Assembly: GCA_001799675.1 (NCBI GenBank)
Contig: MGTX01000024.1
Coordinates: forward strand, 1 to 64,000
Length of the DNA: 64,000 bases
Direction of reading: 5' to 3'
Source of the DNA: Elusimicrobia bacterium GWA2_66_18
GTDB lineage: Bacteria > Elusimicrobiota > Elusimicrobia > UBA1565 > UBA9628
Part shown: positions 1 through 64,000 of the stretch, piece after piece
Numbering within the stretch: position 1 is the first letter of the stretch
Layout of the letters: every line of letters begins with the position of its first letter
Translations under genes and position numbers: made by a program
The notes under the pieces: model-generated
Database searches by the model: none
What the model was told of the DNA's origin: nothing
The model's input: only the letters and a program-made list of their open reading frames with translations

Positions 1-87
1 CTCGCGGCCGAGTCCGGGGTGTGGCTCATCCAGATGAAGGACGACCAGGGACATACCTCGATGCGCGCCATGGTCGTCGTGAAATAG
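1..87 (+). CDS. C-terminal end of a secreted protein (partial)
   Basis: An open frame enters from the left edge and stops at the TAG at 85-87, giving 28 residues. The end pattern (Gly-Val-Trp-Leu-Ile-Gln-Met-Lys, then Asp-Gln-Gly, then Met-Val-Val-Val-Lys at the C-terminus) resembles the terminal strands of FlgD-like or type 9-like sorting domains, which often end GxY/WLV...VVK. This would fit a secreted or surface protein, in keeping with the secreted genes that follow. The rest of the gene lies outside the window, so its function cannot be named. Confidence 0.55.
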   Translation, partial: LAAESGVWLIQMKDDQGHTSMRAMVVVK

Positions 88-123
88 GATCAAGCCCAAA
101 GGGGGTCTCATGTCGTCTTGAGA

Positions 124-139
124 GGATGATGTATCATCC
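124..139. repeat. Short inverted repeat upstream of the propeller/dockerin gene
   Basis: GGATGAT, two bases, ATCATCC: two perfect 7-base arms. The 2-base gap is too short for a hairpin loop, so this looks more like a protein-binding dyad than a terminator. It lies 50 bases before the next start codon. No known operator is recognised. Confidence 0.3.
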
Positions 140-190
140 AGGATCTATCCGCCAAGGCAGGCGCCGCTGATCACCTCGACGCTTAGAGGA

Positions 191-1012
191 ATGTCAATGC
201 CAGCCTGTGACGGCGGGAGCATCTGGACATCGTTGGGCTCTTTGTCGGGTGTTGGAAACGGCCTCGGCAATGAGGTCATGGATATCAAGGTCCATCCGGA
301 AGATAACAGCGTGTTATTTGTGGCCACTCGCAGCGGTTTGTACAAAGTAACCGATACGGGCGCTGTGCCCGCGCCCGTGGTGCCATTGGGCGGCGGTTTC
401 TTGCCTTTCGATATCGATATTGACAGTAATCCAAATAATGATAATTATCCCAGGGCGGTTGCCGTTGATTCCAGCAACCCTTTGATCATTTATGTCTCTA
501 ATGGCAAGTCTGGCGTCTACAAGTCAACTGACGGCGGCAGCACGTTTGTCGCTAAAAATACCGGTATAACGCAGTTAACAAGTCCCTCTGCGATAACCTC
601 GGCGATGGCAATGAGCCCGGCCAATTCGCAGAAGCTCCTCAGCTATCAGATTACGGCCGCCAACAGCCCCACGAGCTTCAACGCCGCGGGTCTGCCGGCG
701 GCATTGGCGGTGAGCACTGCAACGGGCCTCATCGCCGGAACGCCTGCGACCGCCGGGACTTCCAGCGTGACCATCAGTGCCGCCAATTCCAGCGGCACGG
801 GCTCTGCCGGCTTGTCGTTGAGCGTCTATTCGGCCTGCGACTTGAACCGGGATTGGGCGACCAACGTGGTGGATGTGCAATTGCAGGTCAATCAGGCGCT
901 GGGCGTGACGGCTTGCACGTCGGATTTAAACCGCGACGGCGTATGCAACGTCATCGACGTCCAAAGAGTCGTCAATGTGGGCCTGGGAGGGCAGTGCCTC
1001 CGCGGCCCGTAA
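191..1012 (+). CDS. Truncated beta-propeller / putative-Ig / dockerin chimera
   Basis: 273 residues with no signal peptide. Residues 1-125 read like part of a sialidase or VPS10-like beta-propeller, with the two repeat signatures SGLYK and SGVYKSTDGGSTF. Near residue 150 the sequence jumps into the middle of a putative-Ig (He_PIG) domain. Residues 217-270 form a type I dockerin with two F-hand repeats; in the first, the usual Gly after the Asp at loop position 5 is Trp (DLNRDW), while the second is intact (DLNRDG). The frame stays open upstream to about 122 without a better start. The missing leader, the abrupt join and the near-duplicate of its 3' third at 2912-3282 suggest a remnant made by deletion or recombination. 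It may not be functional. Confidence 0.55.
   Translation: MSMPACDGGSIWTSLGSLSGVGNGLGNEVMDIKVHPEDNSVLFVATRSGLYKVTDTGAVPAPVVPLGGGFLPFDIDIDSNPNNDNYPRAVAVDSSNPLIIYVSNGKSGVYKSTDGGSTFVAKNTGITQLTSPSAITSAMAMSPANSQKLLSYQITAANSPTSFNAAGLPAALAVSTATGLIAGTPATAGTSSVTISAANSSGTGSAGLSLSVYSACDLNRDWATNVVDVQLQVNQALGVTACTSDLNRDGVCNVIDVQRVVNVGLGGQCLRGP
645..1012 (+). repeat. Direct repeat copy 1 (putative-Ig and dockerin module)
   Basis: This stretch and 2912-3282 are near-identical direct repeats with long runs of perfect identity, for example around 663-702 versus 2933-2972. Both encode the same putative-Ig plus dockerin module. They lie about 2.27 kb apart in the same orientation, so they are substrates for homologous deletion or gene conversion. 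Confidence 0.85.
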
Positions 1013-1026
1013 ACAGGGCAATGGTG

Positions 1027-3282
1027 ATGAATAGAATATTTAATATTCCAACATTATCAATCGCTGTCTCGGCGCAATTATTTCTCATTAATCCCGCAAC
1101 CGCATCAGCGGAAGATTGGTCAAGCTGGAAGAATTGGTATGGCATAGCGTGGAGAGATACCGCTCCTAATAACTTTAAATACGCAAAGCAGATGGGTTAT
1201 GACTATATTGGAGCCCTGAATAATTATGTTAGAGCGGGACTGGGCTATACTTATTACAAGAATAACCCAGATAGCGCCGGCATGAAGTTTTATTTTATAG
1301 ACCCTCATACTTATTTTTCCGTAACGGATGGTTACAAGAGATTCATATCTCTAACTGGAACTTTTACCGCGGAGGAAATAGCGTTCTACAATGCAAATAT
1401 GGCATGGAAGAGCAACGATGCTTTCCCCAATAATATGGCCACAGGGTATCCGAGCGGTTCAACATTCTCAGTCGTGTGGGATTGGCAACAACAAAAGGTA
1501 ATTGATAAAGTGGTCAATAGCATAATAACAATGGCCCACAACTATGAAGCCGCTATAACTGATGCCGGATATCCATTTACCTTTGCGGGCACTATCGATG
1601 ATACGGGAGCGTTAACTGGCGAATTTGCGATGAATGGAGTAGGGCAGGTCTCTTTGGCGTACTGGACAGGAAGTGATTCTTCTTTAGTGCATAGTGGTAT
1701 TACTCATGAATACGCCACCTACAGCGATGGGCGCGCGGCATACTTTAAAAAACTAAGCCAGAGAATGAAGGAAGAATTTCCGAATGCCAAGTGGATTGTG
1801 GAGCCTTCAAGCATCTACCATGCAACATGGATAGAGGAACTTATTCGCCATATTAAGAATAGGCCTGATAAGGACGCATTAACCCCAGATATGATAGGTC
1901 AAGAAGGCGCTAAAACAGATTTTGTTGATGATCCTAATATTTATAATTCCGGTGTAAATATTACGAAAGATAGGGTTAGCATAGATCAGATTAGCCAATC
2001 TGCCGAATATGATAATCGCCTTTATGCTGCAAAGGCGGGGATTAATGGCGCATGGTATAATTGGTTTGGGAACTTTGGTCAAACATCAGGCACTCCAAAC
2101 TTTAAAACCGTCGCCGAAGTCTATCCCCGCCTCAAACTCATCCGCGTCATTCCCGGCTGGGACAATTTGAATCAAATACCTTTGGCCAGCCGCACATGTA
2201 CGGAATGCGCTAAAGTTAAGTTGGGCAACGACGCATCCAATCATGGTTTTATCATTTACGAGAGTAAAAATAGCAATGGTAATATCCAAAGCCATATAGA
2301 TAAGGATGTGATGTATTCCCGCCACTGGAAAACCGGAAAACTTTTCGCAGTGTTCAATTCAACGGATGGGATCATAACGCTGCAATCTGGTGAAACCATG
2401 CTCTCTGCGCAGCGCGTGGATGGTTTCTTTATGGAAACTGGGGATGGGGGTGCGGATGTTGACATGGTCGGCAGCACGATCAAATTGAAGAGCGATTTTA
2501 CAATAGCTGTTGATACAAACAATGGCCAGGTCATGGGCAATGGGTATATTTTTACTTTACGACCGGACACCACGTTGCCGACCATAGCCATCACCTCCCC
2601 AACCATCGCTTCAACTTACACGACCGCCTCTGCGATCATCGGACTTTCCGGCACGGCTTCAGACAATGTCGGGGTCGCCTCCGTCGCCTGGTCAAATTCG
2701 GCCACCGGCGCCGGAGGCGCGACCATGGGCACGACAGCCTGGTCGATCACCGGCGTCTCGCTCGTTTCCGGGAGCAATACCATCACGGTGACCGCGAAAG
2801 ACGCGGCCAATAACACATCCACGGATACGATTACTGTTACCTACAGCGCGGTCGGCAATCCCCCGGTCATCACCAGCGCGCTGAGCGCCACCGGCACGGT
2901 AGGAACCGCATTGAGCTACCAGATCATGGCCGCCAACAGCCCCACGAGCTTCAACGCCGCGGGTCTGCCGGCGGGGTTGTCGGTGAGTACCGGGGGCCTT
3001 ATTTCCGGAACGCCCACGACGATCGGGACTTCCAGCGTGACCATCAGTGCCGCCAATTCCAGCGGGACGGGCTCTGCCGGCTTGTCGTTGAGCGTCTATT
3101 CGGCCTGCGACGTCAACCGGGACGGGACGACCAACGTGGTGGACGTGCAATTGCAGGTCAATGCGGCCCTGGGCACGGCGGCCTGCGCGTCGGATTTAAA
3201 CCGCGACGGCTCGTGCAACGTCATCGACGTCCAAAGAGTCGTCAACGTGGGCCTGGGAGGGCAGTGTCTGCTGGGTTTGTAA
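1027..3282 (+). CDS. Secreted glycosidase-like protein with Ig-like domains and C-terminal dockerin
   Basis: About 751 residues. I chose ATG 1027 (MNRIFNIPTLS...) because AGGG at 1015-1018 is well spaced for it; ATG 1021 is the alternative. A signal peptide ends near ASA at about residue 28. Residues 30-515 form a large domain rich in Trp and Tyr that looks like a TIM-barrel glycoside hydrolase; I cannot name its family or catalytic acids. Then come a bacterial Ig-like domain (about 520-605), a putative-Ig domain (about 610-690) and a type I dockerin at 697-749 with two good calcium loops (DVNRDG and DLNRDG). Codons in the first two thirds are clearly AT-rich against GC-rich neighbours, which suggests that the catalytic part was acquired. 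The dockerin predicts docking to a cohesin, and the next gene carries one. Confidence 0.72.
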   Translation: MNRIFNIPTLSIAVSAQLFLINPATASAEDWSSWKNWYGIAWRDTAPNNFKYAKQMGYDYIGALNNYVRAGLGYTYYKNNPDSAGMKFYFIDPHTYFSVTDGYKRFISLTGTFTAEEIAFYNANMAWKSNDAFPNNMATGYPSGSTFSVVWDWQQQKVIDKVVNSIITMAHNYEAAITDAGYPFTFAGTIDDTGALTGEFAMNGVGQVSLAYWTGSDSSLVHSGITHEYATYSDGRAAYFKKLSQRMKEEFPNAKWIVEPSSIYHATWIEELIRHIKNRPDKDALTPDMIGQEGAKTDFVDDPNIYNSGVNITKDRVSIDQISQSAEYDNRLYAAKAGINGAWYNWFGNFGQTSGTPNFKTVAEVYPRLKLIRVIPGWDNLNQIPLASRTCTECAKVKLGNDASNHGFIIYESKNSNGNIQSHIDKDVMYSRHWKTGKLFAVFNSTDGIITLQSGETMLSAQRVDGFFMETGDGGADVDMVGSTIKLKSDFTIAVDTNNGQVMGNGYIFTLRPDTTLPTIAITSPTIASTYTTASAIIGLSGTASDNVGVASVAWSNSATGAGGATMGTTAWSITGVSLVSGSNTITVTAKDAANNTSTDTITVTYSAVGNPPVITSALSATGTVGTALSYQIMAANSPTSFNAAGLPAGLSVSTGGLISGTPTTIGTSSVTISAANSSGTGSAGLSLSVYSACDVNRDGTTNVVDVQLQVNAALGTAACASDLNRDGSCNVIDVQRVVNVGLGGQCLLGL
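2912..3282 (+). repeat. Direct repeat copy 2 (putative-Ig and dockerin module)
   Basis: Partner of the repeat at 645-1012. It encodes the C-terminal module of the glycosidase-like protein. Both dockerin loops keep their calcium ligands here, whereas copy 1 has a Gly-to-Trp change, so this is likely the functional copy. Confidence 0.85.
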
Positions 3283-3379
3283 AGATTGGGCTTAAAACAA
3301 ACTCAAGGCAGCGCTGTTTTTTTATTATACTGTTGTCATGAGGCACTTAAAGACTTTCCATTGTGGGAGATGAACTGAG

Positions 3380-3916
3380 ATGATGACTACACGAAAATGG
3401 ATTCAGGTCGGGTGCGCCCTTCTCTCTTCCGTCTTGGCCGCCTCAGCGTGGGCGGCGCCGACGCTGACGGTGGGGAACGCTTCGGGACAGGCGGGAACGG
3501 CGGTGAACTTTCCCATTAGTTTCGATCCCGGCGCGGCCTCCGTGTTGAGCATGCAGTTCAGCCTCACTCTGCCGCCGAGCATGAGCACGGGGTCCATCGC
3601 GCCGAGCTCGCTTTTGACCGCGGCCGGCAAGGGCGTGAGCACCGATCGAAAGGGTCAAACCTGGACCTTTATTGTTTTTGGGCTCAATCAAAACCCCATC
3701 GGCGCCGGTCCGCTCCTGACGGCTCAGGTGATGATCGCTCCTGGGGCGGCAGCCGGGACCCTGAAGGTGCCGGTGTCCGGAGTCGTCTATGCCAATCCCA
3801 AGGGGATCGCCATCCCCCCCGGCGCAGCTAAAGGAGGCGCGCTGACCGTGCTTGCCGCCTCGCCTCGCGCCTCGCCGCCTCGGCCCAAGGCATCGCCGAC
3901 AACCAAGCCGTCTTGA
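3380..3916 (+). CDS. Exported single-cohesin-domain protein
   Basis: 178 residues. An N-terminal signal peptide ends near ASAWA (residues 21-25). Residues 27-158 match the cohesin pattern: an opening strand PTLTVGNASGQAG, then VNFPISFDPG, a strand LSMQFSLTLPPSM, a late LLTAQVMIAPGAAAGTLKVPVSG segment, and a closing ALTVL strand. The tail is a short Pro/Ser/Lys-rich stretch with no second domain, transmembrane anchor or sorting motif. A TATACT box (3326-3331) and GGGAGA (3365-3370) lie upstream. Standing beside two dockerin genes, it is the likely docking partner, acting in the periplasm or outside the cell. The family call rests on pattern reading, and the domain is short for a classical cohesin. 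Confidence 0.6.
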   Translation: MMTTRKWIQVGCALLSSVLAASAWAAPTLTVGNASGQAGTAVNFPISFDPGAASVLSMQFSLTLPPSMSTGSIAPSSLLTAAGKGVSTDRKGQTWTFIVFGLNQNPIGAGPLLTAQVMIAPGAAAGTLKVPVSGVVYANPKGIAIPPGAAKGGALTVLAASPRASPPRPKASPTTKPS

Positions 3917-3958
3917 CGTTCGAGCGTCCTCGGACGAGCCGACCGGAGCAATAGGTTT

Positions 3959-4504
3959 TCACCAATTCAGCTTGCGCGTCCGGCTGTCAGGAGAGACGAT
4001 GTTCTTCTTGACGTCTTCGATCATCATCGACGCGATGTCGTGATAGGGAAGGCTTCCTCCGAGCAGGCCGCTTTCATGCTCCAGCGTGATGATGATCACG
4101 GGCCGGCCCGTGCGCGCGTCGAGCAGGCTCAGGGTGACGACTGCCACGCCGTGGCGGTATTCCAACGTCGTGAATCCGACGAGGTCCAGTTGAGCCGTGG
4201 CCGCGAGTTCCTTGACGCGTTCCGTATTCCATGTCTTCGGCAGCGACCCTAGCTGCGCGGTCAAGGCAGGCCGTTGAGTCACGAGCTTGCCCATCTCCGT
4301 CAATTCGTGGGAGAATTCGTCGGCCAGCCTCGCTTCAGCGGAGGACGCGGAGGCGGGAAGGACGGCCACTCGGACATAATTGGAGATGTCTAAGCCGGGC
4401 GTTAGATTGGTTTTGACGCGGCGAAGTCCCGTGCACCCCTCGGTCGAAGCCAGAAGGAAAATGCCTTGAGCCAACGCGAGGGCCCGCATTTTATCGGGAA
4501 ACAT
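3959..4504 (-). CDS. Envelope lipoprotein-like protein (LpoB/CsgG-like fold)
   Basis: 181 residues. A hydrophobic leader ends ASTEGC, a poor but possible lipobox; a start six codons in (MRALALAQG) would give a tidier signal. The rest (YVRVAVLPAS..., then EFSHELTEMGKLV, LAATAQLDLVGFTTLEY, and TLSLLDARTGRPV) follows the alternating pattern of the LpoB/CsgG/DUF799 group: a short-lived-looking lipoprotein that assembles at the outer membrane. It starts 6 bases after the stop of the barrel-protein gene upstream, so the two are probably co-transcribed. The exact role is unknown. Confidence 0.5.
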   Translation of the reverse strand: MFPDKMRALALAQGIFLLASTEGCTGLRRVKTNLTPGLDISNYVRVAVLPASASSAEARLADEFSHELTEMGKLVTQRPALTAQLGSLPKTWNTERVKELAATAQLDLVGFTTLEYRHGVAVVTLSLLDARTGRPVIIITLEHESGLLGGSLPYHDIASMMIEDVKKNIVSPDSRTRKLNW

Positions 4505-4510
4505 GTCCGC

Positions 4511-5503
4511 CTAATAATCGTCGATGATAACGGGCGCGTCGGGGGGCTGGTGTTTTTGCAGCTTGTCGGGCTGGACTTCGCTGAAGCTCTTCATCCGGTA
4601 GGAGACGGACAAGAACTGGCTCCCGGAATTGGAGGCGGACACGGTCTTGAGCATGTGGAAAGCGTAGTCCACCCCGAAGGATCCCAGTTGGAGGCCGAAT
4701 CCGGCCGTCAGCGCATGGTCGTTGACGCCGGCTCGAAGAGCGACGCGGGGCAGGGGCACTTCCACGCCCAGCTTCCAGTTGTTGGTCTTGGTAGCGGTGT
4801 CGTCTCTCTGTTCGACTTCGGCCAGGAGTTCGGCATAGGGCAGCCGGTACAGAGCCCCGAACTTCAGCTCGCGGGGCACGATGTCGGGCACGACGAGTCC
4901 GATGTCCGGCTTGTTGAGGTTGATGGCGGACGCCCCGAACTGCAGTTTGGGCGTGAGAAACATCAGCACACCGAGATGGACGCCCACCGCGCCCTTGGAC
5001 GTCCCGGAAGCGAACACCGATTGGCCCGAATAGGCGGGGTCATGGCCTATGTCATAGTTATGATACAGGTAGCTGGCGGTGCATCCCACGGCCAGCTTGG
5101 GTGTGGCCAGGAGGCCGAATCCCCCTCCTAATTGATATTCGCTGACCAGTCCCACGGCCTTGTATATGTCGGCTTGTAGGCCCGCTGCGGCCCTGTTTCC
5201 CAGGGGCAAACCCAGGGCCATGTAGCCCTCGGAGATGTCCAAGTCGTTCACGCCGTAGAGCGGCTTGCCGTACATGAGGGAGCCCTGCAGGGAGTGCATG
5301 TTGACGAGGCCGGCGGGGTTGATGAAGCTGGAACTGGGGTCGTCGGCCAGCGCTACGAAGGCGCCGCCCAAGGCTTCGGCCTTGACGCTTTTCGGAATGT
5401 CTTGGAAACTTGCCCATGCGGCCCCAGGAAGGAAGAGGACGGCGAGAGCGATGATTGCTTTCACGCCGGTATCATACTTTGATTCTCTTCGATTTTCTAG
5501 CAT
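4511..5503 (-). CDS. PorV/PorQ-like outer-membrane beta-barrel protein
   Basis: 330 residues. A leader (residues 14-31, ending AAWA) is followed by SVKAEALGGAFVALADDPSSSFINPAGL, the hallmark N-terminus of the PorV/PorQ (UPF0164, FadL-like) family (quoted here as two adjoining motifs: AEALGGAFVALADD and PSSSFINPAGL). The remainder alternates short amphipathic strands to the end, and the tail VIIDDY is not a typical barrel terminus. Members serve as outer-membrane pores or shuttle factors in secretion. A TATACT box lies 6 bases before the ATG at 5503, which supports this start over internal ones. It heads a two-gene operon with the lipoprotein gene downstream. Confidence 0.7.
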   Translation of the reverse strand: MLENRRESKYDTGVKAIIALAVLFLPGAAWASFQDIPKSVKAEALGGAFVALADDPSSSFINPAGLVNMHSLQGSLMYGKPLYGVNDLDISEGYMALGLPLGNRAAAGLQADIYKAVGLVSEYQLGGGFGLLATPKLAVGCTASYLYHNYDIGHDPAYSGQSVFASGTSKGAVGVHLGVLMFLTPKLQFGASAINLNKPDIGLVVPDIVPRELKFGALYRLPYAELLAEVEQRDDTATKTNNWKLGVEVPLPRVALRAGVNDHALTAGFGLQLGSFGVDYAFHMLKTVSASNSGSQFLSVSYRMKSFSEVQPDKLQKHQPPDAPVIIDDY

Positions 5504-5509
5504 GTCGGA

Positions 5510-5515
5510 AGTATA
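5510..5515 (-). promoter_or_regulatory. -10 box of the barrel-protein gene (leaderless start)
   Basis: TATACT read on the minus strand, with six bases (TCCGAC) before ATG 5503. The expected transcription start falls on or beside the start codon. No clear -35 was identified. Confidence 0.55.
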
Positions 5516-5636
5516 GATGACCGGCCTTTAAAATACCAGTAAATTTAGTGTAAAAATAGTTCAGGGCGGCGGGAGCCTTGTGCGTATTGAGGGCGGGTGA
5601 TTTCCACCCTCTGAATGATAAAATCGACTGGAGTCG

Positions 5637-5664
5637 GGAACTTTTCGACCCCCCAAGCCGTATC
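5637..5664 (+). promoter_or_regulatory. ECF-type promoter before the sigma factor gene
   Basis: GGAACTT at 5637-5643 and CGTATC at 5659-5664, separated by 15 bases. This is the classic arrangement of ECF sigma promoters (AAC near -35, CGT near -10). It lies 13 bases before the ECF sigma gene at 5678, so autoregulation is the natural reading. A TAAAAT box at 5619-5624 could serve as a housekeeping promoter. Confidence 0.6.
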
Positions 5665-5677
5665 CTGATGGGACGCC

Positions 5678-6223
5678 ATGCTGACAACCGGGGATCTCGA
5701 GCGCTTCGTAGACGAATACGCCGATAAGGCCTATAGCTACGCTTACGGCCTCTGCAACAACGAGCCGGACGCGCGGGAACTGGTCCAGGCGGCCTTCGTC
5801 CGGCTCTTCGAACACGCTGGACGCTACGACCGCGCCCGATCCAGTTTGGAGAACTGGTATCTGACCCTCCTGCGCCATATCTACGTGGACGGCGTGAGGC
5901 GGTGGGAGCGCAAGAGCCGGCTCTCGCTGGATTTTCCTCTCGGCCAGGACGGCCTGACCGTGGCCGACGTGGTGGCCGACCCCCGGGAGGCGGCCCTCCT
6001 GGACCGCCTCGAGAGCCAGGAGAGCGCCGAGCAGATTCGCGCGGCGCTGGCGACGCTGGCGCCCGCGGTTCGGGCGGCGCTGATGCTGGTGGATGTGGAT
6101 GGGCTGGGCTATGAAGAGACCGCGCAGGTGCTGGACTGCCCGCTGGGCACGGTCCGTTCCCGGATCAATCGCGGCCGGGCGAGCCTGCGCCGGAAGCTGT
6201 TGGAGATGGAGGTGACGCCATGA
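5678..6223 (+). CDS. ECF-family RNA polymerase sigma factor
   Basis: 181 residues. Region 2 spans residues 8-75 (FVDEYADKAYSYAYGLCNN, then ELVQAAFVRLFEHAGRYD and the NWYLTLLRHIYVDGVRR segment). Region 4 spans about 118-175, with the helix-turn-helix GLGYEETAQVLDCPLGTVRS ending in RINRGRASLRRKL. The protein directs RNA polymerase to stress or envelope promoters. The next gene overlaps by an ATGA and encodes the probable anti-sigma factor, followed by an RseB-like regulator. An ECF-type promoter upstream suggests that it controls itself. Confidence 0.9.
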   Translation: MLTTGDLERFVDEYADKAYSYAYGLCNNEPDARELVQAAFVRLFEHAGRYDRARSSLENWYLTLLRHIYVDGVRRWERKSRLSLDFPLGQDGLTVADVVADPREAALLDRLESQESAEQIRAALATLAPAVRAALMLVDVDGLGYEETAQVLDCPLGTVRSRINRGRASLRRKLLEMEVTP

Positions 6224-6678
6224 GCGACGATTCGGAGTTGTCGGACTATCTCGACGGGCGGCTGGCGCCCGGCGAGAAGGCGGTTTTCGAGGCGCGCCTC
6301 TGCCGGGACCCGGACCTGTCCCGGCGCCTGTGCCTCCTGCGCGCTCTGCGCGCCTCGCTGGCGGCCTCTGTCCGGCCCATGCCCGCCGACCTGAAGGCCG
6401 CGCTCAAGCGCGAGGCGGCGGCCCGTATGGCCCGTCCGTCCTGGCGGGGCCTCCTGCGCGAATCTTTGGCCGCTCATCGCTGGTCATACGGCGCGGGCGC
6501 GGCTTTCGCGGCGGCGGCTCTCGTGCTCGTCGTGCGTTCCGCCGTCGCCCCGCCCCCCCTCCCCGCGCCGGTGGCCCGCGTCGAGCCGCGCGCCCCCGAG
6601 GCGGCCGCGCCGAGCGTCGCGTCTTCCTTGGCCGACCTTTGGACGGACGACGATGGAGGCGATGAAAATGAAGGTTGA
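6220..6678 (+). CDS. Membrane-bound anti-sigma factor (RseA-like)
   Basis: 152 residues. The start overlaps the sigma gene by four bases (ATGA), with GGAGG just upstream. The N-terminal part (residues 1-75) opens ELSDYLDGRLAPGEKAVFEARL, the typical start of anti-sigma factors that hold an ECF sigma; there is no His/Cys zinc motif. One transmembrane helix lies at about residues 87-107 (GAGAAFAAAALVLVV). The outer part is Pro/Ala-rich and ends acidic. It would sequester the upstream sigma factor until an envelope signal releases it. Family membership is inferred from position and the N-terminal motif. Confidence 0.75.
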   Translation: MSDDSELSDYLDGRLAPGEKAVFEARLCRDPDLSRRLCLLRALRASLAASVRPMPADLKAALKREAAARMARPSWRGLLRESLAAHRWSYGAGAAFAAAALVLVVRSAVAPPPLPAPVARVEPRAPEAAAPSVASSLADLWTDDDGGDENEG

Positions 6679-7639
6679 GCTGATCCTGTCCCTGGCCCTG
6701 CTCGCCGTTCCCGCGACCGCGCGGCCGCGGGTTGCCCGGAGCCTTCCGGGCGCCGACGCGCTGATCCTAAAGGCTCTCGCGGGGCCCGCGACCGGTTATA
6801 GGGCCCTCGAGCGCATCCAAGTTTTCCGCCCGGCGGGCAAGCCCAAAGCCCAAACGGTCGCGGTCTTCGCGCGGCCGGGAGGTCTCGTCCGCCGGGAATA
6901 CCGCTTCGGCCGGAGCAAGGAGCCGGGCCTCGTCTTGGTGCGGGACGGCCGCATGAGTCGTCTGCTGTGGCCCGCGCGCAAGAGGCTGTGGAGCGGCGGC
7001 GAGTCGGTGGAGACCCCCGAGCAGGGACTGGCCCGTTTGCGCGCGCTCTACGAGCTGTCCGTGTCCACGGGCGGCCGCGTGGCCAAGCGCGCGACCTGGC
7101 GCGTGGACCTGCGCGTCCCCGGCGGGAGGGTCCGCCGCTCGCTATGGCTGGACCGTCAGAGCGGGCTCCTGCTCAAGCGCGAGACCTACCGCCCGGACGG
7201 CGCGCTCTCGCGGCGCGAGAGGTTCACGAAGCTGGAGCTTCCCGCCGACTCCGCCGAGTCTCTGTTCCGTTTGGAGGCGCCCGCCGACGAGCGGCCCGCC
7301 GATTCTTTGCCTTCGCTCCTGCCGCGCTGGGCGCCGGACGGCTTCCTGTTGATCGACGTCCGCTCCACTCCCGGCGGCTCGGGCAAGGATATTGACGCGG
7401 CCTACTCGGATGGGGCTTCGCGCGTAACCCTCCGACGGGTCCCGGTGTCCGAACAGCCGAAGCTACAGGGCAAGAATCTCCGTATCGTGAGGCTCGGGAC
7501 AAAGGAGTTCGTGATCTCGGAGACGGACGAAGGCGGCGGTCTTCTCTATCGCGCGGGGGACCGCGTCACGCTGTTCTCGGGGGACCTCCCGGAAGACGAT
7601 TTGGTCCGCATGGCGGGATCGCTGGAGGCCCAGCCTTGA
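6668..7639 (+). CDS. RseB/MucB-like periplasmic regulator of the ECF sigma system
   Basis: 323 residues from ATG 6668, which has GGAGG (6655-6659) at ideal spacing; ATG 6653 and 6662 do not. A signal peptide (LILSLALLAVPATA) leads into a domain with LolA/RseB-type alternation: YRALERIQVFRP, a central VRREYRF and LWLDRQSGLLLKRETY, then a second domain after about residue 210 beginning LLPRWAPDGFLL. That two-domain layout matches RseB/MucB, which bind the anti-sigma factor in the periplasm and sense lipoprotein or lipid stress. It overlaps the anti-sigma gene by 11 bases, completing a sigma/anti-sigma/co-regulator operon. Confidence 0.65.
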   Translation: MKVELILSLALLAVPATARPRVARSLPGADALILKALAGPATGYRALERIQVFRPAGKPKAQTVAVFARPGGLVRREYRFGRSKEPGLVLVRDGRMSRLLWPARKRLWSGGESVETPEQGLARLRALYELSVSTGGRVAKRATWRVDLRVPGGRVRRSLWLDRQSGLLLKRETYRPDGALSRRERFTKLELPADSAESLFRLEAPADERPADSLPSLLPRWAPDGFLLIDVRSTPGGSGKDIDAAYSDGASRVTLRRVPVSEQPKLQGKNLRIVRLGTKEFVISETDEGGGLLYRAGDRVTLFSGDLPEDDLVRMAGSLEAQP

Positions 7640-8280
7640 GCCAGGCAGAAGAACGCCCAAGGGAGAAGCTTGCCCGCCGGGGTCCCGAGGCCCTGAGCGA
7701 CGCCGAGCTCCTCGCGCTCCTCCTGCGCACGGGTTCGGTCGGCCGCTCGGCGGTGGAGGTGGCCGAGGGACTCCTGCGCGACCTGCCGGAAGGCGTCGGC
7801 GCAGGCTTCGAGAGCCTGCGCCGCGTGCGCGGCGTGGGCCCGGTTCGCGCGGCGGCCCTGGCCGCGGCGGCCGAGCTGGCGCGGCGCGCTCGCCCGGACC
7901 CGCGTCCGGTGGTGGACTCGGCGCGGACCGCGGCCGGGCTGGTGCCCGCCTCCGTGCGCGCGGCGCGCAAGGAGCACTTCCTGGTCTTCTGCCTTAACGC
8001 CCGGCGCCAGCTCGTGCACCAGGAGGTCGTTTCGGTCGGGACCATCTCCGCCAGCCTCGTGCACCCGCGCGAGGTCTTCTTCCCCGCCATCGCGCAAGCC
8101 GCCGCGGCCGTGGTCGCGGTCCACAACCACCCCTCGGGCGACCCCGCCCCCTCGGCCGAGGACCGGGAAGTCACGCGGCGTCTCCAGCGCGCCGGGGAGC
8201 TGCTCGGCATCCCCCTGGCCGACCACTTGGTCGTCTCCGACGGGGGGTGGTTTAGTTTCCGCGAGCAAGGACTGCTATAA
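7636..8280 (+). CDS. radC: RadC-family JAB1/MPN-like protein
   Basis: 214 residues from a TTG start that overlaps the previous stop (TTGA). Residues 1-70 form the helical N-terminal part (RPREKLARRGPEALSDAELLALLLRTG, seen as adjoining motifs), including a helix-hairpin-helix-like turn (LRRVRGVGPVRAAAL). The C-terminal JAB1/MPN-like metal site is intact: HNHPSGDPAPSAED near residue 162. This is the full RadC layout at the usual length. The family is widespread, and its exact molecular role is still unclear despite the old link to DNA repair. Confidence 0.92.
   Translation: MSQAEERPREKLARRGPEALSDAELLALLLRTGSVGRSAVEVAEGLLRDLPEGVGAGFESLRRVRGVGPVRAAALAAAAELARRARPDPRPVVDSARTAAGLVPASVRAARKEHFLVFCLNARRQLVHQEVVSVGTISASLVHPREVFFPAIAQAAAAVVAVHNHPSGDPAPSAEDREVTRRLQRAGELLGIPLADHLVVSDGGWFSFREQGLL
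8275..8280 (+). promoter_or_regulatory. Extended -10 promoter for the TPR lipoprotein gene
   Basis: TATAAT preceded by TGC (an extended -10). Its first bases are the radC stop codon. The next start (ATG 8301) is 20 bases on. The 17-base-spaced -35 position reads TAGTTT, which is weak. Confidence 0.45.
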
Positions 8281-8300
8281 TCGCGGCGGGAATTCCACCA

Positions 8301-9125
8301 ATGAGAAGGCTTGGAGTCGCGCTCCTGGCCGCGGCCTTGACCTCCGGCTGCGACACTTACCACTACCTCGCGGGCACCATCCACGAGGACGCGCGACGTC
8401 CGGCCCGGGCCCTGACGCACTACGAGGCCTTCCTCGCCCGCCGCCCCAAGGACCCGCGCTCCTGCGAGGTGCGCCTGCGCGCGGCCGAGCTTTATCGCCT
8501 GACCTTCGGGCGCTGCCAGGAGGCCCGGCGGCACTACGAGGCGGCCGCCCGGGATTTTCCCCGCATGACCGCCTGCTCGGAGCTGGCTCAGGCGGGTCTG
8601 CTCAAGTGTCCCGATTATTTCCCCCTCGACCGCGGCCGGACCTGGGTCTACGTCGACAGCGAGAGCCGAGGCAAGGCCATGCGTCTGGATTGGGAGGTGC
8701 GGCGTTCCTCGGGCGCCGCAGGCGGGGTCATCGTGAACTCCCTCTTCGCCGGCAACAAAAGGATAAAGGAAGGCGCCGAGTCTTATCTCAAGGAGGGCTG
8801 GGCGGTCTGGCGGGCCGACGGCCCCCACCGCGAGGCCATCCTGCGCTATCCGTATTCGGATGGACAGTCCTGGAAGGGAGTGCGCAGCGCGGGCAAGACG
8901 AAAACCGTCGTCGAATGGATGATCGTCTCCTCCTCCGAGTCGGTCAAAGTCGTCGCGGGCGCCTTCACGGCTTGCCTCAAGGTCCGCGAGCACGACCTGC
9001 GCTACCCGAAGACCTGGCGCTACGACTATTACTGCCCGGACGTGGGACGCGTCAAGACCACCGTCGGCGGACCGGGCTTCGAGAACCCGAACATCGAGTT
9101 GTTCCGGTTTGATAAAATGAATTGA
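8301..9125 (+). CDS. TPR-containing lipoprotein of unknown function
   Basis: 274 residues. The leader ends LTSGC at residue 17, a good lipobox. Residues 25-100 hold two TPR-like units (ARALTHYEAFLARRPKDP and CQEARRHYEAAARDFP). The rest is a beta-rich domain beginning FPLDRGRTWVYVDSE, a pattern seen in uncharacterised lipoproteins that carry a DUF3108-like or LolA-like domain. It probably sits at the outer membrane. Three bases at its end (AATTGA) precede the nuclease gene that follows directly. Confidence 0.6.
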   Translation: MRRLGVALLAAALTSGCDTYHYLAGTIHEDARRPARALTHYEAFLARRPKDPRSCEVRLRAAELYRLTFGRCQEARRHYEAAARDFPRMTACSELAQAGLLKCPDYFPLDRGRTWVYVDSESRGKAMRLDWEVRRSSGAAGGVIVNSLFAGNKRIKEGAESYLKEGWAVWRADGPHREAILRYPYSDGQSWKGVRSAGKTKTVVEWMIVSSSESVKVVAGAFTACLKVREHDLRYPKTWRYDYYCPDVGRVKTTVGGPGFENPNIELFRFDKMN

Positions 9126-10265
9126 ATGAAGCTCCCCCGGCCCCTTTCGCACTCCTCCATCACGCTCTACGGGGAATGCCCTCAGAAGTATAAGTTCCGC
9201 TACGTCGACGAGATCCCCGAGAAGCCGCGCCATTTCTTCTCCTACGGCCAGAGCGTCCACTCCGCGCTCGAGTTCTTCTACGGCGTGAAGACGCCCGTCC
9301 CCCCCACGCTCGAGGCGCTGCTCAATAAATACAAGGAGAACTGGGTCGCCAAGGGATACCGCGGCGAGTCCGAGGAGGCCGAGTATTTCGATCAGGGGAA
9401 GGCTCTTCTTAAGGAGTTCCACGGCAAGCACGCCAAGGACTTCAAGCTTCCTCTCCACGTCGAGTATGAGTTCGCTTTGGAAGTCGAGGGGGTGCCGGTG
9501 CGCGGTTTCATCGACCGCGTCGATCAACTTCCCGACGGGCGCCTGGTCGTGGTCGACTACAAGACCGGCAAGAAGCTGGCCATGAAGCGCATCGACACCG
9601 ACCCCCAACTCACCATGTACCAGATGGGCTGCGAAAGCCTTCTCGGCGCCGAAGTCGCCGAGTTGATCTTCTATCACCTCCCCTCGCTGAGGGAACACCG
9701 CGCTTTGCGGCGCTCCACCCCCTTAGTCGACGAGCTCCGCCGCCGCATCGTGGACACGGCCGAGGCCATCATGAAGGAGAAGTTCGATCCGAAGCCGGAT
9801 GAGATGATCTGCCGCTGGTGCGATTACAAGCTTCTCTGTCCGATCTTCAAGAGCCAATATGCCGATGTGCCGACGGCCCCCGCCAAGGCATCGGGCGAGC
9901 CGGAGTTGGCGGCGCTCGTGGACCAGTATGGAACGGCTCTGGCCAAGGCCGAAGCGGCCAAGGCCGAGGCGGCGCAGGCGGGCGCTCGACTCAGCTCGGC
10001 TCTCACCAAGAAAGGATATGTGCGCGCCTTCGGAGCGTGTTACGAAGCATCGCTGAGCACGGCGGTGAGATGGGAATTCCTCGACAAGAAGAAAGTTTTG
10101 GAGCATATCAAGAAGGCGGGTCTTTACGACACGGTCTTGGCGCCTTCGGCGCCTCTGGTGCATCAACTGCTCGACAACCCCACGACCGACGCGGCCCTGC
10201 GCGCGAGCCTTTCGGCGCTCGGTGAGCGTGTCGTAGCGCCGGAGTTGAAGATCAAACCGTTATGA
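9126..10265 (+). CDS. RecB/Cas4-like PD-(D/E)XK nuclease with iron-sulfur cysteines
   Basis: 379 residues. The start SHSSITLYGECPQKYKFRYV is the typical PDDEXK_1 opening with its first Cys. The catalytic core is GFIDRVDQL (Asp) and then VVVDYKTGKK (D-x-K). The last cysteine group is CRWCDYKLLCP at about residue 229. Together these make the AddB/Cas4-type 4Fe-4S nuclease fold. Residues 255-379 add a helical extension with an Ala/Glu/Lys-rich stretch. No cas genes are nearby, so repair or recombination is likelier than CRISPR adaptation. It abuts the lipoprotein gene upstream and overlaps the kinase gene downstream by 4 bases. Confidence 0.85.
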   Translation: MKLPRPLSHSSITLYGECPQKYKFRYVDEIPEKPRHFFSYGQSVHSALEFFYGVKTPVPPTLEALLNKYKENWVAKGYRGESEEAEYFDQGKALLKEFHGKHAKDFKLPLHVEYEFALEVEGVPVRGFIDRVDQLPDGRLVVVDYKTGKKLAMKRIDTDPQLTMYQMGCESLLGAEVAELIFYHLPSLREHRALRRSTPLVDELRRRIVDTAEAIMKEKFDPKPDEMICRWCDYKLLCPIFKSQYADVPTAPAKASGEPELAALVDQYGTALAKAEAAKAEAAQAGARLSSALTKKGYVRAFGACYEASLSTAVRWEFLDKKKVLEHIKKAGLYDTVLAPSAPLVHQLLDNPTTDAALRASLSALGERVVAPELKIKPL

Positions 10266-11740
10266 GAGCGAGAGAGGTCCTCCTGGCCCTGGACCAGGGG
10301 TCCTCTTCGTCGCGCGCGGTTCTCTTTGACCTCAAGGGGCGGGTGGTGGCGCTGGCCCAGCGTCCGGTGCGTACGCGTCGGCCGAGGGCGGGTTGGGTGG
10401 AGCACGACGCTTTGGAACTGGCCACGACTCTGGAGTCGGCGCTGGACGCGGCGCTGTCCAAGCTGGGGCCGAAGGACCGGGTGCTGGCGGCGGGACTGGC
10501 GGTCCAGCGCTCGACGATCGTGTTTTGCGAGCGGGATTCGTTCGCGCCGGCCGCGCCGGCGCCGAGCTGGATGGACGGGCGCGCGGCCGAGTTCGCGGCT
10601 GCGCTGCAAGAACGCCAGGGCGAGGTTCGCGGCCTGTCCGGTCTGTATGCGACTCCTTACTACTCGGCTCCCAAGATACGCTGGTTCCTGGACCACGACA
10701 AGAAAGTTCGGGCCTTGGCCGACGCGGGCCGTCTGCTCTGCGCGCCGGTCTCCACTTTCATCGCGGCTCGGCTGACGAAGGGTTCGGTCGTCGCGGCGGA
10801 CCCGACTTGCGCTCAGCGCACGCTTCTGATGAATCTAGACACGCAGGCTTGGGACGCGGGTCTCTTGGCTCTGTTCGGGCTCTGCGCGGAGTTGTTGCCG
10901 TCGATCCGACCTTCGGCCGGCGACTGGGGGATGATCTCTCGGCACGGGCGTCAGATCCCGCTCCTGGCGACGGTGGGCGATCAACAGTCGGCGGCTCTCG
11001 GTCTGGGGGCGTCGAAGGAGGGCGCGGCGATGGCCAATTTCGGCACCGGCGCCTTCCTTCTGCGTCACACGGGACCGACGCCGTCTCGTGCGCCCGGTCT
11101 TCTGGCTTCGGCTGCGGCGACGTTTGAGAGCCTGCGGGGCTATTACCTGGAGGGGACGGTTCATGCGGCGGGGACAGCCTTCGAATGGCTGCGGGACAAT
11201 CTGGGTCTTCTCAAAGACATGAAAGCCATCGACGCGGCGTTCAAAGCGTCTCGTCATCGGGTGCTGGTGCTGCCGGCGATCGGAGGTTTGGGGGCGCCGC
11301 GCTGGGACTATAAGACCAAGACGGCTTTTTTCGGGCTGGACTCGCAGACGACTTCACATGATCTGGTTCGGGGGACGGCCGAGGGATTATGCATGCTTCT
11401 GGCCGACGCGGCTGCGGTGATGACGGCTTCGGGTTTCCCGGTTATGCGGGTGAGTGTGGCTGGGGGATTATCCCGCTCGAACGCGATGATGGCGTTCCAG
11501 GCCGACGCGCTGGGAGCGGTTCTGGAACGGCGCGAGGAAGTGGAGGCGACGGCTCTGGGAGCGGCGATCCTGGCGGCCAAGGCGGCGGGGCTGGCCGAGC
11601 CGGAGAAGATGGCCGACGCGGGGGTGGAGAAGACTTTCATGCCGCGGTCATCCGAGACGGAAAGGGCCAAGAGGCGTTCGGAGTGGACGGCGTTCGTCGA
11701 GTCGACTCAGCGCCTGAGCCGCGAGACGAGCCTGTCGTAG
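10262..11740 (+). CDS. FGGY-family carbohydrate kinase, glycerol kinase-like
   Basis: 492 residues. The first ATP-site motif is ALDQGSSSSRAVLFDLKG and a later one is NFGTGAFLLRHTG; the FGGY signature region is VAGGLSRSNAMMAFQADALG. This layout and length match glycerol kinases and relatives, which phosphorylate a polyol or sugar with ATP. The substrate loop differs from classic GlpK: where GlpK has NQRET and WQDRR, this protein has VQRSTIVF and SWMDGRAAEF. The substrate is therefore uncertain, and I give no gene symbol. The gene tail overlaps the convergent HAD gene by 34 bases. Confidence 0.75.
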   Translation: MRAREVLLALDQGSSSSRAVLFDLKGRVVALAQRPVRTRRPRAGWVEHDALELATTLESALDAALSKLGPKDRVLAAGLAVQRSTIVFCERDSFAPAAPAPSWMDGRAAEFAAALQERQGEVRGLSGLYATPYYSAPKIRWFLDHDKKVRALADAGRLLCAPVSTFIAARLTKGSVVAADPTCAQRTLLMNLDTQAWDAGLLALFGLCAELLPSIRPSAGDWGMISRHGRQIPLLATVGDQQSAALGLGASKEGAAMANFGTGAFLLRHTGPTPSRAPGLLASAAATFESLRGYYLEGTVHAAGTAFEWLRDNLGLLKDMKAIDAAFKASRHRVLVLPAIGGLGAPRWDYKTKTAFFGLDSQTTSHDLVRGTAEGLCMLLADAAAVMTASGFPVMRVSVAGGLSRSNAMMAFQADALGAVLERREEVEATALGAAILAAKAAGLAEPEKMADAGVEKTFMPRSSETERAKRRSEWTAFVESTQRLSRETSLS

Positions 11741-12363
11741 TCGAGCCCCGCGAAACTCCCCAGCTCGAAATCCGCCGACGACAGATCCTGCCTTTCATTG
11801 TGCGCCGTCCGAAACCCCGCCGTTTTCAACCCCGCCCGCTTGGCCGCCAAGAGCCCCACCGATGAGTCCTCGATCGCCAGGCACTCCCCCGTCGGCAGTC
11901 CCAGCCGTGACGCCGCTTCCAGATAGATGTCCGGCAGAGGCTTCGTCTTGCCCCCCACGTCATCGGCCGACACCACCGCGTCGAGCAACGGCGACAGAGC
12001 GAAGCGCTCGATGACCAGCTTGATCCAGCGCTCCGGCGAGGACGAGGCGATCGCCGTCCGTATCCCCCGGTGCTTCAATCCCCGCGCCAGTTCCAGGAAG
12101 CCCTCCGCGCATTCGACCCGCTCCAGATACACCTTGCGCGCCACCTTATCCGAGCGGTCCAGGAACTCCACCTTGCCCATGGAGAGCCCGTGCTCGCGAA
12201 CCAGGAAGTAGTACACGTCCTCGACGCCCAGCCCCACGATCTTTTCGTGATGCTTCTCCCGCCAGGAAGGGGCCGCCGCCCGGAAGAACTCGTCTTCGAG
12301 CGCCTTCCATTGGGCCTCGCTGTCCACGATGACTCCGTCCATGTCGAAAACGACGGCTTTCAT
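11707..12363 (-). CDS. HAD-superfamily phosphatase (beta-phosphoglucomutase-like)
   Basis: 218 residues from the ATG at 12363, which overlaps the stop of the ABC transporter gene (ATGA). Motif I is FDMDGVIVDSE, motif II IASSSPE, motif III the Lys of GGKTKPLPDIY, and motif IV LAIEDSSVGLLAAKRAG. The cap sits between motifs I and II. This is the CbbY/GPH/beta-phosphoglucomutase subgroup, cytosolic hydrolases or mutases of small phosphate esters. The exact substrate cannot be read from sequence. Confidence 0.85.
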   Translation of the reverse strand: MKAVVFDMDGVIVDSEAQWKALEDEFFRAAAPSWREKHHEKIVGLGVEDVYYFLVREHGLSMGKVEFLDRSDKVARKVYLERVECAEGFLELARGLKHRGIRTAIASSSPERWIKLVIERFALSPLLDAVVSADDVGGKTKPLPDIYLEAASRLGLPTGECLAIEDSSVGLLAAKRAGLKTAGFRTAHNERQDLSSADFELGSFAGLDYDRLVSRLRR

Positions 12364-14108
12364 CAAGATTCCGGGACCTCGAGCTGCTGGTAGCGGTGCA
12401 AAGTCGCGTACACCCCGTTCTTGCCCAGCAGCTCCGCGTGAGAGCCGACTTCCTCGATGCGCCCGTGGCGCATGACCACGATGCGGTCGGCCTTCTGCAG
12501 CGTCGAGAGCCGGTGCGCGATCATGATGACCGTCCGTCCCGGGAAGAGCCGCTCCATCGCGGCCTGAACCGCGCGCTCGCTGCCCGCGTCGAGGTTCGAC
12601 GTCGCCTCGTCGAGCACCAGGAGCTTCGGGTCCTTGAGCACCGCGCGCGCGATGGCCAGGCGCTGGCGCTGCCCCCCCGAGAGGCGCGCTCCGCGGTCGC
12701 CGAGCGGCGTGTCCATGCCCTGGGCGAACTGCGCGACGAAATCCGAAGCGTCCGCGACCTTCAGGGACTCTTCGACTTCCAGGCGCGTCGCCCCCTCCCG
12801 CCCGACGGCCACGTTGCCGAAGACGGTATCGTTGAAGAGTATGGTCTCCTGGCTTACGAGGCCCACCTTCTCGCGCAGGTCGTGAGAGGACATATCCCTG
12901 AGGTCGACGCCGTCGATGGAGATCCGCCCTTCCACCGGGTCGAAAAGGCGCAGGAGAAGATGGACCAAGGTCGTCTTTCCGGAGCCGGACGGGCCGGCGA
13001 GGGCGACGACTTCGCCCGGTTTGATGGTCAGGGACGCGTCTTTGAGAGCCCACGCCTCGCGTCCGGGGTAGCGGAATGAGACGCGCTCGAAGACGACGCC
13101 CTGGGAGAGTTTGGGGAAGTGGCGCGGGTTGGCGGGCTCGACCACGGTCGGCTTCTCGTCGAGGATGGAGAAAATACGGTCGGCCGAGGCCAGGGCGAGC
13201 TGCAACGTCGCATTCATCTGCGCGAGGTTCTTGATGGGGCCGTAGGCCGTGAAGAAGCAACCGAGGAAGACGGCGAACTCCCCGGGCTTCATCGCCCCCG
13301 CTCCGATGGCCCGGCCGCCCAGCCAAATGATGGCCGCGATGACCATGCTTCCCAGGAACTCCATGAGCGGCCCCGAGAGCGCGGTGGCGCGGAAGTAGCG
13401 CATCATCTGGTGGAAGAACTCATCGTTCTCTTTGCGGAACTTCGAGATCGAGCCCTTCTCGTAGTTGAAGGACTTGACTACGAGCATGCCCTGCAGGCTC
13501 TCCTGGAAGCGGTGGTAAATCTCCCCCATCACTTCCTGGCCGCGCCGCCCCGAGGCCCTCAGCTTGCGGCCCAGGACGCCGAGCACGCCCGCCGCCATGG
13601 GGATGGAGAGGAGGGCCACCAGGGCGAACTTCGCGTTGGTCATCAGCATCACGACGAGCATGACGATGATGGTCATGGAGTCGCGGATGACGTAGAGCGG
13701 CACGAACTGCAGTCCCGATTGGAGGGCCGTCATGTCGTTGGTGAGCTTCGAGAGGACCTCGCCGCCCTTGCTCTTCCAGAAAAAGTCCATGGACAGGGCG
13801 TGCAGATGCGTGAAGAGGTCATCGCGGATTTCCTGCGTGATGCGCTGGCCGAGCCAGCTCATCAGGTAGCTCTGGGTGTACTGGAAGATGAGCTTGAAGA
13901 AGAACACCAGCGGGATGAGAAGCGCCACCCTCGCCAGCTCCCCGGGTTCGGCGGAGGCGAAGAGACTGTTGGTGATGGGTCCCAGGACCTTGACCATGGC
14001 GCCGTTCAAGGCCGCCACCCCCGTCATGACGGCGCAGGCCTGCAGGAACCGCCCCCGATGGGGCTTGAGGTAGGGCAGGAGTCGGCGCAGCGAGGCGCCG
14101 GTGGTCAC
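12363..14108 (-). CDS. MsbA-like ABC exporter (fused membrane and ATPase domains)
   Basis: 581 residues. Six transmembrane helices span about residues 20-310. The ATPase domain follows with Walker A (GPSGSGKTTLV), the Q-loop (LVSQETILFND), the signature LSGGQRQRLAIARA, Walker B (LLVLDEATSNLD) and the H-loop (MIAHRLST). The half-transporter size and order match MsbA and other lipid or drug exporters that work as dimers in the inner membrane. It overlaps the aminotransferase gene upstream and the HAD gene downstream by four bases each, so aminotransferase, exporter and phosphatase form an operon. Lipid A flipping is the likeliest role, but this is inferred. Confidence 0.85.
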   Translation of the reverse strand: MTTGASLRRLLPYLKPHRGRFLQACAVMTGVAALNGAMVKVLGPITNSLFASAEPGELARVALLIPLVFFFKLIFQYTQSYLMSWLGQRITQEIRDDLFTHLHALSMDFFWKSKGGEVLSKLTNDMTALQSGLQFVPLYVIRDSMTIIVMLVVMLMTNAKFALVALLSIPMAAGVLGVLGRKLRASGRRGQEVMGEIYHRFQESLQGMLVVKSFNYEKGSISKFRKENDEFFHQMMRYFRATALSGPLMEFLGSMVIAAIIWLGGRAIGAGAMKPGEFAVFLGCFFTAYGPIKNLAQMNATLQLALASADRIFSILDEKPTVVEPANPRHFPKLSQGVVFERVSFRYPGREAWALKDASLTIKPGEVVALAGPSGSGKTTLVHLLLRLFDPVEGRISIDGVDLRDMSSHDLREKVGLVSQETILFNDTVFGNVAVGREGATRLEVEESLKVADASDFVAQFAQGMDTPLGDRGARLSGGQRQRLAIARAVLKDPKLLVLDEATSNLDAGSERAVQAAMERLFPGRTVIMIAHRLSTLQKADRIVVMRHGRIEEVGSHAELLGKNGVYATLHRYQQLEVPES

Positions 14109-15289
14109 TTCGCGACCGCTTCGGCGAGCTTGGGCAGGGCCTGCTTCATCGCCGCCAGCGCGGCCTCGATGTTCTCGACCGAGTTGGCATAGGAGAAGCG
14201 GAGATAGCCTTCCCCGTGAGAGCCGAACGACGTGCCGGGCAGGCAGGCGACGCCGGCTTCGCTCAGGAGCGCGTCGGCGAGGGCCTTGGACTTCATGCCC
14301 GTGCCCTTGATGCTGGGGAAGACGTAGAACGCGGCTTTCGGGGTCCTGCAGGTTACGCCCGGCAGGGAGTTCAATCCTTTCACGATCACGTCCCGTCGGC
14401 GCTTGAACTCAGCCACCATCTTGTCGACGCAGTCCTGCGGGCCGTTCAAGGCTTCGATGGCGGCCATCTGAGAGAAGGACGCGGTGCAGGAATGATCGTT
14501 GGTGGAGAGCTTGGCCATGGCGTCGATGAGCCACCTGGGGCCCACGCCGTAGCCCAGGCGCCAGCCGGTCATGGCCCAGGTTTTGGAGAAGCCGTCGAGC
14601 AGGATGGTTCGCTCCTTCATCCCCGGCAGAGAGAGCAGGGAGAGGTGGCTGCCTTCATAGACGATGCGCGAGTAGATTTCATCGGAAAGGAGCATCGCGT
14701 TCGGGAACTTCGCCAGGGCCTTGGCCACGCGCTCCATGGTGGAGGCGGACATGACGCCGCCCGTCGGGTTGGCGGGCGAGTTGACAATGACGAGTTTCGT
14801 TTTCGGCGTGAGCAGGCGCTCGAACTCCGCCGGGTCGAAGTCGAAGTCGTTTTCTTCCCTGATCGGCAGAGGGACGGCTTTGCCTCCCACGTAGTTGATC
14901 ATGGATTCGTAGATCGGGAAGCCGGGGTTGGGGTAGATGATTTCGTCGCCCGGGTCGACGAGGGCCATGATGGAGAAGAAGAGGATGGGCTTGCCGCCGG
15001 GGACGATGAGGGTCTCCTCGGGGGCGACGGGGACGGCGCGCGTCTTGGAGACGTATTCGGCGACGGCCTTGCGTGCCTCGGGGAGCCCGGCCGAGGGCCC
15101 GTAATGCGTGTAGCCCCGGTCGAGGGCCTTCTTGGCGGCTTCGCGGATGTTCGCGGGGGTGTCGAAGTCGGGTTCGCCGATCTCGAGGTGGACGATCTTG
15201 CGGCCCTGGGCCTCCAGGGCGCGGGCGCGGGCGAGGACCTCGAAGGCGGTTTCGGTTCCCAGGCGGGAATAGCTTTGGGCGAGTTTCAT
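14105..15289 (-). CDS. PLP-dependent aminotransferase, aspartate aminotransferase type
   Basis: 394 residues. Class I/II fold: substrate-binding IGEPDFDTP, PLP contacts NSPANPTGGV and LLSDEIYSRIVYEG, and the Schiff-base lysine in LDGFSKTWAMTGWRLGY. The C-terminal FRFSYANS-type motif (here LRFSYANSVENIEAAL) carries the Arg that binds the carboxylate. This fits the AspC subgroup Ib, which moves amino groups between amino acids and 2-oxoacids in the cytosol. A TAGAAT box lies six bases before the start codon. It is first in a three-gene operon with the ABC exporter and HAD genes. Confidence 0.9.
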   Translation of the reverse strand: MKLAQSYSRLGTETAFEVLARARALEAQGRKIVHLEIGEPDFDTPANIREAAKKALDRGYTHYGPSAGLPEARKAVAEYVSKTRAVPVAPEETLIVPGGKPILFFSIMALVDPGDEIIYPNPGFPIYESMINYVGGKAVPLPIREENDFDFDPAEFERLLTPKTKLVIVNSPANPTGGVMSASTMERVAKALAKFPNAMLLSDEIYSRIVYEGSHLSLLSLPGMKERTILLDGFSKTWAMTGWRLGYGVGPRWLIDAMAKLSTNDHSCTASFSQMAAIEALNGPQDCVDKMVAEFKRRRDVIVKGLNSLPGVTCRTPKAAFYVFPSIKGTGMKSKALADALLSEAGVACLPGTSFGSHGEGYLRFSYANSVENIEAALAAMKQALPKLAEAVAK

Positions 15290-15295
15290 GAGTTG

Positions 15296-15301
15296 ATTCT
15301 A
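15296..15301 (-). promoter_or_regulatory. -10 box of the aminotransferase operon (leaderless start)
   Basis: TAGAAT on the minus strand, then CAACTC, then ATG 15289. The 6-base gap places the transcription start at the ATG. The divergent hydratase gene starts 26 bases further on, so the two promoters overlap. Confidence 0.55.
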
Positions 15302-15326
15302 ACTAAAAATTTGTTGAATAGTCCGT

Positions 15327-16112
15327 ATGAACGCCGATTGGGAAGTGTTGGTCGAGAAGGACGGTCCGCTCGGGATCGCGACGCTTTCGCGTCCAAAGGC
15401 GTTGAATGCCTTGTCCATGTCCTTGATGAAGTCGTTGCTCGAGGTTCTGGAGGGATTCGACGCGGACCCCGCCATCCGCGTGATGCTCGTGGCGGGTTCC
15501 GAGCGGGTTTTCGCGGCCGGGGCGGACATCGGCGAGATGAAGGATCTGGGCGATGAGACGGCGGCCGAAGCCGCCATGGCGGAGCATTTGGCCCGCTGGG
15601 ACCGGATCGCCCGTCTCAGGAAACCGGTCGTCGCCGCGGTGTCCGGCTTCGCCCTGGGCGGGGGCTGCGAACTGGCCCTGGCCTGCGATTTCATCGTGGC
15701 GTCCGAGACCGCTCAGTTCGGCCAGCCCGAGGTCCTCATCGGCGTCATCCCGGGCGCGGGCGCGACCCAACGGCTGACCAAGGCCGTGGGCCAGGCCCTG
15801 GCCATGGACCTGTGCCTCACGGGCCGGCGTCTGAACGCGCGCGAGGCCCTTGCCGCGGGGCTCGTGTCGCGCGTCTTCGCGCCCGAGATTCTTCTTGAGG
15901 AGGCGAAGAAGCTCGCCCGGCTCATCGCCGCGACGGCGCCCCTCGCCGTTCAAGCCGCCAAGCGCTCCGTGCGCGGCGCTCTTGATTGCGACACGGAGGC
16001 AGGCCTGCGAGCCGAGAGGAAGGCGTTCTACCGTCTCTTCGGCACGACGGACCAGAAGGAAGGCATGCGCGCCTTCGTCGAGAAGCGGGCCCCGGTGTTC
16101 AAAGGAGAATGA
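15327..16112 (+). CDS. Enoyl-CoA hydratase/isomerase family protein
   Basis: 261 residues. Crotonase fold: the oxyanion-hole regions are AAGADIGEMKDL and ALGGGCELALACDF, and one catalytic Glu lies in FGQPEVLIGVIPGAGATQRL, where the family also expects a Glu (the first is in the GGGCE segment). Length and spacing match short-chain enoyl-CoA hydratases, which hydrate trans-2-enoyl-CoA in beta-oxidation or fermentative routes. No other fatty-acid genes are nearby. It is transcribed divergently from the aminotransferase gene and converges on the HAD gene at 16149. Confidence 0.88.
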   Translation: MNADWEVLVEKDGPLGIATLSRPKALNALSMSLMKSLLEVLEGFDADPAIRVMLVAGSERVFAAGADIGEMKDLGDETAAEAAMAEHLARWDRIARLRKPVVAAVSGFALGGGCELALACDFIVASETAQFGQPEVLIGVIPGAGATQRLTKAVGQALAMDLCLTGRRLNAREALAAGLVSRVFAPEILLEEAKKLARLIAATAPLAVQAAKRSVRGALDCDTEAGLRAERKAFYRLFGTTDQKEGMRAFVEKRAPVFKGE

Positions 16113-16148
16113 CGCCATGAGCTGTTGCCGGGTCCAGGCGCGGTTTCT

Positions 16149-16874
16149 TTAACGACGGAAGTCCTTGATGCGGTGCACGTCCGGGTGCGGGTGGATCGGC
16201 TTGCCGGAGTGCTTGGTCTCGAGCAGGAAGTGGCGGGCCTGAGGAAAGGTGTCCCGGAAGAGGTTGATGTGCGCAGGCTCGTTCTCGAAGGAGCCGGCCA
16301 CGCGGCCCAGTTCCTTGAGCTTGGCCAGAGCTTCGATCTTGAAGGCAATATCCGGCGCGTCGAAGCGAGGCTTGAGGATGAGCGAGGCGAACTTGCCGTC
16401 CGCGGCCGGGAAGCCATGCCTGGCCAGGGCGGCCTCGGTCCCTTCGCGCATGCCCTCGTCGCGGCCGGTCATGTAGATCGCGCGGGCTCCGCGACGGACG
16501 ACCTCATGGCAGTACTGCGCGCCCCCCGCGATGGCGTCGTCTTCCAGTAGATAGGGGTTCTTGAAGAAGCGCGCGAACCAGAAGTCCTTGAGGTCCCGGA
16601 CCAACTCTTCCCGCAGTCCCGCGTCCTTGAGGGTGTCCGTGATGGCGTAGCGCAGGCTCTCGCGCGCGATGGCGCGCACGATGCCGGCGGAGGCTGGGTC
16701 CCGGGACTCGAGGCGTTGCGCGTACTCGCGCAGGATGCGCAGATGGCGGTTGACCGTCGAGAAGAGCGTGTCGTCCAGGTCGAAGACCACGAGCGTTTCG
16801 CCGGCGGTCACGGCCGTCTCGACCTCTTTGAGGAGGTTATCGAGCAGGTCCTTCTGGACGAGTTTGCGGGTCAT
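16149..16874 (-). CDS. HAD-like hydrolase, class B-type phosphatase pattern
   Basis: 241 residues from ATG 16874, overlapping the transporter stop (ATGA). Motif I is VVFDLDDTLFST, motif II is the Thr of IYMTGRDEGMREGTEAAL, and a later Lys and acidic pair (FENEPAHINLFRD) stand where motifs III and IV belong. The substrate is unknown. Co-transcription with an OPA-type transporter suggests that it may act on the imported organophosphate. Both the pairing and the idea of function are inference. Confidence 0.7.
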   Translation of the reverse strand: MTRKLVQKDLLDNLLKEVETAVTAGETLVVFDLDDTLFSTVNRHLRILREYAQRLESRDPASAGIVRAIARESLRYAITDTLKDAGLREELVRDLKDFWFARFFKNPYLLEDDAIAGGAQYCHEVVRRGARAIYMTGRDEGMREGTEAALARHGFPAADGKFASLILKPRFDAPDIAFKIEALAKLKELGRVAGSFENEPAHINLFRDTFPQARHFLLETKHSGKPIHPHPDVHRIKDFRR

Positions 16875-18205
16875 GCCTTGAGAGTGACCTTGGTGTTCCC
16901 TGGCGTGGCGTTCCAGAGAGTGGTCATCAGGATCGCGCCGATCATCGAGAACGGGATGATCATGTAGGTCCAGCAGCCCCAGCCGTACTTGTCCAGGATG
17001 CCGCCGAGGAAGACGCCGGTCATGCCCGAGGCCACGTACTGGATGCCGTCGAGCAGACCCGTGACGGTGGCCGCGGCTTTGGTGCCGCCGAAGTCCATCG
17101 ACGCCGTTCCGGAAAGCATGCCGTGCACGCCGAAGATCCACATGCAGGAGAAGCCGATGAGGAAGGCGGCGATCTGGGGGTTGCGGGTCATGCCCAGCGC
17201 CAGGAGCGACGCGATCTGGCCCAGGTAAAACAGGAATGCCACGGGCGGGCGCCGGCTTTGGAAGAGATGGTCCGAGAGATAGCCGCAGAGGAGCCCGCCG
17301 CAGATGCCGCCCACGGTGATGCCTCCCGTGGCGACGGTGAAGAGCGTCGTGCCGTGCTGGACGGCGTGCACTTCCTTGAGGAACGGCACGAACCACAGAA
17401 GCAGGCCCTGGCGCACGAAGCCGGTGCAGAACTCGGCGGCGGTGAGAGTGAGGATGACCTTGTTCATGAAGACGTGCCTGATCAGGTAGGCCAGGTCGAT
17501 GGGCTTGTCCTTGTCCTCATGAGAGCTGGTGGCGTCGCCGGTGTCGAAGTCGTCATGCCCCGCGTGCTTGGGCGTGTCCGCGATCAGAAAATAGTCAACG
17601 ACCATCATGGCGGCCACGGCCGCCGACGGGATGAGAAAGACCATGTACCAGGGGAGCTTGGCCAGGATCCAGCCGCCGACCGTCATGGCCAGGAAGTAGC
17701 CCGAACTGATCATGATGCCGAAGATCCCGCCGAAGACGCCGCGCTCGCGGACGTGGAACCAGGTCGAGTTGACCTTGACCACGGACAGCGCGCCGAAGGA
17801 CTGGAAGTATTGGTTGACCGCGTATAAGAGCGACATCCCGACCAGGATCTTGGTGTGCCAGCCGCAGAGAAAGAGCAGGCCGATGATCAAGTTGAGCAGG
17901 GAGGTGCCGGCCGCCGCGAGGAGGATGGCGCGCCGCCCGCCGAAGCGGTCGGTGAGCGGCCCGTTGCACATCACGGCCAGGGCGTAGGTCCAGAATCCCG
18001 CGGTGGCGATAATGCCGAACTGCGCCTTCGAGAAGCCGAAGCGCGTCATGATCTCGGTGGAGGCCACGTTGAGATTGTAGCGGCCCATGTAGAAGGTCGC
18101 ATACGTCAGCCCGAGCGGGAACCAGTTCATGAACCGGCGTGAGCGGTACGCGGAGGAATGGGCGGGGGCGGAACCGTGCGTCGCGGAGGTCTGGGCGCTT
18201 ATCAT
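16871..18205 (-). CDS. MFS transporter of the organophosphate:phosphate antiporter (GlpT/UhpT) family
   Basis: 444 residues with twelve hydrophobic segments. The opening (FPLGLTYATFYMGRYNLNVA) is the GlpT/UhpT signature around its first transmembrane helix, and DRFGGRR lies between helices 2 and 3 as in all MFS proteins. Members exchange sugar phosphates or glycerol 3-phosphate for phosphate across the inner membrane. The substrate is not certain. TAGAAT lies six bases before the start, and the HAD phosphatase gene follows with an overlap. Confidence 0.82.
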   Translation of the reverse strand: MISAQTSATHGSAPAHSSAYRSRRFMNWFPLGLTYATFYMGRYNLNVASTEIMTRFGFSKAQFGIIATAGFWTYALAVMCNGPLTDRFGGRRAILLAAAGTSLLNLIIGLLFLCGWHTKILVGMSLLYAVNQYFQSFGALSVVKVNSTWFHVRERGVFGGIFGIMISSGYFLAMTVGGWILAKLPWYMVFLIPSAAVAAMMVVDYFLIADTPKHAGHDDFDTGDATSSHEDKDKPIDLAYLIRHVFMNKVILTLTAAEFCTGFVRQGLLLWFVPFLKEVHAVQHGTTLFTVATGGITVGGICGGLLCGYLSDHLFQSRRPPVAFLFYLGQIASLLALGMTRNPQIAAFLIGFSCMWIFGVHGMLSGTASMDFGGTKAAATVTGLLDGIQYVASGMTGVFLGGILDKYGWGCWTYMIIPFSMIGAILMTTLWNATPGNTKVTLKA

Positions 18206-18211
18206 GGTTGA

Positions 18212-18217
18212 ATTCTA
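18212..18217 (-). promoter_or_regulatory. -10 box of the OPA transporter gene (leaderless start)
   Basis: TAGAAT on the minus strand, then TCAACC, then ATG 18205. The spacing is the same as at the aminotransferase, barrel and aldo/keto reductase genes. Confidence 0.55.
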
Positions 18218-18219
18218 CC

Positions 18220-19407
18220 TCACCGGCGGGGCTTGGGATAGGTCTTGGAGACATCCAGGGGTTCGGCGTAGGGCGAATCCCAGAGGTGTTTCCAGACCGC
18301 CGCGGCGCGCGCGGCCAGGTCGGGGTCCTTGATCGCGAGTTCCAGGTTTCGCGAGTCGTCGAAGTAGCCGCCGCGCCAGTTGCCGGTCCCCAGCCACAGT
18401 GTCTTGCCGTCGACGACCATGTATTTGGAGTGGGCCACGCGGGAGAAGGGGATGGGACCCTCCCGGGCTTCGGGGATGCTGATGACGCGCGCTTCGACGT
18501 TGGGCAGCAGCGCCAGGCTCTGGAGATGCTTGACACCCGGCTCCGCCGTGCTCCAATGAGAGACCAGGAGCTTGATCTTGACCCCGCGCACGGCCGCCGC
18601 GCGCAGGGCGTTGTCGATCATTGGATAGAAGCGGGGCGGGCGGGCGTAGGTCAACGGCAGGTACTCGAGGTTCTGGACCAGGATCTCGCCGCTTGCCTCG
18701 CCGATGACCCGGACCAATTCGGACTCGGAGTCCCCGACGCCCGCGGGATTTCGCCGCCAGGGGCTGGCGACCAAGTAGGCTCTGGGCGAGCGGTCCGTCT
18801 CGGGACTTTGAGCCTCGGCGAGGGCCGGGTCCTTCCTCGCGTCGGCCGCCTCCCAGTCGTGGTCGAAGACCTTCTGGATATTCGCGACGACCGGACCGTC
18901 GTCGACCGCCAGACCCATCTCGTGGATGTGCTTGAGGCTGCGCCAGTCGAAGTTTTGGCTGCCGACATAAGCACGGGTCGAATCCACGACGAAGAACTTG
19001 GCGTGGATGATGCCATTGCCGTTGACCCTGGACCACTCCAGGATGCGCAGTTCAAGATTGGGGATCGCCTTGAGGCGGGCGATGCCGCCCTCGGAGTTTT
19101 TCTCGAACTTCTTCTCGAGGAGGAAACGAATCTTCACTCCTCGCTTGCCCGCGCGCTCGAGGGATTGGAGAGACGCCTCCAGCGGCTCGCCGGTGGACGG
19201 GGTGATGTAGAACTGTTCGATGTCGATGTTCTTCTTGGCCCGGTCGTACATCTCAGGCCAGACGTCTTGGGCTAGGCGCAGGTCGGGCTCGCTCAGGGTC
19301 GTCTCGACGGGATAGGAATAGACGAGCTCATAGCCCGGCACGCGGAAGGCCGCTTGCGACGGAGCGGCGGCGACGGCGGCGACGGCGGCGACGGCCAGCG
19401 GCTTCAT
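18220..19407 (-). CDS. Exported phospholipase D-like protein
   Basis: 395 residues. A signal peptide (VAAVAAVAAAPSQA) is followed by two HKD half-sites: IIHAKFFVVDSTRAYVGSQN (about residue 137) and HSKYMVVDGKTLWLGTGN (about residue 327). In both, His and Lys are present and Asp follows. This is the PLD superfamily with two active-site halves in one chain, close to the phospholipase D3/D4-like or poxvirus K4-like pattern. It is probably periplasmic and cleaves phosphodiester bonds in lipid or nucleic acid. It is the last gene of the lipoylation operon and overlaps lipB by 4 bases. Confidence 0.82.
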   Translation of the reverse strand: MKPLAVAAVAAVAAAPSQAAFRVPGYELVYSYPVETTLSEPDLRLAQDVWPEMYDRAKKNIDIEQFYITPSTGEPLEASLQSLERAGKRGVKIRFLLEKKFEKNSEGGIARLKAIPNLELRILEWSRVNGNGIIHAKFFVVDSTRAYVGSQNFDWRSLKHIHEMGLAVDDGPVVANIQKVFDHDWEAADARKDPALAEAQSPETDRSPRAYLVASPWRRNPAGVGDSESELVRVIGEASGEILVQNLEYLPLTYARPPRFYPMIDNALRAAAVRGVKIKLLVSHWSTAEPGVKHLQSLALLPNVEARVISIPEAREGPIPFSRVAHSKYMVVDGKTLWLGTGNWRGGYFDDSRNLELAIKDPDLAARAAAVWKHLWDSPYAEPLDVSKTYPKPRR

Positions 19408-20018
19408 TCTGCCAGACCTCCGAAATAATCAAGCATGGCTTGGCCCACGGACTTCGTCACTGCGTGTTCGTCCACCGGCCCGCCGAGGACCGCAGCCATC
19501 GAGGTCATGACGTCGGATTCCAGCCGGCAGGGGTTGATGAGGCGGAAGGGGGCCAGGTGGACGTTCACGTTGAGGGAGAATCCGTGGTAGGCCACGCCCG
19601 CGCGCACGGCCACGCCGATGGAGGCGAGCTTGCGCTTGCCGACCCACAGGCCGGTGAAGCCGCGCTGGGTGACGGCTTCCACGCCGAAGGATTTGACCGC
19701 CTCGACGAGCACCGCCTCCAGGGCGTTGAGGTAGGAGCGGGGCTTGAGGCCGAGTTCGGAAAGCTTAAGGATGGGATAGCCCACGACCTGCCCCGGGCCG
19801 TGGTAAGTGAGGTCGCCCCCCCGCTCCACCCGGCGGACGGGGTAGGGCAGGCCCTCCGGCGCCGTCTGGCGGCTCGAGCGTCCGATGGTGTAGACCGGGG
19901 GGTGCTGGCAGAGCAGGACCGTGTCCGGGATCTCTCCGGCGCCGCGCTCGAAGACGAGCCGGCGCTGGAGGTTCCAGACCTCGTCGTAGTCCTTGAGGCC
20001 GAGGTCCCGGACCAGCAT
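19404..20018 (-). CDS. lipB: Octanoyltransferase LipB
   Basis: 204 residues. Signature parts are GGDLTYHGPGQVVGYPIL, the catalytic Lys region GKRKLASIGVAVR, and the catalytic Cys in INPCRLE. It moves octanoate from acyl carrier protein to the lipoyl domains of 2-oxoacid dehydrogenases and is the first step of lipoate synthesis. It sits 6 bases after lpd, with lipA three genes upstream in the same operon, so the whole lipoylation route is together with its E2 substrate. Confidence 0.95.
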   Translation of the reverse strand: MLVRDLGLKDYDEVWNLQRRLVFERGAGEIPDTVLLCQHPPVYTIGRSSRQTAPEGLPYPVRRVERGGDLTYHGPGQVVGYPILKLSELGLKPRSYLNALEAVLVEAVKSFGVEAVTQRGFTGLWVGKRKLASIGVAVRAGVAYHGFSLNVNVHLAPFRLINPCRLESDVMTSMAAVLGGPVDEHAVTKSVGQAMLDYFGGLAE

Positions 20019-20024
20019 GGCGCC

Positions 20025-21452
20025 CTAGGCCGCGAAGCTCGGCGCCGATCGCGTGACGGCGAGCGTATGGATCGGATGGCCCAGCGCGACTTCGCAGGCC
20101 TCGGCGAAGGTCTCGTTAAGCGTCGGGTGCGGGTGGATGGTCGCCGAGACCTGTTCGAGCGTCGCGCCCATTGATACCGCCAGGCAGGCCTCTCCGATGA
20201 GGTCGGAGGCGTTGGGGCCCACGAAACCCGCGCCGAGGATGCGGTGGGTGTCTTTGTCGGCCACGATCTTGCAGAAGCCCTCGGTCTCGCGCACGGCCTG
20301 GGCGCGGCCGGAAGCGGCGAACGGAAACTTGCCCATGACCGTGTGGTAGCCCTCGGCCTTGGCCTGCGCGTCGGTCAGGCCCACCCACGATATTTCCGGG
20401 TCCGTGAAGACGGCCCACGGCACGTGGCCGCGAGGCTCCAGCGGTTTGCCTGCGATGGACTGGGCGGCGAGGACGGCCTCTCGCGAGGCCTTGTGCGCCA
20501 GGTAGGGTTGGCCCACGGCGTCGCCGATTGCGTAGATGTTGTCGACGGAGGAGAGCATCTCGGTGTCGACGGCGATATGGCCGTGCTTGTCGAGCTCGAC
20601 GCCGAGCGCGTCCAGGCCCAGATCCTTGGTGCGAGGAGCGCGGCCCACGGCGAGGAGGACCTTGTCGCAGGAGATCTCGCGCTTGCCCTCGGGGGTCTCG
20701 ACGATCACCTCCAGCCGCTTGCCCTTCATGGACCAGGACTTCGCCCTGGACGAGGTCAGAATTTCGACGCCGAGCTTGGCGAGGCTGCGCCGGACGGGCA
20801 TGGCCAGGTCGCCCTCGATGACCGGGAGGATGGAGTCGGTGAACTCGACGACCGTGACCTTGGTCCCGAGCTTGGCGAAGATGGTGCCGATCTCGAGACC
20901 GATGACGCCTCCTCCGATGACGACCAGCCCTTCCGGGACCTTATTGAGCTCCAGGGACTCCTTGGAGCCCAGGACGAACTTGCCGTCCACGGCGAAGCCG
21001 GGGATGGAGAAGGGCTCGGAGCCGGTGGCGACGATCGCCTGCTCGAACTCCACGGTTTCGGTTGCGCCGTCCGGTTTCTCCACGACGGCCGTGTGCTCGG
21101 AGGTAAAGCGCGCTAGCCCGAAGAGGACGTCCCCCTTATTGCCCTTGATGAGGACGCCGATGTTCTTGACGAAGCCTCCGATCATCTGGTCCTTCCAGGT
21201 CACGACTTTCTCCCAGTCGATCCTGTGGATGGGGTCGTCGAATCCGGCGTCCTTGCTTTTCTTGGACTTGTGCATCGTGCCGGCCGCGTGGATGAGGGCC
21301 TTGGAGGGGATGCAGCCGTAGTTGAGGCACTCGCCGCCCAGCTTGTTGCAGTCGACGACCAGGGCTTTCTTGCCGAGCTGACCCAGCTTGATGGCCGCGA
21401 CGTAGCCGCCGGGGCCGCCTCCGATTATGAGGACGTCGGTCTTGATGGACAT
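20025..21452 (-). CDS. lpdA: Dihydrolipoyl dehydrogenase (E3)
   Basis: 475 residues. The FAD site is DVLIIGGGPGGYVAAIKLGQ, the redox disulfide is GGECLNYGCIPSKAL, the NAD site is VVIGGGVIGLEIG, and the C-terminal active-site pair is HPHPTLNETF. AGAGG lies before the ATG. It reoxidises the dihydrolipoyl arm of the E2 protein encoded next door. Full length, all catalytic residues present. No E1 gene is found in this window. Confidence 0.96.
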   Translation of the reverse strand: MSIKTDVLIIGGGPGGYVAAIKLGQLGKKALVVDCNKLGGECLNYGCIPSKALIHAAGTMHKSKKSKDAGFDDPIHRIDWEKVVTWKDQMIGGFVKNIGVLIKGNKGDVLFGLARFTSEHTAVVEKPDGATETVEFEQAIVATGSEPFSIPGFAVDGKFVLGSKESLELNKVPEGLVVIGGGVIGLEIGTIFAKLGTKVTVVEFTDSILPVIEGDLAMPVRRSLAKLGVEILTSSRAKSWSMKGKRLEVIVETPEGKREISCDKVLLAVGRAPRTKDLGLDALGVELDKHGHIAVDTEMLSSVDNIYAIGDAVGQPYLAHKASREAVLAAQSIAGKPLEPRGHVPWAVFTDPEISWVGLTDAQAKAEGYHTVMGKFPFAASGRAQAVRETEGFCKIVADKDTHRILGAGFVGPNASDLIGEACLAVSMGATLEQVSATIHPHPTLNETFAEACEVALGHPIHTLAVTRSAPSFAA

Positions 21453-21461
21453 ATCAGCCTC

Positions 21462-22754
21462 TTAGAGGAGCGTGCGGGGATTTTCGAGGTGGCGGATCAG
21501 GGTGTTCATGAAATGGGCGGCGTCCGCGCCGTCGATGACGCGGTGGTCGAAGCAGAGGCAGAGGTTCATCATGTCGCGGATGAAGAGTCCTCCGTCTCGG
21601 ACCACCGGGCGTTTCTGCAGCTTCATCGGAGCGAGGATGGCGACCTCCGGATGGTTGACGATCGGGTCGGCGTAGAGGCCGCCGATGGACCCGATGTTCG
21701 TGATCGTGAAAGTCCCTCCTTGGAGCGCCGCGACCTCGATCTTGTTCGTGCGCACCTTTTCGGCCAACGCGGCGATATCGGCGGCCAGGCCGAAGAGGTC
21801 CCGGCCGTCGGCCCCCTTGATGTTCGGCACGACGAGTCCCTGCGGGGCGGCCACGGCGATGCCGATGTTGTAATAGCGCTTGACGACGATCTCGCCCGCG
21901 GCCTCGTCGAGGGAGGCGTTGAAATTCGGGAATTCCCTCAGGGACTTGGTCAGGGCTTTGATGAGGAAGGGCAGGAAGGTCAGCTTCACGCCCCGCTTGG
22001 TCGCCTCCATCTTAAGCTCTTCTCGCAACGCGAGAAGAGCGGTCATGTCGCACTCGTCGGCGTGCGCCACGTCTGCGACCGTGCGCTTGGACTGGGCCAT
22101 CTTTTCCGCGGTCTTGCGGCGGATGCCCACGAACGGGGTGCGCTCCTCGCCTGACGACGCCGTCCCGGCCGGAGTGGAGACGATGGGGTTCGCCGGCGCC
22201 AGGGCCCTGACGTCACCTTCCGCGATCCGTCCTCCGGGGCCGGTGCCCTTGACCCGGGAAAGGTCGACGCCGAGATGGGCCGCGAGGCCCTTCACTCTGG
22301 GGGTCGCCTTCACGCAGGCGTGCGCGGGCGCCTGAGCGGGGGCTGTTCCGCTCTTGAAACTCTTGAGGTCGGACTCGAGCACGCGTCCCTGCGGGCCGGC
22401 GCCGGCGACCTGCGCGATCTCGACGCCCAGGTCCTTGGCCAGCTTGCGGACCATCGGCGAGGCGAGCGCTTCGCGCTTGGCCGCGGCCGATTTCGCGACG
22501 GCCGAGGATTTGTTGCCGGAGATTTCGAAGAGGACGAGAGGCGAGTGGACCTTGACCTTCTGCCCCGGCTCGCCGAAGAGCTTCACGATCCTGCCCGTCT
22601 TGGGGCTGGGGATCTCGACTTCCGCCTTGTCGGTTAGGACCGCGGCCAGGGGTCGGTGCTCCTGGACCATGTCCCCCTCCTTCACGAACCATTTGACGAT
22701 CTCTCCCTCGACGAGCCCTTCGCCGATGTCGGGCAGCTTGAACTCGAAATTCAT
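21462..22754 (-). CDS. Dihydrolipoamide acyltransferase (E2) with two peripheral-subunit-binding domains
   Basis: 430 residues from ATG 22754, overlapping lipA (ATGA). Lipoyl domain at residues 1-78, with the modified Lys at 43 (TDKAEVE). Two E3/E1-binding domains in tandem: 98-133 (MVRKLAKDLGVEIAQVAGAG..GR) and 150-185 (VKGLAAHLGVDLSRVKGTGPGGR). The usual E2 of this size has one. The catalytic domain runs 205-430 and ends with DHRVIDGADAAHF, the active-site His motif. The type (pyruvate or branched-chain) cannot be fixed; the sequence leans to the branched-chain-like group. Its partners lpd, lipA and lipB are adjacent. Confidence 0.92.
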   Translation of the reverse strand: MNFEFKLPDIGEGLVEGEIVKWFVKEGDMVQEHRPLAAVLTDKAEVEIPSPKTGRIVKLFGEPGQKVKVHSPLVLFEISGNKSSAVAKSAAAKREALASPMVRKLAKDLGVEIAQVAGAGPQGRVLESDLKSFKSGTAPAQAPAHACVKATPRVKGLAAHLGVDLSRVKGTGPGGRIAEGDVRALAPANPIVSTPAGTASSGEERTPFVGIRRKTAEKMAQSKRTVADVAHADECDMTALLALREELKMEATKRGVKLTFLPFLIKALTKSLREFPNFNASLDEAAGEIVVKRYYNIGIAVAAPQGLVVPNIKGADGRDLFGLAADIAALAEKVRTNKIEVAALQGGTFTITNIGSIGGLYADPIVNHPEVAILAPMKLQKRPVVRDGGLFIRDMMNLCLCFDHRVIDGADAAHFMNTLIRHLENPRTLL

Positions 22755-23638
22755 GGGTGTCCTCTCAGAAACGGCTCGGCGGCGCGATAAGACGAGCGTA
22801 CGAACGGACCGGAGGCGACGTGCAGGAAGCCGTGGGACTTGGCCGACTCGCCTAAGCGGTCGAATTCTTCGGGAGGCAGGAAGCGGGCGACCGGAAGATG
22901 ATGCTTCGCGCTCGTGGGGCGGAGGTACTGCCCTAGAGTGAGGATGTCCACCCCGACCGAGCGGATGTCTTCGAAACAACGGAGTATCTCATCCTCTGTC
23001 TCGCCAAGACCCAGCATCAGCGACGTTTTCGTCGGGATCTTGGGAAGATAGGTCTTCGCATGGGCGAGGACTTCCAGGGATTGACGATAACTTGCCTTGG
23101 CGTCGCGGACCGCGGGGGTGAGGCGTTCCACGCATTCCATGTTGTGGGCGACCACGTCGGGATCGGCGTCCAAGACCGTCTCAAGAAGAGAAAAGTTCCC
23201 GCGGAAATCCTGAAGGAGCGTCTCGATCTTGAGCCCGGGATTCTCTTTTTTGACCGCGGCGATGCACGCGGCGAGATGGCCCGCGCCCTGATCGGGAAGG
23301 TCGTCTCGGCAGACCGTGGTAAGGACCGCGTAGTCGAGCGCCATCTCCTTGAGCGTCAGCGCGAGCTGGGCGGGTTCCTCGGGATCGGGAAGCGGCGGAC
23401 GCAACGCGGTCTTGACCGAGCAGAAACGGCAGCCGCGCGTGCAGAGCTCGCCCATGACCATGAAGGCGGCGGTCCCTTCCCCCCAGCACTCCGCCAGGTT
23501 GGGACAGCGGGCCTCTTCGCAGACGGTGGCCAGGCCCCGCGAGCGGGACGCCTCCTTGAGGCGGGCCACGACCGGTCCGGTCGGAAGGCGGACCTTCAGC
23601 CAGGGCGGCAGGCGGCGCCGTTCGGCCGTCATGGTCAT
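22751..23638 (-). CDS. lipA: Lipoyl synthase LipA
   Basis: 295 residues. Auxiliary cluster cysteines C40, C45, C51 (CEEARCPNLAEC) and the radical SAM motif C66, C70, C73 (CTRGCRFC) are all present. The final Arg-Ser-Ser-Tyr (FVRSSYRA), typical of LipA, is also present. It inserts two sulfurs into the octanoyl arm using SAM. It follows trxB after 2 bases and overlaps the E2 gene by 4. Confidence 0.96.
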   Translation of the reverse strand: MTMTAERRRLPPWLKVRLPTGPVVARLKEASRSRGLATVCEEARCPNLAECWGEGTAAFMVMGELCTRGCRFCSVKTALRPPLPDPEEPAQLALTLKEMALDYAVLTTVCRDDLPDQGAGHLAACIAAVKKENPGLKIETLLQDFRGNFSLLETVLDADPDVVAHNMECVERLTPAVRDAKASYRQSLEVLAHAKTYLPKIPTKTSLMLGLGETEDEILRCFEDIRSVGVDILTLGQYLRPTSAKHHLPVARFLPPEEFDRLGESAKSHGFLHVASGPFVRSSYRAAEPFLRGHP

Positions 23639-23640
23639 GC

Positions 23641-24573
23641 TCAGTGGAGGCCCTTTTCCGCCAGCCAGCGCTCTGCTTCGAGCGCGGCCTTGCAGCCGCT
23701 GCCCGCGGCGGTGACGGCCTGGCGGTAGCGGGCGTCCATCACGTCTCCGGCCGCGAACACGCCTTCGACGGAGGTGCGGGTGCGGTCGTCGGCGACGATG
23801 TAGCCGTTCTCATCGAGCTTCAACTGGCCGCCGAGGAAGGCGGTCGTCGGCTGGTGGCCGATGGCCATGAAGACGCCGTCGCACTTGAGGTCCGTTTTGG
23901 CGCCGGTCTTGAGGTTATTGAGGCGGGCGCCTTCGACCTGGTCCGAACCGAGGATCTCGTCGACGACCGAGTCCCAGACGAACGAGATTTTCGGGTTCTT
24001 TCGGGCTCGGTCCTGCATGATCTTGGAGCCGCGCAATTCGTCGCGGCGATGGACGATCTTGACGCTGGAGGCGAAGTTGGCCAGGAAGTTGGCCTCTTCG
24101 AGCGCGGTGTCTCCGCCCCCGACTACCAGAACCTCCTTTTTCTTGAAGAAGAAGCCGTCGCAGGTCGCGCAGGCGGAGACGCCGTGCCCCATGAGCCGCT
24201 TCTCGCTCTCGATGCCGAGCCATTTGGCGTTGGCGCCGGTGGCCACGATCACGGCCTGGGCGGAGGCGACCGTCGCCTCCGTGGTCTCGACGACGAACGG
24301 GCGGCGGGAGAAGTCCACTTTGACCGCGTACTCATTGACGATGGCCACGCCCAGGCGTTCGACCTGCTTTTTCATACGCTCCATGAGTTCCGGCCCGTTG
24401 ACCGGCTCGGGGAATCCCGGGAAGTTCTCCACGTCCGAGGTGATCATGAGCTGGCCGCCCAAGGCGACCCCCCCGAAGACCAGGGGGTCCAAGTTGGCGC
24501 GGGCGGCGTAAATGGCGGCCGTGTAGGCGGCGGCGCCGGATCCGATGATGACGATCTTCTTGGACTGTGCCAT
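23641..24573 (-). CDS. trxB: Thioredoxin reductase
   Basis: 310 residues. FAD site IIGSGAAAYTAAIYAARANL, active disulfide ACATCDG, NADPH site VVGGGDTALEEA, and the closing FAD motif GVFAAGDVMD. Uses NADPH to reduce thioredoxin. It leads the six-gene operon trxB-lipA-E2-lpd-lipB-PLD. TATAAT at 24582-24587 lies eight bases before the start. Confidence 0.95.
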   Translation of the reverse strand: MAQSKKIVIIGSGAAAYTAAIYAARANLDPLVFGGVALGGQLMITSDVENFPGFPEPVNGPELMERMKKQVERLGVAIVNEYAVKVDFSRRPFVVETTEATVASAQAVIVATGANAKWLGIESEKRLMGHGVSACATCDGFFFKKKEVLVVGGGDTALEEANFLANFASSVKIVHRRDELRGSKIMQDRARKNPKISFVWDSVVDEILGSDQVEGARLNNLKTGAKTDLKCDGVFMAIGHQPTTAFLGGQLKLDENGYIVADDRTRTSVEGVFAAGDVMDARYRQAVTAAGSGCKAALEAERWLAEKGLH

Positions 24574-24581
24574 GCAGACGG

Positions 24582-24587
24582 ATTATA
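24582..24587 (-). promoter_or_regulatory. -10 box of the trxB-lipA operon (near-leaderless)
   Basis: TATAAT on the minus strand, then eight bases, then ATG 24573. It drives the lipoylation operon. Confidence 0.6.
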
Positions 24588-24634
24588 ACATTCCGGGTCC
24601 GCAAGAGGACGACGGGCAACTGGAACGTTTATGC

Positions 24635-24640
24635 TAAAAT
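24635..24640 (+). promoter_or_regulatory. -10 box of the QueD-like gene
   Basis: TAAAAT preceded by TGC, nine bases before ATG 24650. No Shine-Dalgarno site is seen between them. Confidence 0.5.
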
Positions 24641-24649
24641 TTTAAAAGC

Positions 24650-25234
24650 ATGATCATCCGCAAACTCTACCGCTTCGAGGCCTCGCACATCGTCCGGAAC
24701 TGCTCCTCGAACCGCTGCAAGTACTCGATCCATGGGCACAGCTTCCGCTGCGAGCTCTTCCTCAGCGCCGACCGCCTGGACCGAGGTCAGATGGTCTACG
24801 ACTTCGGCCTGCTCAAGGGTCCTATCAAGGACTTCCTTGACGGCTTCGACCACGCGACTCTCTTCTGGGAGGATGACTCCCCCGCCTACATCAAGGCGAT
24901 GAAGGAGCAGTCCAAGCGCTGGGTCCAGTTGCCGGTCTCGCCCACGGCCGAACAGCTTTCGCGGGTGATTTTCGTGACCTGCCAGGTCCTGTTGGACGCC
25001 ACCGACCGCGCCAACGGCGATGAGGCCGCCCGCGTTCAGTCCGTCATCCTGCACGAGACGGAGACCGGCTACGCCCAGTGCCTGAGCGAGGACGCCTACA
25101 GCCCGGTCATGGGCCGTATCGATCTCAAGAGAGTGATCTTCTCAGGTCCAATCAAGGCCGAGTGGCGCGATGCGCGGATGTGGGAGCATCTCCTCGCGGG
25201 AGGCCGCTTCGAGAGTCTCTGCGCGCGGCGTTAG
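24650..25234 (+). CDS. 6-pyruvoyl-tetrahydropterin synthase / QueD family protein
   Basis: 194 residues, a little longer than typical QueD. The zinc and catalytic pattern is present: FEASH (His) near residue 13, then CKYSIHGHSFRCE with Cys, HGH and the Glu, later DHATLF and a conserved ETETGYAQC near the end. The family makes 6-carboxy-tetrahydropterin (queuosine route) or 6-pyruvoyl-tetrahydropterin. The convergent SDR gene shares 4 bases and has a pteridine-reductase-like motif, which favours a pterin role, but queuosine synthesis cannot be excluded. Confidence 0.82.
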   Translation: MIIRKLYRFEASHIVRNCSSNRCKYSIHGHSFRCELFLSADRLDRGQMVYDFGLLKGPIKDFLDGFDHATLFWEDDSPAYIKAMKEQSKRWVQLPVSPTAEQLSRVIFVTCQVLLDATDRANGDEAARVQSVILHETETGYAQCLSEDAYSPVMGRIDLKRVIFSGPIKAEWRDARMWEHLLAGGRFESLCARR

Positions 25235-25968
25235 GCGATCAGCCGCCCGCCGTCCACCGCGAGCTCCGCTCCCGTCGAGTAGTCGGCCGCGTGAGCGAGA
25301 TAGAGGCAAGCGCGCGCCACGGCCTCCGGCGTGCCCAGGCGCTTGAGCAGCGTCGCCTCGGAGATCTTTTTTTTCTCCCCCTCGCTCATGCCCTCCGGAA
25401 GAAGAACGGGGCCCGGCAGGATCGCGTTGACGCGGATCTCGGGCGCCAGCGCCCGCGCCAAGATCTTGTTGACGCTGAGCAGCGCCGCCTTCGAGGCGCA
25501 GTAGGGGCCGTAGTCCGCGTAAGGCCGTAGGCCCGACCAGTCCGCGATGTTGATGACGATCCCCTCGCCCATGCGCCGCAGGTACGGCGCGCAGGCCTGA
25601 GCGAGAAAGAACGGGGCGCGGGCGTTGACCGCCATGTGGCGGTCCCAATCCGCGGGCGTGGTCAGAGCGAAGGGCGTCTTCTCGTAGAGGGAGGCGGAGT
25701 TGATCAGGATGTCGATGCCGCCGAAGCGGCGCGCGACCGCGTCGGCGAGTTTCTCCGGCCCCTTCGCCTGCTCCAGGTCGGCGCGGAAGACGTCGGCCTC
25801 GGCGCCGGAGATTGATTTGACCGCGTCCACGACGCGCCGGGCGTCCACCACCGAGGTGTGATAATGAACGGCCAGCCGCGACCCTTTGGCCGCGAAGGCC
25901 AGCGCGATGGTGCGCCCGATCCTCCGCGCGGCGCCCGTCACGAGCACGACTTTCCCCTGGAGGATCAT
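25231..25968 (-). CDS. Short-chain dehydrogenase, pteridine reductase-like
   Basis: 245 residues. The N-terminal cofactor site reads VTGAARRIGRTIA; this T-G-x3-R-x-G form, with Arg in place of a Gly, marks pteridine reductase/FolM-type SDRs that use NADPH. The catalytic motif is YCASK near residue 157. The closing TGAELAVDGGRLI is typical of the fold. Likely NADPH-dependent reduction of a pterin or related substrate. It overlaps the upstream membrane-protein gene by 4 bases and converges on the QueD-like gene. Confidence 0.75.
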   Translation of the reverse strand: MILQGKVVLVTGAARRIGRTIALAFAAKGSRLAVHYHTSVVDARRVVDAVKSISGAEADVFRADLEQAKGPEKLADAVARRFGGIDILINSASLYEKTPFALTTPADWDRHMAVNARAPFFLAQACAPYLRRMGEGIVINIADWSGLRPYADYGPYCASKAALLSVNKILARALAPEIRVNAILPGPVLLPEGMSEGEKKKISEATLLKRLGTPEAVARACLYLAHAADYSTGAELAVDGGRLIA

Positions 25969-27044
25969 CGTTGCTTTCCCTCGCTTTTCTGCGGCGCGGG
26001 CTGCGGGCCGGCCGCCCCGGCCGCCATCAGGCGCAGGGTCAGTTGTTGGATCTTGGCCATGCGCCGGGCCTGCTCCTGGTCGGAGAGGGATCTGACTTCC
26101 GCCGTCATCCGGGCGCGCATCTCCTGCAGCAGGTCCTGGAGTTCCTTCATGTCGGCCTTCTGCTGCACGGACATGTTCTTGTTGAGCGCGGCGCTGTTGA
26201 GCAGGGGTGTGACGGCGTCGAGCATGCCGACCGCGCTCCGGTTGAGGGCCGCGGCCTGCCGCTGCGCCGGCGGGGCGGGGGCTTCGCCCTGAGGAGCGGA
26301 CGAATTTTCAACTGCGGGGCCGCGCAGGAGATCCAGGCTCAAGGCGGTCCCCATCGGCGCCGCCGGGGACGCCTGCTCCGAGACGTCCTGAATCCGGCTT
26401 GCAAGCTCGGCGTTGGACATGCCGGCAGCGGTCAGGGCGCTGCGTGCCGCATAGGCCTGAGCGGCGCGCTCGATGAAGACGCGCCCCGCGAACTGGACGC
26501 AGAGCGCACCGGCGGCCAGGAGAGCGCAGGCGGCGCGCGCGGCAAGGGGCTTGGCCTTAAAGAGGCCCTCGAGGGCTCCGGCCGCGACCCAGGCCGCCAG
26601 GAGGGTGGGCGCAGGCCACGCCTGCGGCAGCCAGTTGCACAGGGCCTGAAGGGGAGCGAGCAGCGAGAGCGCGGCCGCGGCCTGTAGAGCGCGGTCGAAA
26701 TCCCCCGCGCCGCCCAGCGCGAGTCCCAGGCCGTAGAGCAGGAGCGCGGCCAGGAGCAGGAGGCTTGAGTAGACGGCGAGCGCCGCCGCGACGAGGACCG
26801 CCATCATCGCGGCCGAGAAACGCGCGGCGAAAACGAGGTCGGAGACGAGCGCTAGGGCCAGGGCCGTCGAACCGCTGGCTAGAGTCAAGCCGAGGACGAC
26901 GCCGAAGGTGGGCGCGGGCCGCAGGGACGCGCCCGCGAAGACGGAGGGCGCGGCGGCGAGGGCGTGTAGGGACTGCTCGAAGCATTCACCGAAGTTCGGT
27001 GCGACGGCTGGCGTGGGCGCGGCGGCGGTATCGGCATCAGGCAT
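25965..27044 (-). CDS. Membrane protein with Yip1-like domain and C-terminal helical tail
   Basis: 359 residues. About five hydrophobic stretches span residues 50-205, preceded by a short cytosolic N-terminus (FGECFEQSLHALAAAPSVFA), which resembles the start of Yip1-domain proteins. The C-terminal 150 residues are soluble, Ala/Gln-rich and strongly helical (QKADMKELQDLLQEMRAR). The start has a GAGAGGAG site, and TATACT stands 39 bases before it (27083-27088). Function unknown. It is co-transcribed with the SDR gene. Confidence 0.5.
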   Translation of the reverse strand: MPDADTAAAPTPAVAPNFGECFEQSLHALAAAPSVFAGASLRPAPTFGVVLGLTLASGSTALALALVSDLVFAARFSAAMMAVLVAAALAVYSSLLLLAALLLYGLGLALGGAGDFDRALQAAAALSLLAPLQALCNWLPQAWPAPTLLAAWVAAGALEGLFKAKPLAARAACALLAAGALCVQFAGRVFIERAAQAYAARSALTAAGMSNAELASRIQDVSEQASPAAPMGTALSLDLLRGPAVENSSAPQGEAPAPPAQRQAAALNRSAVGMLDAVTPLLNSAALNKNMSVQQKADMKELQDLLQEMRARMTAEVRSLSDQEQARRMAKIQQLTLRLMAAGAAGPQPAPQKSEGKQR

Positions 27045-27082
27045 GGGGCTTCTCCTCTCGTCTTAAGGCCCTGCAGCGCAGA

Positions 27083-27105
27083 AGTATAGCCGAAAATCAT
27101 AGAAT
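27083..27105. promoter_or_regulatory. Divergent -10 boxes between membrane-protein and kinase genes
   Basis: TATACT on the minus strand (27083-27088) faces the Yip1-like gene, and TAGAAT on the plus strand (27100-27105) faces the histidine kinase. They are 11 bases apart, so the two promoters must share DNA. Confidence 0.45.
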
Positions 27106-27123
27106 GGACCAGGTCCTCTCCCC

Positions 27124-28527
27124 ATGCGTCTGAGTCAATGGATGGCCCTGGTTTTCGCCCTTTTCGGGGCCCTGATCTCGGGGGGGCTCGTGGCGAGGCA
27201 TGTCTCCGTGGCCCGCCGCGAGGCCTACTCCTCGACCCAGCGCATGGGAGCCGTCACCCTCGAGGCCGTGCGGGCGCTGGTGCAGGCCCAGGCCCGCCAG
27301 GGCCGCTTCATCGAGTTGGGCCGGAACTTCGAGGAGCTCGTTCGCCAAGCCAATATCGCCACCATCGTGGTGCGCGACCGAAAGGGACGCCGCGTCGTGG
27401 GCCGCTCGGACTCCTCCCGCCTGCTGGCCCGCGAGCCCCGGCCCGGGCGGCCGCTGAGCGTCGTCGATGACGGAGTCTACGACGTGGAGGGTCCGGTGGA
27501 TTTGGGCCCCAAGGGCAAGGCCGTCGTCCAGGTCGGCTTCCACACCGCGCTTCTCGAGAATCGGCTCGACCAGATTGCCGCCGAGGGCGTTGGCGCCGGC
27601 GTGACGGCCTTCCTGGCCCTGGCCCTGGCGGCCTGGATCATCGGCATGTTCGCAGGCGAGCGCATCGGGCGGGTGGTCGAGCGCATCGAGGTCCTGGCCG
27701 CCGACCCCGAGCGTTTCCGCCCCTTGCGCGCCGACAGGGGCAAGGGAGGCGACGAGGTCTCGCGCCTGGTCTCGGCCTTCAACCGCATGGGAGCCGGCCT
27801 CAAGGCGGAGACCGCGCGCCGCCAGCGCCTGGAGGCGGAGAAACAGGAACTCGCCGCCATGCTGGTCCACGACCTGAAGACGCCGTTGACGGTCATCCGC
27901 GCGGGAGTCGCCCTGCTTTCCGAGTTCGCCCAGGAGGTCGACGGCAAGAGGGAGAACTCGCGCACCTTCGAGCTCCTCGAGATGTCCATGGCGCGTCTCC
28001 AGCGCATGGTGGAGGACGTGCTGCAACTCTCCAAGCTCGAAGAATCCTCCTCCCTGCCTCGCCTCGAGAGGGTCGAACTGACGTCGCTGGCGTCGGCCTG
28101 CGCCAAGGATTTCGAGCTGGTCGTCAAAGACCGCAAGCAGCGGCTGGAACTGCAGATTCCCCGGGAATCCCTCCCGCCGGTCCTGGGAGATCCGGCGCTT
28201 CTGCGTCGGGTCCTGGACAATTTAGTGCACAACGCCGTCGAGCACACCCCCTCCGGCGGCCGCATCTCCATCGAGACGCGCGCCGAGGGCGGCGGGGTGA
28301 CGGTGGAGGTCAGCGACTCGGGGCCCGGCGTGCCGGCGGAGGCGCGCGGCGACATCTTCCTGAAGTTCTTCCAGAAGGACGTCAAACGCCACGTGGGCAA
28401 CGTGGGGCTGGGGCTGGCGCTGTGCGAGAAAGTCGTGTCCCGCCACGGCGGGACCATAGGCATCGGTGAAGCCGTGCCGAAGGGCGCGCGCTTCTACTTC
28501 ACCTTGCCCGTCGCGCCCGAGCCATAG
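27124..28527 (+). CDS. Sensor histidine kinase
   Basis: 467 residues. Transmembrane helices at about 8-25 and 157-177 frame a periplasmic sensor of about 130 residues. A HAMP linker follows (about 178-232). The phosphorylated His is H249 in MLVHDLKTPLTVIRAG. The ATPase has the N box (DNLVHNAVEHTPSGG), G1 (VSDSGPGVP) and G2 (NVGLGLALCEKVVSRHGG). No response regulator gene is adjacent, so its partner is unknown. Its tail overlaps maf by 29 bases on the opposite strand. Confidence 0.9.
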   Translation: MRLSQWMALVFALFGALISGGLVARHVSVARREAYSSTQRMGAVTLEAVRALVQAQARQGRFIELGRNFEELVRQANIATIVVRDRKGRRVVGRSDSSRLLAREPRPGRPLSVVDDGVYDVEGPVDLGPKGKAVVQVGFHTALLENRLDQIAAEGVGAGVTAFLALALAAWIIGMFAGERIGRVVERIEVLAADPERFRPLRADRGKGGDEVSRLVSAFNRMGAGLKAETARRQRLEAEKQELAAMLVHDLKTPLTVIRAGVALLSEFAQEVDGKRENSRTFELLEMSMARLQRMVEDVLQLSKLEESSSLPRLERVELTSLASACAKDFELVVKDRKQRLELQIPRESLPPVLGDPALLRRVLDNLVHNAVEHTPSGGRISIETRAEGGGVTVEVSDSGPGVPAEARGDIFLKFFQKDVKRHVGNVGLGLALCEKVVSRHGGTIGIGEAVPKGARFYFTLPVAPEP

Positions 28528-29125
28528 GGCGAGGAAGTGCCGCCTCCGAATTTCGTCGGGCGGCGGCCGCCCGAGCCAGAAGGCGCCTGACGCTGCGCAT
28601 CGGCAGGCCGACGACGTTGTCGCGGTCGCCCACGATCTTCTCCACCAGAGGGTCATGATCGTCTTGCACCGCGTAGGCCCCGGCCTTGTCCATATGCTTG
28701 CCGGACAAACGCCGCAGGCGTCCGGCGTCGAGCCGGCGGGCCTTTACCTTGGTCACGGCCAGGTCGGTGAACACGCGCCGTCCGACGACGAGCGCGGTGC
28801 CGGTGTAGACGCGCTGCCAGCGCCCCGACTGGAGGGTGATCATTCGCGCGGCGTCCTTAAGGTCCCGGGGTTTGCCGAGGAGCTCTCCCGCGCAGACGAC
28901 GATGGTGTCCGCGCCCAGTACGGGCAGTTCGGGGTGGCGCCGGGAGACTTCCAGGGCCTTGCGGCGCGCCAGTGCTACGACGAGGCGGCGCGGGTCTTTC
29001 TCGCGCGAGCCCTCATCGACGCGGCTCGGGTCGACGCGGAAGCGCACCCCGGCCGAGCGCAGGATGGCGCGGCGCCGCGGCGAGGCCGAGGCCAGGATCA
29101 GGAAGGTTCGACGCGCGGTGCTCAC
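28499..29125 (-). CDS. maf: Maf-like nucleoside triphosphate pyrophosphatase
   Basis: 208 residues from a GTG at 29125 that overlaps the cutA stop (GTGA). The Maf signature opens the protein (LILASASPRRRAILRSAG). The catalytic Asp is in VLGADTIVVCAGELLGKP, and the pocket motif is DKAGAYAVQD. Maf proteins hydrolyse non-canonical or modified nucleoside triphosphates and also affect septum formation. The last 20 residues are Arg/Ala-rich and overlap the kinase gene. Confidence 0.9.
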   Translation of the reverse strand: MSTARRTFLILASASPRRRAILRSAGVRFRVDPSRVDEGSREKDPRRLVVALARRKALEVSRRHPELPVLGADTIVVCAGELLGKPRDLKDAARMITLQSGRWQRVYTGTALVVGRRVFTDLAVTKVKARRLDAGRLRRLSGKHMDKAGAYAVQDDHDPLVEKIVGDRDNVVGLPMRSVRRLLARAAAARRNSEAALPRPMARARRAR

Positions 29126-29442
29126 CGGACGCTCTCCCGCAGCCAGGCGAGATAATTTTTGGAGCCGGCGACGACGGGCAGCGCGATGACTTCGGGCAGC
29201 GCGTAAGGATGGCGGGACACGATCCAGCGCTCGAGGGCCTTCAGCTTGGAGGCGCGGGTCTTGATGATGAGGATGCATTCCGAGTCCCGGCAGGGCTTCC
29301 CCTTCCAGAGGTAATGGGAGACGACGCCTGGGAGGATGTTCACGCACGCCGCGAGGCCCGTCTCGATGATGCCCCGCGCCAGGGCCTCGGTCCGGCGGCC
29401 GCGCGGTGCGGTCACGAGCACGACCCTCAGCGAGGTCGCCAT
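29122..29442 (-). CDS. cutA: Divalent-ion tolerance protein CutA
   Basis: 106 residues, the normal size. Conserved parts are VVLVTAPRGRRTEALARGII, GLAACVNILPGVVSHYLWKGK and SECILIIKTRASK. CutA forms trimers like PII proteins and binds copper; its cellular role is debated. It lies 3 bases after pyk and overlaps maf. Confidence 0.92.
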   Translation of the reverse strand: MATSLRVVLVTAPRGRRTEALARGIIETGLAACVNILPGVVSHYLWKGKPCRDSECILIIKTRASKLKALERWIVSRHPYALPEVIALPVVAGSKNYLAWLRESVR

Positions 29443-29445
29443 TGT

Positions 29446-30918
29446 TCAGCGGTAGGTCAGCGAGCCCACGACGTGGATCTTGAGCATGTTGGAGGCCTTG
29501 TGCTTGGCGGTGCCGCCGCAGGTGACCAGGGTCGTTTCCCCATTCTTGACCAGACCGCTCTTGAGCAGGATGCGCTCGCCGTAGGCCAGCATCTCGTCGG
29601 TGGACTTGCCGAGAGGGCAGATGAGGGGCGTGATGCCCCAATAGAGGGCAAGCTGCTGGTAGGTCTGCTTGAGCGGGGTCATGGCGATGATCGGCGTGCG
29701 CGGGCGGTACTTGGACATGATGCGCGCCGACCAGCCCGTCATGGTGTAGACCACCACGAGCTTGGTGCCTGTGACCTGGCAGGCGTCGTGCGCCGCCCGC
29801 GCCAGCGCGTGAGCAAATCCCGTGTCCGGGTTGTCGGTCAGGCCGTGAGGGATCATCCGGTAGCGGAAGTTCGAGGTCTCGGCCTTATGGATGATGTCGG
29901 CCATGACTTTGACGGTCTCAACCGGGTAGAGGCCGACGGCGGACTCGCCCGAGAGCATGACGACATCGGCGCCGTCGTAGATGGCGTTGGCCACGTCCGA
30001 GGCCTCCGCGCGCGTGGGCTGGGCATGGCCGATCATGCTCTCCAGCATCTGCGTGGCCACGATGGAGAGTTTGCCCGCGTCATTGGCCTTGCGCACCAGC
30101 ATCTTCTGCAGCGCGGGGACTTCCGCGGCGGAAAGCTCGACGGCCAGATCGCCGCGGGCGATCATGATGCCGTCGGCGGCGTCCAGGATGGCGTCGATGC
30201 GTTTGATGGCGTCCGGGTGCTCGATCTTGGCGATGATACGCGTCGGCGCGCCCGCCCTCAGGAGGATCTTGCGGGCGCGCAGGACGTCGTCCGGAGAGCG
30301 CACGAACGAGAGGGCCACGTGGTCGACGCCGGTCTTGAGGCCCATGGCCAAGTCCCGCATGTCCTTGACCGTCAGCGCGGGCAGGTCGATGTCCGCGCCG
30401 GGGAGGTTGATGCCCTTGTGCTCCTTGAGCAGGCCGCCGATGCGGACCTCGCAGTCCACCCAGCCGACGCCGGTCTTCAACACGGTGAGGACGATGGATC
30501 CGTCATCCAGGCGGATCTCCATGCCCTTCCTGACGGTGTTCGGGAGCTTCTTGAAGGAGGTCGAGAATTCCTCGGCGGTCCCGGGGATATCGTGGGAGGT
30601 GATGCGAACGCGGGCGCCGTTCTTGAGCGCGATGGGCTCGCCGTTGCGCAGGCGGCCGACGCGCAGGCGCGGGCCCTGGAGGTCCAAGACGACGGAGGTC
30701 GAGCGCCGGTCCAGGCGCGAGGCCGAGCGGATGAGTTCCACGCTGCGTTTGAGTTCGTCGAGGCGGGCGTGCGAGCAGTTGAGACGGAAGGCGTCGACGC
30801 CTGCATCCAGGAGCCGGTGCAGCATCTCCGCCTTGGCCGAGACCGGGCCCAGCGTCGCCAGAATTTTCGTCATCTTCGGCTTGTCTTCGACGGCCGGGGT
30901 GCGCGTGTTCGTCAGCAT
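29446..30918 (-). CDS. pyk: Pyruvate kinase
   Basis: 490 residues. Conserved sites: ILATLGPVSAKAEML at the start, the metal and phosphate region RLNCSHA, the catalytic Lys in IIAKIEHPDAI, and ADGIMIARGDLAVEL, then QMLESM and SGESAVGLYPVETV. Full length with its B and C domains. Makes ATP and pyruvate in glycolysis. It overlaps the mtnA stop by 7 bases and is followed by cutA and maf. Confidence 0.95.
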   Translation of the reverse strand: MLTNTRTPAVEDKPKMTKILATLGPVSAKAEMLHRLLDAGVDAFRLNCSHARLDELKRSVELIRSASRLDRRSTSVVLDLQGPRLRVGRLRNGEPIALKNGARVRITSHDIPGTAEEFSTSFKKLPNTVRKGMEIRLDDGSIVLTVLKTGVGWVDCEVRIGGLLKEHKGINLPGADIDLPALTVKDMRDLAMGLKTGVDHVALSFVRSPDDVLRARKILLRAGAPTRIIAKIEHPDAIKRIDAILDAADGIMIARGDLAVELSAAEVPALQKMLVRKANDAGKLSIVATQMLESMIGHAQPTRAEASDVANAIYDGADVVMLSGESAVGLYPVETVKVMADIIHKAETSNFRYRMIPHGLTDNPDTGFAHALARAAHDACQVTGTKLVVVYTMTGWSARIMSKYRPRTPIIAMTPLKQTYQQLALYWGITPLICPLGKSTDEMLAYGERILLKSGLVKNGETTLVTCGGTAKHKASNMLKIHVVGSLTYR

Positions 30919-31970
30919 GCGGACTTGACCGCCTTTCTGAGATTCTCGCCGTCGGCGGGAGAGACGACGCCCTTCTCGGTGACGATGGACGTCACCAGTT
31001 CGTGGGGCGTGACGTCGAAGGCGAAATGGTGCGCCTTCGCCCCCTTTGGGGCGATCGGGGCGCCGAAGACCTCGACGACCTCCAGGATGGAGCGCTCCTC
31101 GATGGGGATACGGTCGCCCGAAGGCGTGGAGAAGTCGACGGTCGTGCTCGGAGCCACCACGTAGAACGGGATGTCGTGATGCTTGGCCAGGATCGCCAAC
31201 CCGTAGGTCCCGATCTTATTGCATACGTCCGCGTTGGCCGCGATGCGGTCGGAGCCGACGATGACCGCGTCGATCTTACGGGTCTTCATGAGGTGCGCGG
31301 CCATGTTGTCCGTGATGAGGGTGGCGGGGATGCCGGCCTGCATGAGTTCCCACAGGGTCAGGCGCGAGCCCTGGAGGTAGGGCCGGGTCTCGCAGGGGTA
31401 GACGTGCGACACCTTCCCGGCGAGATAGCCCGCGCGGATCATGCCCACGGCGGTGCCGATGCCGGCGGTGGCCAGCGCGCCGGCGTTGCAGTAGGTGATG
31501 ACGCGCGAGCCGGGCTCGAGCAGGGCGGCGCCCAGTTCCGCCATGCGTAAATTGGAGGCGAGGTCATCCTGGAAGTACTTCACGGCCGCCGCGGACATGC
31601 GCTCCGGGAGCGCGGCCTCAGGCCCGGTTTTGGCGACGGCCAGCATGAGGTCCAGTGCATGCATAAGGTTGACGGCTGTTGGGCGGGCGCGGCGCAGGAC
31701 GGGCTCCGCGGCGACGACGTCTTTGAGGCGGCAGCGTCGCGCGGCCAGGGCCATGCCGTAGGCGGCGGCGCAGCCGATAAGGGGGGCGCCGCGCAGGACC
31801 ATGTCAGAGGTCGCCTGCGCGACTTCCTTGGCCGTGCGGCAGGAGACGTAGCGCACCTGCCGCGGCAGGAGGCGCTGATCGATGACGTCGAGACGGTCGC
31901 CCTTCCAGACGATGTGCCGGATGGGATCCTCTTGCAGCGGCACGGCCTTCTTCTTGGTCGTTTTCGTCAT
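30912..31970 (-). CDS. mtnA: S-methyl-5-thioribose-1-phosphate isomerase
   Basis: 352 residues. Signature parts: RGAPLIGCAAAYGMAL, the catalytic Cys in TYCNAGALATAGIGTA, and the catalytic Asp in VIVGSDRIAANADVCNKIGT. It isomerises methylthioribose 1-phosphate in methionine salvage. No other mtn gene is near. A 20-base-pair hairpin with a T-rich tail on the same strand ends 25 bases before its start, see that entry. It heads the mtnA-pyk-cutA-maf operon. Confidence 0.94.
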   Translation of the reverse strand: MTKTTKKKAVPLQEDPIRHIVWKGDRLDVIDQRLLPRQVRYVSCRTAKEVAQATSDMVLRGAPLIGCAAAYGMALAARRCRLKDVVAAEPVLRRARPTAVNLMHALDLMLAVAKTGPEAALPERMSAAAVKYFQDDLASNLRMAELGAALLEPGSRVITYCNAGALATAGIGTAVGMIRAGYLAGKVSHVYPCETRPYLQGSRLTLWELMQAGIPATLITDNMAAHLMKTRKIDAVIVGSDRIAANADVCNKIGTYGLAILAKHHDIPFYVVAPSTTVDFSTPSGDRIPIEERSILEVVEVFGAPIAPKGAKAHHFAFDVTPHELVTSIVTEKGVVSPADGENLRKAVKSAC

Positions 31971-31983
31971 CGCTCTTCGTTTT

Positions 31984-32038
31984 GGCGCAAAATAAGACGA
32001 GGACGGATGAGGCGCACGGCGCCTCGTCCGTCCTCGTC
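31984..32038 (-). terminator. Strong intrinsic terminator after the YggS-YggU pair
   Basis: Arms 31996-32015 and 32019-32038 pair over 20 bases, with one G-T pair and a 3-base loop. On the minus strand the hairpin is followed by TTATTTT, so it ends transcripts from yggS-yggU. Because mtnA starts 26 bases later on the same strand, its promoter must overlap this region or the hairpin may be conditional. Confidence 0.85.
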
Positions 32039-32059
32039 CTCAGTGCTGCTGCAGAGCGC

Positions 32060-32323
32060 TCAGGGGATGGACTCCATAACCCGCTTGAGCTGCTCCTCGG
32101 TCTTGCCGACGATCTCCACGGTTTTCTCTCGTCCATTCGCGCCGCGCAGGATGCTGACTTGCTTTCCGGGGACCTCGAAGAATTCGGCGAGGTAATCTTT
32201 CAGCGCTGCGTTGGCCTTCGCATCCACGGCCGGAGCCGCGACCTTCACTCGAAGAACGCTGCCGATGCGGCTGACGACTTCGTTCTCCACGGCGTTCGGA
32301 ATCACGCGCACTTTCACGATCAT
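32060..32323 (-). CDS. DUF167 / YggU family protein
   Basis: 87 residues. The family pattern is visible: VRVIPNAVENEVV at the start, LRVKVAAPAVDAKANAALKDYLAEFF in the middle (two adjoining motifs), and VSILRGANGREKTVEIVG near the end. Small cytosolic alpha/beta protein of unknown biochemical role. It is paired with YggS, a pairing seen in many bacteria. Overlaps yggS by 4 bases. Confidence 0.9.
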   Translation of the reverse strand: MIVKVRVIPNAVENEVVSRIGSVLRVKVAAPAVDAKANAALKDYLAEFFEVPGKQVSILRGANGREKTVEIVGKTEEQLKRVMESIP

Positions 32324-33021
32324 GCTTGGGCCTCCAGTGATGCCGGACTAGGTTGCGAGAAAATCTGTGCGCCTATTCGGACCAGGTCGGCGCCTTCCTC
32401 GACCGCGACCTCGAAGTCGCGGCTCATACCCATGTTCAAGAGCCCTTTCGGCAGATGCCGATCCCTGAGTTCTCTCAAGCGACGGAAGCTGGGCCTGACG
32501 TCTTCCACCGGTTCCAGGTCGGGCGCTACGCCCATAAGCCCTTCAACGTCGAGGCGCGGATGATTCTTGAGCGCCTCGAGCAGCGCCGGGAGTTCTCCGG
32601 GAGTCACCCCCGACTGCGTCTGTCGCGAGGTGAGTTTTACTTGCACCATCACAGGGAGCTTCGTCTGCGCTCCGGCCAGGGCGGCATCGAGCGCCGCGGC
32701 GACCTTCTCGCTGTCGATCGAGTCCACTGCGCCGAAGACCAGCGCGGCTTTCTTCGCCTTGTTGGTCTGCAGATGTCCGATGAGGCGCCAGCGGACTGTG
32801 TCGGCCAGCGGGCCGAGGGCCTGCTTCTTCTTCTCGGCGTCCTGGACGCGGTTCTCCCCCACGTCTGCGACAGCTCCGAGTTCCAGGAGCCGTCGGACGT
32901 CTTCGAGCGGGGCGTACTTCGTGACCGCCACCAAACGGACCGCGTCTGGGTTTCGCCGTGCCCGTTCGGACGCCGCGCGGATGCGGTAGCGGATTTGATT
33001 GAGATTGTCAATGAGCGCCAA
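32320..33021 (-). CDS. YggS/PROSC-type pyridoxal phosphate homeostasis protein
   Basis: 233 residues from a TTG start. Motifs: LVAVTKYAPLEDVRRLLELG with the PLP lysine, DVGENRVQDA, WRLIGHLQTNKAKK, then LMGVAP and LSMGMS-like LNMGMSRDFEVAVEEGADLVRIG (seen as adjoining parts). It binds PLP and balances vitamin B6 and amino-acid pools. The TTG lies eight bases after a TATAAT box, and no ATG or GTG in frame fits upstream. Confidence 0.93.
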   Translation of the reverse strand: MALIDNLNQIRYRIRAASERARRNPDAVRLVAVTKYAPLEDVRRLLELGAVADVGENRVQDAEKKKQALGPLADTVRWRLIGHLQTNKAKKAALVFGAVDSIDSEKVAAALDAALAGAQTKLPVMVQVKLTSRQTQSGVTPGELPALLEALKNHPRLDVEGLMGVAPDLEPVEDVRPSFRRLRELRDRHLPKGLLNMGMSRDFEVAVEEGADLVRIGAQIFSQPSPASLEAQA

Positions 33022-33029
33022 GCACGAAC

Positions 33030-33035
33030 ATTATA
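33030..33035 (-). promoter_or_regulatory. -10 box of the yggS-yggU operon (leaderless TTG start)
   Basis: TATAAT on the minus strand, then eight bases, then the TTG start at 33021. There is no room for a Shine-Dalgarno site. Confidence 0.55.
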
Positions 33036-33087
33036 CCACAGAATCTGAGCTAAAAATTGCAACCCCAGGGCCGAAAGGCCTATCCCG

Positions 33088-33125
33088 AAACAAAGCCCCC
33101 CCGGCTCTTTCGAACCAGGGGGGCC
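33088..33125 (-). terminator. Intrinsic terminator after groEL
   Basis: On the minus strand, GGCCCCCC pairs with the GGGGGGC run across an AT-containing loop (arms near 33118-33125 and 33095-33102) and is followed by TTTGTTT. It lies 55 bases after the groEL stop. Confidence 0.75.
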
Positions 33126-33180
33126 GTTCTTGCGGCTATTGCCCGATTGACTCCGGAGTCCGTCCCGGAGAGGGCGGAGG

Positions 33181-34839
<1,659 letters not shown>

Positions 34840-35151
34840 TTACTTCAGGATTCCAAGGATGTCGTCCTGATGCATGATCAGGTACTCCTCGTCGTCGATC
34901 TTTATTTCGGAGCCGGAGTACTTGCCGTACAGAATCTTGTCGCCGGCCTTCACGTCCATGGGCAGGATCTTGCCGTCCTCGGTCGTCTTGCCCTTGCCGG
35001 TCGCCACGACCAGGCCTTCCTGCGGTTTTTCCTTGGCGCTGTCGGGGATGATGATTCCGCCGCGCTTCGTTTCCTTCTGCTCCGCGGGCTTGACGAGCAC
35101 GCGGTCGCCGAGGGGTTGGATCTTTACTTTCGTCAGCGTCGCTTCGGCCAT
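34840..35151 (-). CDS. groES: Co-chaperonin GroES
   Basis: 103 residues. [20 protein letters not shown] and [14 protein letters not shown] carry the mobile loop; the end [15 protein letters not shown] is typical. GGAGG precedes the ATG. It caps the GroEL chamber. First gene of the groESL operon, driven by a consensus promoter overlapped by a CIRCE-like repeat. Confidence 0.98.
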
Positions 35152-35225
35152 CTGGAATACCTCCGTGAATGTGAGCGTCTCGAGAGCACGGCAACGACTG
35201 TTGTCGCCGTCCCCGTTCGTTGGTG

Positions 35226-35255
35226 ATTATAACAAGGCTCTTATATAATTGTCAA
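35226..35255 (-). promoter_or_regulatory. Consensus sigma-70 promoter of groESL
   Basis: On the minus strand, TTGACA (35250-35255) and TATAAT (35226-35231) are separated by 18 bases. This is the best housekeeping promoter in the window. It gives a leader of about 68 bases before groES. Confidence 0.85.
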
Positions 35256-35275
35256 TCGATTAGTGCGATTGCCAA
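35249..35275 (-). promoter_or_regulatory. Diverged CIRCE element (HrcA operator) at groESL
   Basis: TTGGCAATC, nine bases, GATTGACAA on the minus strand. The arms pair at eight of nine positions, and the 9-9-9 layout is exactly that of CIRCE (TTAGCACTC-N9-GAGTGCTAA), with 7 and 6 of 9 matches to the two arms. It covers the -35 box, where a repressor would block polymerase. HrcA control is inferred; hrcA is not in this window. Confidence 0.65.
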
Positions 35276-35338
35276 CTCTCGTTTCCTCTGCGCTCGGTGT
35301 GCGAGACGCTCAGGGCGCTGAGGCGCGGACAGGGACGC

Positions 35339-36316
35339 TTAGTGCGTCGGGCCGGGGAAGAGCTTGCGCAGGAGATGGACCAAGGCCTCGTGCGCCTTGG
35401 GACGCTCGGCGGGCGCGGGCTCTATGTAGGGCGGGGGCGGCGGCGGATCGTCCATGGTGAAGTTCTCATCGGCGGGAGGACTGATCACGAGCAGGTCCGG
35501 CGTCGGTGTGTGCGCGGGCGCGGATACGGGAGCCGGAGACTGCGCGGCGTCGAGCGTCGTTAGGCCGGCGCTCGGCGCGATGCCCGGACAGAGACGGTTG
35601 AGATCCTCCTCCAGCCGGCGAATGAGGCCCAGCGCCTTGGCCAGGGACAATTCCTTGTCGCTGAGTTCCTTGGAGAGCTTGTCCACGAGACGGTTGCGTA
35701 TGGCCAGATCGCCCTGCGCCTCGGTCAGGCGGCGCTTCGTGCCCTCGCAATCGTTCTTGGCCTTTTCGGCGGAGATTCTCGATTCATTGATCTGATGCTC
35801 GTGCGCTTGGAGGGTCGTCCTCAGAGATTCCAGGGCGGCTTGGTCCTTGCGCCGGGATTCCTCCAGCTCGGCGAGGTGCGGCAGGCGCATCTCGAGCATG
35901 TCGGCGCGCTCCCGCGTCTGTACGAGTTCATCCTTGAGGGCCGAGATCTGGCGTTGGAGCGAGGCAGCCAGGGCCCGTTCCTCGCGACGGTTCTCGAGCT
36001 CCTTCATGAGGTCGGCGACATGGCTGAAGAGGCGGTTGCCCGCGGTGTTGAGCATAGAGTCCACGTCTGCGGCGGAAGAAGAGGCGGTCTCGGCGGCTGG
36101 GGGCGCCTCGGGCGACGGCGGCGCGGACTGCTCGGCCTGCAATGAGACCAGACGGGCCAGGTCCTCGAACTCGCCGGCGCGCCGCCAGTTCTTCTCGGCG
36201 ACCTCTCCCTGGGCAGGACAGACCAGCGTGGTCATGCCGAAGCCCGGGAGGGACGCCAGTTGTTCGGACTCATAGCTGCCTGGCACCTCATCATTCATAT
36301 AGACCCAGTATCTCAT
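35339..36316 (-). CDS. GYF-like domain protein with long coiled coil
   Basis: 325 residues. The N-terminus (MRYWVYMNDEVPGSYESEQL, then GFGMTTLVCPAQGE and KNWRRAGEF) matches the GYF_2-like domain found at the start of many poorly known bacterial proteins. Residues 105-235 form a long coiled coil rich in Glu, Arg and Leu. The tail is Pro-rich (DDPPPPPPYIEPAPAE). No signal peptide or membrane segment, so it is probably a cytosolic scaffold. Function unknown. Confidence 0.55.
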   Translation of the reverse strand: MRYWVYMNDEVPGSYESEQLASLPGFGMTTLVCPAQGEVAEKNWRRAGEFEDLARLVSLQAEQSAPPSPEAPPAAETASSSAADVDSMLNTAGNRLFSHVADLMKELENRREERALAASLQRQISALKDELVQTRERADMLEMRLPHLAELEESRRKDQAALESLRTTLQAHEHQINESRISAEKAKNDCEGTKRRLTEAQGDLAIRNRLVDKLSKELSDKELSLAKALGLIRRLEEDLNRLCPGIAPSAGLTTLDAAQSPAPVSAPAHTPTPDLLVISPPADENFTMDDPPPPPPYIEPAPAERPKAHEALVHLLRKLFPGPTH

Positions 36317-36364
36317 TGGTTGTCTCGGATCGCTTATTAAGGATAGGGCGGGATTGTTAAATAT

Positions 36365-37579
36365 TCAAGTCCCATGGGAATAGCGCCGCAGGGTCTCGAG
36401 GAGATATTCCCGGTTGCAGGGGGCGTCCAGGCAGGTCCGTGCGCGCGCGTGGAAGTCTCCAATGTCCGGCGTATTGAGCGCGCGCAGGTAGTCTCCGAGC
36501 GCCTCGTCGCGGCGGCCGAGCGTCTCCAGCACGTGACCGCGGAAGGTCCAGAGCAGCGTCTGTATCCCCCCCGGTCTCTCTGGGGCGATGGTCTCGAGCG
36601 CGTGGTCGAGCCACGCGAGGGCGGCCTCCATGTCGGGTTTGGCCAGGCACTCCGGACCGGAGAGGCCGCAGATCAGGGTCAGCCATTTCGGCTGGAAGGC
36701 GCCAGGGTCGGATTCCACCGTCTTGTAGAGTTCGCGCCCGAGCGCCACCGACCCGTCCCAGTCTCCCAGGTGGTGACGCAGGAGCGTCTCAAGGAACAGG
36801 AAGTAGGGGCTCGATGGGAACTCGCGCCGCAGACGTTGGACCACGGCCAAGGCGCGGGCAAAGTCGTGCCTGTCGAGCATATAGATGTGGATGAGGAATT
36901 CGGCGGCTTGCCGGCCCGCGCAGCGCGAGCTTTCCATGGCGAGGCCGATGCGTTTGAGGCCGCGCTTCTCATCGCCCCTCATGCCGAAGAGGAGCCCGAG
37001 CTTGGCCACGCCCGAAAGGTGCGCGGCCTGGTAGTCAAAGACGCCCAGGCCGAAGTAGGCGTCCAGGTATTGGTCGTCGAGCTTCAGGCATCTTTTGAGA
37101 TGCTTGACCGCTTTCTTGCCGTCGAAGTAGGCGTCGAGGTAGCGGCCCTTCAGCAGCTTCCACTGTCCGCGCGTGCCGAGCGCCATGCCGGAGACGAAGT
37201 AGCCGTCGGCCTTCATTTGCGGGTCCTTGGAGTCTATGTAGGCGTCGGCCTTGCGCAAGGCGGCCTCAACGTCTTGTTCGAAGAGGCCTTGGAGGGTGGG
37301 GGTGGACTTAAAGAGGCCGTACTCCTGCGAGGACTGCCACCAGATCGCTCCCGCCTCGCAGAGATAGCCGAAGGGGTTGTCGGGCTCAAGTTCGATGATG
37401 CGCCGGAAGGCCGTTCGCGAGCGGTCGTAGTCGAGAGAGTAGAGCCGGAGCAGGCCTTCGTCGAGTTGGGCGAACGCGGCCGAGCTCAAGCGGGGGCCTG
37501 CGGTGGCCGGCCGATCCGCGCCCAAGGGCAGGGCGCGGGCTAGCGCGGCGAGGAGCAGCGCCGCCGGCAGGGGACTCAT
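36365..37579 (-). CDS. Exported TPR-like repeat protein
   Basis: 404 residues from ATG 37579, which overlaps the LOG gene stop (ATGA). A signal peptide (PLPAALLLAALARALPLG) is followed by helical repeats. Recognisable TPR units are LYSLDYDRSRTAFRRIIELEPDNP and KHLKRCLKLDDQYLDAYFGLG (as motifs of 20 or fewer: RSRTAFRRIIELEPDNP, KHLKRCLKLDDQYLDAYFG). It is the last gene of the metF-to-TRAP operon. A role as a periplasmic partner of that system is possible but not shown. Confidence 0.55.
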   Translation of the reverse strand: MSPLPAALLLAALARALPLGADRPATAGPRLSSAAFAQLDEGLLRLYSLDYDRSRTAFRRIIELEPDNPFGYLCEAGAIWWQSSQEYGLFKSTPTLQGLFEQDVEAALRKADAYIDSKDPQMKADGYFVSGMALGTRGQWKLLKGRYLDAYFDGKKAVKHLKRCLKLDDQYLDAYFGLGVFDYQAAHLSGVAKLGLLFGMRGDEKRGLKRIGLAMESSRCAGRQAAEFLIHIYMLDRHDFARALAVVQRLRREFPSSPYFLFLETLLRHHLGDWDGSVALGRELYKTVESDPGAFQPKWLTLICGLSGPECLAKPDMEAALAWLDHALETIAPERPGGIQTLLWTFRGHVLETLGRRDEALGDYLRALNTPDIGDFHARARTCLDAPCNREYLLETLRRYSHGT

Positions 37580-38460
37580 AGCGAGGGTTCGGCTCCGCGG
37601 TGCGTTTTCCAGAAACGGCGGATGTGGTCCCACCCCTCCTCTGCGGTCTCCACGATCTTGAAGAGCTTGACGTCGTCCCAGCCGATCATGCCCTGCTCGG
37701 CCAGGTAGTCGAAATCCACGAGTCGCTTCCAGAACTGCTTGCCGAAGAGGACGATGGGCAGGGGGCGCTTCTTGGAGGTCTGGACCAAAGTCAGGGTCTC
37801 GAAGAGCTCGTCGAGCGTGCCGTAGCCTCCCGGGAACGCCGCCAGCGCTCGGGCTCGCATGAGGAAGTGCATCTTGCGCAGGGAGAAATAGTGGAACTGG
37901 AGGCAGAGCTCGGGCGTGATGTACGGGTTGGGGTCCTGCTCGTGGGGCAGGGTGATGTTGAGCCCGATGCTCTTAGCCCCGCACTCCCAGGCGCCGCGGT
38001 TGGCGGCTTCCATGACGCCCGGCCCTCCGCCGGTCGTGATCACGTATTCCAGGTCCTGGCCGGTCTGCTGGGCCTTGGAGAGAATCGCCGCGAAGCGGCG
38101 CGCCTCCTCGTACCAGCGGGAGAGTTCCAGCTTCTTTTCCGCGTTCACGACGCGGCGCTTGAGCTCGACGTCGCGAGGACGGGTGGCCACATCATCTTGT
38201 GCGGCCTTGAGGCGCCGGCGCGCCTCTTCCGGCGAGAGGGTCCGCGCCGAGCCGAAGACCACGATGGTCGAGCGGATCTTGTGCTCGCGGAAGAGGAGTT
38301 CGGGCTTCAGGAGCTCGAGCTGGAGGCGCACGGCCCGAAGGTCCTTGCGGTCCATGAATTCAACGTCGTGGTAGGCCTTGAGATATGCCTTCGATTCTCG
38401 GATCTTATGGAGCAGTCCAAGCTTCTCTTCGGGGAGCAGTTCCTTCGTTCTCTGGTTCAT
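37576..38460 (-). CDS. LOG-family protein (TIGR00730-like)
   Basis: 294 residues from ATG 38460, which overlaps dctM (ATGA). The fold signature is IVVFGSARTLS near residue 70, then TTGGGPGVMEAANRGAWECG and FPGGYGTLDELFETLTLVQT. The PGGxGTxxE motif marks the LOG (cytokinin-activating, often misnamed lysine decarboxylase) family, which cleaves nucleoside monophosphates to base and ribose phosphate. About 65 extra N-terminal residues are helical. The link to a TRAP transporter is unexplained. Confidence 0.85.
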   Translation of the reverse strand: MNQRTKELLPEEKLGLLHKIRESKAYLKAYHDVEFMDRKDLRAVRLQLELLKPELLFREHKIRSTIVVFGSARTLSPEEARRRLKAAQDDVATRPRDVELKRRVVNAEKKLELSRWYEEARRFAAILSKAQQTGQDLEYVITTGGGPGVMEAANRGAWECGAKSIGLNITLPHEQDPNPYITPELCLQFHYFSLRKMHFLMRARALAAFPGGYGTLDELFETLTLVQTSKKRPLPIVLFGKQFWKRLVDFDYLAEQGMIGWDDVKLFKIVETAEEGWDHIRRFWKTHRGAEPSL

Positions 38461-39728
38461 TTGAGCCTCAGCAGACCCGGCAGCCATAGACTCAGGCTGG
38501 GGCAGTAGGTGACGATCAAGAGCGTTGCGACGAGCAGGGCCCAGAAGGGGCCGACCGCGCGGTACAGGATGGGCAGCGGTTTGTCGAACCGCCGCGAGGC
38601 GAGGAAGAGGTTTAGGCCCAGAGGCGGCGTCATGTAGCCGATCTCCAGGTTCAGCAGGAAGAGCGCGCCGAGATGGACGGGGTCGATGCCGTACTGGACG
38701 GCGACGGGCGCTATGATCGGCACGACGATCACTATGGCCGAGAAGATCTCCACCATATTCACGACCAGGAGAAAGACGTTGAGCATCGCCAGAAAGACCC
38801 AGGGGCTCGACACCCGGTCGTGCAGGAAGGCGAAAAGCAGGCCCGGAATCTCGGCGTCGATCATATAGCCGGTCAGGCCCAGGGCGCAGCCCAGTACGAT
38901 GAGGATGGAGCCGACGAGCATCATGCTCCGCCGCGCGACCTCGGGCAGACGCGACCACGCGACGTCCTTGTAGACGAGGGACTCTACGGCGACCACGTAG
39001 AAGGCCATGACGGCCGCTGCCTCCGAGGCCGTGAAGAGGCCGCCGTAGATGCCGCCGATGACGAGGAAGGGCAGCGGGATTTCCCAGAGCTGCTCGCGCG
39101 CGGCGCGACGCACGCCGCTCCAGGAGAACGCGACGGGTCTGACGCCCTCGCGGCGGGCCACGACGACGGCGTAGACGCAGAGCGCTCCGAGCAGGAGCAG
39201 TCCGGGCACGGCGGCGGCGGCAAAAAGTTTGTCCACGGAGATCTTGCCGACCAGGGCGTAGAGGATGATGGGCAGGCTCGGCGGGAACAGGAGGCCCAGG
39301 CTGCCCGTCGTCGAGATGAGCCCGAGGGAGAAGTTCTCGGGATAACCTTGGCGGCGAAGGAGCGGGAAGATGAGCCCGCCGAGGGCGATGATGGTCACGC
39401 CCGAGGCTCCCGTGAATGCGGTGAACAACGCGGTTGCGCACAGCCCCGCCACCGCCACCCCGCCGGGAATCCAACCGAAGAGCGCTTCAGCCAACGCCAC
39501 GAGGCGCTTGGGCGCGCCGCTCTCGGCCAGGACGTAGCCCGCGAAAGTGAAGAGAGGGATGGCGATGAGCGAAGGCAGCGAGGCCAGCCGCGCCAATTCG
39601 ATGATGACGGCGCTGGAGTCGATGCCGGCTTCATGGAAGAGCCGCAGGGCCAAGGCGCCCATGAGCGCGAAGATAGGCGCGCCCGCCAGGGCCAGGGCCG
39701 CGAACGCGGCGATGAAGAGCGCGGTCAT
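38457..39728 (-). CDS. dctM: TRAP transporter large permease, DctM type
   Basis: 423 residues with about twelve hydrophobic segments. Typical parts: PLFTFAGYVLAESG, GASGVTIIALGGLIFPLL, and GYMTPPLGLNLFLASRRF near the C-terminus. It is the main ion-coupled membrane channel of a TRAP importer. The start is preceded by a repeated SD-like GGGAAG. Neighbours DctQ and DctP complete the system. Confidence 0.92.
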   Translation of the reverse strand: MTALFIAAFAALALAGAPIFALMGALALRLFHEAGIDSSAVIIELARLASLPSLIAIPLFTFAGYVLAESGAPKRLVALAEALFGWIPGGVAVAGLCATALFTAFTGASGVTIIALGGLIFPLLRRQGYPENFSLGLISTTGSLGLLFPPSLPIILYALVGKISVDKLFAAAAVPGLLLLGALCVYAVVVARREGVRPVAFSWSGVRRAAREQLWEIPLPFLVIGGIYGGLFTASEAAAVMAFYVVAVESLVYKDVAWSRLPEVARRSMMLVGSILIVLGCALGLTGYMIDAEIPGLLFAFLHDRVSSPWVFLAMLNVFLLVVNMVEIFSAIVIVVPIIAPVAVQYGIDPVHLGALFLLNLEIGYMTPPLGLNLFLASRRFDKPLPILYRAVGPFWALLVATLLIVTYCPSLSLWLPGLLRLK

Positions 39729-39793
39729 GGTCGCTTCCCACGGCGATGGATGCGACCATTTCCTGCGCTATGCTCGGTCATGGTCGCTTCCCA
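39722..39793 (-). repeat. Short tandem duplication of the dctQ/dctM junction
   Basis: The string TGGGAAGCGACCATGACC occurs twice, 54 bases apart. It includes the SD-like GGGAAG, the stop of the upstream gene and the start of the next. The spacing is a multiple of three, so reading frames are kept. Confidence 0.75.
39725..39781 (-). CDS. Tiny ORF bridging dctQ and dctM
   Basis: 18 codons (MTEHSAGNGRIHRRGKRP). Its ATG overlaps the dctQ stop (ATGA), and its TGA overlaps the dctM start (ATGA). It comes from a tandem duplication of the junction: the 18 bases at 39722-39739 recur at 39776-39793 with one mismatch. The peptide itself is probably not functional, but its translation may couple the two permease genes. 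Confidence 0.35.
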   Translation of the reverse strand: MTEHSAGNGRIHRRGKRP

Positions 39794-40287
39794 TTGCCCG
39801 CCGCCTCGGCGGCCGCGTCCGCCGTCTTGAAGAGCAGGTGCGCCAGAACGAGGGCGAAGCCGCCGGGGATGCCGGCCGCGGCGACCCAGGCCGGGACAAT
39901 GACGGAGCCGACCGTTACCAGGGTCGACGACGTCGCGCGTTCGGCCAAGAGGTAGGTCCAGGAGGCTTTCAGCAGGAGCGCGCAGACGCCCGCCCCTGAG
40001 GCGGAGGCGGCCAGCCTCAGCCAGGGCTTGTGCCGCGGGGGGGCGCCGAGGCGCGCGGCCTCCCAGGCGAAGTGCTTCTCGCTCCTGGCGGCCAGCGCGG
40101 CCCCCAGGAACCCCGTCCAGAGCACCGCGTGCTTGAGCAGGGTTTCCCCCCACAGCAGGCCGACGCCGAAGCGGCGCAGCACGACCTGCGCGAAGGCGAG
40201 CAGGATCATGGCGCCGAGCAGGGCGGCTAGGAGGGCGCCCTCGGCCGCGGCGAGGAGGTCCTCAGCTTTTCTTAACCGTTCTCGCAC
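39778..40287 (-). CDS. dctQ: TRAP transporter small permease, DctQ type
   Basis: 169 residues with four hydrophobic helices. The family motif region VVLRRFGVGLLWGETLLKHAVLWTGFLGAALAAR (read as RRFGVGLLWGETL and HAVLWTGFLGAALAAR) is clear, followed by the SEKHFAWE segment. It pairs with DctM in the inner membrane. The gene overlaps the dctP 3' end by 26 bases. Confidence 0.88.
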   Translation of the reverse strand: MRERLRKAEDLLAAAEGALLAALLGAMILLAFAQVVLRRFGVGLLWGETLLKHAVLWTGFLGAALAARSEKHFAWEAARLGAPPRHKPWLRLAASASGAGVCALLLKASWTYLLAERATSSTLVTVGSVIVPAWVAAAGIPGGFALVLAHLLFKTADAAAEAAGNGKRP

Positions 40288-41272
40288 GGAGGGAGGCCAA
40301 CTCCTTCTCGACCTTGCCGAGCAGTCCGGCGGAGAAGAGCTTGCCGACGAGGTCCTTGCGGGCGGCCGTGCCCAACTCCTCGTATCTCTTCATCGTTTCG
40401 GCGCCGGGATTGGCGGCGAGGGCGAGGCCTTGCTTGCGCAGCGTCTCAAGGGCCTTGTCGTTCTCCGCGTTGGTGAGGTCGTTGAGGCGACGGAGGTGGC
40501 GAGCCGAGAGTTCCTTGAGCGTCTTCTGTTGGTCGCCCGGCAGGGAGTCGAAGAACTTCCTGGAGAGGAGGACGGCCCCCGTGGCCTCGGCCATGGGCAC
40601 GGGGTAGATGTGCTTGAGCTTGGAATGCCACTGGAGCGCCAGCACTCCGAGCGGAGGACCGTACACCGCGTCGATCATCCCGGTCTGAAGGGACTGCATC
40701 ACGTCCACCACCGACAGGGGCACGGGGTTGACCGCCAAGGCTTTGTAAGCCGCCTCGGCGATGGGGTCGCCCTCCCAGACCCACATGCGGCTCTTGCGCA
40801 TGTCCTCGATGGCGGAGATGGGGCGCTTGCTGAAGATGTACACGGAGCCCAGGTCGGTCCAGCCCAGGAGGATGACCCCCCCCTTGTCGAGGGCGGCTTC
40901 GAAGTCCTCGGCGAACATGGAGCGGATGTCTTCCAGCTCGGCGCGGGAGCGGAAGAGCCAGGGAGCGTCGAGCAGGCGCGTCTCGGGCGCCATCTCGCCC
41001 ATCCCGACGCCGGTGAAGCCGGCGCAATGGAGTTGGCCGATGCGGATCTTCTTGACCACGTCCTTCTCGTCGCCGGAGATGCCGCCTGGGTAGAACTTGA
41101 AACGGAGCTTGCCCGCGGTGGCTTTCGCCAGGTCGTTGGAGAGCGCGGTCATCACCTTCATCCAGGTGGACCCTTCGGGCGCGAGGGTCGCGAACTTGAT
41201 GGCGGTCTGGGCGCTCGCGGGCGCGGCGAGGGCCGCGGCGAGCGCCGCCGCCGCGAGCTTAGAAGTAGTCAT
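40262..41272 (-). CDS. dctP: TRAP transporter substrate-binding protein, DctP type
   Basis: 336 residues from ATG 41272. Signal peptide LAAAALAAALAAPASA. Core motifs: IKFATLAPEGSTWMKVM, LRFKFYPGGISGDEKDVV, and MIDAVYGPPLG. The conserved Arg of the ligand pocket is in the SRAELEDIR to SRMWVW region. DctP captures organic acids in the periplasm for DctQM. The presence of a TatT gene directly upstream points to the TatP-like subgroup. Confidence 0.9.
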   Translation of the reverse strand: MTTSKLAAAALAAALAAPASAQTAIKFATLAPEGSTWMKVMTALSNDLAKATAGKLRFKFYPGGISGDEKDVVKKIRIGQLHCAGFTGVGMGEMAPETRLLDAPWLFRSRAELEDIRSMFAEDFEAALDKGGVILLGWTDLGSVYIFSKRPISAIEDMRKSRMWVWEGDPIAEAAYKALAVNPVPLSVVDVMQSLQTGMIDAVYGPPLGVLALQWHSKLKHIYPVPMAEATGAVLLSRKFFDSLPGDQQKTLKELSARHLRRLNDLTNAENDKALETLRKQGLALAANPGAETMKRYEELGTAARKDLVGKLFSAGLLGKVEKELASLRARTVKKS

Positions 41273-42119
41273 CGATCCTCTCCAGAAGAGAGGAGGCCTT
41301 CTTCTTGGCCGCCTCATCGGTGAGCCGAGCCTCGGGCAGCCGTCCCGACGGGGAGTCCAGGACCTTGGTCAGGAGCTGCTTGAAGAGCTCCCGGTCCTGG
41401 ACGGCGACCGCGTACCAGCGAGCGTTGAGCACGTGCGTCATCAGGTACTGCCCCTTCGTGATCTTGTGGGCCCACTCGAAATGGACCTTGGCCTTCTGCG
41501 GGTCGCCGCCCAGCAGCGGCGGGCGCGAGGCGTAATAGACGCCGAAGAAGAGGTCCGCGCCGCCGAAGTGGTAGGACGGGTCCAGTTCGTAGACGCGCTT
41601 CATGAGGGCGGTGATTTTGGGCAGATCGGCCAGGGCGGACGCGTCGTCCTTGGAGAGGTTGACGTAACCTCCCCAGCAGAAGCCGGCCCAGAACAGATCG
41701 GGGATGTCGTCCTTGGCGGCCTGCCTGACGCTCGCCTCGAAATCCTCGATCGTCTTGGCCGTCAGGCCTCGGAAGGCCTCCTTGCGCTCGAGTGCCGTGA
41801 GCGCGTGATCGCGGCCGCGGAGATAATACCCCTTGGCGCGCGCCGGCTCGGCGTCTTCCAGGAACAGAAAGGCGCCGCCGCCGAAACCCTCGGCGGCCAG
41901 GCGGCGCAGGCGGCGGTCCTCCGGATCGCAGGCGAGCAGGGTCTCGATGAGCTTGAGTTGGGAGGACATGGCTTCGCGGGCGGTCTGCCAGTCGGGTTCT
42001 TCCAACGCGACGGGGCGGCCGCGCTCCAGCACTCCGGTCGTGGAGCGCAGGACCATGCGGTCGAGGGAGCACGCCGAGAGGGCGACGGCGCCGAGTGCGA
42101 GGAGGAGCGCATTCCTCAT
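41259..42119 (-). CDS. TRAP-associated T-component lipoprotein (TatT family)
   Basis: 286 residues from ATG 42119. Lipobox LSAC at about residue 15. Helical TPR-type repeats fill the protein, with GFCWGGYVNLSKDDASALADL and YHFGGADLFFGVYYASRPPLLGG (as motifs AGFCWGGYVNLSKD, GGADLFFGVYYASRPPLL) typical of the TatT family. In Treponema, TatT forms a trimer that binds the TRAP binding protein (TPAT system). It overlaps dctP by 14 bases and would work with it at a membrane face in the periplasm. Confidence 0.82.
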   Translation of the reverse strand: MRNALLLALGAVALSACSLDRMVLRSTTGVLERGRPVALEEPDWQTAREAMSSQLKLIETLLACDPEDRRLRRLAAEGFGGGAFLFLEDAEPARAKGYYLRGRDHALTALERKEAFRGLTAKTIEDFEASVRQAAKDDIPDLFWAGFCWGGYVNLSKDDASALADLPKITALMKRVYELDPSYHFGGADLFFGVYYASRPPLLGGDPQKAKVHFEWAHKITKGQYLMTHVLNARWYAVAVQDRELFKQLLTKVLDSPSGRLPEARLTDEAAKKKASSLLERIDDYF

Positions 42120-42157
42120 GGTCGCGTCCATCCTAGCAAATTGACTTCCCCCCCCCT

Positions 42158-43816
42158 TCATAGTCGCGAGCCGGGGCTGGCCGCGACGCGCTGGGCCGAG
42201 CTGGCGAAGAAGGAGAAGGCCTGTCCGCCGCGGATGGAGACGACGACGCGTGAGCCGCCGGGGCCGCCGTTGAGGGCGTAGGCGACATCGATGCGCGCCA
42301 CGCCTCCGGAACGCGACCGGGTGGAGGACAGACGCAGCCCCGCGCCTAGGTCGGTCTTGAAGCGGGCCCAGGAGAGCCCGCTGCCCTCGGCCGCCGTCGC
42401 TCCCGAATCAACGAAGAGCACCCCGCCCAGGCGCATGAGATGAAACCACTCTCTGTCGAAGAAGAAACGGTCCTCAAGGTTGAAGAGGACGGCTTTGCCG
42501 CCGACGAAACTGTCGTTCTTATATCCTCGCAGGCCGGAGTTGCCTCCCAGCACGATCTGGTTCTCTCGGTCGAGGAAGCGCCCGGAGGAGCCCTCTGCGT
42601 GGAACACCAAGGTGCGCTCCCGCGTCCAGTGGGTCTTCCAGAAGGCGTTGAGGGCGGCGGTGAACAGCCCGTTCTCCCAGCGTCCGCCGGCCGCGCGCCC
42701 GCTGATGCCGACGCCGGCCAGCATGAAGCGGCCGGGTCCGAGGGAGAGCCCCTGCTGATCCGAGACGTTGAAGATCCATCGGTCGATGTCGGATCCGGTG
42801 GCGGTCCCCATGAACCCGCCGCGCGTCCTCAATTCGTTGCCGAGGTTGAAGTCCTCGATGCGCTCCATGCCGTTGAAGTTGGTCTCCTTGACGTAGCGGG
42901 GATGGACCCAGGAATAACCTAGCGTCGGGCCGGAGAGTTCCCGGTTCGCGGGCAGGGTCCCCTCGACCGTGTCGGAGGTCGGCTGGTACTGGAGTTTCTC
43001 GGTGTACCAGCCGGCTTCCGCGCGCTGGACGAAATCTCTGTTTCCTCCCAGGCGCAAGCCGTAGGCGCCGTCCGCCTGCCGCGTGCGCTTATGGTACTTG
43101 CTCGATTCGGCGCCGTCGCGCACGATCGAGGCGTCGCCCAGGGTTCGGGTCCAGCCGAGGCCGAGGGCGTGGTCCGCGTCGAGGGAGTAGAAGGGTCGCG
43201 CCAGGTCGACGTCGATCTGGTCGCCGTTCTGCGTGCGGGAGTAGGATCCGTTCAGCCCCAGGCGGGAGCCGAGGAAGCGGGGATCGCCGTAGGAGAAGGC
43301 GTTGGATATCCTGGGGCCCTTCTGCGCGTGTTCGAAGCCGACGGATTTTCCGTAGCCGAGCAGGTTGTCCTCGACGAGCCCGTAAGAGAGGAAGCTCTCG
43401 CCGCCCTCCGTGCCGATGGAGAAGCGCGGGTTCGTGGTCCAGGCGTCCTGGGCGCGGACGACGGCGTCGACGCTGCCGTCCGGCCGCAGGGCCTTGACGA
43501 TCTCCGCTCGACGGAAGGAGCCGTTGGCTCGGAGGTTGCGCTCGGACTCGATGACCTTTAGGTCGTCCCAGGGCTCGCCTGCGTTGAAGAGTATCTCGCG
43601 CCTGATGACCGACTCACGCGTGAGAACGTGGATCTTGTTGGCGACCCGGAAGATCCACCAATCCTCGCCCGGAACCCGGGGGTCGAAGACATTCGTCTGC
43701 TCGACGCGGATGTTGCCGACGGCGGGCGCGCCGGAGGGCTCCGGGGAGGACGGCAGGGCTGTCGCCGAAGAGGCCGAGAGGAGAAGAATTGCTGCGGCTG
43801 CGGCCGCGGAGGTCAT
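42158..43816 (-). CDS. Omp85/BamA-family outer-membrane barrel protein
   Basis: 552 residues from ATG 43816. Signal peptide AAAAAAILLLSASSATA. Residues 33-125 form a POTRA-like unit (RVANKIHVLTRESVIRREIL, FNAGEPWDDLKVIESERNLR). The barrel follows, with LGGNSGLRGYKNDSFVGGKA near residue 465; RGY/RGF in strand 6 is the Omp85 hallmark. Only one clear POTRA is present, unlike BamA with five. It lies between metF and tatT in the same operon, so it may form an outer-membrane path tied to the TRAP system. Confidence 0.78.
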   Translation of the reverse strand: MTSAAAAAAILLLSASSATALPSSPEPSGAPAVGNIRVEQTNVFDPRVPGEDWWIFRVANKIHVLTRESVIRREILFNAGEPWDDLKVIESERNLRANGSFRRAEIVKALRPDGSVDAVVRAQDAWTTNPRFSIGTEGGESFLSYGLVEDNLLGYGKSVGFEHAQKGPRISNAFSYGDPRFLGSRLGLNGSYSRTQNGDQIDVDLARPFYSLDADHALGLGWTRTLGDASIVRDGAESSKYHKRTRQADGAYGLRLGGNRDFVQRAEAGWYTEKLQYQPTSDTVEGTLPANRELSGPTLGYSWVHPRYVKETNFNGMERIEDFNLGNELRTRGGFMGTATGSDIDRWIFNVSDQQGLSLGPGRFMLAGVGISGRAAGGRWENGLFTAALNAFWKTHWTRERTLVFHAEGSSGRFLDRENQIVLGGNSGLRGYKNDSFVGGKAVLFNLEDRFFFDREWFHLMRLGGVLFVDSGATAAEGSGLSWARFKTDLGAGLRLSSTRSRSGGVARIDVAYALNGGPGGSRVVVSIRGGQAFSFFASSAQRVAASPGSRL

Positions 43817-43826
43817 GGATGCGTGG

Positions 43827-44696
43827 TCATGGTCGGCGCAATCGGGAGAGGATCTCGGCCGTCGAGTGGGACCGATTGAGGGTGTAGAAGTGGATGCCGG
43901 GAGCTCCTCCATCGAGGAGGGCGCGGCACTGGCGCACGGCCCAGTCCACGCCGAAGGCGACCACGGCCTGGGAATCGTGCTGGATGGCGCTGAGGCGCTC
44001 GTCCAACTCGGGCGGGATGCGGGCGCCGCAGAGACCGACGAAGCGCTTGAGTTGGGGGTATCCCGTGACCGGCATGATGCCGGGAACGATGGGGACCTTG
44101 ACGCCCGCCTCGCGCGCGCGGCGCACGAAAGCGAAGTAGTCGCGCGCGTCGAAGAAGAGCTGGGTGACGGCCCAGTCGCCGCCGGCCGCAACTTTCTCGG
44201 CGAAGCGGCGCAGATCCTCCTCTGGAGAGGGAGACTCGGGATGCTTCTCGGGATAGGCGGCCACTGCGGTGCGCAGTCCTCCGCGCTCACGCAGATGACG
44301 GACGAGGTCCACGGCATGCGCGAAATCGCGTTCTTCGACGGGGCGCAGGGCTGCGTCCTTGGGGGCGTCGCCGCGCAGGGCCACGATGTGGCGGATGCCG
44401 AGAGCCTCGAGGCGGAGCAGAATGGCGGAGATCTCGGCGCGGGTGTGGGCGATGCAGGTCAGGTGCGAGACCGTGGTCAGCCCTGTCTCCCGTTGGAGGC
44501 GGCCGGCGATTTCGATGGTCCGCTCACGCGCGGAGCCGCCCGCGCCGTAGGTGAGGGTCACATAGTCCGGGGAGAGGTCCTTGAGCTCGCGCACGAAGGC
44601 GACGAAGGCATCGAGGTCCTCGGGAGCCTTCGGCAGGAAGAACTCGAACGAGAACAGGGGCCGTTCGGTCGCGGCAAGGAGTTCCGGGATGTCGAT
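43827..44696 (-). CDS. metF: Methylenetetrahydrofolate reductase, start codon unusual
   Basis: 289 residues if read from ATC 44696. The family N-terminus (RPLFSFEFFLPKAPEDLDAF) is encoded in frame upstream of the first ATG/GTG/TTG, a GTG at 44594, which would delete it. Other motifs are intact: VTLTYGAGGS, HLTCIAHTRAE, LALRGD-like IVALRGDAPKD, and WAVTQLFFDARDYFAF, with PGIMPVTGYPQLKRF. The codon before ATC is a TGA stop, and TACAAT lies five bases before the ATC. So either the gene starts at a non-standard ATC or there is a frameshift near the start. It makes 5-methyl-THF for methionine synthesis. Confidence 0.85.
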   Translation of the reverse strand: MDIPELLAATERPLFSFEFFLPKAPEDLDAFVAFVRELKDLSPDYVTLTYGAGGSARERTIEIAGRLQRETGLTTVSHLTCIAHTRAEISAILLRLEALGIRHIVALRGDAPKDAALRPVEERDFAHAVDLVRHLRERGGLRTAVAAYPEKHPESPSPEEDLRRFAEKVAAGGDWAVTQLFFDARDYFAFVRRAREAGVKVPIVPGIMPVTGYPQLKRFVGLCGARIPPELDERLSAIQHDSQAVVAFGVDWAVRQCRALLDGGAPGIHFYTLNRSHSTAEILSRLRRP

Positions 44697-44701
44697 TCAG
44701 G

Positions 44702-44707
44702 ATTGTA
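44702..44707 (-). promoter_or_regulatory. -10 box of the metF-TRAP operon
   Basis: TACAAT on the minus strand, five bases before the in-frame ATC at 44696. It would drive metF and the genes down to 36365. Confidence 0.5.
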
Positions 44708-44726
44708 GCAAACACGGCCCGGTCTC

Positions 44727-47645
44727 TTAAGTGGACTTGCCGCCGGCGGCGCGTGCTTGGGCCTCTTCGATGAGCTTGCGGTACTCTTCGACGAGGGAGG
44801 GATCGGTGTTGACCTTGCTCGCGGTGCGCAAGTCGCCGGCGGCGTTGCCGAACTTCTGGAGGATCGCCCAGACCGAGGCGCGGTTTCGGTAGTAGCGGTC
44901 GGCCAGCGGATTGAGCGCGATGGCGCGGCTGAAGCTCTCGATCGCTTCTTCGTTTCGTCGGAGCGCGAAGTAGCCCAGCCCGAGATCGTTTAGGGCGTTG
45001 GGGTCGAGAGGGTCGTTTTTGACGGCGAGGGAGTAGTTTTCCAGCGCCTGGGCGTAGTCCTTCATGAAGTAGTGCGCGTTTCCGACTCGCAGTCGGGCAT
45101 CTGTGTCATGGGGCGCGATCTTGAGGGCTTTGCCGAGCTCGGCGAGCGCCGCCCGATGATTGCGGCGCATGGTCAGATTGATGGCCAGTTGGACCCGAGC
45201 GGCGGCGTCGTCCGGCGCGAGCTCGAGGGCGCGCACGAAATCCTGTTGTGCCGCATCCAGGGAGTTCTGGGCGTTGAGCGTCATCCCCCGTCCTGAGTAG
45301 GCGTCCGCCAGGGTCCCGTCCAGCTCCATCGCCTTGGTGTACTCTATGATCGCCTTGTCGAAATGCTCGACGTTATGAAGGGAATCGGCCCGGAGAATGA
45401 AGACGTAGGGGTCGCGCTGGTCCTGCTGCATCCTCGCGTCCAGGTCGACGATCGCCGAGAGGAAGTCGTCTCCCTCAGGATGACCGGGGAGGAATCCCGC
45501 GTAGGCGCTGCGCGCGTACGGATCAATGGCGACGGCTCGCAGATAGGCGCGGTGCGCCTCTTTATACTGACGCGACGCCGCGTGGGAGATCGCCTTGGCG
45601 ATGAGCCCCTCGGCCCGGCGGGTGCCGAACTGCCACGCGGTGTCCACGTCCTCGATGACGCGGGCGTGGTTGCGCAGGGCGAGCCACACCAGGGCCCGCT
45701 GGAAATAGGCCGGGCCGTGCTGGGAGTTCACGGCGATGGCCCGGTCGCACTCGACCAAAGCCTCCTTGGGGTCCTTCATGAGGCGGTGGACCTGGCAGAG
45801 GTCGGTCCAGGCGTTCTTCGAGCGGGGTTCGAGTTCCACGGCGCGCCGCAGGTCGGAGAGAGCGGCCTTGAACTGGCCGAGGGCGCCGTAGGCCTGCCCC
45901 CGCTGGGCGTAGGCCGCCGCGAACGAGTCGTCTAGGCGCAGGGCCTGGCTGAGGTCGCGTACGGCCTGCTCGTACGCGCGGGAGCGCAGGCGGATGGAGC
46001 CCAGGGTGAAGTAGGTCGAGGCGCTCTTCGCATCCTTCTCCAGGGCGGATTCGACGTCCTGCCGGGCGCCCACATGGTCGCCCATCAGTGACTTCGCCTC
46101 CGCGCGGCGCTCCAGCACGCGTGACGCCGGACCCTTGAGAGCCAGGGACTCGTCGAAGGACTCGACCGCCTGGAGGTAGGATCGCGCCTTCATGTACATC
46201 ATCCCCAGGTTGAAGTGGAAGCCCGCATCGTCGGGCTTGAGCTCCACGGCCTTGCGCAGGTCGAGCAGGGCCTTCTCGGTCTCGTTGAGGAAGTTGGCGC
46301 GCAGGGCGCCGCGCCCGTTGTAGGCCGCCGCGTGCTCGGGCGCCACGTCTATGGCGAGGTTGAAGTCCTCCAGCGCCAGTTGGGGCTTCTCCTGATGGGA
46401 GAAGAATCCGGCGCGCGCGACTAGGATATCGGGGTCCTTCGGCGCGCGTCGCACCGCGCGCGTCAGGTCCTCCTGCGCGGCCTTGATCATGCCGAGCCGG
46501 GCCTCGAGAGTGCCGCGCGCGGCGAGGATCGGGGCGGATTCGGGCTCGAGCTTGACGGCCTCGTCGAGGTCGGCCAGGGCCTTTTTCGGCTCCTTGGCGC
46601 CTTCGAGGGCCATGGCGCGGCGTGTCAGCGCGGGGACCGCTCGGCCCAAGGCCCGCGCCTTCGAGTAGGCGTCGATGGCGTCGTCCCAGAGCTGGAGAGA
46701 GAGGTAGCGGTCGCCGATGGACAGGGCCGCGTCCGGCGCGAGTTTGGGCGCCGTCATGGCGTTGTGAAAATCCGCGAGCGCCGGTTCGCGGCGTCCGGCG
46801 CGCCAATGCATCTCGCCGCGGTTGTAGTAAGGGGCGTAGCTATTGGCGTCGGCGCGGACCGCCTCCTTGAACTCATTGAGAGCCGAGCCCTCGTCGCCCT
46901 GGCGCAGACGGATCGCGGCCCGGCCCAGGTAGGCGAAGGAGTAATCCGGGTCCAGGGCCACGGCACGGTCGTAGGCCTTCAGCGCGCGGGCGTAGTCTCC
47001 CTGGCGCGCGAGAGCGGCGCCGAGCAGGCCGTAGGCGATGGGAAAGGACTTGTTGACGCGCAGGGCCGCCGCGAGGTCCGCGACGGCCTTGGCGTCTTCG
47101 CCCAGTTCGTAGTGGTCGCGGGCGCGGGTGTAGAGCCAGAGCGCTACCTTGGGGTCGGTCCGGAGGGCTTCGTCGATGGCATCCTTCGCCTTGGCTCGGT
47201 CTCTGGTCGCTCGCCAAGCGCGGGCGCGCGCGGCGAGGGCCTCTCCGGATCTCTTGGAGACTTGGACGGCGGCGTCAAGCGCCGTCTGGGCCTTCGCGGT
47301 CTGACTGAGGAGGATGTGGGCTCCGCCGACGGCGATGAGCTCCTCGGCGCCGAGAGAGCCCTCTGCGATCAGGGAGAGCGTGCGTTCGGCGTCCTGTTTT
47401 TGGCGGGCAGGGTCGCCGAAGACGTGCCAGAGCCGTGCGCGCAGTTCGTAGGCGGGGCCTAGGCGATCATCAGCGGCGACCGCGTCGTTGGCAGCGCGCA
47501 GCGACTCCTTGAACTCTCCCCTCAAATAGAGAGCGCGCGCTTGGTCCAGTTGATGCCGCGCCCCCGCGCGGTCCGAGGCGTGGACGGGGGCGGGGACGGC
47601 GAGCGCAGCCGCGGCGAAGGCGGCGAGCAAGTCTTTGGGCATCAT
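44727..47645 (-). CDS. Very long TPR-repeat protein, exported
   Basis: About 972 residues from ATG 47645 (ATG 47642 and GTG 47651 are alternatives). A signal peptide (LLAAFAAAALAVPAPVHA) leads into more than 20 tetratricopeptide repeats, for example ALKAYDRAVALDPDYSFAY and AIESFSRAIALNPLADRYY. No other domain is seen. Such scaffolds bind partner proteins. It is likely periplasmic. It has no obvious operon partner; the downstream gap to metF is 30 bases. Confidence 0.75.
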   Translation of the reverse strand: MMPKDLLAAFAAAALAVPAPVHASDRAGARHQLDQARALYLRGEFKESLRAANDAVAADDRLGPAYELRARLWHVFGDPARQKQDAERTLSLIAEGSLGAEELIAVGGAHILLSQTAKAQTALDAAVQVSKRSGEALAARARAWRATRDRAKAKDAIDEALRTDPKVALWLYTRARDHYELGEDAKAVADLAAALRVNKSFPIAYGLLGAALARQGDYARALKAYDRAVALDPDYSFAYLGRAAIRLRQGDEGSALNEFKEAVRADANSYAPYYNRGEMHWRAGRREPALADFHNAMTAPKLAPDAALSIGDRYLSLQLWDDAIDAYSKARALGRAVPALTRRAMALEGAKEPKKALADLDEAVKLEPESAPILAARGTLEARLGMIKAAQEDLTRAVRRAPKDPDILVARAGFFSHQEKPQLALEDFNLAIDVAPEHAAAYNGRGALRANFLNETEKALLDLRKAVELKPDDAGFHFNLGMMYMKARSYLQAVESFDESLALKGPASRVLERRAEAKSLMGDHVGARQDVESALEKDAKSASTYFTLGSIRLRSRAYEQAVRDLSQALRLDDSFAAAYAQRGQAYGALGQFKAALSDLRRAVELEPRSKNAWTDLCQVHRLMKDPKEALVECDRAIAVNSQHGPAYFQRALVWLALRNHARVIEDVDTAWQFGTRRAEGLIAKAISHAASRQYKEAHRAYLRAVAIDPYARSAYAGFLPGHPEGDDFLSAIVDLDARMQQDQRDPYVFILRADSLHNVEHFDKAIIEYTKAMELDGTLADAYSGRGMTLNAQNSLDAAQQDFVRALELAPDDAAARVQLAINLTMRRNHRAALAELGKALKIAPHDTDARLRVGNAHYFMKDYAQALENYSLAVKNDPLDPNALNDLGLGYFALRRNEEAIESFSRAIALNPLADRYYRNRASVWAILQKFGNAAGDLRTASKVNTDPSLVEEYRKLIEEAQARAAGGKST

Positions 47646-47680
47646 GAGCACACAGAGTGTGGCTTTGTGGTGTTACAAAA

Positions 47681-48916
47681 TCAAGACAGGACGCGGTCGC
47701 GAAGCGCCAGCACGACCGATCTCAGCCAGGGGGCGAACGCCCAGGCTGCCGCGCATAGTGTTGCCCAGCCCCCGGCCGCGGCGGCAAAGGCGCATCGGTG
47801 CAGGCGGGTGTATAGGCGCTCAAGACCCGCGACGGCCAGCAAGACGAGGACGCCCGCGTAGGTCTGCCGGTGGCGCGGGATCATGACCCCGGCCAGCATG
47901 TAGACCGCCGTCAGGTAGGCGAGCGTCAGGGTCAGGAGGCGCCGACGCCCGTCCTCCCGCGTCGCCCAGAGCCCGAGCAGGACGAAGGGCGCGAGGAAGA
48001 GGAAGGTTGGGTCCAGCGCCGGATCGAAGGGATAGTAGAGCACGGCGAGGTTGACGCTCAGGGCCTTGACGATGTTGCCTGCCTGTCCATCCATCAGGAA
48101 GTAGCGCCGCACCCGCGTGGAATAAAAGTCTTGGCGCACGGTTTCGGGGGCGAACTCGGGGGCGCGCTCCCATCGCGGCCCCGAGAGCCTTTCTTCGACG
48201 GTGCGCGGCACGCCCCAGCCGTACAGGTTGAAGGATCCGGCGGTGGTCGTGGTCACGCTCCGTCCGAGGACGAGGGTGTTGCGCGCGCCCCACGCGAGGG
48301 CGACGATCAGAGGCGCGGCGAGCATGGCCGCAGCACGGCGCGTCTTGGAGCGCCAACCGGCGTGCAGGGCGGCGAGCACGGCCCAGGGCCCCAACTCGGG
48401 ACGCAGAAGGTAGGCCGCGGCCGCGGCGAGGCCCGCCAGGGCCGCGCGGCGGGTCTTGAGCGCTCGGTCGTCGACGAGAAGCCACAGGGTCAGAGTGAGG
48501 AAGAAGGCGGCGGGACCCTCGGTCAGAAGGCGCGCGCAGGGCCGGACGAGATCCACGCTGAAGGCGGCGAGGAGCCCCGCTGCCAGCGGCCACGGCGGCG
48601 ACGACCAGCGCGCGGCCAGCGCGGCCAGCAGCACGCAGGTCAGCGCGCCGAGCAGACACTGCCCGAACTGGGTCGCCAGAGGCGACCGGCCTATGGTCGC
48701 GTACTGGGCCGCCAGGGCCAGAGGATAGCCCGGCATGCGCCAGGCTCGGTCGCCGGAGGCGTTGACGTATTCGCCCTTCTCAACGAGGCCGACGGCGTAT
48801 TGATGGTAGTCCTCGGCGTCGAGGACGCGCTCTCTCTCCCCCCGGCCCTCCAGGGCGACGTAGGCGAGGCGGACTCCCAACGCGACCGCGAAGACTGCGA
48901 GGAGGGTTCTCTTCAC
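47681..48916 (-). CDS. GT-C membrane glycosyltransferase (PMT/ArnT-like)
   Basis: 411 residues with ten or so hydrophobic segments. The first outer loop has DAEDYHQYAVGLVEKGEY followed by WRMPGYPLALA, the Asp/Glu plus R-x-P-GYP pattern of family 39/83-like enzymes that use polyprenyl-phosphate sugars. It would glycosylate lipid or protein on the periplasmic side. Acceptor and donor are unknown. It follows the aldo/keto reductase gene by 7 bases. Confidence 0.72.
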   Translation of the reverse strand: MKRTLLAVFAVALGVRLAYVALEGRGERERVLDAEDYHQYAVGLVEKGEYVNASGDRAWRMPGYPLALAAQYATIGRSPLATQFGQCLLGALTCVLLAALAARWSSPPWPLAAGLLAAFSVDLVRPCARLLTEGPAAFFLTLTLWLLVDDRALKTRRAALAGLAAAAAYLLRPELGPWAVLAALHAGWRSKTRRAAAMLAAPLIVALAWGARNTLVLGRSVTTTTAGSFNLYGWGVPRTVEERLSGPRWERAPEFAPETVRQDFYSTRVRRYFLMDGQAGNIVKALSVNLAVLYYPFDPALDPTFLFLAPFVLLGLWATREDGRRRLLTLTLAYLTAVYMLAGVMIPRHRQTYAGVLVLLAVAGLERLYTRLHRCAFAAAAGGWATLCAAAWAFAPWLRSVVLALRDRVLS

Positions 48917-48923
48917 TCGCGGC

Positions 48924-49931
48924 CTAGAGGTAGAAGTCCCGGACCCAACGATGCTTGGCGATCTCAGCCAGCTCGCGGGCGTCGAAGTAGAGCCCGTCGG
49001 CCGCGCGGACGTTGGAGTTCACATGCGTGACGCGGCGCATGCCCGGGATGACGGTGGTGACCGCGTCGAAGCTAAGGCAGTATTTGAGCGCCGCGGTGGC
49101 CAGCGTCTCGGCCTTGGGGCCGACGACCGTCTGGGTCAACTCCTGGGAGTGGCGGCACGTCTCCGCCAGGCGGTCGCCGCCGAAGTAGTGCGAGCGGAAG
49201 TCCTCGGGCTCGAAACGCGTCTCCCGCGTGAGGGTTCCGGTGAGCCCCCCTTCGTCGAAAGGGCACCGCACGACCACGCCCACGCCCTTCTCGCGGCACA
49301 GGGGCAGGAGGCGGTCGGCGGCGCGCTGGTCGAACATGTTGAAGAGGACCTGGACCGCGTCGACGACGCCGGTCTTGACCAACTCGAGAGCGGAGCCGGG
49401 GTCGTCATTGTTGAGGGACGCGCCCCAGTAACGGACCTTGCCCTCCTTCTTCAGCGCGGCCAGGGTCTCCGCCAGCTCCGGCCAGAGAGGATCCTTAAGC
49501 CACTGGTCGTGCCAGACGTGGAACTGGACGATGGGCAGGGACTGCTCGGAGAGGTTGCGCAGGGAACGCTCAATGCAGAGACGGACCCAGTCGGGAGGAA
49601 AGACCAACGCCAAACGCGCGCGGGGGTGGCCCGGCCACTCCATGTTCTTGGGCGGGACCTTGGTCGAGACCGTGGCGCGCCTCCCGATCTCCTTGAAGAG
49701 GCGAGCGATGAGGCGCTCGGAGTGGCCGTGGCCGTACGCGTAGGCGGTGTCGAAGTAGTCCACACCGGCGTCGAAGGCGGCGTGGAGCGCCTTCATCGAC
49801 TCATGGTCGTCCGTGCGTCCCCACATGGATTTGCCGATACCCCAGCCGCCGAAGCCGATCTCTGAGACGGGAATCCCCGTGCGGCCCAGAGGGCGGTGCG
49901 GCAGTTTGAGGGCGGCGTCGCTGGCGCTCAT
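48924..49931 (-). CDS. Aldo/keto reductase
   Basis: 335 residues. Motifs: IPVSEIGFGGWGIGKSMWG, the catalytic FDTAYAYGHGHSERLI, the Lys in TKVPPKN, the His in IVQFHVWHDQW, and a cofactor end LSFDAVTTVIPGMRRVTHV. NADPH-dependent reduction of carbonyls. The TATAAT box lies six bases before the ATG. Transcribed with the glycosyltransferase gene. Confidence 0.9.
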   Translation of the reverse strand: MSASDAALKLPHRPLGRTGIPVSEIGFGGWGIGKSMWGRTDDHESMKALHAAFDAGVDYFDTAYAYGHGHSERLIARLFKEIGRRATVSTKVPPKNMEWPGHPRARLALVFPPDWVRLCIERSLRNLSEQSLPIVQFHVWHDQWLKDPLWPELAETLAALKKEGKVRYWGASLNNDDPGSALELVKTGVVDAVQVLFNMFDQRAADRLLPLCREKGVGVVVRCPFDEGGLTGTLTRETRFEPEDFRSHYFGGDRLAETCRHSQELTQTVVGPKAETLATAALKYCLSFDAVTTVIPGMRRVTHVNSNVRAADGLYFDARELAEIAKHRWVRDFYL

Positions 49932-49937
49932 GGTGCT

Positions 49938-49943
49938 ATTATA
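49938..49943 (-). promoter_or_regulatory. -10 box of the aldo/keto reductase gene (leaderless start)
   Basis: Perfect TATAAT on the minus strand, then AGCACC, then ATG 49931. It leaves no space for a ribosome-binding site. Confidence 0.65.
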
Positions 49944-49955
49944 GAAAAAGAGGCG

Positions 49956-50243
49956 TTACCGGGCCACCATGACGCGCAGGCCGACGGCGCCGATGACGTC
50001 GGCTACGGTCTCGCAGCGTTCCTTCGGCCCGTCGTAGACCACGGCGGAGCCGCGGGTGTGCACCTCATGGGATATCCGGCGGGCGTGCGACAGGCTGCAC
50101 CGCGTGGCCTTCATCACGACCCTCTCCACTTCGTCGAAGCTGTGGCAGTCGCAGTTGAAGAGGATGGTCTTCCAGGGGTCATCGGCGAACCCGTCGTCCG
50201 CTTCCGTGCGCTCCTCGCGCTCGACGCTTAAAGCCCGACCCAT
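49956..50243 (-). CDS. clpS: ClpS-like ATP-dependent protease adaptor
   Basis: 95 residues from ATG 50243. After an acidic N-terminal tail, DPWKTILFNCDCHSFDEVERVV matches the ClpS core (motifs PWKTILFN and HSFDEVERVVMKATRCS), followed by ARRISHEVHTRGSAVVYDG. ClpS hands proteins with destabilising N-termini to ClpAP. In place of the usual NDDVTP, which binds the substrate N-terminus, it has NCDCHS, so binding may differ. No clpA is adjacent. Confidence 0.8.
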   Translation of the reverse strand: MGRALSVEREERTEADDGFADDPWKTILFNCDCHSFDEVERVVMKATRCSLSHARRISHEVHTRGSAVVYDGPKERCETVADVIGAVGLRVMVAR

Positions 50244-50557
50244 TGAAGAATCTTCCACTTCTCGTGGGCCGAGATGGCTTCCCCCTGGCGAAGCAGGCGG
50301 AAGCGGCGGCGCAGGGCGCGGGCGTCCCCCCGGAGTGCGGCGCGTTCGTTGTCGAGCAGGCCCACCCGCTCTTGGCGGACCATGAAGTCGACGAAGGCCA
50401 GGGCGTCGGCCACCTCGGCGGCGTTCCCCTCGGGTCTGCACTGTTGGGCGTGAGCCAGGAAGAGAGCCCGGTAGCGGGTGCCCAGCAGGCGCACGGACTG
50501 GGGCAGGAACTGGGCCGTCTTCCACATGCGTTCGACGGGCTCGGGGGTGGTCTGCAT
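50228..50557 (-). CDS. Conserved-looking small protein upstream of clpS
   Basis: 109 residues, mostly helical and charged (TPEPVERMWKTAQFLPQSVR, then LAHAQQCRPEGNAAEVADAL). No recognised domain. It overlaps clpS by 16 bases, so the two are likely translated together. TACACT lies eight bases before the ATG, as at the Rep gene. Function unknown. Confidence 0.5.
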   Translation of the reverse strand: MQTTPEPVERMWKTAQFLPQSVRLLGTRYRALFLAHAQQCRPEGNAAEVADALAFVDFMVRQERVGLLDNERAALRGDARALRRRFRLLRQGEAISAHEKWKILQWVGL

Positions 50558-50565
50558 CGCGGGGC

Positions 50566-50571
50566 AGTGTA
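50566..50571 (-). promoter_or_regulatory. -10 box of the small protein-clpS operon
   Basis: TACACT on the minus strand, eight bases before ATG 50557. Confidence 0.4.
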
Positions 50572-50799
50572 GCAGGTCGCAGGAGCCTCGTCAATGCTGA
50601 GCGTTCTGCAATAGAGATGGCCCTGTGGATAAGTGGATAAGTCGGGGGATAGTAACACGTTCGCAACATGGTGCCTGGCATTTATAGAATGAATTACGAC
50701 ATGCGGACAATTAATGATGTTCGGCACTCAGCATGGCCAAAAGGCCCACGATCTAATAGGCCTTTAGTCCCTTTGACCCCTGTGCCCATGCGTTAAGGC

Positions 50800-50805
50800 T
50801 ATAAT
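50800..50805 (+). promoter_or_regulatory. -10 box of the DinG-like gene (leaderless GTG start)
   Basis: TATAAT, six bases, then GTG 50812. TTGACC at 50773-50778 is 21 bases upstream, too far for a normal -35. Confidence 0.6.
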
Positions 50806-50811
50806 CTCGGC

Positions 50812-52719
50812 GTGAATCTCGACGAGGTCTTCGGCGCCGAAGGCGTGCTCTCCCGCGTGCTGAAGGGCTGGGAGCCGCGCCGGCAGCAGGAGACGATGGC
50901 TGCAGCCGTGGCGCGCGCCCTCGATCGAGAGGAAAGCCTAGTCGTGGAGGCGGGCACGGGAGTGGGCAAGTCTCTGGCCTATCTTCTCCCCGCAGCGCTC
51001 TGGGCCGCGCGCAACGCCAAACGCGTGCTGGTCTCGACGCACACCCGCGCTCTCCAAGAGCAACTCATCAACGGCGATCTTCCGGTCGTATCGAAGGTCC
51101 TTTCCGAGTTGGGTATTCCCTTCCGCTGCGCCATGCTCATGGGCTCGGACAACTATCTCTGCGTTCAGCGCCTCTCCCGCTTGCGCGCCCAGCCCGCCCT
51201 GTTGCCAGGAACCCAGGACGAGGTTCTTGCGCGCCTCGACGAGTGGGCCAGGGGCGCGCAGACGGGCCACCGCTCGTCACTCCCTGTTGACGTCTCCCAG
51301 AACCTATGGGAGAAGCTGGCCCGCGACACGGACATCTGCCTCGGCCCCTCGGGCCCGTACTGGGAGAGCTGCCTGTGGCGGCGCGACCGTGAGCGCTGCG
51401 ACAAGGCGCAAATCATCGTCATCAACCATGCGCTTCTCCTTTCCGGCGCGCGCTTGCCCCCTTATGACGCGGTCATCCTAGACGAGGCGCACAACTTGGA
51501 GGACGCGGCGGTCGCGCGCTTCGGCTGCACGGTCCCGCTCAGCCGCATCGTGGCTCTGGCCGAGGATGCGCGCATGACGGCGCGCCTGTGCGCAGAGGAG
51601 TCTTTGGAGGCCGCCGCGGACGCCGCCTCGAGCGCCGGGGCGCGCTTCCTCGAGGAGATGTGCCGCTCCGCAGGGATCTCGGGCCCCGACGAGGATTCGA
51701 GCGGGCGCCTGCTCGAGTCGTCGCCCGCCGCAGCACCGCTCCAGCTCCTGGGTCTCGAAGAGGCCCTGGCCCGTGCTGCGGCGGCGCAGGAGGGGCGCCC
51801 CGCCGAGGCGGACCTGCGCTGCCTCCACTCACGCGCCTCGCAACTCGGCCGCGACCTGCTTGAGATACTCCAGCCCGCGCCCGCCACGGCGCGCTGGGCC
51901 GCCTGGTCGCGCAGCGGCCCGGAGCTTCGCGCCGCGCCCCTCGACGTCGGGCGGCGGCTGGCCGAGAATCTCTTCTCCAAAGGCGTGCCGACCGTTCTGA
52001 CCTCGGCGACGTTGGCCTCGGGCGATGGGCTGGCGGGCTTCAAGGCGCGAGTGGGCCTGCCCGAGACGCGGGAACTCCTCCTCGACTCGCCCTACGATTA
52101 CCGTTCCCAGGCCGCGCTCTGGTGCGTGCCCGACCTGCCCGTGCCTGCGGAGGAGGCCGCGCACGCCCAGGCCGTGGCCGTGCACTGCGCGCAGATCGTC
52201 TCCCGGGTGCCGGGAGGGATATTCATCCTCTTCTCCAGCTGGAAGACGCTCAAAAGAGTCCATTGCGTACTGCGCAAGAAGATCAAGCATCGCCCCGTCT
52301 GGGCGCAGGGGTCGTCGGGGCACGAAGCGCTCCTCGAGCAGTTCGCCGAGGCGGGTGACGCGGTCCTTCTGGGCGTCGACACCTTCTGGCAGGGCGTGGA
52401 CGTCCCGGGGTCGGCGCTGTCCTGCGTGATCCTCACGAAGCTCCCGTTTGCCAACGTGGGCTCGCCTCTCGAGGAGGCCCGCCGTCGTTGGCTCGAGGAG
52501 AACGGCAAGGAATATTTCGTGGACTGGTCCCTGCCCAAGGCGGTGATGAAGTTCCGGCAGGGCTTCGGGCGTCTGATCCGCGCGTCTACCGACCGCGGCG
52601 CGGTCGTCTGCCTGGATTCGCGCATCCTCAAGAAGGGGTACGGGAAAGTGTTCTTGGAGTCCCTGCCCTCCTGCAAGCGCCTCGAGAGCCTCGACCAACT
52701 CGCGGCTTTCTTCCGTTGA
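50812..52719 (+). CDS. DinG/XPD-like ATP-dependent DNA helicase
   Basis: 635 residues. Walker A is VVEAGTGVGKSLAYLLPA and motif II is ILDEAHNLEDA. Four Cys between them (in DNYLCVQRL, DICLGPSGPYWESCLW and RERCDKAQ) fit the 4Fe-4S cluster of the XPD/DinG group. Late motifs: VLTSATLASGDGL, WQGVDVPGSALSCVIL and FRQGFGRLIRASTDRG. Probably a 5'-3' helicase in repair. Starts with a leaderless GTG and ends at a strong terminator. Confidence 0.9.
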   Translation: MNLDEVFGAEGVLSRVLKGWEPRRQQETMAAAVARALDREESLVVEAGTGVGKSLAYLLPAALWAARNAKRVLVSTHTRALQEQLINGDLPVVSKVLSELGIPFRCAMLMGSDNYLCVQRLSRLRAQPALLPGTQDEVLARLDEWARGAQTGHRSSLPVDVSQNLWEKLARDTDICLGPSGPYWESCLWRRDRERCDKAQIIVINHALLLSGARLPPYDAVILDEAHNLEDAAVARFGCTVPLSRIVALAEDARMTARLCAEESLEAAADAASSAGARFLEEMCRSAGISGPDEDSSGRLLESSPAAAPLQLLGLEEALARAAAAQEGRPAEADLRCLHSRASQLGRDLLEILQPAPATARWAAWSRSGPELRAAPLDVGRRLAENLFSKGVPTVLTSATLASGDGLAGFKARVGLPETRELLLDSPYDYRSQAALWCVPDLPVPAEEAAHAQAVAVHCAQIVSRVPGGIFILFSSWKTLKRVHCVLRKKIKHRPVWAQGSSGHEALLEQFAEAGDAVLLGVDTFWQGVDVPGSALSCVILTKLPFANVGSPLEEARRRWLEENGKEYFVDWSLPKAVMKFRQGFGRLIRASTDRGAVVCLDSRILKKGYGKVFLESLPSCKRLESLDQLAAFFR

Positions 52720-52736
52720 TCAAGGGCCGCGCGCCG

Positions 52737-52779
52737 AAAAAAGACGGCCGGTCCTCGCTCGGGGACCGGCCGTCTTTTC
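52737..52779 (+). terminator. Bidirectional intrinsic terminator between dinG and tRNA-Ser
   Basis: Arms 52741-52754 and 52763-52776 pair perfectly over 14 bases (AAGACGGCCGGTCC) around an 8-base loop. The A-rich left flank and the TTTT right flank make it work for dinG and for the oppositely transcribed tRNA. Confidence 0.88.
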
Positions 52780-52786
52780 TCAGAAT

Positions 52787-52876
52787 CGGAGAGGGAGGGA
52801 TTCGAACCCTCGGTACAGCTTTACGCCGTACAACGGTTTAGCAAACCGTCGGTTTCAGCCGCTCACCCACCTCTCC
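52787..52876 (-). tRNA. tRNA-Ser (anticodon GCU)
   Basis: On the minus strand the acceptor GGAGAGG (52870-52876) pairs with CCTCTCC (52788-52794), with a G discriminator. The anticodon loop TTTGCTAAA gives GCU for AGC/AGU serine codons. A long variable arm and the GGTTCGAATCC T-loop confirm a class II serine tRNA. No CCA is encoded. The 5' end faces the integrase gene of a mobile element 220 bases away. Confidence 0.96.
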
Positions 52877-53096
52877 AGAAAGTGAATTACAGTGGAAACT
52901 TAAGTACTTTTCTGCACCCCGTTCACGACACCTTAAAAGCGGGATGGTCTTGTGTGTCCACTTTGGAGGCACTTTGGCATCCAGAGCAACTTGGACATTA
53001 GAGTGCCGCCATGTCCAATCAGAACGTAAATTGAACAGGCCGATTGTATCATATCGATTGGGCTACGCCTAATTTCAGGACGCGGACGGCGGCGGG
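52877..53096. other. Junction region between tRNA-Ser and integrase (possible attachment region)
   Basis: These 220 bases have no gene. They carry two CACTTTGG copies 11 bases apart (52959-52966, 52970-52977) and a perfect 8-base inverted repeat (TTGGACAT at 52991-52998, ATGTCCAA at 53011-53018). Such sites near an integrase gene are typical of integrase arm or excisionase binding. The attachment core itself is not identified. Confidence 0.45.
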
Positions 53097-54155
53097 CTAC
53101 GACTTCTGCGCCAGCGGCGGTACGTAGAAGACTGACTCTTCCGAATCGAACGTTTCCGCGCGGCTCAGATAACTCTGTATCGACTTGGCGTCCGAGTGCC
53201 CGAGTTCGTACTGGAGTTGCCTAAAGCTCTTGACGATCATGGCCCTGTGCACGGCGAAGGTGCCTCGTAAGTCGTGCAGATGGATGTCGGGAAGCCCTGC
53301 AGCTTCTCTCGCCTTAATGAACTGGTGGTGAAGGTAGGAGTACGATAGCGGCGTTGAACTTGTCGGCTTGAGGTAGAAGATGAACCCGCTCCTCGGGTTC
53401 GCCTTGAGCTGGGGAAGCAGTCGGGCAAACCGCGGCCCCATCTCCGCGATGGTGAAGGCCCTCATCGCCTCGCGCATGGGCTTGCGCTGCTTCTCGGTCG
53501 GCAGCAGAAACTTTCCCGGCCGTAAGTCTTCCCGCCGGAAATCCAGAGCCTCCCCCACCCGTGCCCCGGTCAGGATCAAGAACTCAATGAACGGCTTAAT
53601 CGTAGGGTCGCAGTGAGACAGGAGCTTGTCGATCTCCGGGAGCTTAAGCCAGATGCCGCTTCGGTTCGCCGCCGGCAGCCCGCGGACCTTCGGTATTCGG
53701 TTCTCTCGGACGTAGCCCAGGGCGACGGCATAGTCCATCACGCGGCCTAATGCGCTTAAGCGCCGCTTGATCGTACTGTTCGCCAGGCCGTCGGCAAGCC
53801 AGGCCACCTTGGTCTCCTCCACGTCCTGCCGCGTGATCTCGTGGAGCAGCTTCTTGCCCAACGGTTTAAACGAGGCGCTGACGAGGTCAACCTCGGCATC
53901 GTAGGAACTTCGGTTCGGCAGGCGCGGCTTCGCAGCGCTGGGTAAATACTTCTGGTCTGTGAATTCAGTCAGAGACATCGGTGCGCCCTTCGCCGCCAAG
54001 TTGGAATCCTTGTCCGTGCCGCCGTTGAGGAAGGCCACGAGGGCCTCCATCGTCACCGTTCGACGGATGCGCACCTTCTGGTGGTGAACGTTAAACTCCA
54101 CGAGATTCCGGCTCACACGCTTGACGTTGAGCGGGTATCCCTCGGCCTTAGGCAT
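53097..54155 (-). CDS. Tyrosine recombinase (integrase) of the mobile element
   Basis: 352 residues from ATG 54155, sharing one base with the HTH gene stop (TAATG). The N-terminal half has an arm-binding and a SAM-like core-binding domain (about 60-150). Catalytic residues: R199 in TGARVGEAL, H294 and R297 in HLHDLRGTF, H320 in LGHSDAKS, and Y329 in IQSYLSR. It catalyses integration and excision; the neighbouring tRNA-Ser is the obvious target. All residues are present, so the gene looks active. Confidence 0.93.
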   Translation of the reverse strand: MPKAEGYPLNVKRVSRNLVEFNVHHQKVRIRRTVTMEALVAFLNGGTDKDSNLAAKGAPMSLTEFTDQKYLPSAAKPRLPNRSSYDAEVDLVSASFKPLGKKLLHEITRQDVEETKVAWLADGLANSTIKRRLSALGRVMDYAVALGYVRENRIPKVRGLPAANRSGIWLKLPEIDKLLSHCDPTIKPFIEFLILTGARVGEALDFRREDLRPGKFLLPTEKQRKPMREAMRAFTIAEMGPRFARLLPQLKANPRSGFIFYLKPTSSTPLSYSYLHHQFIKAREAAGLPDIHLHDLRGTFAVHRAMIVKSFRQLQYELGHSDAKSIQSYLSRAETFDSEESVFYVPPLAQKS

Positions 54156-54550
54156 TAGATTAGCCCCACCACCCGACGTTGCTTGCCCTTCTTGAGCGCG
54201 GGGGTGCATTGCCGGGCGATCATGGCACGGATATCCTCCACCGTGAAGAAGTATCGCTTCCCCACACGACGAGGCTTGAGACCCAACTGTTTCCACCGCC
54301 GTGACAGTGACCAGTATGATTGGTGCAGTAGCTTCGCCGCCGTGGCCATGGTGATGAAGCCGAGCCCCGTGGCGGCGGACGGCGGCGGGGCCGAGTCTTC
54401 CAATTCTACCGACGAAACGTGTCGCCCATCCTCGAAGGTTATTTTAAACTCCTGACGCCCCGACCTCATGCCCGATAAGGCTGGCACGTAGCCCTGCCAA
54501 CCATCAATGATATACGTGCCAGCCTTGTCGGCCCGTCCCTTTGGCTCCAT
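54155..54550 (-). CDS. Excisionase-like HTH protein
   Basis: 131 residues. The C-terminal half (about 66-115: MATAAKLLHQSYWSLSRRWK, then KPRRVGKRYFFTVEDIRAMI) is a MerR/HTH_17-like winged helix as in excisionases (Xis/RDF). The N-terminal half is small and beta-rich (FKITFEDGRHVSSVEL) and has no known match. Its stop overlaps the integrase start, so the two proteins are probably made together, as expected for recombination directionality. Confidence 0.65.
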   Translation of the reverse strand: MEPKGRADKAGTYIIDGWQGYVPALSGMRSGRQEFKITFEDGRHVSSVELEDSAPPPSAATGLGFITMATAAKLLHQSYWSLSRRWKQLGLKPRRVGKRYFFTVEDIRAMIARQCTPALKKGKQRRVVGLI

Positions 54551-54571
54551 AGGCGTTCCGAGATTCTCGGC

Positions 54572-54793
54572 CTATGCCAGCCTGCCGCCGTTGAGGTTAT
54601 AGACTTCAACCTTAAGAGGCCCAGAGCGGCTTTGTCGGAACCGTGCTTCTACGAGGACCCTTAATTTTATCCGGACAGGGCATCTAGTATTTGTGCAAAT
54701 GCACAATCGTTGATTGGCCCCAAGCTCGCGGACTTTGATTGGCTCGCAGCATTCATCGCACATCGCTTCAACTCGCAACTTAGTTTTCTTCAT
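54572..54793 (-). CDS. Small zinc-ribbon protein
   Basis: 73 residues. Cysteines are arranged as MCDECCEP and LCICTNTRCP, a ribbon pattern that recalls phage Ogr/Delta transcription activators. A basic stretch follows. It lies between the clamp and HTH genes in the element operon. A regulatory or DNA-binding role is possible; the family is not certain. Confidence 0.5.
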   Translation of the reverse strand: MKKTKLRVEAMCDECCEPIKVRELGANQRLCICTNTRCPVRIKLRVLVEARFRQSRSGPLKVEVYNLNGGRLA

Positions 54794-54827
54794 ACATTTC
54801 TCCTATCAAGTGAGACTTGATACATCC

Positions 54828-56135
54828 CTAACGGATCATGTTCAACACGTACAGGGTGCGGTCGTGCTCATTGAGACGGCAGAAAGTCATGCCCCTGAAT
54901 GTGCCCGTTCCGAAGTCGATTATGTTCCCGTCGAGAGCGTCGATGACGCCCCTGAGGGCTTTGGAGTCGATCTTCATGGAGAACGCCGGGTCCGGGGTCA
55001 GCCAGGTGACCTGCACAGTCCCCTCGGAGATCTTCCGCAGCCCCTTCATGGCCACGAACTGCAGGTCGTCGCCGCCGCGGGCGATGGTGATAGAAGTCAG
55101 GTCCTCCCCAAAGAGCTCTGCGCGCGTAAGGGCCCCAACAAACGACCACCGGTCCGCCAGGAACGTGGGCGTGTAGACTTCCAACGCCTTGAGCACGACG
55201 TCGAGCTTGACGAAGTCGGGCATCTGCCCGAACACGGCCACGTCCTCTCCGACGGTCACCTCGACTTGGTTGGAGTTAATACGAAGTTGCACTGAATCCG
55301 CGTAACCTTCGGTCAACAGCTTCTTGAGAGGCAGAACCATCGGCGCCGGAACGGTGAAAGTTGCTGAGCCAGTCCCTTGCTTGTATACGGCGATACATTG
55401 GGCATCCGTTGACTGGACCGAGTCCGGCCCGAACCCGACGCCGTACATGTTCGCGGCGGCGGGGGCGCTGGACATGGCGGCGGCGGCGACCTGCAGCCCC
55501 TTGAGGAAGTCATATGTCTTGAATTCCACAGGTTTGAAGTTCGGGTCGGTCGGGACCTTAAACTCATCCCCGAGACGGTGATCCTCAACGGCATGGAGGT
55601 ACCATTGGGAGGTGCCAGTTTTCATGGTGCAGATGTAGGTGGAGGTGTTGAGCGAGAAACTGACGAGGGAGTCGCAGAGCTTCAGGCTGTCGAGGACTTC
55701 CTCCCCGACAAGAACGATGACACCGGGGGCGGGGCACCTCTCGTAGAGCCGGACCTTCACGTCCACCGTTATCGCGCCGTTGGAGGCTCTGAGGGTCGCC
55801 TCCCCCTCACCGAGGGTAATACGCAGATACCGAAGGGATGGGTTGGTCGCTTTATCCGGCCAAACAGGCTTCAGCTTTGAAAGGCCTTTCTGGAGGTCCC
55901 TCTTTCCGAAGACACACTTGATCTCCACGGCAGGCATATTCACGGCGACCGCATTCTCGGGAGACGGCATCTCGACAAGCGGCTGCACGGCGGCGGCGGC
56001 GGCAACCACGGCAATGCGCTGCTCGGCAATCCTCTCGCCAAACTCCTCGATGACACCCTGTTCCACGACCTGGAGCTCCATGGCCTCTTGGGCTGTTTCC
56101 TGCTCGACATCCACCTTCTCAACGACGGTTTCCAT
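54828..56135 (-). CDS. DnaN-like DNA polymerase sliding clamp on the mobile element
   Basis: 435 residues. AGGAGG precedes the ATG. About 70 extra N-terminal residues (Glu/Gln/Val-rich) come before a three-domain beta-clamp pattern. Typical parts: LRITLGEGEATLRASNGAI, VIVLVGEEVLDSLK, FTVPAPMVLPLKKLL, VTVGEDVAVFGQMPDFVK, and the final LYVLNMIR, close to the usual YVxMPMR end. The clamp rings DNA and gives processivity to polymerases. Finding it right after a rolling-circle Rep gene is unusual. Divergence from a chromosomal DnaN is clear, so it is not a recent copy. Confidence 0.75.
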   Translation of the reverse strand: METVVEKVDVEQETAQEAMELQVVEQGVIEEFGERIAEQRIAVVAAAAAVQPLVEMPSPENAVAVNMPAVEIKCVFGKRDLQKGLSKLKPVWPDKATNPSLRYLRITLGEGEATLRASNGAITVDVKVRLYERCPAPGVIVLVGEEVLDSLKLCDSLVSFSLNTSTYICTMKTGTSQWYLHAVEDHRLGDEFKVPTDPNFKPVEFKTYDFLKGLQVAAAAMSSAPAAANMYGVGFGPDSVQSTDAQCIAVYKQGTGSATFTVPAPMVLPLKKLLTEGYADSVQLRINSNQVEVTVGEDVAVFGQMPDFVKLDVVLKALEVYTPTFLADRWSFVGALTRAELFGEDLTSITIARGGDDLQFVAMKGLRKISEGTVQVTWLTPDPAFSMKIDSKALRGVIDALDGNIIDFGTGTFRGMTFCRLNEHDRTLYVLNMIR

Positions 56136-56164
56136 AGTACGGCCTCCTGCCCTCTAAGGGGCGT

Positions 56165-57043
56165 TTATTTCCAATGGCGAGCGTGTCCGCACGTCTCGCC
56201 GAACCCGATCTGAGATTTGTCCCGGCACACGGAGCAGAGCCCGTGGCGGCGAGTGACGATGCCGAAGGCTTGGAAGAGCGGAGCGCCGCCGAGCGAGCTG
56301 TAAACTTCCGAGACGGCCCTGGGCTCCAAGGAGCTGCACGGCCCCTTGAGCATATAGAGGAAGGTTCGTTTGATCTCGTCCTTGGGGACGGTGCGGAGGT
56401 CCACGACGTAGGCCGACGTGTAGCCCTTCCAGCTCCGCGAGAGCCACGACGAGGTGAGCCCGTCGGCGTCAATCAGGGCGTGGAGGTGCGGGTGGAACAG
56501 GTCACGCTTGCGCGAGTAGGAGAACTCCAAGCAGTAGAAGCCCCCGGCGCAGCGCTCTTGGAAGTGCTGCAGTCGGCGCATCCGCCGGAAGTTGGCGGCG
56601 AGGTCGCTGCGGACGCCAGCGAGATGACGGCGACCGCGTAGCGTGAGGGTCAGGAATTGGGGATGGATAATGCTGGCCGCCGCGACGCCCCAGCGGTCGT
56701 CCAGGCGGCGCTTACGTTGGTGGGAGCAGAAGAAGCACAGCGGTTGATGGCAGGAGAAGATGAAGGGCGTGCCGTTCAGGTGCTTGCAGGTGGTCCGGCA
56801 GAAGTCCACGCGGTCGGCCTGCTCGTGGCGCCCGAGGCGCCGAAGCGTGCGGGCCAGCCGCTTGTTCTCCCGCCCGCCCTTATCAAGCCATGCCTGGTAT
56901 GAAGGAGATATATCCGAAGCCGTAATGTCGTATGGATGACGGCTTATGTTATGGACTGTTCTCGATGGGGACAACCAATGTGCTTGGGGGTCGTCATTTG
57001 ATAAAATCTCCTCGAACGGAGTCGGAAGTGTCAGGGCATTCAT
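56165..57043 (-). CDS. Rolling-circle replication initiator (Rep_1-type HUH protein)
   Basis: 292 residues. A zinc-like Cys cluster (C82, C86, C98, C103, C106; PLCFFCSHQRKRRLDDRW) is followed by motif 1 FLTLTLRG (130-137), the HUH motif HPHLH (184-188), and the catalytic Tyr region LYMLKG (Y230, K233). This order and the RxxRxxxxxW stretch match pUB110/pC194-type Rep proteins that nick the plus origin. A late CSVCRDKSQIGFGETCGHARH adds another possible zinc site. It heads the Rep-clamp-ribbon-HTH-integrase cluster. TACACT lies eight bases before the ATG. Confidence 0.85.
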   Translation of the reverse strand: MNALTLPTPFEEILSNDDPQAHWLSPSRTVHNISRHPYDITASDISPSYQAWLDKGGRENKRLARTLRRLGRHEQADRVDFCRTTCKHLNGTPFIFSCHQPLCFFCSHQRKRRLDDRWGVAAASIIHPQFLTLTLRGRRHLAGVRSDLAANFRRMRRLQHFQERCAGGFYCLEFSYSRKRDLFHPHLHALIDADGLTSSWLSRSWKGYTSAYVVDLRTVPKDEIKRTFLYMLKGPCSSLEPRAVSEVYSSLGGAPLFQAFGIVTRRHGLCSVCRDKSQIGFGETCGHARHWK

Positions 57044-57051
57044 TGCTCTAC

Positions 57052-57057
57052 AGTGTA
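57052..57057 (-). promoter_or_regulatory. -10 box of the Rep-clamp-integrase operon
   Basis: TACACT on the minus strand, eight bases before ATG 57043, the same spacing as at the small protein before clpS. Confidence 0.4.
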
Positions 57058-57106
57058 GCGGCAGAGCGCACCCAGCACCCGATCCAATAACCTAAATAAC
57101 CTGAAT

Positions 57107-57841
57107 TTGAGACCCCCAGTTATCGACCGCCCCAGTTGGAGTGAATTCTCGTCATCCGGCGAAGTCCCGAGGCTTCACGCGGAGTTCGCGACGTTGAAGT
57201 GCGACACGAATCTGCTTCGCGCTCTCTGGGACCGCTATGAGGCTCCCCCCTCGAAGAAAACGCGGTTGTTCTGGAAACGAATGGCGACTCAGATCCGCGA
57301 CTTCGAAGGACTACGAGACTCACTTGTCGAACACGAGGACTGTGGCTGGGCGGACCTCGACAGATGTATCGACGATCTCCGATGTGCGGTCGAGGTCGGC
57401 ATTGCTTTCGATGGGCAGCAGGCGCATCGTCCATCGAACTGGGTTCGGAACTACTGGGCAGGTGCCCTCGTGCCGTATCTAGCGCTTAAAACTAGACAGC
57501 CCAACTGGAAGTGGCTGGCGGAATGGTTAAGCGTTGTCGAGGGTAAGAAGCTAGAACCCGCCCAATTACGGCATTGGGCCAGTCGGATTCGAAGCGAAGC
57601 ACCTGCTAGTCTCCCAAAGCGAGGAAAGCGGTCCATACTGAATAAGAGGATCTCGCTGTTGTTCGAGAGCGGCAAACGCGATCTCTTGGCCTTAAGCTAT
57701 GGAGCGTTGAACGTCGTAACGTGGCTTAGACGACGCAAAGGTAGCACCAAGGCGCCAGATCGCTATCTTGCAAAGGCATATCGGTGCTGGCCGTCCTTTA
57801 AGAAAGTGTTCCCACACATTTCTTACCTTCGCCGGTCCTAG
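57107..57841 (+). CDS. Unknown protein divergent from rep
   Basis: 244 residues from TTG 57107. Rich in Trp and Arg (WKWLAEWLSVVEGKKLEPAQ, RYLAKAYRCWPSFKKVF) with no recognised motif, signal or membrane segment. The short repeat ATAACCTAAATAACCT lies just upstream (57086-57101). No link to a known family can be made; position next to rep hints at a replication or maintenance role only. Confidence 0.5.
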   Translation: MRPPVIDRPSWSEFSSSGEVPRLHAEFATLKCDTNLLRALWDRYEAPPSKKTRLFWKRMATQIRDFEGLRDSLVEHEDCGWADLDRCIDDLRCAVEVGIAFDGQQAHRPSNWVRNYWAGALVPYLALKTRQPNWKWLAEWLSVVEGKKLEPAQLRHWASRIRSEAPASLPKRGKRSILNKRISLLFESGKRDLLALSYGALNVVTWLRRRKGSTKAPDRYLAKAYRCWPSFKKVFPHISYLRRS

Positions 57842-57950
57842 TAGACCTTCGAGAAGCACTCCGTTGTAGCTATACCGTTTGACGGTACCCCCTGGTTAGA
57901 ACTTCTCCGTCTTGATGGGATTGGATTCGAAACGAGAGATGGCTTATTGC

Positions 57951-58601
57951 TTATCCCAAAAAGCCGCCAAGGTCCCACTCGATTGGGGGTAAGCCAGTTC
58001 CGCTTCCCGCGGAAGACTTGTCGATGATGGACTTCCGGTGTGCAGCACCAACAAGGAAGATGCCACGTGCCACAGCGTTACGAGCGGAGTAGAGCGCGAT
58101 GTTCCGCATCATCTCTCGGTCGCGGCGCTCATTCGTTTGGCTCCAGAGATCGTAGAGCTCGCGCAGTCGACGGTCGCCGGTCCATTCAATCGTAGCCAGC
58201 AACTCATGATAGATGTCTGCCCACGCCTGGATACACCTATCGCTGTTGAGATAGGGAAAGCCACCTGCCCGGGTTTCAACGCTGTGGCGATCTACCAAGC
58301 GACGGTAATCGGGACTCGTCCGCTCGACGGCACGGAACATATCCTTCGTATCATCGAAGAACTTCTGTTCAGGTTTGGCGAGGTCAACAGGTTCAACATC
58401 GACGTGATGGCTCGCGAGATAGCGCGCAACGGTGATGGACTCGAGGGAGCCGTGGGAACCGTCCTTGTAGCGGTCAACATGAGAGGCGGGAATCTCTGCG
58501 AAAATGACGTCCGGTTGAGAGCGCTCATGAATTGCCTGCAGCGCCCCAACATTAGCAAGTCCGCTCTCTGCGTGAACTGTCCCGACCAACGATACACGCA
58601 T
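57951..58601 (-). CDS. TraB/GumN (TIKI)-like protein
   Basis: 216 residues. N-terminal VSLVGTVHAESGLANVGAL carries the GTxH motif, DVIFAEIPASH a conserved Glu, and FLVGAAHRKSIID the second GxxH motif near residue 185, preceded by RDREMMRNIALYS. These are the marks of the TraB/PrgY/GumN/TIKI fold, metal-dependent peptidases or pheromone-shutdown proteins. No signal peptide, so it is cytosolic here. Last of three overlapping genes (59661 to 57951). Confidence 0.65.
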   Translation of the reverse strand: MRVSLVGTVHAESGLANVGALQAIHERSQPDVIFAEIPASHVDRYKDGSHGSLESITVARYLASHHVDVEPVDLAKPEQKFFDDTKDMFRAVERTSPDYRRLVDRHSVETRAGGFPYLNSDRCIQAWADIYHELLATIEWTGDRRLRELYDLWSQTNERRDREMMRNIALYSARNAVARGIFLVGAAHRKSIIDKSSAGSGTGLPPIEWDLGGFLG

Positions 58602-59299
58602 TAGTCGCCGGCCTGCAATGAGGTATGAAAAGGATGCTGTCCTCCCTCGGTAGCCGCCCGGGCGGCGAACTTCGACCGCTTAGCGCCTTCAACTGTTTTT
58701 ACGTGACCCCATGAGTACACCATCTGGAGGACGGCTTTAGTCGCCTCGTCGAATGCCTGTGCTGCGGCGAGACGCTCATCCGACTTCCAGCGGCGACCAC
58801 CGCGAGGCCCAACAACCACTCGCACCGCTCCATCGTTGGTCAAGTCTTCAACCGTACTCATGATTGCCGACCGCGAGAAGTGCACGAAGCCAGACGTTGT
58901 GGTGTAGACCTGCGGGAGCCACGGGTAAATCCTTCCGACACGAGTAGTGAGTTCCTTATCCGTTAGGGGCTTCCCATCGGGAGCTTTGAGCTGGGATAGC
59001 GGGCGATCCTCCAAAAACGCTTTGAGCGCGTCACTCCCGCTCGGGAAGAGCCCGGCCGCGTATATCCGAAGAACGTTGTCCAACTGCATGCGCAGAAGAG
59101 GACCGGCGCACAGATAATTTCCGGAGCGAAGCATGCTCAGGAAACCCTGGAGCAGCATGAGCGACCGCTTGATGACTCCAACAGCAATCAGGTCCAGCGG
59201 GAAGATGTTCCCACCGTCGGCGCGGAGCACGGCCACAATGAGCTTCTGGTGCTCTTTCTCGCGACCCTTAATCTGGCGAGCGACGGTCTGCCAGTTCAC
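58601..59299 (-). CDS. Unknown helical protein in the TraB-like operon
   Basis: 232 residues. Helices dominate the N-terminal half (RSLMLLQGFLSMLRSGNYLC, GPLLRMQLDNVLRIYAAGLF). A central YTTTSGFVHFSRSA gives a His in a conserved-looking setting. It recalls HEPN-like or similar small cargo proteins but no family is assigned. Its stop shares one base with the TraB-like start and its start overlaps the gene before by 4 bases. Confidence 0.55.
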   Translation of the reverse strand: MNWQTVARQIKGREKEHQKLIVAVLRADGGNIFPLDLIAVGVIKRSLMLLQGFLSMLRSGNYLCAGPLLRMQLDNVLRIYAAGLFPSGSDALKAFLEDRPLSQLKAPDGKPLTDKELTTRVGRIYPWLPQVYTTTSGFVHFSRSAIMSTVEDLTNDGAVRVVVGPRGGRRWKSDERLAAAQAFDEATKAVLQMVYSWGHVKTVEGAKRSKFAARAATEGGQHPFHTSLQAGD

Positions 59300-59661
59300 T
59301 GCTTCTCCGCCCTAATCGGTCCGGGCTCCAGGTCGGTGACGACGGATTCTCCGACGGCTTCGAACCACTCGTGGAACAGGGCAAGGGTGCGCGGCTTCGG
59401 CCACAGGTCTTCATCCGTATACCAGGCCGAAAGCTCCAGTTCGAAGATCTCCTCGAAGTAATTCTCCAGCGGAGCGGTCTCATCCTCTTCCTTGGGGTCC
59501 TCGCCGAGCAGGTAGACCGAGACCCGCTTGTGGAGGTCCTTGGCGTGCTCCGGGGCCTCGGCATCCACGCTTGCGGCCCAGTCGAGGTATGGCTGGCGAG
59601 GTCGGACGACGAGTGCGGCTCGGTTAATAGATCGGGGCATATGCTTGAGGCTCTTGGCCAT
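59296..59661 (-). CDS. Unknown acidic protein, first of the TraB-like operon
   Basis: 121 residues from ATG 59661 (ATG 59667 is possible). Hallmarks are SINRAALVVRPRQPYLDWA near the start and an acidic middle (LLGEDPKEEDETAPLENYFE). No known domain. TATAGA lies six bases before ATG 59661, so the mRNA is probably leaderless. Overlaps the next gene by 4 bases. Confidence 0.55.
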   Translation of the reverse strand: MAKSLKHMPRSINRAALVVRPRQPYLDWAASVDAEAPEHAKDLHKRVSVYLLGEDPKEEDETAPLENYFEEIFELELSAWYTDEDLWPKPRTLALFHEWFEAVGESVVTDLEPGPIRAEKQ

Positions 59662-59667
59662 GAGCAT

Positions 59668-59919
59668 TCTATAACTTGCGGGACGTCGTGGCTCTTCGAG
59701 AGCCTTCGTGTCGGGACGGGAGACGGCCAGGCGAGAGTCTGGATTGGGCCAGGGAGTACCGGCTTCACGGAATAACTGGATTACCCGCGCGAGGGCGTGA
59801 ACACCGCTCTTCCGCCTAATTCGAGAGAGTTCCCCTGTCCGATGGATCTCGAGTAAGGAGACCTATAATTACAGGGCAGCAGAGGAGCAGGTAGCGGCCC
59901 GGGCTAACTCGGGGAGCAG
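59668..59919. other. Gene-poor stretch in the mobile element
   Basis: 252 bases with no convincing gene. TATAGA at 59668-59673 (minus) is the -10 of the TraB-like operon. The remaining DNA shows no strong repeat, RNA or terminator. Confidence 0.4.
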
Positions 59920-60219
59920 CTAATACTCGTCCGGCAGGAGGAAGGTGACAACGCTGCCGCCGCCGCATCCGCAGCCGCAGTCCTTTGGATGATCGTCACG
60001 GATTGCGTAGAACCGGAACGGCGCTCGGATCTTGAGGGTACGGCCTTCATCCTCCGGGAGGTAGCGGCCAGCAGGGACGTCAGGATCGCCTACGATCCAG
60101 GTAGGTCCGCCCTTGGAGAGCGTACTGAGGGCCATGGAGGCCGGTGAGAAGAGGGCGTCGGAAACGAAGCCGTGCTGCTTCAAGGCACCGATGTAGCCCG
60201 GCGTAGCGAAGGTCTTCAT
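59920..60219 (-). CDS. Small unknown protein with a Cys/Gly motif
   Basis: 99 residues. The opening FATPGYIGALKQHGFVSDAL is helical; near the end KDCGCGCGGGSVVTFLLP has three cysteines that might bind metal. No family assigned. TATATC lies six bases before the ATG (60226-60231), the same spacing as at many other genes here. Confidence 0.5.
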   Translation of the reverse strand: MKTFATPGYIGALKQHGFVSDALFSPASMALSTLSKGGPTWIVGDPDVPAGRYLPEDEGRTLKIRAPFRFYAIRDDHPKDCGCGCGGGSVVTFLLPDEY

Positions 60220-60267
60220 GACCTTGATATACGCGGATGAAGGGAAGAACCGTTGGAGCGAGAGCGT

Positions 60268-60825
60268 CTATCTAATGAACTTCCCACCCATGCGGTCGAA
60301 GAAGATTGCGGAGGATGGCGTGCCCTTGGGAGCTAGCCTTTGCTCGCGCATGTGCCGGAGAGTGAGTGCGACGTGGCCCCGGTCCCCCTGTAGCATTCCG
60401 GAAAGTAACTGCTCGACCTTCTTGCTCTTGTAGCCCCTGACTGCGTGCTGCCATAATCCTGCGCCCGCTGCCCTGCGAACGAATGGACAGCGATGCTCCA
60501 ACGCGACCACGAGCACTTGCCGAGCTGCTCGGCCCATGCGGCCGAGAGCCCACGCCACCAACTCGACGACGGCCTCTTGGGGAGTATCCAGCGCTTGGGC
60601 GAGGTATGGCAGGACAACTTCAGCGGAGATGAGCGACAGCCCCCACGCCGCGCGGGTGGCCACATAACGGTTCTGACTCTTGAGGGCGGCGAGCAGCGCG
60701 AGCACGGCCTCGATGGACTTGGTCCTACCCAAGACTTCGGCGGCCCGCTCTCGTATTGGGAGGTCTTTGGAGTACAGGTGCTCGCGGACTGCCTGAACAT
60801 CCGGCATGACGTTGTGGTTGCCCAT
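60268..60825 (-). CDS. HEAT-repeat protein
   Basis: 185 residues from ATG 60825; a GTG one codon upstream is possible, but TATAGC (60832-60837) lies exactly six bases from the ATG. Repeats such as PIRERAAEVLGRTKSIEAVL and AVVELVAWALGRMGRAARQV form HEAT/PBS-lyase-like helices. Likely a protein-binding scaffold. Cargo of the element. Confidence 0.7.
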   Translation of the reverse strand: MGNHNVMPDVQAVREHLYSKDLPIRERAAEVLGRTKSIEAVLALLAALKSQNRYVATRAAWGLSLISAEVVLPYLAQALDTPQEAVVELVAWALGRMGRAARQVLVVALEHRCPFVRRAAGAGLWQHAVRGYKSKKVEQLLSGMLQGDRGHVALTLRHMREQRLAPKGTPSSAIFFDRMGGKFIR

Positions 60826-60869
60826 CACTCAGCTATACGTCCGCCGGCCGAGCAACAGCGCTGGAGTAG

Positions 60870-62039
60870 TTACTGGCTTTCGTGGACGAGCACCGCTTCT
60901 AGCGAGGGCACGATCTTCTCGCTGCCGGAGACCGCGACATACTTATAGGCGCCCACCCCCTTCGTGATGCCCCGGAACACATGGGGCGGAGCGGAGTGCT
61001 CCCCGAAGTTCACCAGGGCCGGGGCCTCCCCGCCCAAGAGATATAGGCCGCTGCTTCGGGAGAGGATCTGCTGGGTCGTCCCCACGAACTGAAAACAGCG
61101 ACCCTTCACATCATACGGGTTCAACTGGTATAGGACTTCCAGCGGCTCCATCCCTTTGGGACACTTCTTGCCGATGGCTTTGGCGTCTGAGGGCTTCGCG
61201 ATCCCGCCTCGAATCCAATCGGCGGCGCTCTTGGGGGCGTAGCCGGCGTCCCGCCACTTCACTGCTTCCGAGAGTCCGAACTGGGCGCGACTCCACATAA
61301 TGGCGTCTTTCACACTGAATCCGGCCTTCTGCCAGTCATGGATCTGGCGGCCAATCACACTCAGCTCCCGCTCCTCATCTTTAGCGAGTCCAAGCTTCTT
61401 GAATTCCTGAGCTTCGCCAGCAGGCAAGGTTGCGGCCCAAACTATTGTCGTCTCAATTGACAGGCCTGCGTCCTTATAAGCTTTGGCGGCTTCAACCGGA
61501 ATAGTGGCGCGCAGATTCACCGCATCCTTCACACCGAATCCCGCGTCACGCCAAAGCTTGGCCGTCTTGAATGTGAACCCAGCCTTTTCCCATTCGTCTG
61601 CTCCCTGGGGATCAAAAGCTACGGATTTCCACAGAGCGGCAGCTTGAGGAGTAAATCTCAAAGTTGTCCATTTCGCACTTTCCTGAGGCGAGAATCCTGC
61701 GTCCTTTAAACTCGCGGCATTTTCAGGAATGGAAACTCCAGCATCGATCCAAGTCCTGGCTTCTTGCGGATTTAACCCTGCAAGTTTCCATGCGGATGCG
61801 GTAAGACAAGGAGTGAACACAGAGCAACCACCACCGCCAGGAGTAGGGCAGTAGTGGCAGCGGTTATCAAAGGGATGTCGAGATAGAGGATTAAAGCCCG
61901 CAACCTTCCACTCGGAATATTCCGAATAGGTGAAGCCCGCGGAGTTCCAGACCTGGAACTCCTGGTCTGCAGCTTCTTTCAGCGTTGCGCATCCCGACAG
62001 CCAGACCATAACACCAAGGATGGCCATTCTCTTAGTCAT
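60870..62039 (-). CDS. Lipoprotein with many W-x-x-A-G-F repeats
   Basis: 389 residues. Lipobox LSGC at residue 17, with GGAGG before the start. Residues 27-275 hold about 14 imperfect repeats of 13-19 residues with the pattern W..AGF....A (WNSAGFTYSEYSEW, WEKAGFTFKTAKLWRDAGF, WQKAGFSVKDAIMW, WRDAGYAPKSAADW). A Cys-rich insertion lies near 62-80 (CHYCPTPGGGGCSVFTPC). The C-terminal 110 residues are different and may form a beta domain. Outer-membrane or periplasmic location is likely. No known function. Confidence 0.6.
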   Translation of the reverse strand: MTKRMAILGVMVWLSGCATLKEAADQEFQVWNSAGFTYSEYSEWKVAGFNPLSRHPFDNRCHYCPTPGGGGCSVFTPCLTASAWKLAGLNPQEARTWIDAGVSIPENAASLKDAGFSPQESAKWTTLRFTPQAAALWKSVAFDPQGADEWEKAGFTFKTAKLWRDAGFGVKDAVNLRATIPVEAAKAYKDAGLSIETTIVWAATLPAGEAQEFKKLGLAKDEERELSVIGRQIHDWQKAGFSVKDAIMWSRAQFGLSEAVKWRDAGYAPKSAADWIRGGIAKPSDAKAIGKKCPKGMEPLEVLYQLNPYDVKGRCFQFVGTTQQILSRSSGLYLLGGEAPALVNFGEHSAPPHVFRGITKGVGAYKYVAVSGSEKIVPSLEAVLVHESQ

Positions 62040-62056
62040 AACATCCGCCTCCTACG

Positions 62057-62089
62057 CTAGCCTATGTTGGGCTAGACCATCTTAGGCTA
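62057..62089. promoter_or_regulatory. Operator-like repeat cluster between lipoprotein and XRE genes
   Basis: CTAGCC at 62057-62062 and GGCTAG at 62070-62075 form an inverted repeat, and TAGCCTA (62058-62064) is matched by TAGGCTA (62083-62089). These shared half-sites sit between two divergent genes, one of which encodes an XRE-type repressor. Self-regulation is the simplest reading. Confidence 0.5.
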
Positions 62090-62122
62090 CTACCATAACA
62101 AAGCCCCGTCAAGGGGCAACTC

Positions 62123-62368
62123 ATGAGGAAAAACGTACGGAAGTCGTCCAGTGTCTTTAAACCCGGGTATCAGCGGTTTTTGAAGCGCCTGCGACAGGCT
62201 CGGGAAGACGCCGACCTTTCCCAAACCAAGGTGGCGAAGGCATTGCGACGGCCGCAGACCTACGTCTCGAAGGCGGAGATTGGCGAGCGCCGCCTCGACG
62301 TGCTCGAAGTTCAGGAGTTCGCGAAGCTCTACCACAAGCCGCTCAGCTACTTCTTCCCGAAGGGATAA
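62123..62368 (+). CDS. XRE-family HTH regulator
   Basis: 81 residues. The helix-turn-helix is DLSQTKVAKALRRPQTYVSK, followed by EIGERRLDVLEVQEFAKLY, as in Cro/CI-type DNA-binding proteins. It ends LSYFFPKG, the usual end of small XRE proteins. It is divergent from the lipoprotein gene and has repeat half-sites upstream. Its tail overlaps the convergent zinc-ribbon gene by 26 bases. Confidence 0.85.
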   Translation: MRKNVRKSSSVFKPGYQRFLKRLRQAREDADLSQTKVAKALRRPQTYVSKAEIGERRLDVLEVQEFAKLYHKPLSYFFPKG

Positions 62369-62564
62369 ATCCCTTCCCGCAGAAGGGGCACCGAACCATC
62401 TCGAGATAGGACCCGAGCGGCCATAGCGGCAGTCCGACCCCGCTGTACTCCAGGTCGTGGCCAGCGTTAGCCCTCACTACGGCCCACGTCACACAGCAGA
62501 CCGTGCCCTTCCCGGCGCAGCCCGGGCAGTCCTGGCGAAGAGCCTTCTTCGAGCGGCGACTCAT
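62343..62564 (-). CDS. Small double-CxxC protein
   Basis: 73 residues with CPGCAGKGTVCC and CPFCGKG, a four-cysteine zinc site as in rubredoxin-like or DnaJ-type ribbons. No family assigned. It overlaps the membrane-protein gene upstream by 4 bases, so it belongs to the small operon that starts at the sigma-like gene. Confidence 0.5.
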   Translation of the reverse strand: MSRRSKKALRQDCPGCAGKGTVCCVTWAVVRANAGHDLEYSGVGLPLWPLGSYLEMVRCPFCGKGFIPSGRSS

Positions 62565-62833
62565 GGTGGGCCCCTCCTACCGAAGGGTCTGAATGAAGAA
62601 CCGCGGGTCGCGATGAAGCTGCCCAGAGCGGACCCAATCGCGGCTCCTGCCTGAAAGATCCAGAACTCCGGACCTTGCTTCACGGCCCACTGCACCATGA
62701 AGAACTGGCAGCCACCAAGGCCCAGGGAGGTGACGAAAGACCGACGCCAGAGCCCCTTCACGCTGTGGTTATGCTGCATGCAAGCCAACGCTGTGGTGGT
62801 GATGCCGAGAATAAACGGTATCAGGGCTCGCAC
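62561..62833 (-). CDS. Small membrane protein
   Basis: 90 residues from GTG 62833, placed within the end of the nuclease gene. Two hydrophobic helices (LIPFILGITTTALACM and FWIFQAGAAIGSALGSFIA) with a basic loop (KGLWRRSF). Could be holin-like, but this is not supported by a motif. The earlier in-frame start at 62887 would overlap the nuclease gene by 67 bases and is less likely. Confidence 0.45.
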   Translation of the reverse strand: MRALIPFILGITTTALACMQHNHSVKGLWRRSFVTSLGLGGCQFFMVQWAVKQGPEFWIFQAGAAIGSALGSFIATRGSSFRPFGRRGPP

Positions 62834-63735
62834 GGTCCCTTCTGCAGAGTGGCGTGGTGCGCGAGCAACTTCAGACACTCGGGCCATACGAGCCAGCCCA
62901 TGCGCTGAGTCATCTGCTTGAAGTACTCGTCGGGCTCATCGGCCCTGTGCGGAAGGTCCCGCTTCGCCAGTTCCCATCGCCCGACCTCATCCCAGTTGCG
63001 GAGGCTGCGCATGTCCGAGCCGCGGTATCGCTTCATGGCCTTGGTGTAGATCTTCGCGCCTCGATCCATGGTGAGCAGAATGAAGCGGGCATCCTTGAAC
63101 CCTTCCCGTCGAGCTACGTCATCAACAAGCTCCATATTGCGGAGAATCTGGTTCCTGCCCGGACTGAACGTGCCGGAGGCTGTGGCATCCGAATAAAGCT
63201 TGGCCTCAATGAAGACCAGAAGCTGGTTGCCAATACGGATCTCACAATCAACCTCCGTTGGCCGCTCAGGGGTTTCAGTCGGGTCGCCTTGCATGATCTT
63301 CTCAAGACGTTCCTTGGCCCGAACCCGAGCGTCATAGTTCTCCAGGTGCTTGAAGGCGGCTTCGCCTTCCTTCAGCAGCTTAGCCCCGAGCCATTGGAGG
63401 TATATCTTTGGGGCCGTGTGCGGCACCCAGAACCGAACCTGGGCGTTGTCGATATGCGGGGCGTAGGCTTTGGCGAACCGCTGGGAGACGGCGGCGCGGA
63501 AGAAGTCCAAGAGCCATTGCTTCGTGGGCAGCTTTGACATCGCATGGAAGAACGACCAGGTGAGTGCGTCCTCTGAGTTCTCCGACAGGAGAGCCCGTCC
63601 TCGCTCCCCGTATTTCCGCAGAGCGTCTTGGACCTGCGGGTCGTCCGTGTCGGAGAGATCGATGCCCGCGAGATTATGGGCGAGGGAGGTATGAATCCTG
63701 ACGCCAGAAGGAGATAAGTATGCGTTCTCAAACAT
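62821..63735 (-). CDS. PD-(D/E)XK-like nuclease
   Basis: 304 residues. The catalytic pattern is EVDCEIRIG, then LLVFIEAKL (D...ExK) at about residues 162-180, followed by a conserved helix (GRNQILRNMELVDDV). A helical N-terminal part (about 1-140) may recognise DNA. No methyltransferase is beside it, so it may be a repair or defence nuclease rather than a restriction enzyme. It starts within the last eight bases of the sigma-like gene. Confidence 0.65.
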   Translation of the reverse strand: MFENAYLSPSGVRIHTSLAHNLAGIDLSDTDDPQVQDALRKYGERGRALLSENSEDALTWSFFHAMSKLPTKQWLLDFFRAAVSQRFAKAYAPHIDNAQVRFWVPHTAPKIYLQWLGAKLLKEGEAAFKHLENYDARVRAKERLEKIMQGDPTETPERPTEVDCEIRIGNQLLVFIEAKLYSDATASGTFSPGRNQILRNMELVDDVARREGFKDARFILLTMDRGAKIYTKAMKRYRGSDMRSLRNWDEVGRWELAKRDLPHRADEPDEYFKQMTQRMGWLVWPECLKLLAHHATLQKGPCEP

Positions 63736-64000
63736 AGGCAGGGTCGGGGTATTGCCGACGGAAGGCCAGTCTCGCTCGGTGAAGCCGTGAGCGGAGCGTG
63801 CCGAGCGGGACGCCGATGATCCGAGCGGCCTTCTCGTAGGTCATCCCGTCCATATAGCAGAGGGTCAGGGCTACACGATTGGCAACGCTCATCCTCTTCA
63901 AGGTCCACTGCACGGTCTTGATGGTCTCCCGACGCTCCAGAGACTCTTGGGCATTATCTCGGGAGTCTGGGATGCGCGCATCGAGACTTGGACCGCCATC
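63728..64000 (-). CDS. ECF-type sigma factor, C-terminal part (partial)
   Basis: The frame is open from the right edge; about 90 residues are visible. The region-4 helix-turn-helix is clear: VALTLCYMDGMTYEKAARII, then GVPLGTLRSRLHRARLAFRR. Its start lies outside the window, so region 2 cannot be checked. A sigma factor encoded on a mobile element would let it switch on its own genes. It overlaps the nuclease gene by 8 bases. Confidence 0.75.
   Translation of the reverse strand, partial: DGGPSLDARIPDSRDNAQESLERRETIKTVQWTLKRMSVANRVALTLCYMDGMTYEKAARIIGVPLGTLRSRLHRARLAFRRQYPDPAYV

What the first reader, a model, noticed from the sequence alone, without database searches (positions are those of the whole stretch)
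53097..57043. Rolling-circle Rep, its own sliding clamp and an integrase in one operon
Five minus-strand genes run Rep_1-type HUH initiator, DnaN-like clamp, zinc ribbon, excisionase-like HTH, tyrosine integrase, with gaps under 35 bases or overlaps. The Rep has HPHLH and Tyr-x-x-Lys; the clamp shows all three clamp-domain patterns plus a 70-residue extension. Rolling-circle plasmids normally borrow the host clamp, so a dedicated clamp suggests an element that loads or redirects the host polymerase, or competes with host DnaN. I know of no described element with this exact gene set, though I could not search.
Basis: partly seen in the sequence, partly recalled or inferred. Interest (0 to 1): 0.82.

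Follow-up and report, generated by a model that had tools for sequence, protein, structure and literature searches.

The report
Integrating element carrying its own clamp
A mobile DNA element sitting in a tRNA gene of an uncultured bacterium carries, in one gene row, a rolling-circle replication starter, its own copy of the ring that holds the copying enzyme on DNA, and the enzymes that move it in and out of the chromosome; elements of this general kind are known, but this pairing is unusual.

Summary
In an Elusimicrobia genome, five minus-strand genes at 53097-57043 encode a Rep_1-type HUH initiator, a DnaN-like clamp, a small zinc-ribbon-like protein, an excisionase-like HTH and a tyrosine integrase, with gaps of 29, 34, 21 and -1 nt. 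They form the end of an integrated island, not a free plasmid: composition changes at tRNA-Ser(GCT), whose 5' half is the attachment core. A same-genus sister (G009) has a related integrase (49% identical), HTH and HUH Rep at the same tRNA, and both its ends are visible: 43-nt exact repeats enclosing 20.05 kb. In the window only the tRNA-side end is seen; the contig stops at 66062, so the element is at least 13.2 kb, or its far end is lost. The clamp is very divergent, no recent copy of host dnaN, absent from the G009 island, and without close relative in 340 genomes of the phylum. Best reading: an integrative element that excises and replicates by rolling circle, with an acquired clamp serving its own replication (role inferred). 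Precedents: actinobacterial AICEs have rep-xis-int at tRNAs, and one figure legend lists a clamp gene; phages and large plasmids carry dnaN. New variant of a known kind.

The parts
52786..52877 (-). tRNA-Ser(GCT), target gene of the element
   Evidence: ARAGORN; a tRNA-Ser(GCT) lies within about 3 kb of the DinG-like helicase in 10 of 12 genus loci taken
52838..52881 (-). attachment core (tRNA 5' half up to the anticodon loop), tRNA-side att site; placed by comparison with sister islands
   Evidence: 43 or 44 nt of this core are duplicated at both ends of the G009 and G003 islands
53097..54155 (-). tyrosine integrase, 352 aa
   Evidence: PF00589 2.7e-14; R199, H294, R297, Y329 invariant in the 4-row alignment A1
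54155..54550 (-). excisionase-like HTH, 131 aa
   Evidence: PHROG 66, 4.6e-5; a similar HTH lies directly before the integrase in 7 of 16 related loci and, more weakly, in G009 (29% over 70 residues, 5e-5)
54572..54793 (-). zinc-ribbon-like protein, 73 aa
   Evidence: cysteine pattern read by eye; no family match in Pfam or NCBIfam; only G000 among 235 genomes
54828..56135 (-). beta-clamp-like protein, 435 aa with N-terminal extension
   Evidence: PHROG 947 2.5e-24, TIGR00663 1.9e-7
56165..57043 (-). Rep_1-type HUH replication initiator, 292 aa
   Evidence: PF01446 4.9e-7, under the gathering score; catalytic residues conserved with plasmid Reps
54803..54822 (.). 8-bp hairpin with CTTGATA in both arms; weak candidate nick site (likeness to the pC194-family site is recalled)
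   Evidence: weak statistics
57107..64000 (.). presumed cargo of the same island, continuing to the contig end at 66062
   Evidence: no att copy between here and 66062; G+C mostly below that of 44-52.5 kb

Best explanation
This is the recombination-replication end of an integrative mobile element in an Elusimicrobia bacterium, inserted into the 5' half of tRNA-Ser(GCT). Shown: the island edge at the tRNA, the att core (from sister islands), intact Int, Xis-like, Rep and clamp genes in one row. Inferred: Int with Xis excises the element as a circle; Rep nicks its origin through Tyr230 and leaves a 3'-OH; the element's clamp, loaded there by the host clamp loader, holds a host polymerase on the circle, so that replication depends less on host DnaN. 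The clamp was probably acquired from a phage or plasmid; the sister element manages without it.
For: Gene row and spacing. Rep catalytic residues and clamp profile match. G+C in 500-base windows is 0.598-0.752 at 44-52.5 kb and 0.524-0.652 from 52.75 kb on. G009: Int 49% identical, HTH, HUH Rep (27% over 218 residues, 1e-11) at the same tRNA-Ser, with 43-nt exact repeats at 14505 and 34556 of the contig enclosing 20.05 kb; 2-kb bins 0.57-0.63 G+C inside, 0.67-0.77 outside. G003: 44-nt repeat around a 3.7-kb island. Both distal copies and 4 of 12 tRNA sites have GCTAGAAT or GCTATCAT upstream; the other 8 sites, the window's among them and all 5 with an integrase beside them, do not (grouping made by eye from these sequences). 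In the sister island no virion or conjugation family among 10 proteins scanned in Pfam and PHROGs or read by eye in the rest. AICEs show the same logic.
Against: No second att copy on the contig or in the 34 contigs, so the window element's far end and size are unknown. No origin is shown; the hairpin is weak. No other Rep-clamp pair was found, so function rests on one sequence. The clamp pocket is only partly kept by eye (STDAQCIAV and C-terminal YVLNMIR against host STDGRRLAV and FVVMPMRL). Single-sequence AlphaFold failed (pLDDT 33). The clamp is missing from the sister island, so it is not needed for this kind of element.
Confidence: 0.52

Rival explanations
1. The clamp is a passenger that acts on the host and not in element replication: it competes with host DnaN for clients, or stands in for it when phage or toxin inhibitors bind the host clamp.
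For: The sister island with related Int, HTH and Rep lacks it and has in that slot a 225-aa gene that matches nothing in Pfam, PHROGs or PADLOC. The sister's cargo is defence-like: N6_N4_Mtase 4.6e-42, ResIII 4.1e-14, Abi_C 3.1e-11. A second clamp as resistance factor (griselimycin) is recalled, not from a call.
Against: It lies inside the Rep-to-Int row, directly after Rep, and not among the cargo; no PADLOC model matches the six proteins tested, five of them from the window.
Confidence: 0.2
2. The region is one end of a larger temperate phage or phage-plasmid, and the clamp serves phage replication.
For: A PD-(D/E)XK exonuclease (PF12705 3.9e-29, PHROG 69 1.9e-21) and a sigma factor (PHROG 1740 2.4e-25) lie on the same strand at 63.7-66.1 kb. 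dnaN stands about 3.6 kb from a site-specific integrase gene on Mesorhizobium plasmid MesoLjLa5; a phage-like replication cluster with clamp, PolA and AAA loader is in G019.
Against: No virion family among the proteins of 57-66 kb that were scanned (a few small ORFs were not scanned). In the complete 20-kb sister none among 10 proteins scanned in both libraries; five further ORFs there were only read by eye.
Confidence: 0.2
3. A decaying island remnant whose clamp no longer works.
For: Second att copy not found; very long clamp branch, 4.63 changes per column.
Against: All five frames are open with close spacing and a good ribosome site before the clamp.
Confidence: 0.08

Closest known systems
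Actinomycete integrative and conjugative elements (AICEs; pSAM2, Frankia AICEs)
   Same: rep, xis, int in that order at a tRNA gene; RCR initiator; excision and rolling-circle replication; a Frankia figure legend lists a DNA_pol3_beta_2 gene (PMC3218068: sections 7 and 10 read, other passages seen)
   Different: AICEs carry an FtsK-type tra gene and those with tyrosine recombinases mostly use the tRNA 3' end; here no tra was recognised and the 5' half is used. The text I read does not say which AICE holds the clamp gene or where in it
Rep_1 rolling-circle plasmids (pSpnP1, pDP1, pRGF00045)
   Same: HUH histidines, Tyr-x-x-Lys and four cysteines conserved
   Different: circles of 3.2-5.4 kb; Reps 21-27% identical to this one. 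Only stretches of about 1.8-1.9 kb of them were read, in which no clamp or integrase is annotated
dnaN-carrying phages and plasmids
   Same: an element-borne clamp; MesoLjLa5 also has ssb and an integrase within about 8 kb
   Different: no product named Rep among the 43 features of the Nocardiopsis plasmid or the 27 of 76 features seen of MesoLjLa5; many are hypothetical. The smallest record in a spread of 60 of 513 plasmid matches was 29 kb
pT26-2-type archaeal integrated plasmids with PCNA
   Same: a clamp (PCNA) named as a Rep-type protein specific to Methanococcales members (PMC6972569, passages only)
   Different: archaeal, MCM-type replication proteins, theta mode thought probable by the authors

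Membership tests
Beta sliding clamp (DnaN-like) | full-length clamp profile match | tested here: met
   PHROG 947 2.5e-24 over 75-409; TIGR00663 1.9e-7 but far below its equivalog cut-off, so a clamp homologue and not DnaN proper
Beta sliding clamp (DnaN-like) | dimeric three-domain ring fold | tested here: inconclusive
   single-sequence model, pLDDT 33
Beta sliding clamp (DnaN-like) | client-binding pocket residues | tested here: inconclusive
   partly alike in alignment A3, read by eye
Rep_1 / HUH rolling-circle initiators | motif 1, HUH and catalytic Tyr | tested here: met
   Pfam match under the gathering score
Rep_1 / HUH rolling-circle initiators | double-strand origin with nick site | tested here: inconclusive
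   CTTGATA hairpin 54803-54822, weak statistics
Integrative element in a tRNA gene | direct repeats of the target at both ends | tested here: inconclusive
   met in G009 and G003; in the window only one end is on the contig
AICE | rep-xis-int next to a tRNA gene | tested here: met
AICE | FtsK/SpoIIIE-type transfer gene | tested here: not met
   none among the proteins scanned in the stretch held; the far end is missing, so absence is provisional; the host is not an actinomycete
Temperate phage | virion genes | tested here: not met
   none among the proteins scanned at 57-66 kb; provisional, since the contig ends there

The most novel reading that the evidence does not exclude
A dedicated initiator-clamp module: a rolling-circle element that brings both the nickase and the processivity ring, so that it can recruit a host polymerase of its choice to the nicked origin independently of host DnaN, packaged with its own integration genes.
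Probability: 0.33. Interest if true: 0.68.

Novelty: new variant of a known kind. Interest (0 to 1): 0.5.

Why it matters
Rolling-circle elements are taken to rely on the host for elongation after the nick (stated for pSAM2 in PMC3218068, section 7). A clamp encoded beside the initiator would make it possible to ask which replisome step limits such elements, and a natural pair (G000 with, G009 without the clamp, related Int, HTH and Rep) gives the comparison. It also documents tRNA 5'-half islands in Elusimicrobia; in the one search I made on mobile elements of that group, none of the ten papers listed (of 34) is titled on them.

Tried and rejected
Close relatives of the clamp: none by tblastn in 50,697 phage or 72,556 plasmid records, none in genome contigs or viral contigs by pattern scan, none beside G000 in 58 relatives. 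At E<=0.01 it matched 17 of 340 genomes of the phylum: the window's own and 16 weak ones (21-28% identity, E 4.5e-5 to 0.009); 11 of these 16 places fall on dnaN-type places listed, the other 5 I could not check because that list is cut. Rep and Int in viral contigs: no relative. Weak Rep matches in G240 (one stop inside; another gene is read there) and G161 (three stops; not examined) were set aside; one in G004 covers 101 of 323 positions and may be another Rep type. Alignment A2 used contains the G000 and G009 Reps, so their own matches are by construction. Best Pfam match of the G009 Rep is REP_ORF2-G2P (5e-5, below cut-off), not Rep_1.

Recent duplication of host dnaN: rejected, since the clamp has a 4.63-change branch and at most 18% identity to the other rows (10 of 40 chromosomal clamps and 4 of 5 other clamps put in; its place in the tree is unresolved, long branches meet). 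A profile of 40 chromosomal clamps gives it only 8.4 bits. Profile A3 against PDB is not independent, because A3 contains ordinary clamps. att repeat inside the window: only short chance matches. Sigma-70-type promoters in 52.7-58 kb: 0 found, 1.2 expected; terminators 6, 4.9 expected: no support for operon limits.

Literature: ten searches. Those on clamp with rolling-circle, phage or island terms gave no paper or one off the subject by its title (57). 'Not in print' is not claimed beyond these.
Full report
Observation. The five ORFs are present and intact. With corrected starts they run Rep 57043-56165, clamp 56135-54828, zinc-ribbon-like 54793-54572, Xis-like 54550-54155, Int 54155-53097, with gaps of 29, 34, 21 and -1 nt. 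Rep matches Pfam Rep_1 at 4.9e-7, below the curated score, and hits 69 of 72,556 plasmid records by tblastn at E<=0.01, most of the listed ones at features named 'rep' (20 of 69 listed). Aligned with the G009 Rep and three plasmid Reps, C82, C98, C103, C106, E173, H186, H188, Y230 and K233 are invariant. The clamp matches PHROG 947 'DNA polymerase processivity factor' at 2.5e-24 over residues 75-409 and TIGR00663 over 77-298; Pfam gives only the N-terminal domain below cut-off. AGGAGG precedes Met1 of the clamp and nothing similar precedes Met67, so the N-terminal extension is probably translated.

Host and setting. The nearest named integrase loci are Elusimicrobia or Elusimicrobiota MAGs (3 of the 8 loci, 49-55% identical). 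The genome has its own dnaN on another contig (G000:C22:54719-55834, 1.6e-87). 500-base windows have G+C 0.598-0.752 at 44-52.5 kb and 0.524-0.652 from 52.75 kb on, the change lying at tRNA-Ser(GCT). A DinG-like helicase gene is found in 16 of 19 genus genomes; of 12 loci taken from the genus, 10 have tRNA-Ser(GCT) within about 3 kb of it, 2 show none.

The element. In G009 the same tRNA-Ser has an integrase 49% identical, an HTH protein (29% over 70 residues, 5e-5), a 225-aa gene and a HUH Rep (27% over 218 residues, 1e-11; its best Pfam match is REP_ORF2-G2P below cut-off). A 43-nt exact copy of the tRNA 5' half lies 20.05 kb away, with G+C 0.57-0.63 between the copies and 0.67-0.77 outside. 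The island's cargo includes N6_N4_Mtase, ResIII and Abi_C proteins; no virion or conjugation family was met in 10 proteins scanned. In G003 a 44-nt copy encloses a 3.7-kb island without a recognisable integrase. Upstream of both distal copies and of 4 of 12 tRNA sites stands GCTAGAAT or GCTATCAT; the other 8 sites lack it, among them the window's and the 5 with an integrase beside them. I therefore read 52838-52881 as the tRNA-side att core of an occupied site. No second copy occurs on the contig (66062 bases) or elsewhere in the assembly with up to 3 mismatches over 25 bases. The element is at least 13.2 kb, or its far end is lost. Integrases of this family are a common module: 17 matches, the window's own included, in 15 of 235 genomes of the class at E<=1e-30. 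Of 16 such loci scanned, 10 hold a tRNA gene (Ser, Cys, Glu and Lys, or Tyr) and 6 none. A Rep profile made from the G000 and G009 Reps found, apart from these two, one partial match (G004) in 235 genomes.

The clamp. It has no close relative: in 340 genomes 16 others match weakly at E<=0.01, six of them under 1e-3, and 11 of the 16 places fall on dnaN-type places. PHROG 947 finds second full or partial clamps in several other genomes of the phylum, among them a phage-like replication cluster with PolA and an AAA loader in G019 and phage-like surroundings in G095, G237 and G260 (by eye). Of 14 other genomes with the related integrase, 12 show one PHROG 947 match and 2 (G009, G014) none, not even a chromosomal dnaN, so for these two the genome test is uninformative, but G009's island was read in full. 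In a 17-row tree the element clamp has a branch of 4.63 against 0.06-0.83 for ten chromosomal clamps; its place is unresolved.

Mechanism. Shown: anatomy, catalytic residues, att core in sister islands. Inferred: excision by Int and Xis, rolling-circle replication by Rep, loading of the clamp at the 3'-OH by the host loader, recruitment of host polymerase. Not shown: origin, transfer, loading. A hairpin of 8-bp arms with CTTGATA in both arms lies between the clamp and zinc-ribbon genes (54803-54822; z -1.93, 12 of 200 shuffles fold as well; three other stretches folded gave z 1.48, 0.25 and -1.64). CTTGATA occurs 5 times in 16 kb against 0.90 expected, 1 of 200 shuffles reaching 5, and 3 times in 19.7 kb of G009 against 0.69, 9 of 200 shuffles, once 27 nt before the first possible Rep start but on the other strand. 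That CTTGATA resembles the pC194-family nick site is recalled.

What is known. [quoted passage not shown] sections 7 and 10 read, other passages seen). With the host DnaN as query, 513 of 72,556 plasmid records match (chromosome-sized records included) and 147 of 50,697 phage records (some look like host sequence by name or size). MesoLjLa5 has ssb, dnaN and an integrase within about 8 kb. PCNA is noted for Methanococcales pT26-2 plasmids (PMC6972569, passages). Hence the parts and the general plan are known; the tight pairing of a Rep_1-type initiator with a clamp inside an integration operon was not found elsewhere in these searches.

Verdict. Real, biologically sensible, a new variant of integrative rolling-circle elements, with a clamp whose role is inferred.

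Noticed in passing
L030:11432-15215 (G003): A 3.7-kb island between 44-nt tRNA-Ser repeats without a recognisable integrase, with a SEC-C gene and a Fic/Doc-like gene (by eye); may be moved in trans by related integrases.
   Followed up: partly
G009 contig C325:14505-34598 (L150, L032): A complete 20.05-kb island with type III restriction-modification-like genes and an Abi_C protein, a second tyrosine recombinase by eye, and a 225-aa gene in the clamp's slot that matches no family.
   Followed up: partly
window 54472-54531: 19-bp inverted repeat (95%) with a 22-nt spacer at the start of the excisionase gene; possible regulatory or recombination site.
   Followed up: no
L026:13731-16061 (window 63.7 kb to contig end): Sigma factor and PD-(D/E)XK exonuclease on the same strand as the operon, phage-like by PHROGs; a 304-aa protein between them matches nothing.
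   Followed up: partly
L130 (G019:C7): Phage-like replication cluster: divergent clamp, uracil-DNA-glycosylase/DNA polymerase A fusion and an AAA clamp-loader-like protein.
   Followed up: partly
L147:919-2487 (G004): 522-aa frame with a Rep-like stretch (MLTLTVRH), partial match to the Rep profile; may be another type of rolling-circle Rep.
   Followed up: no
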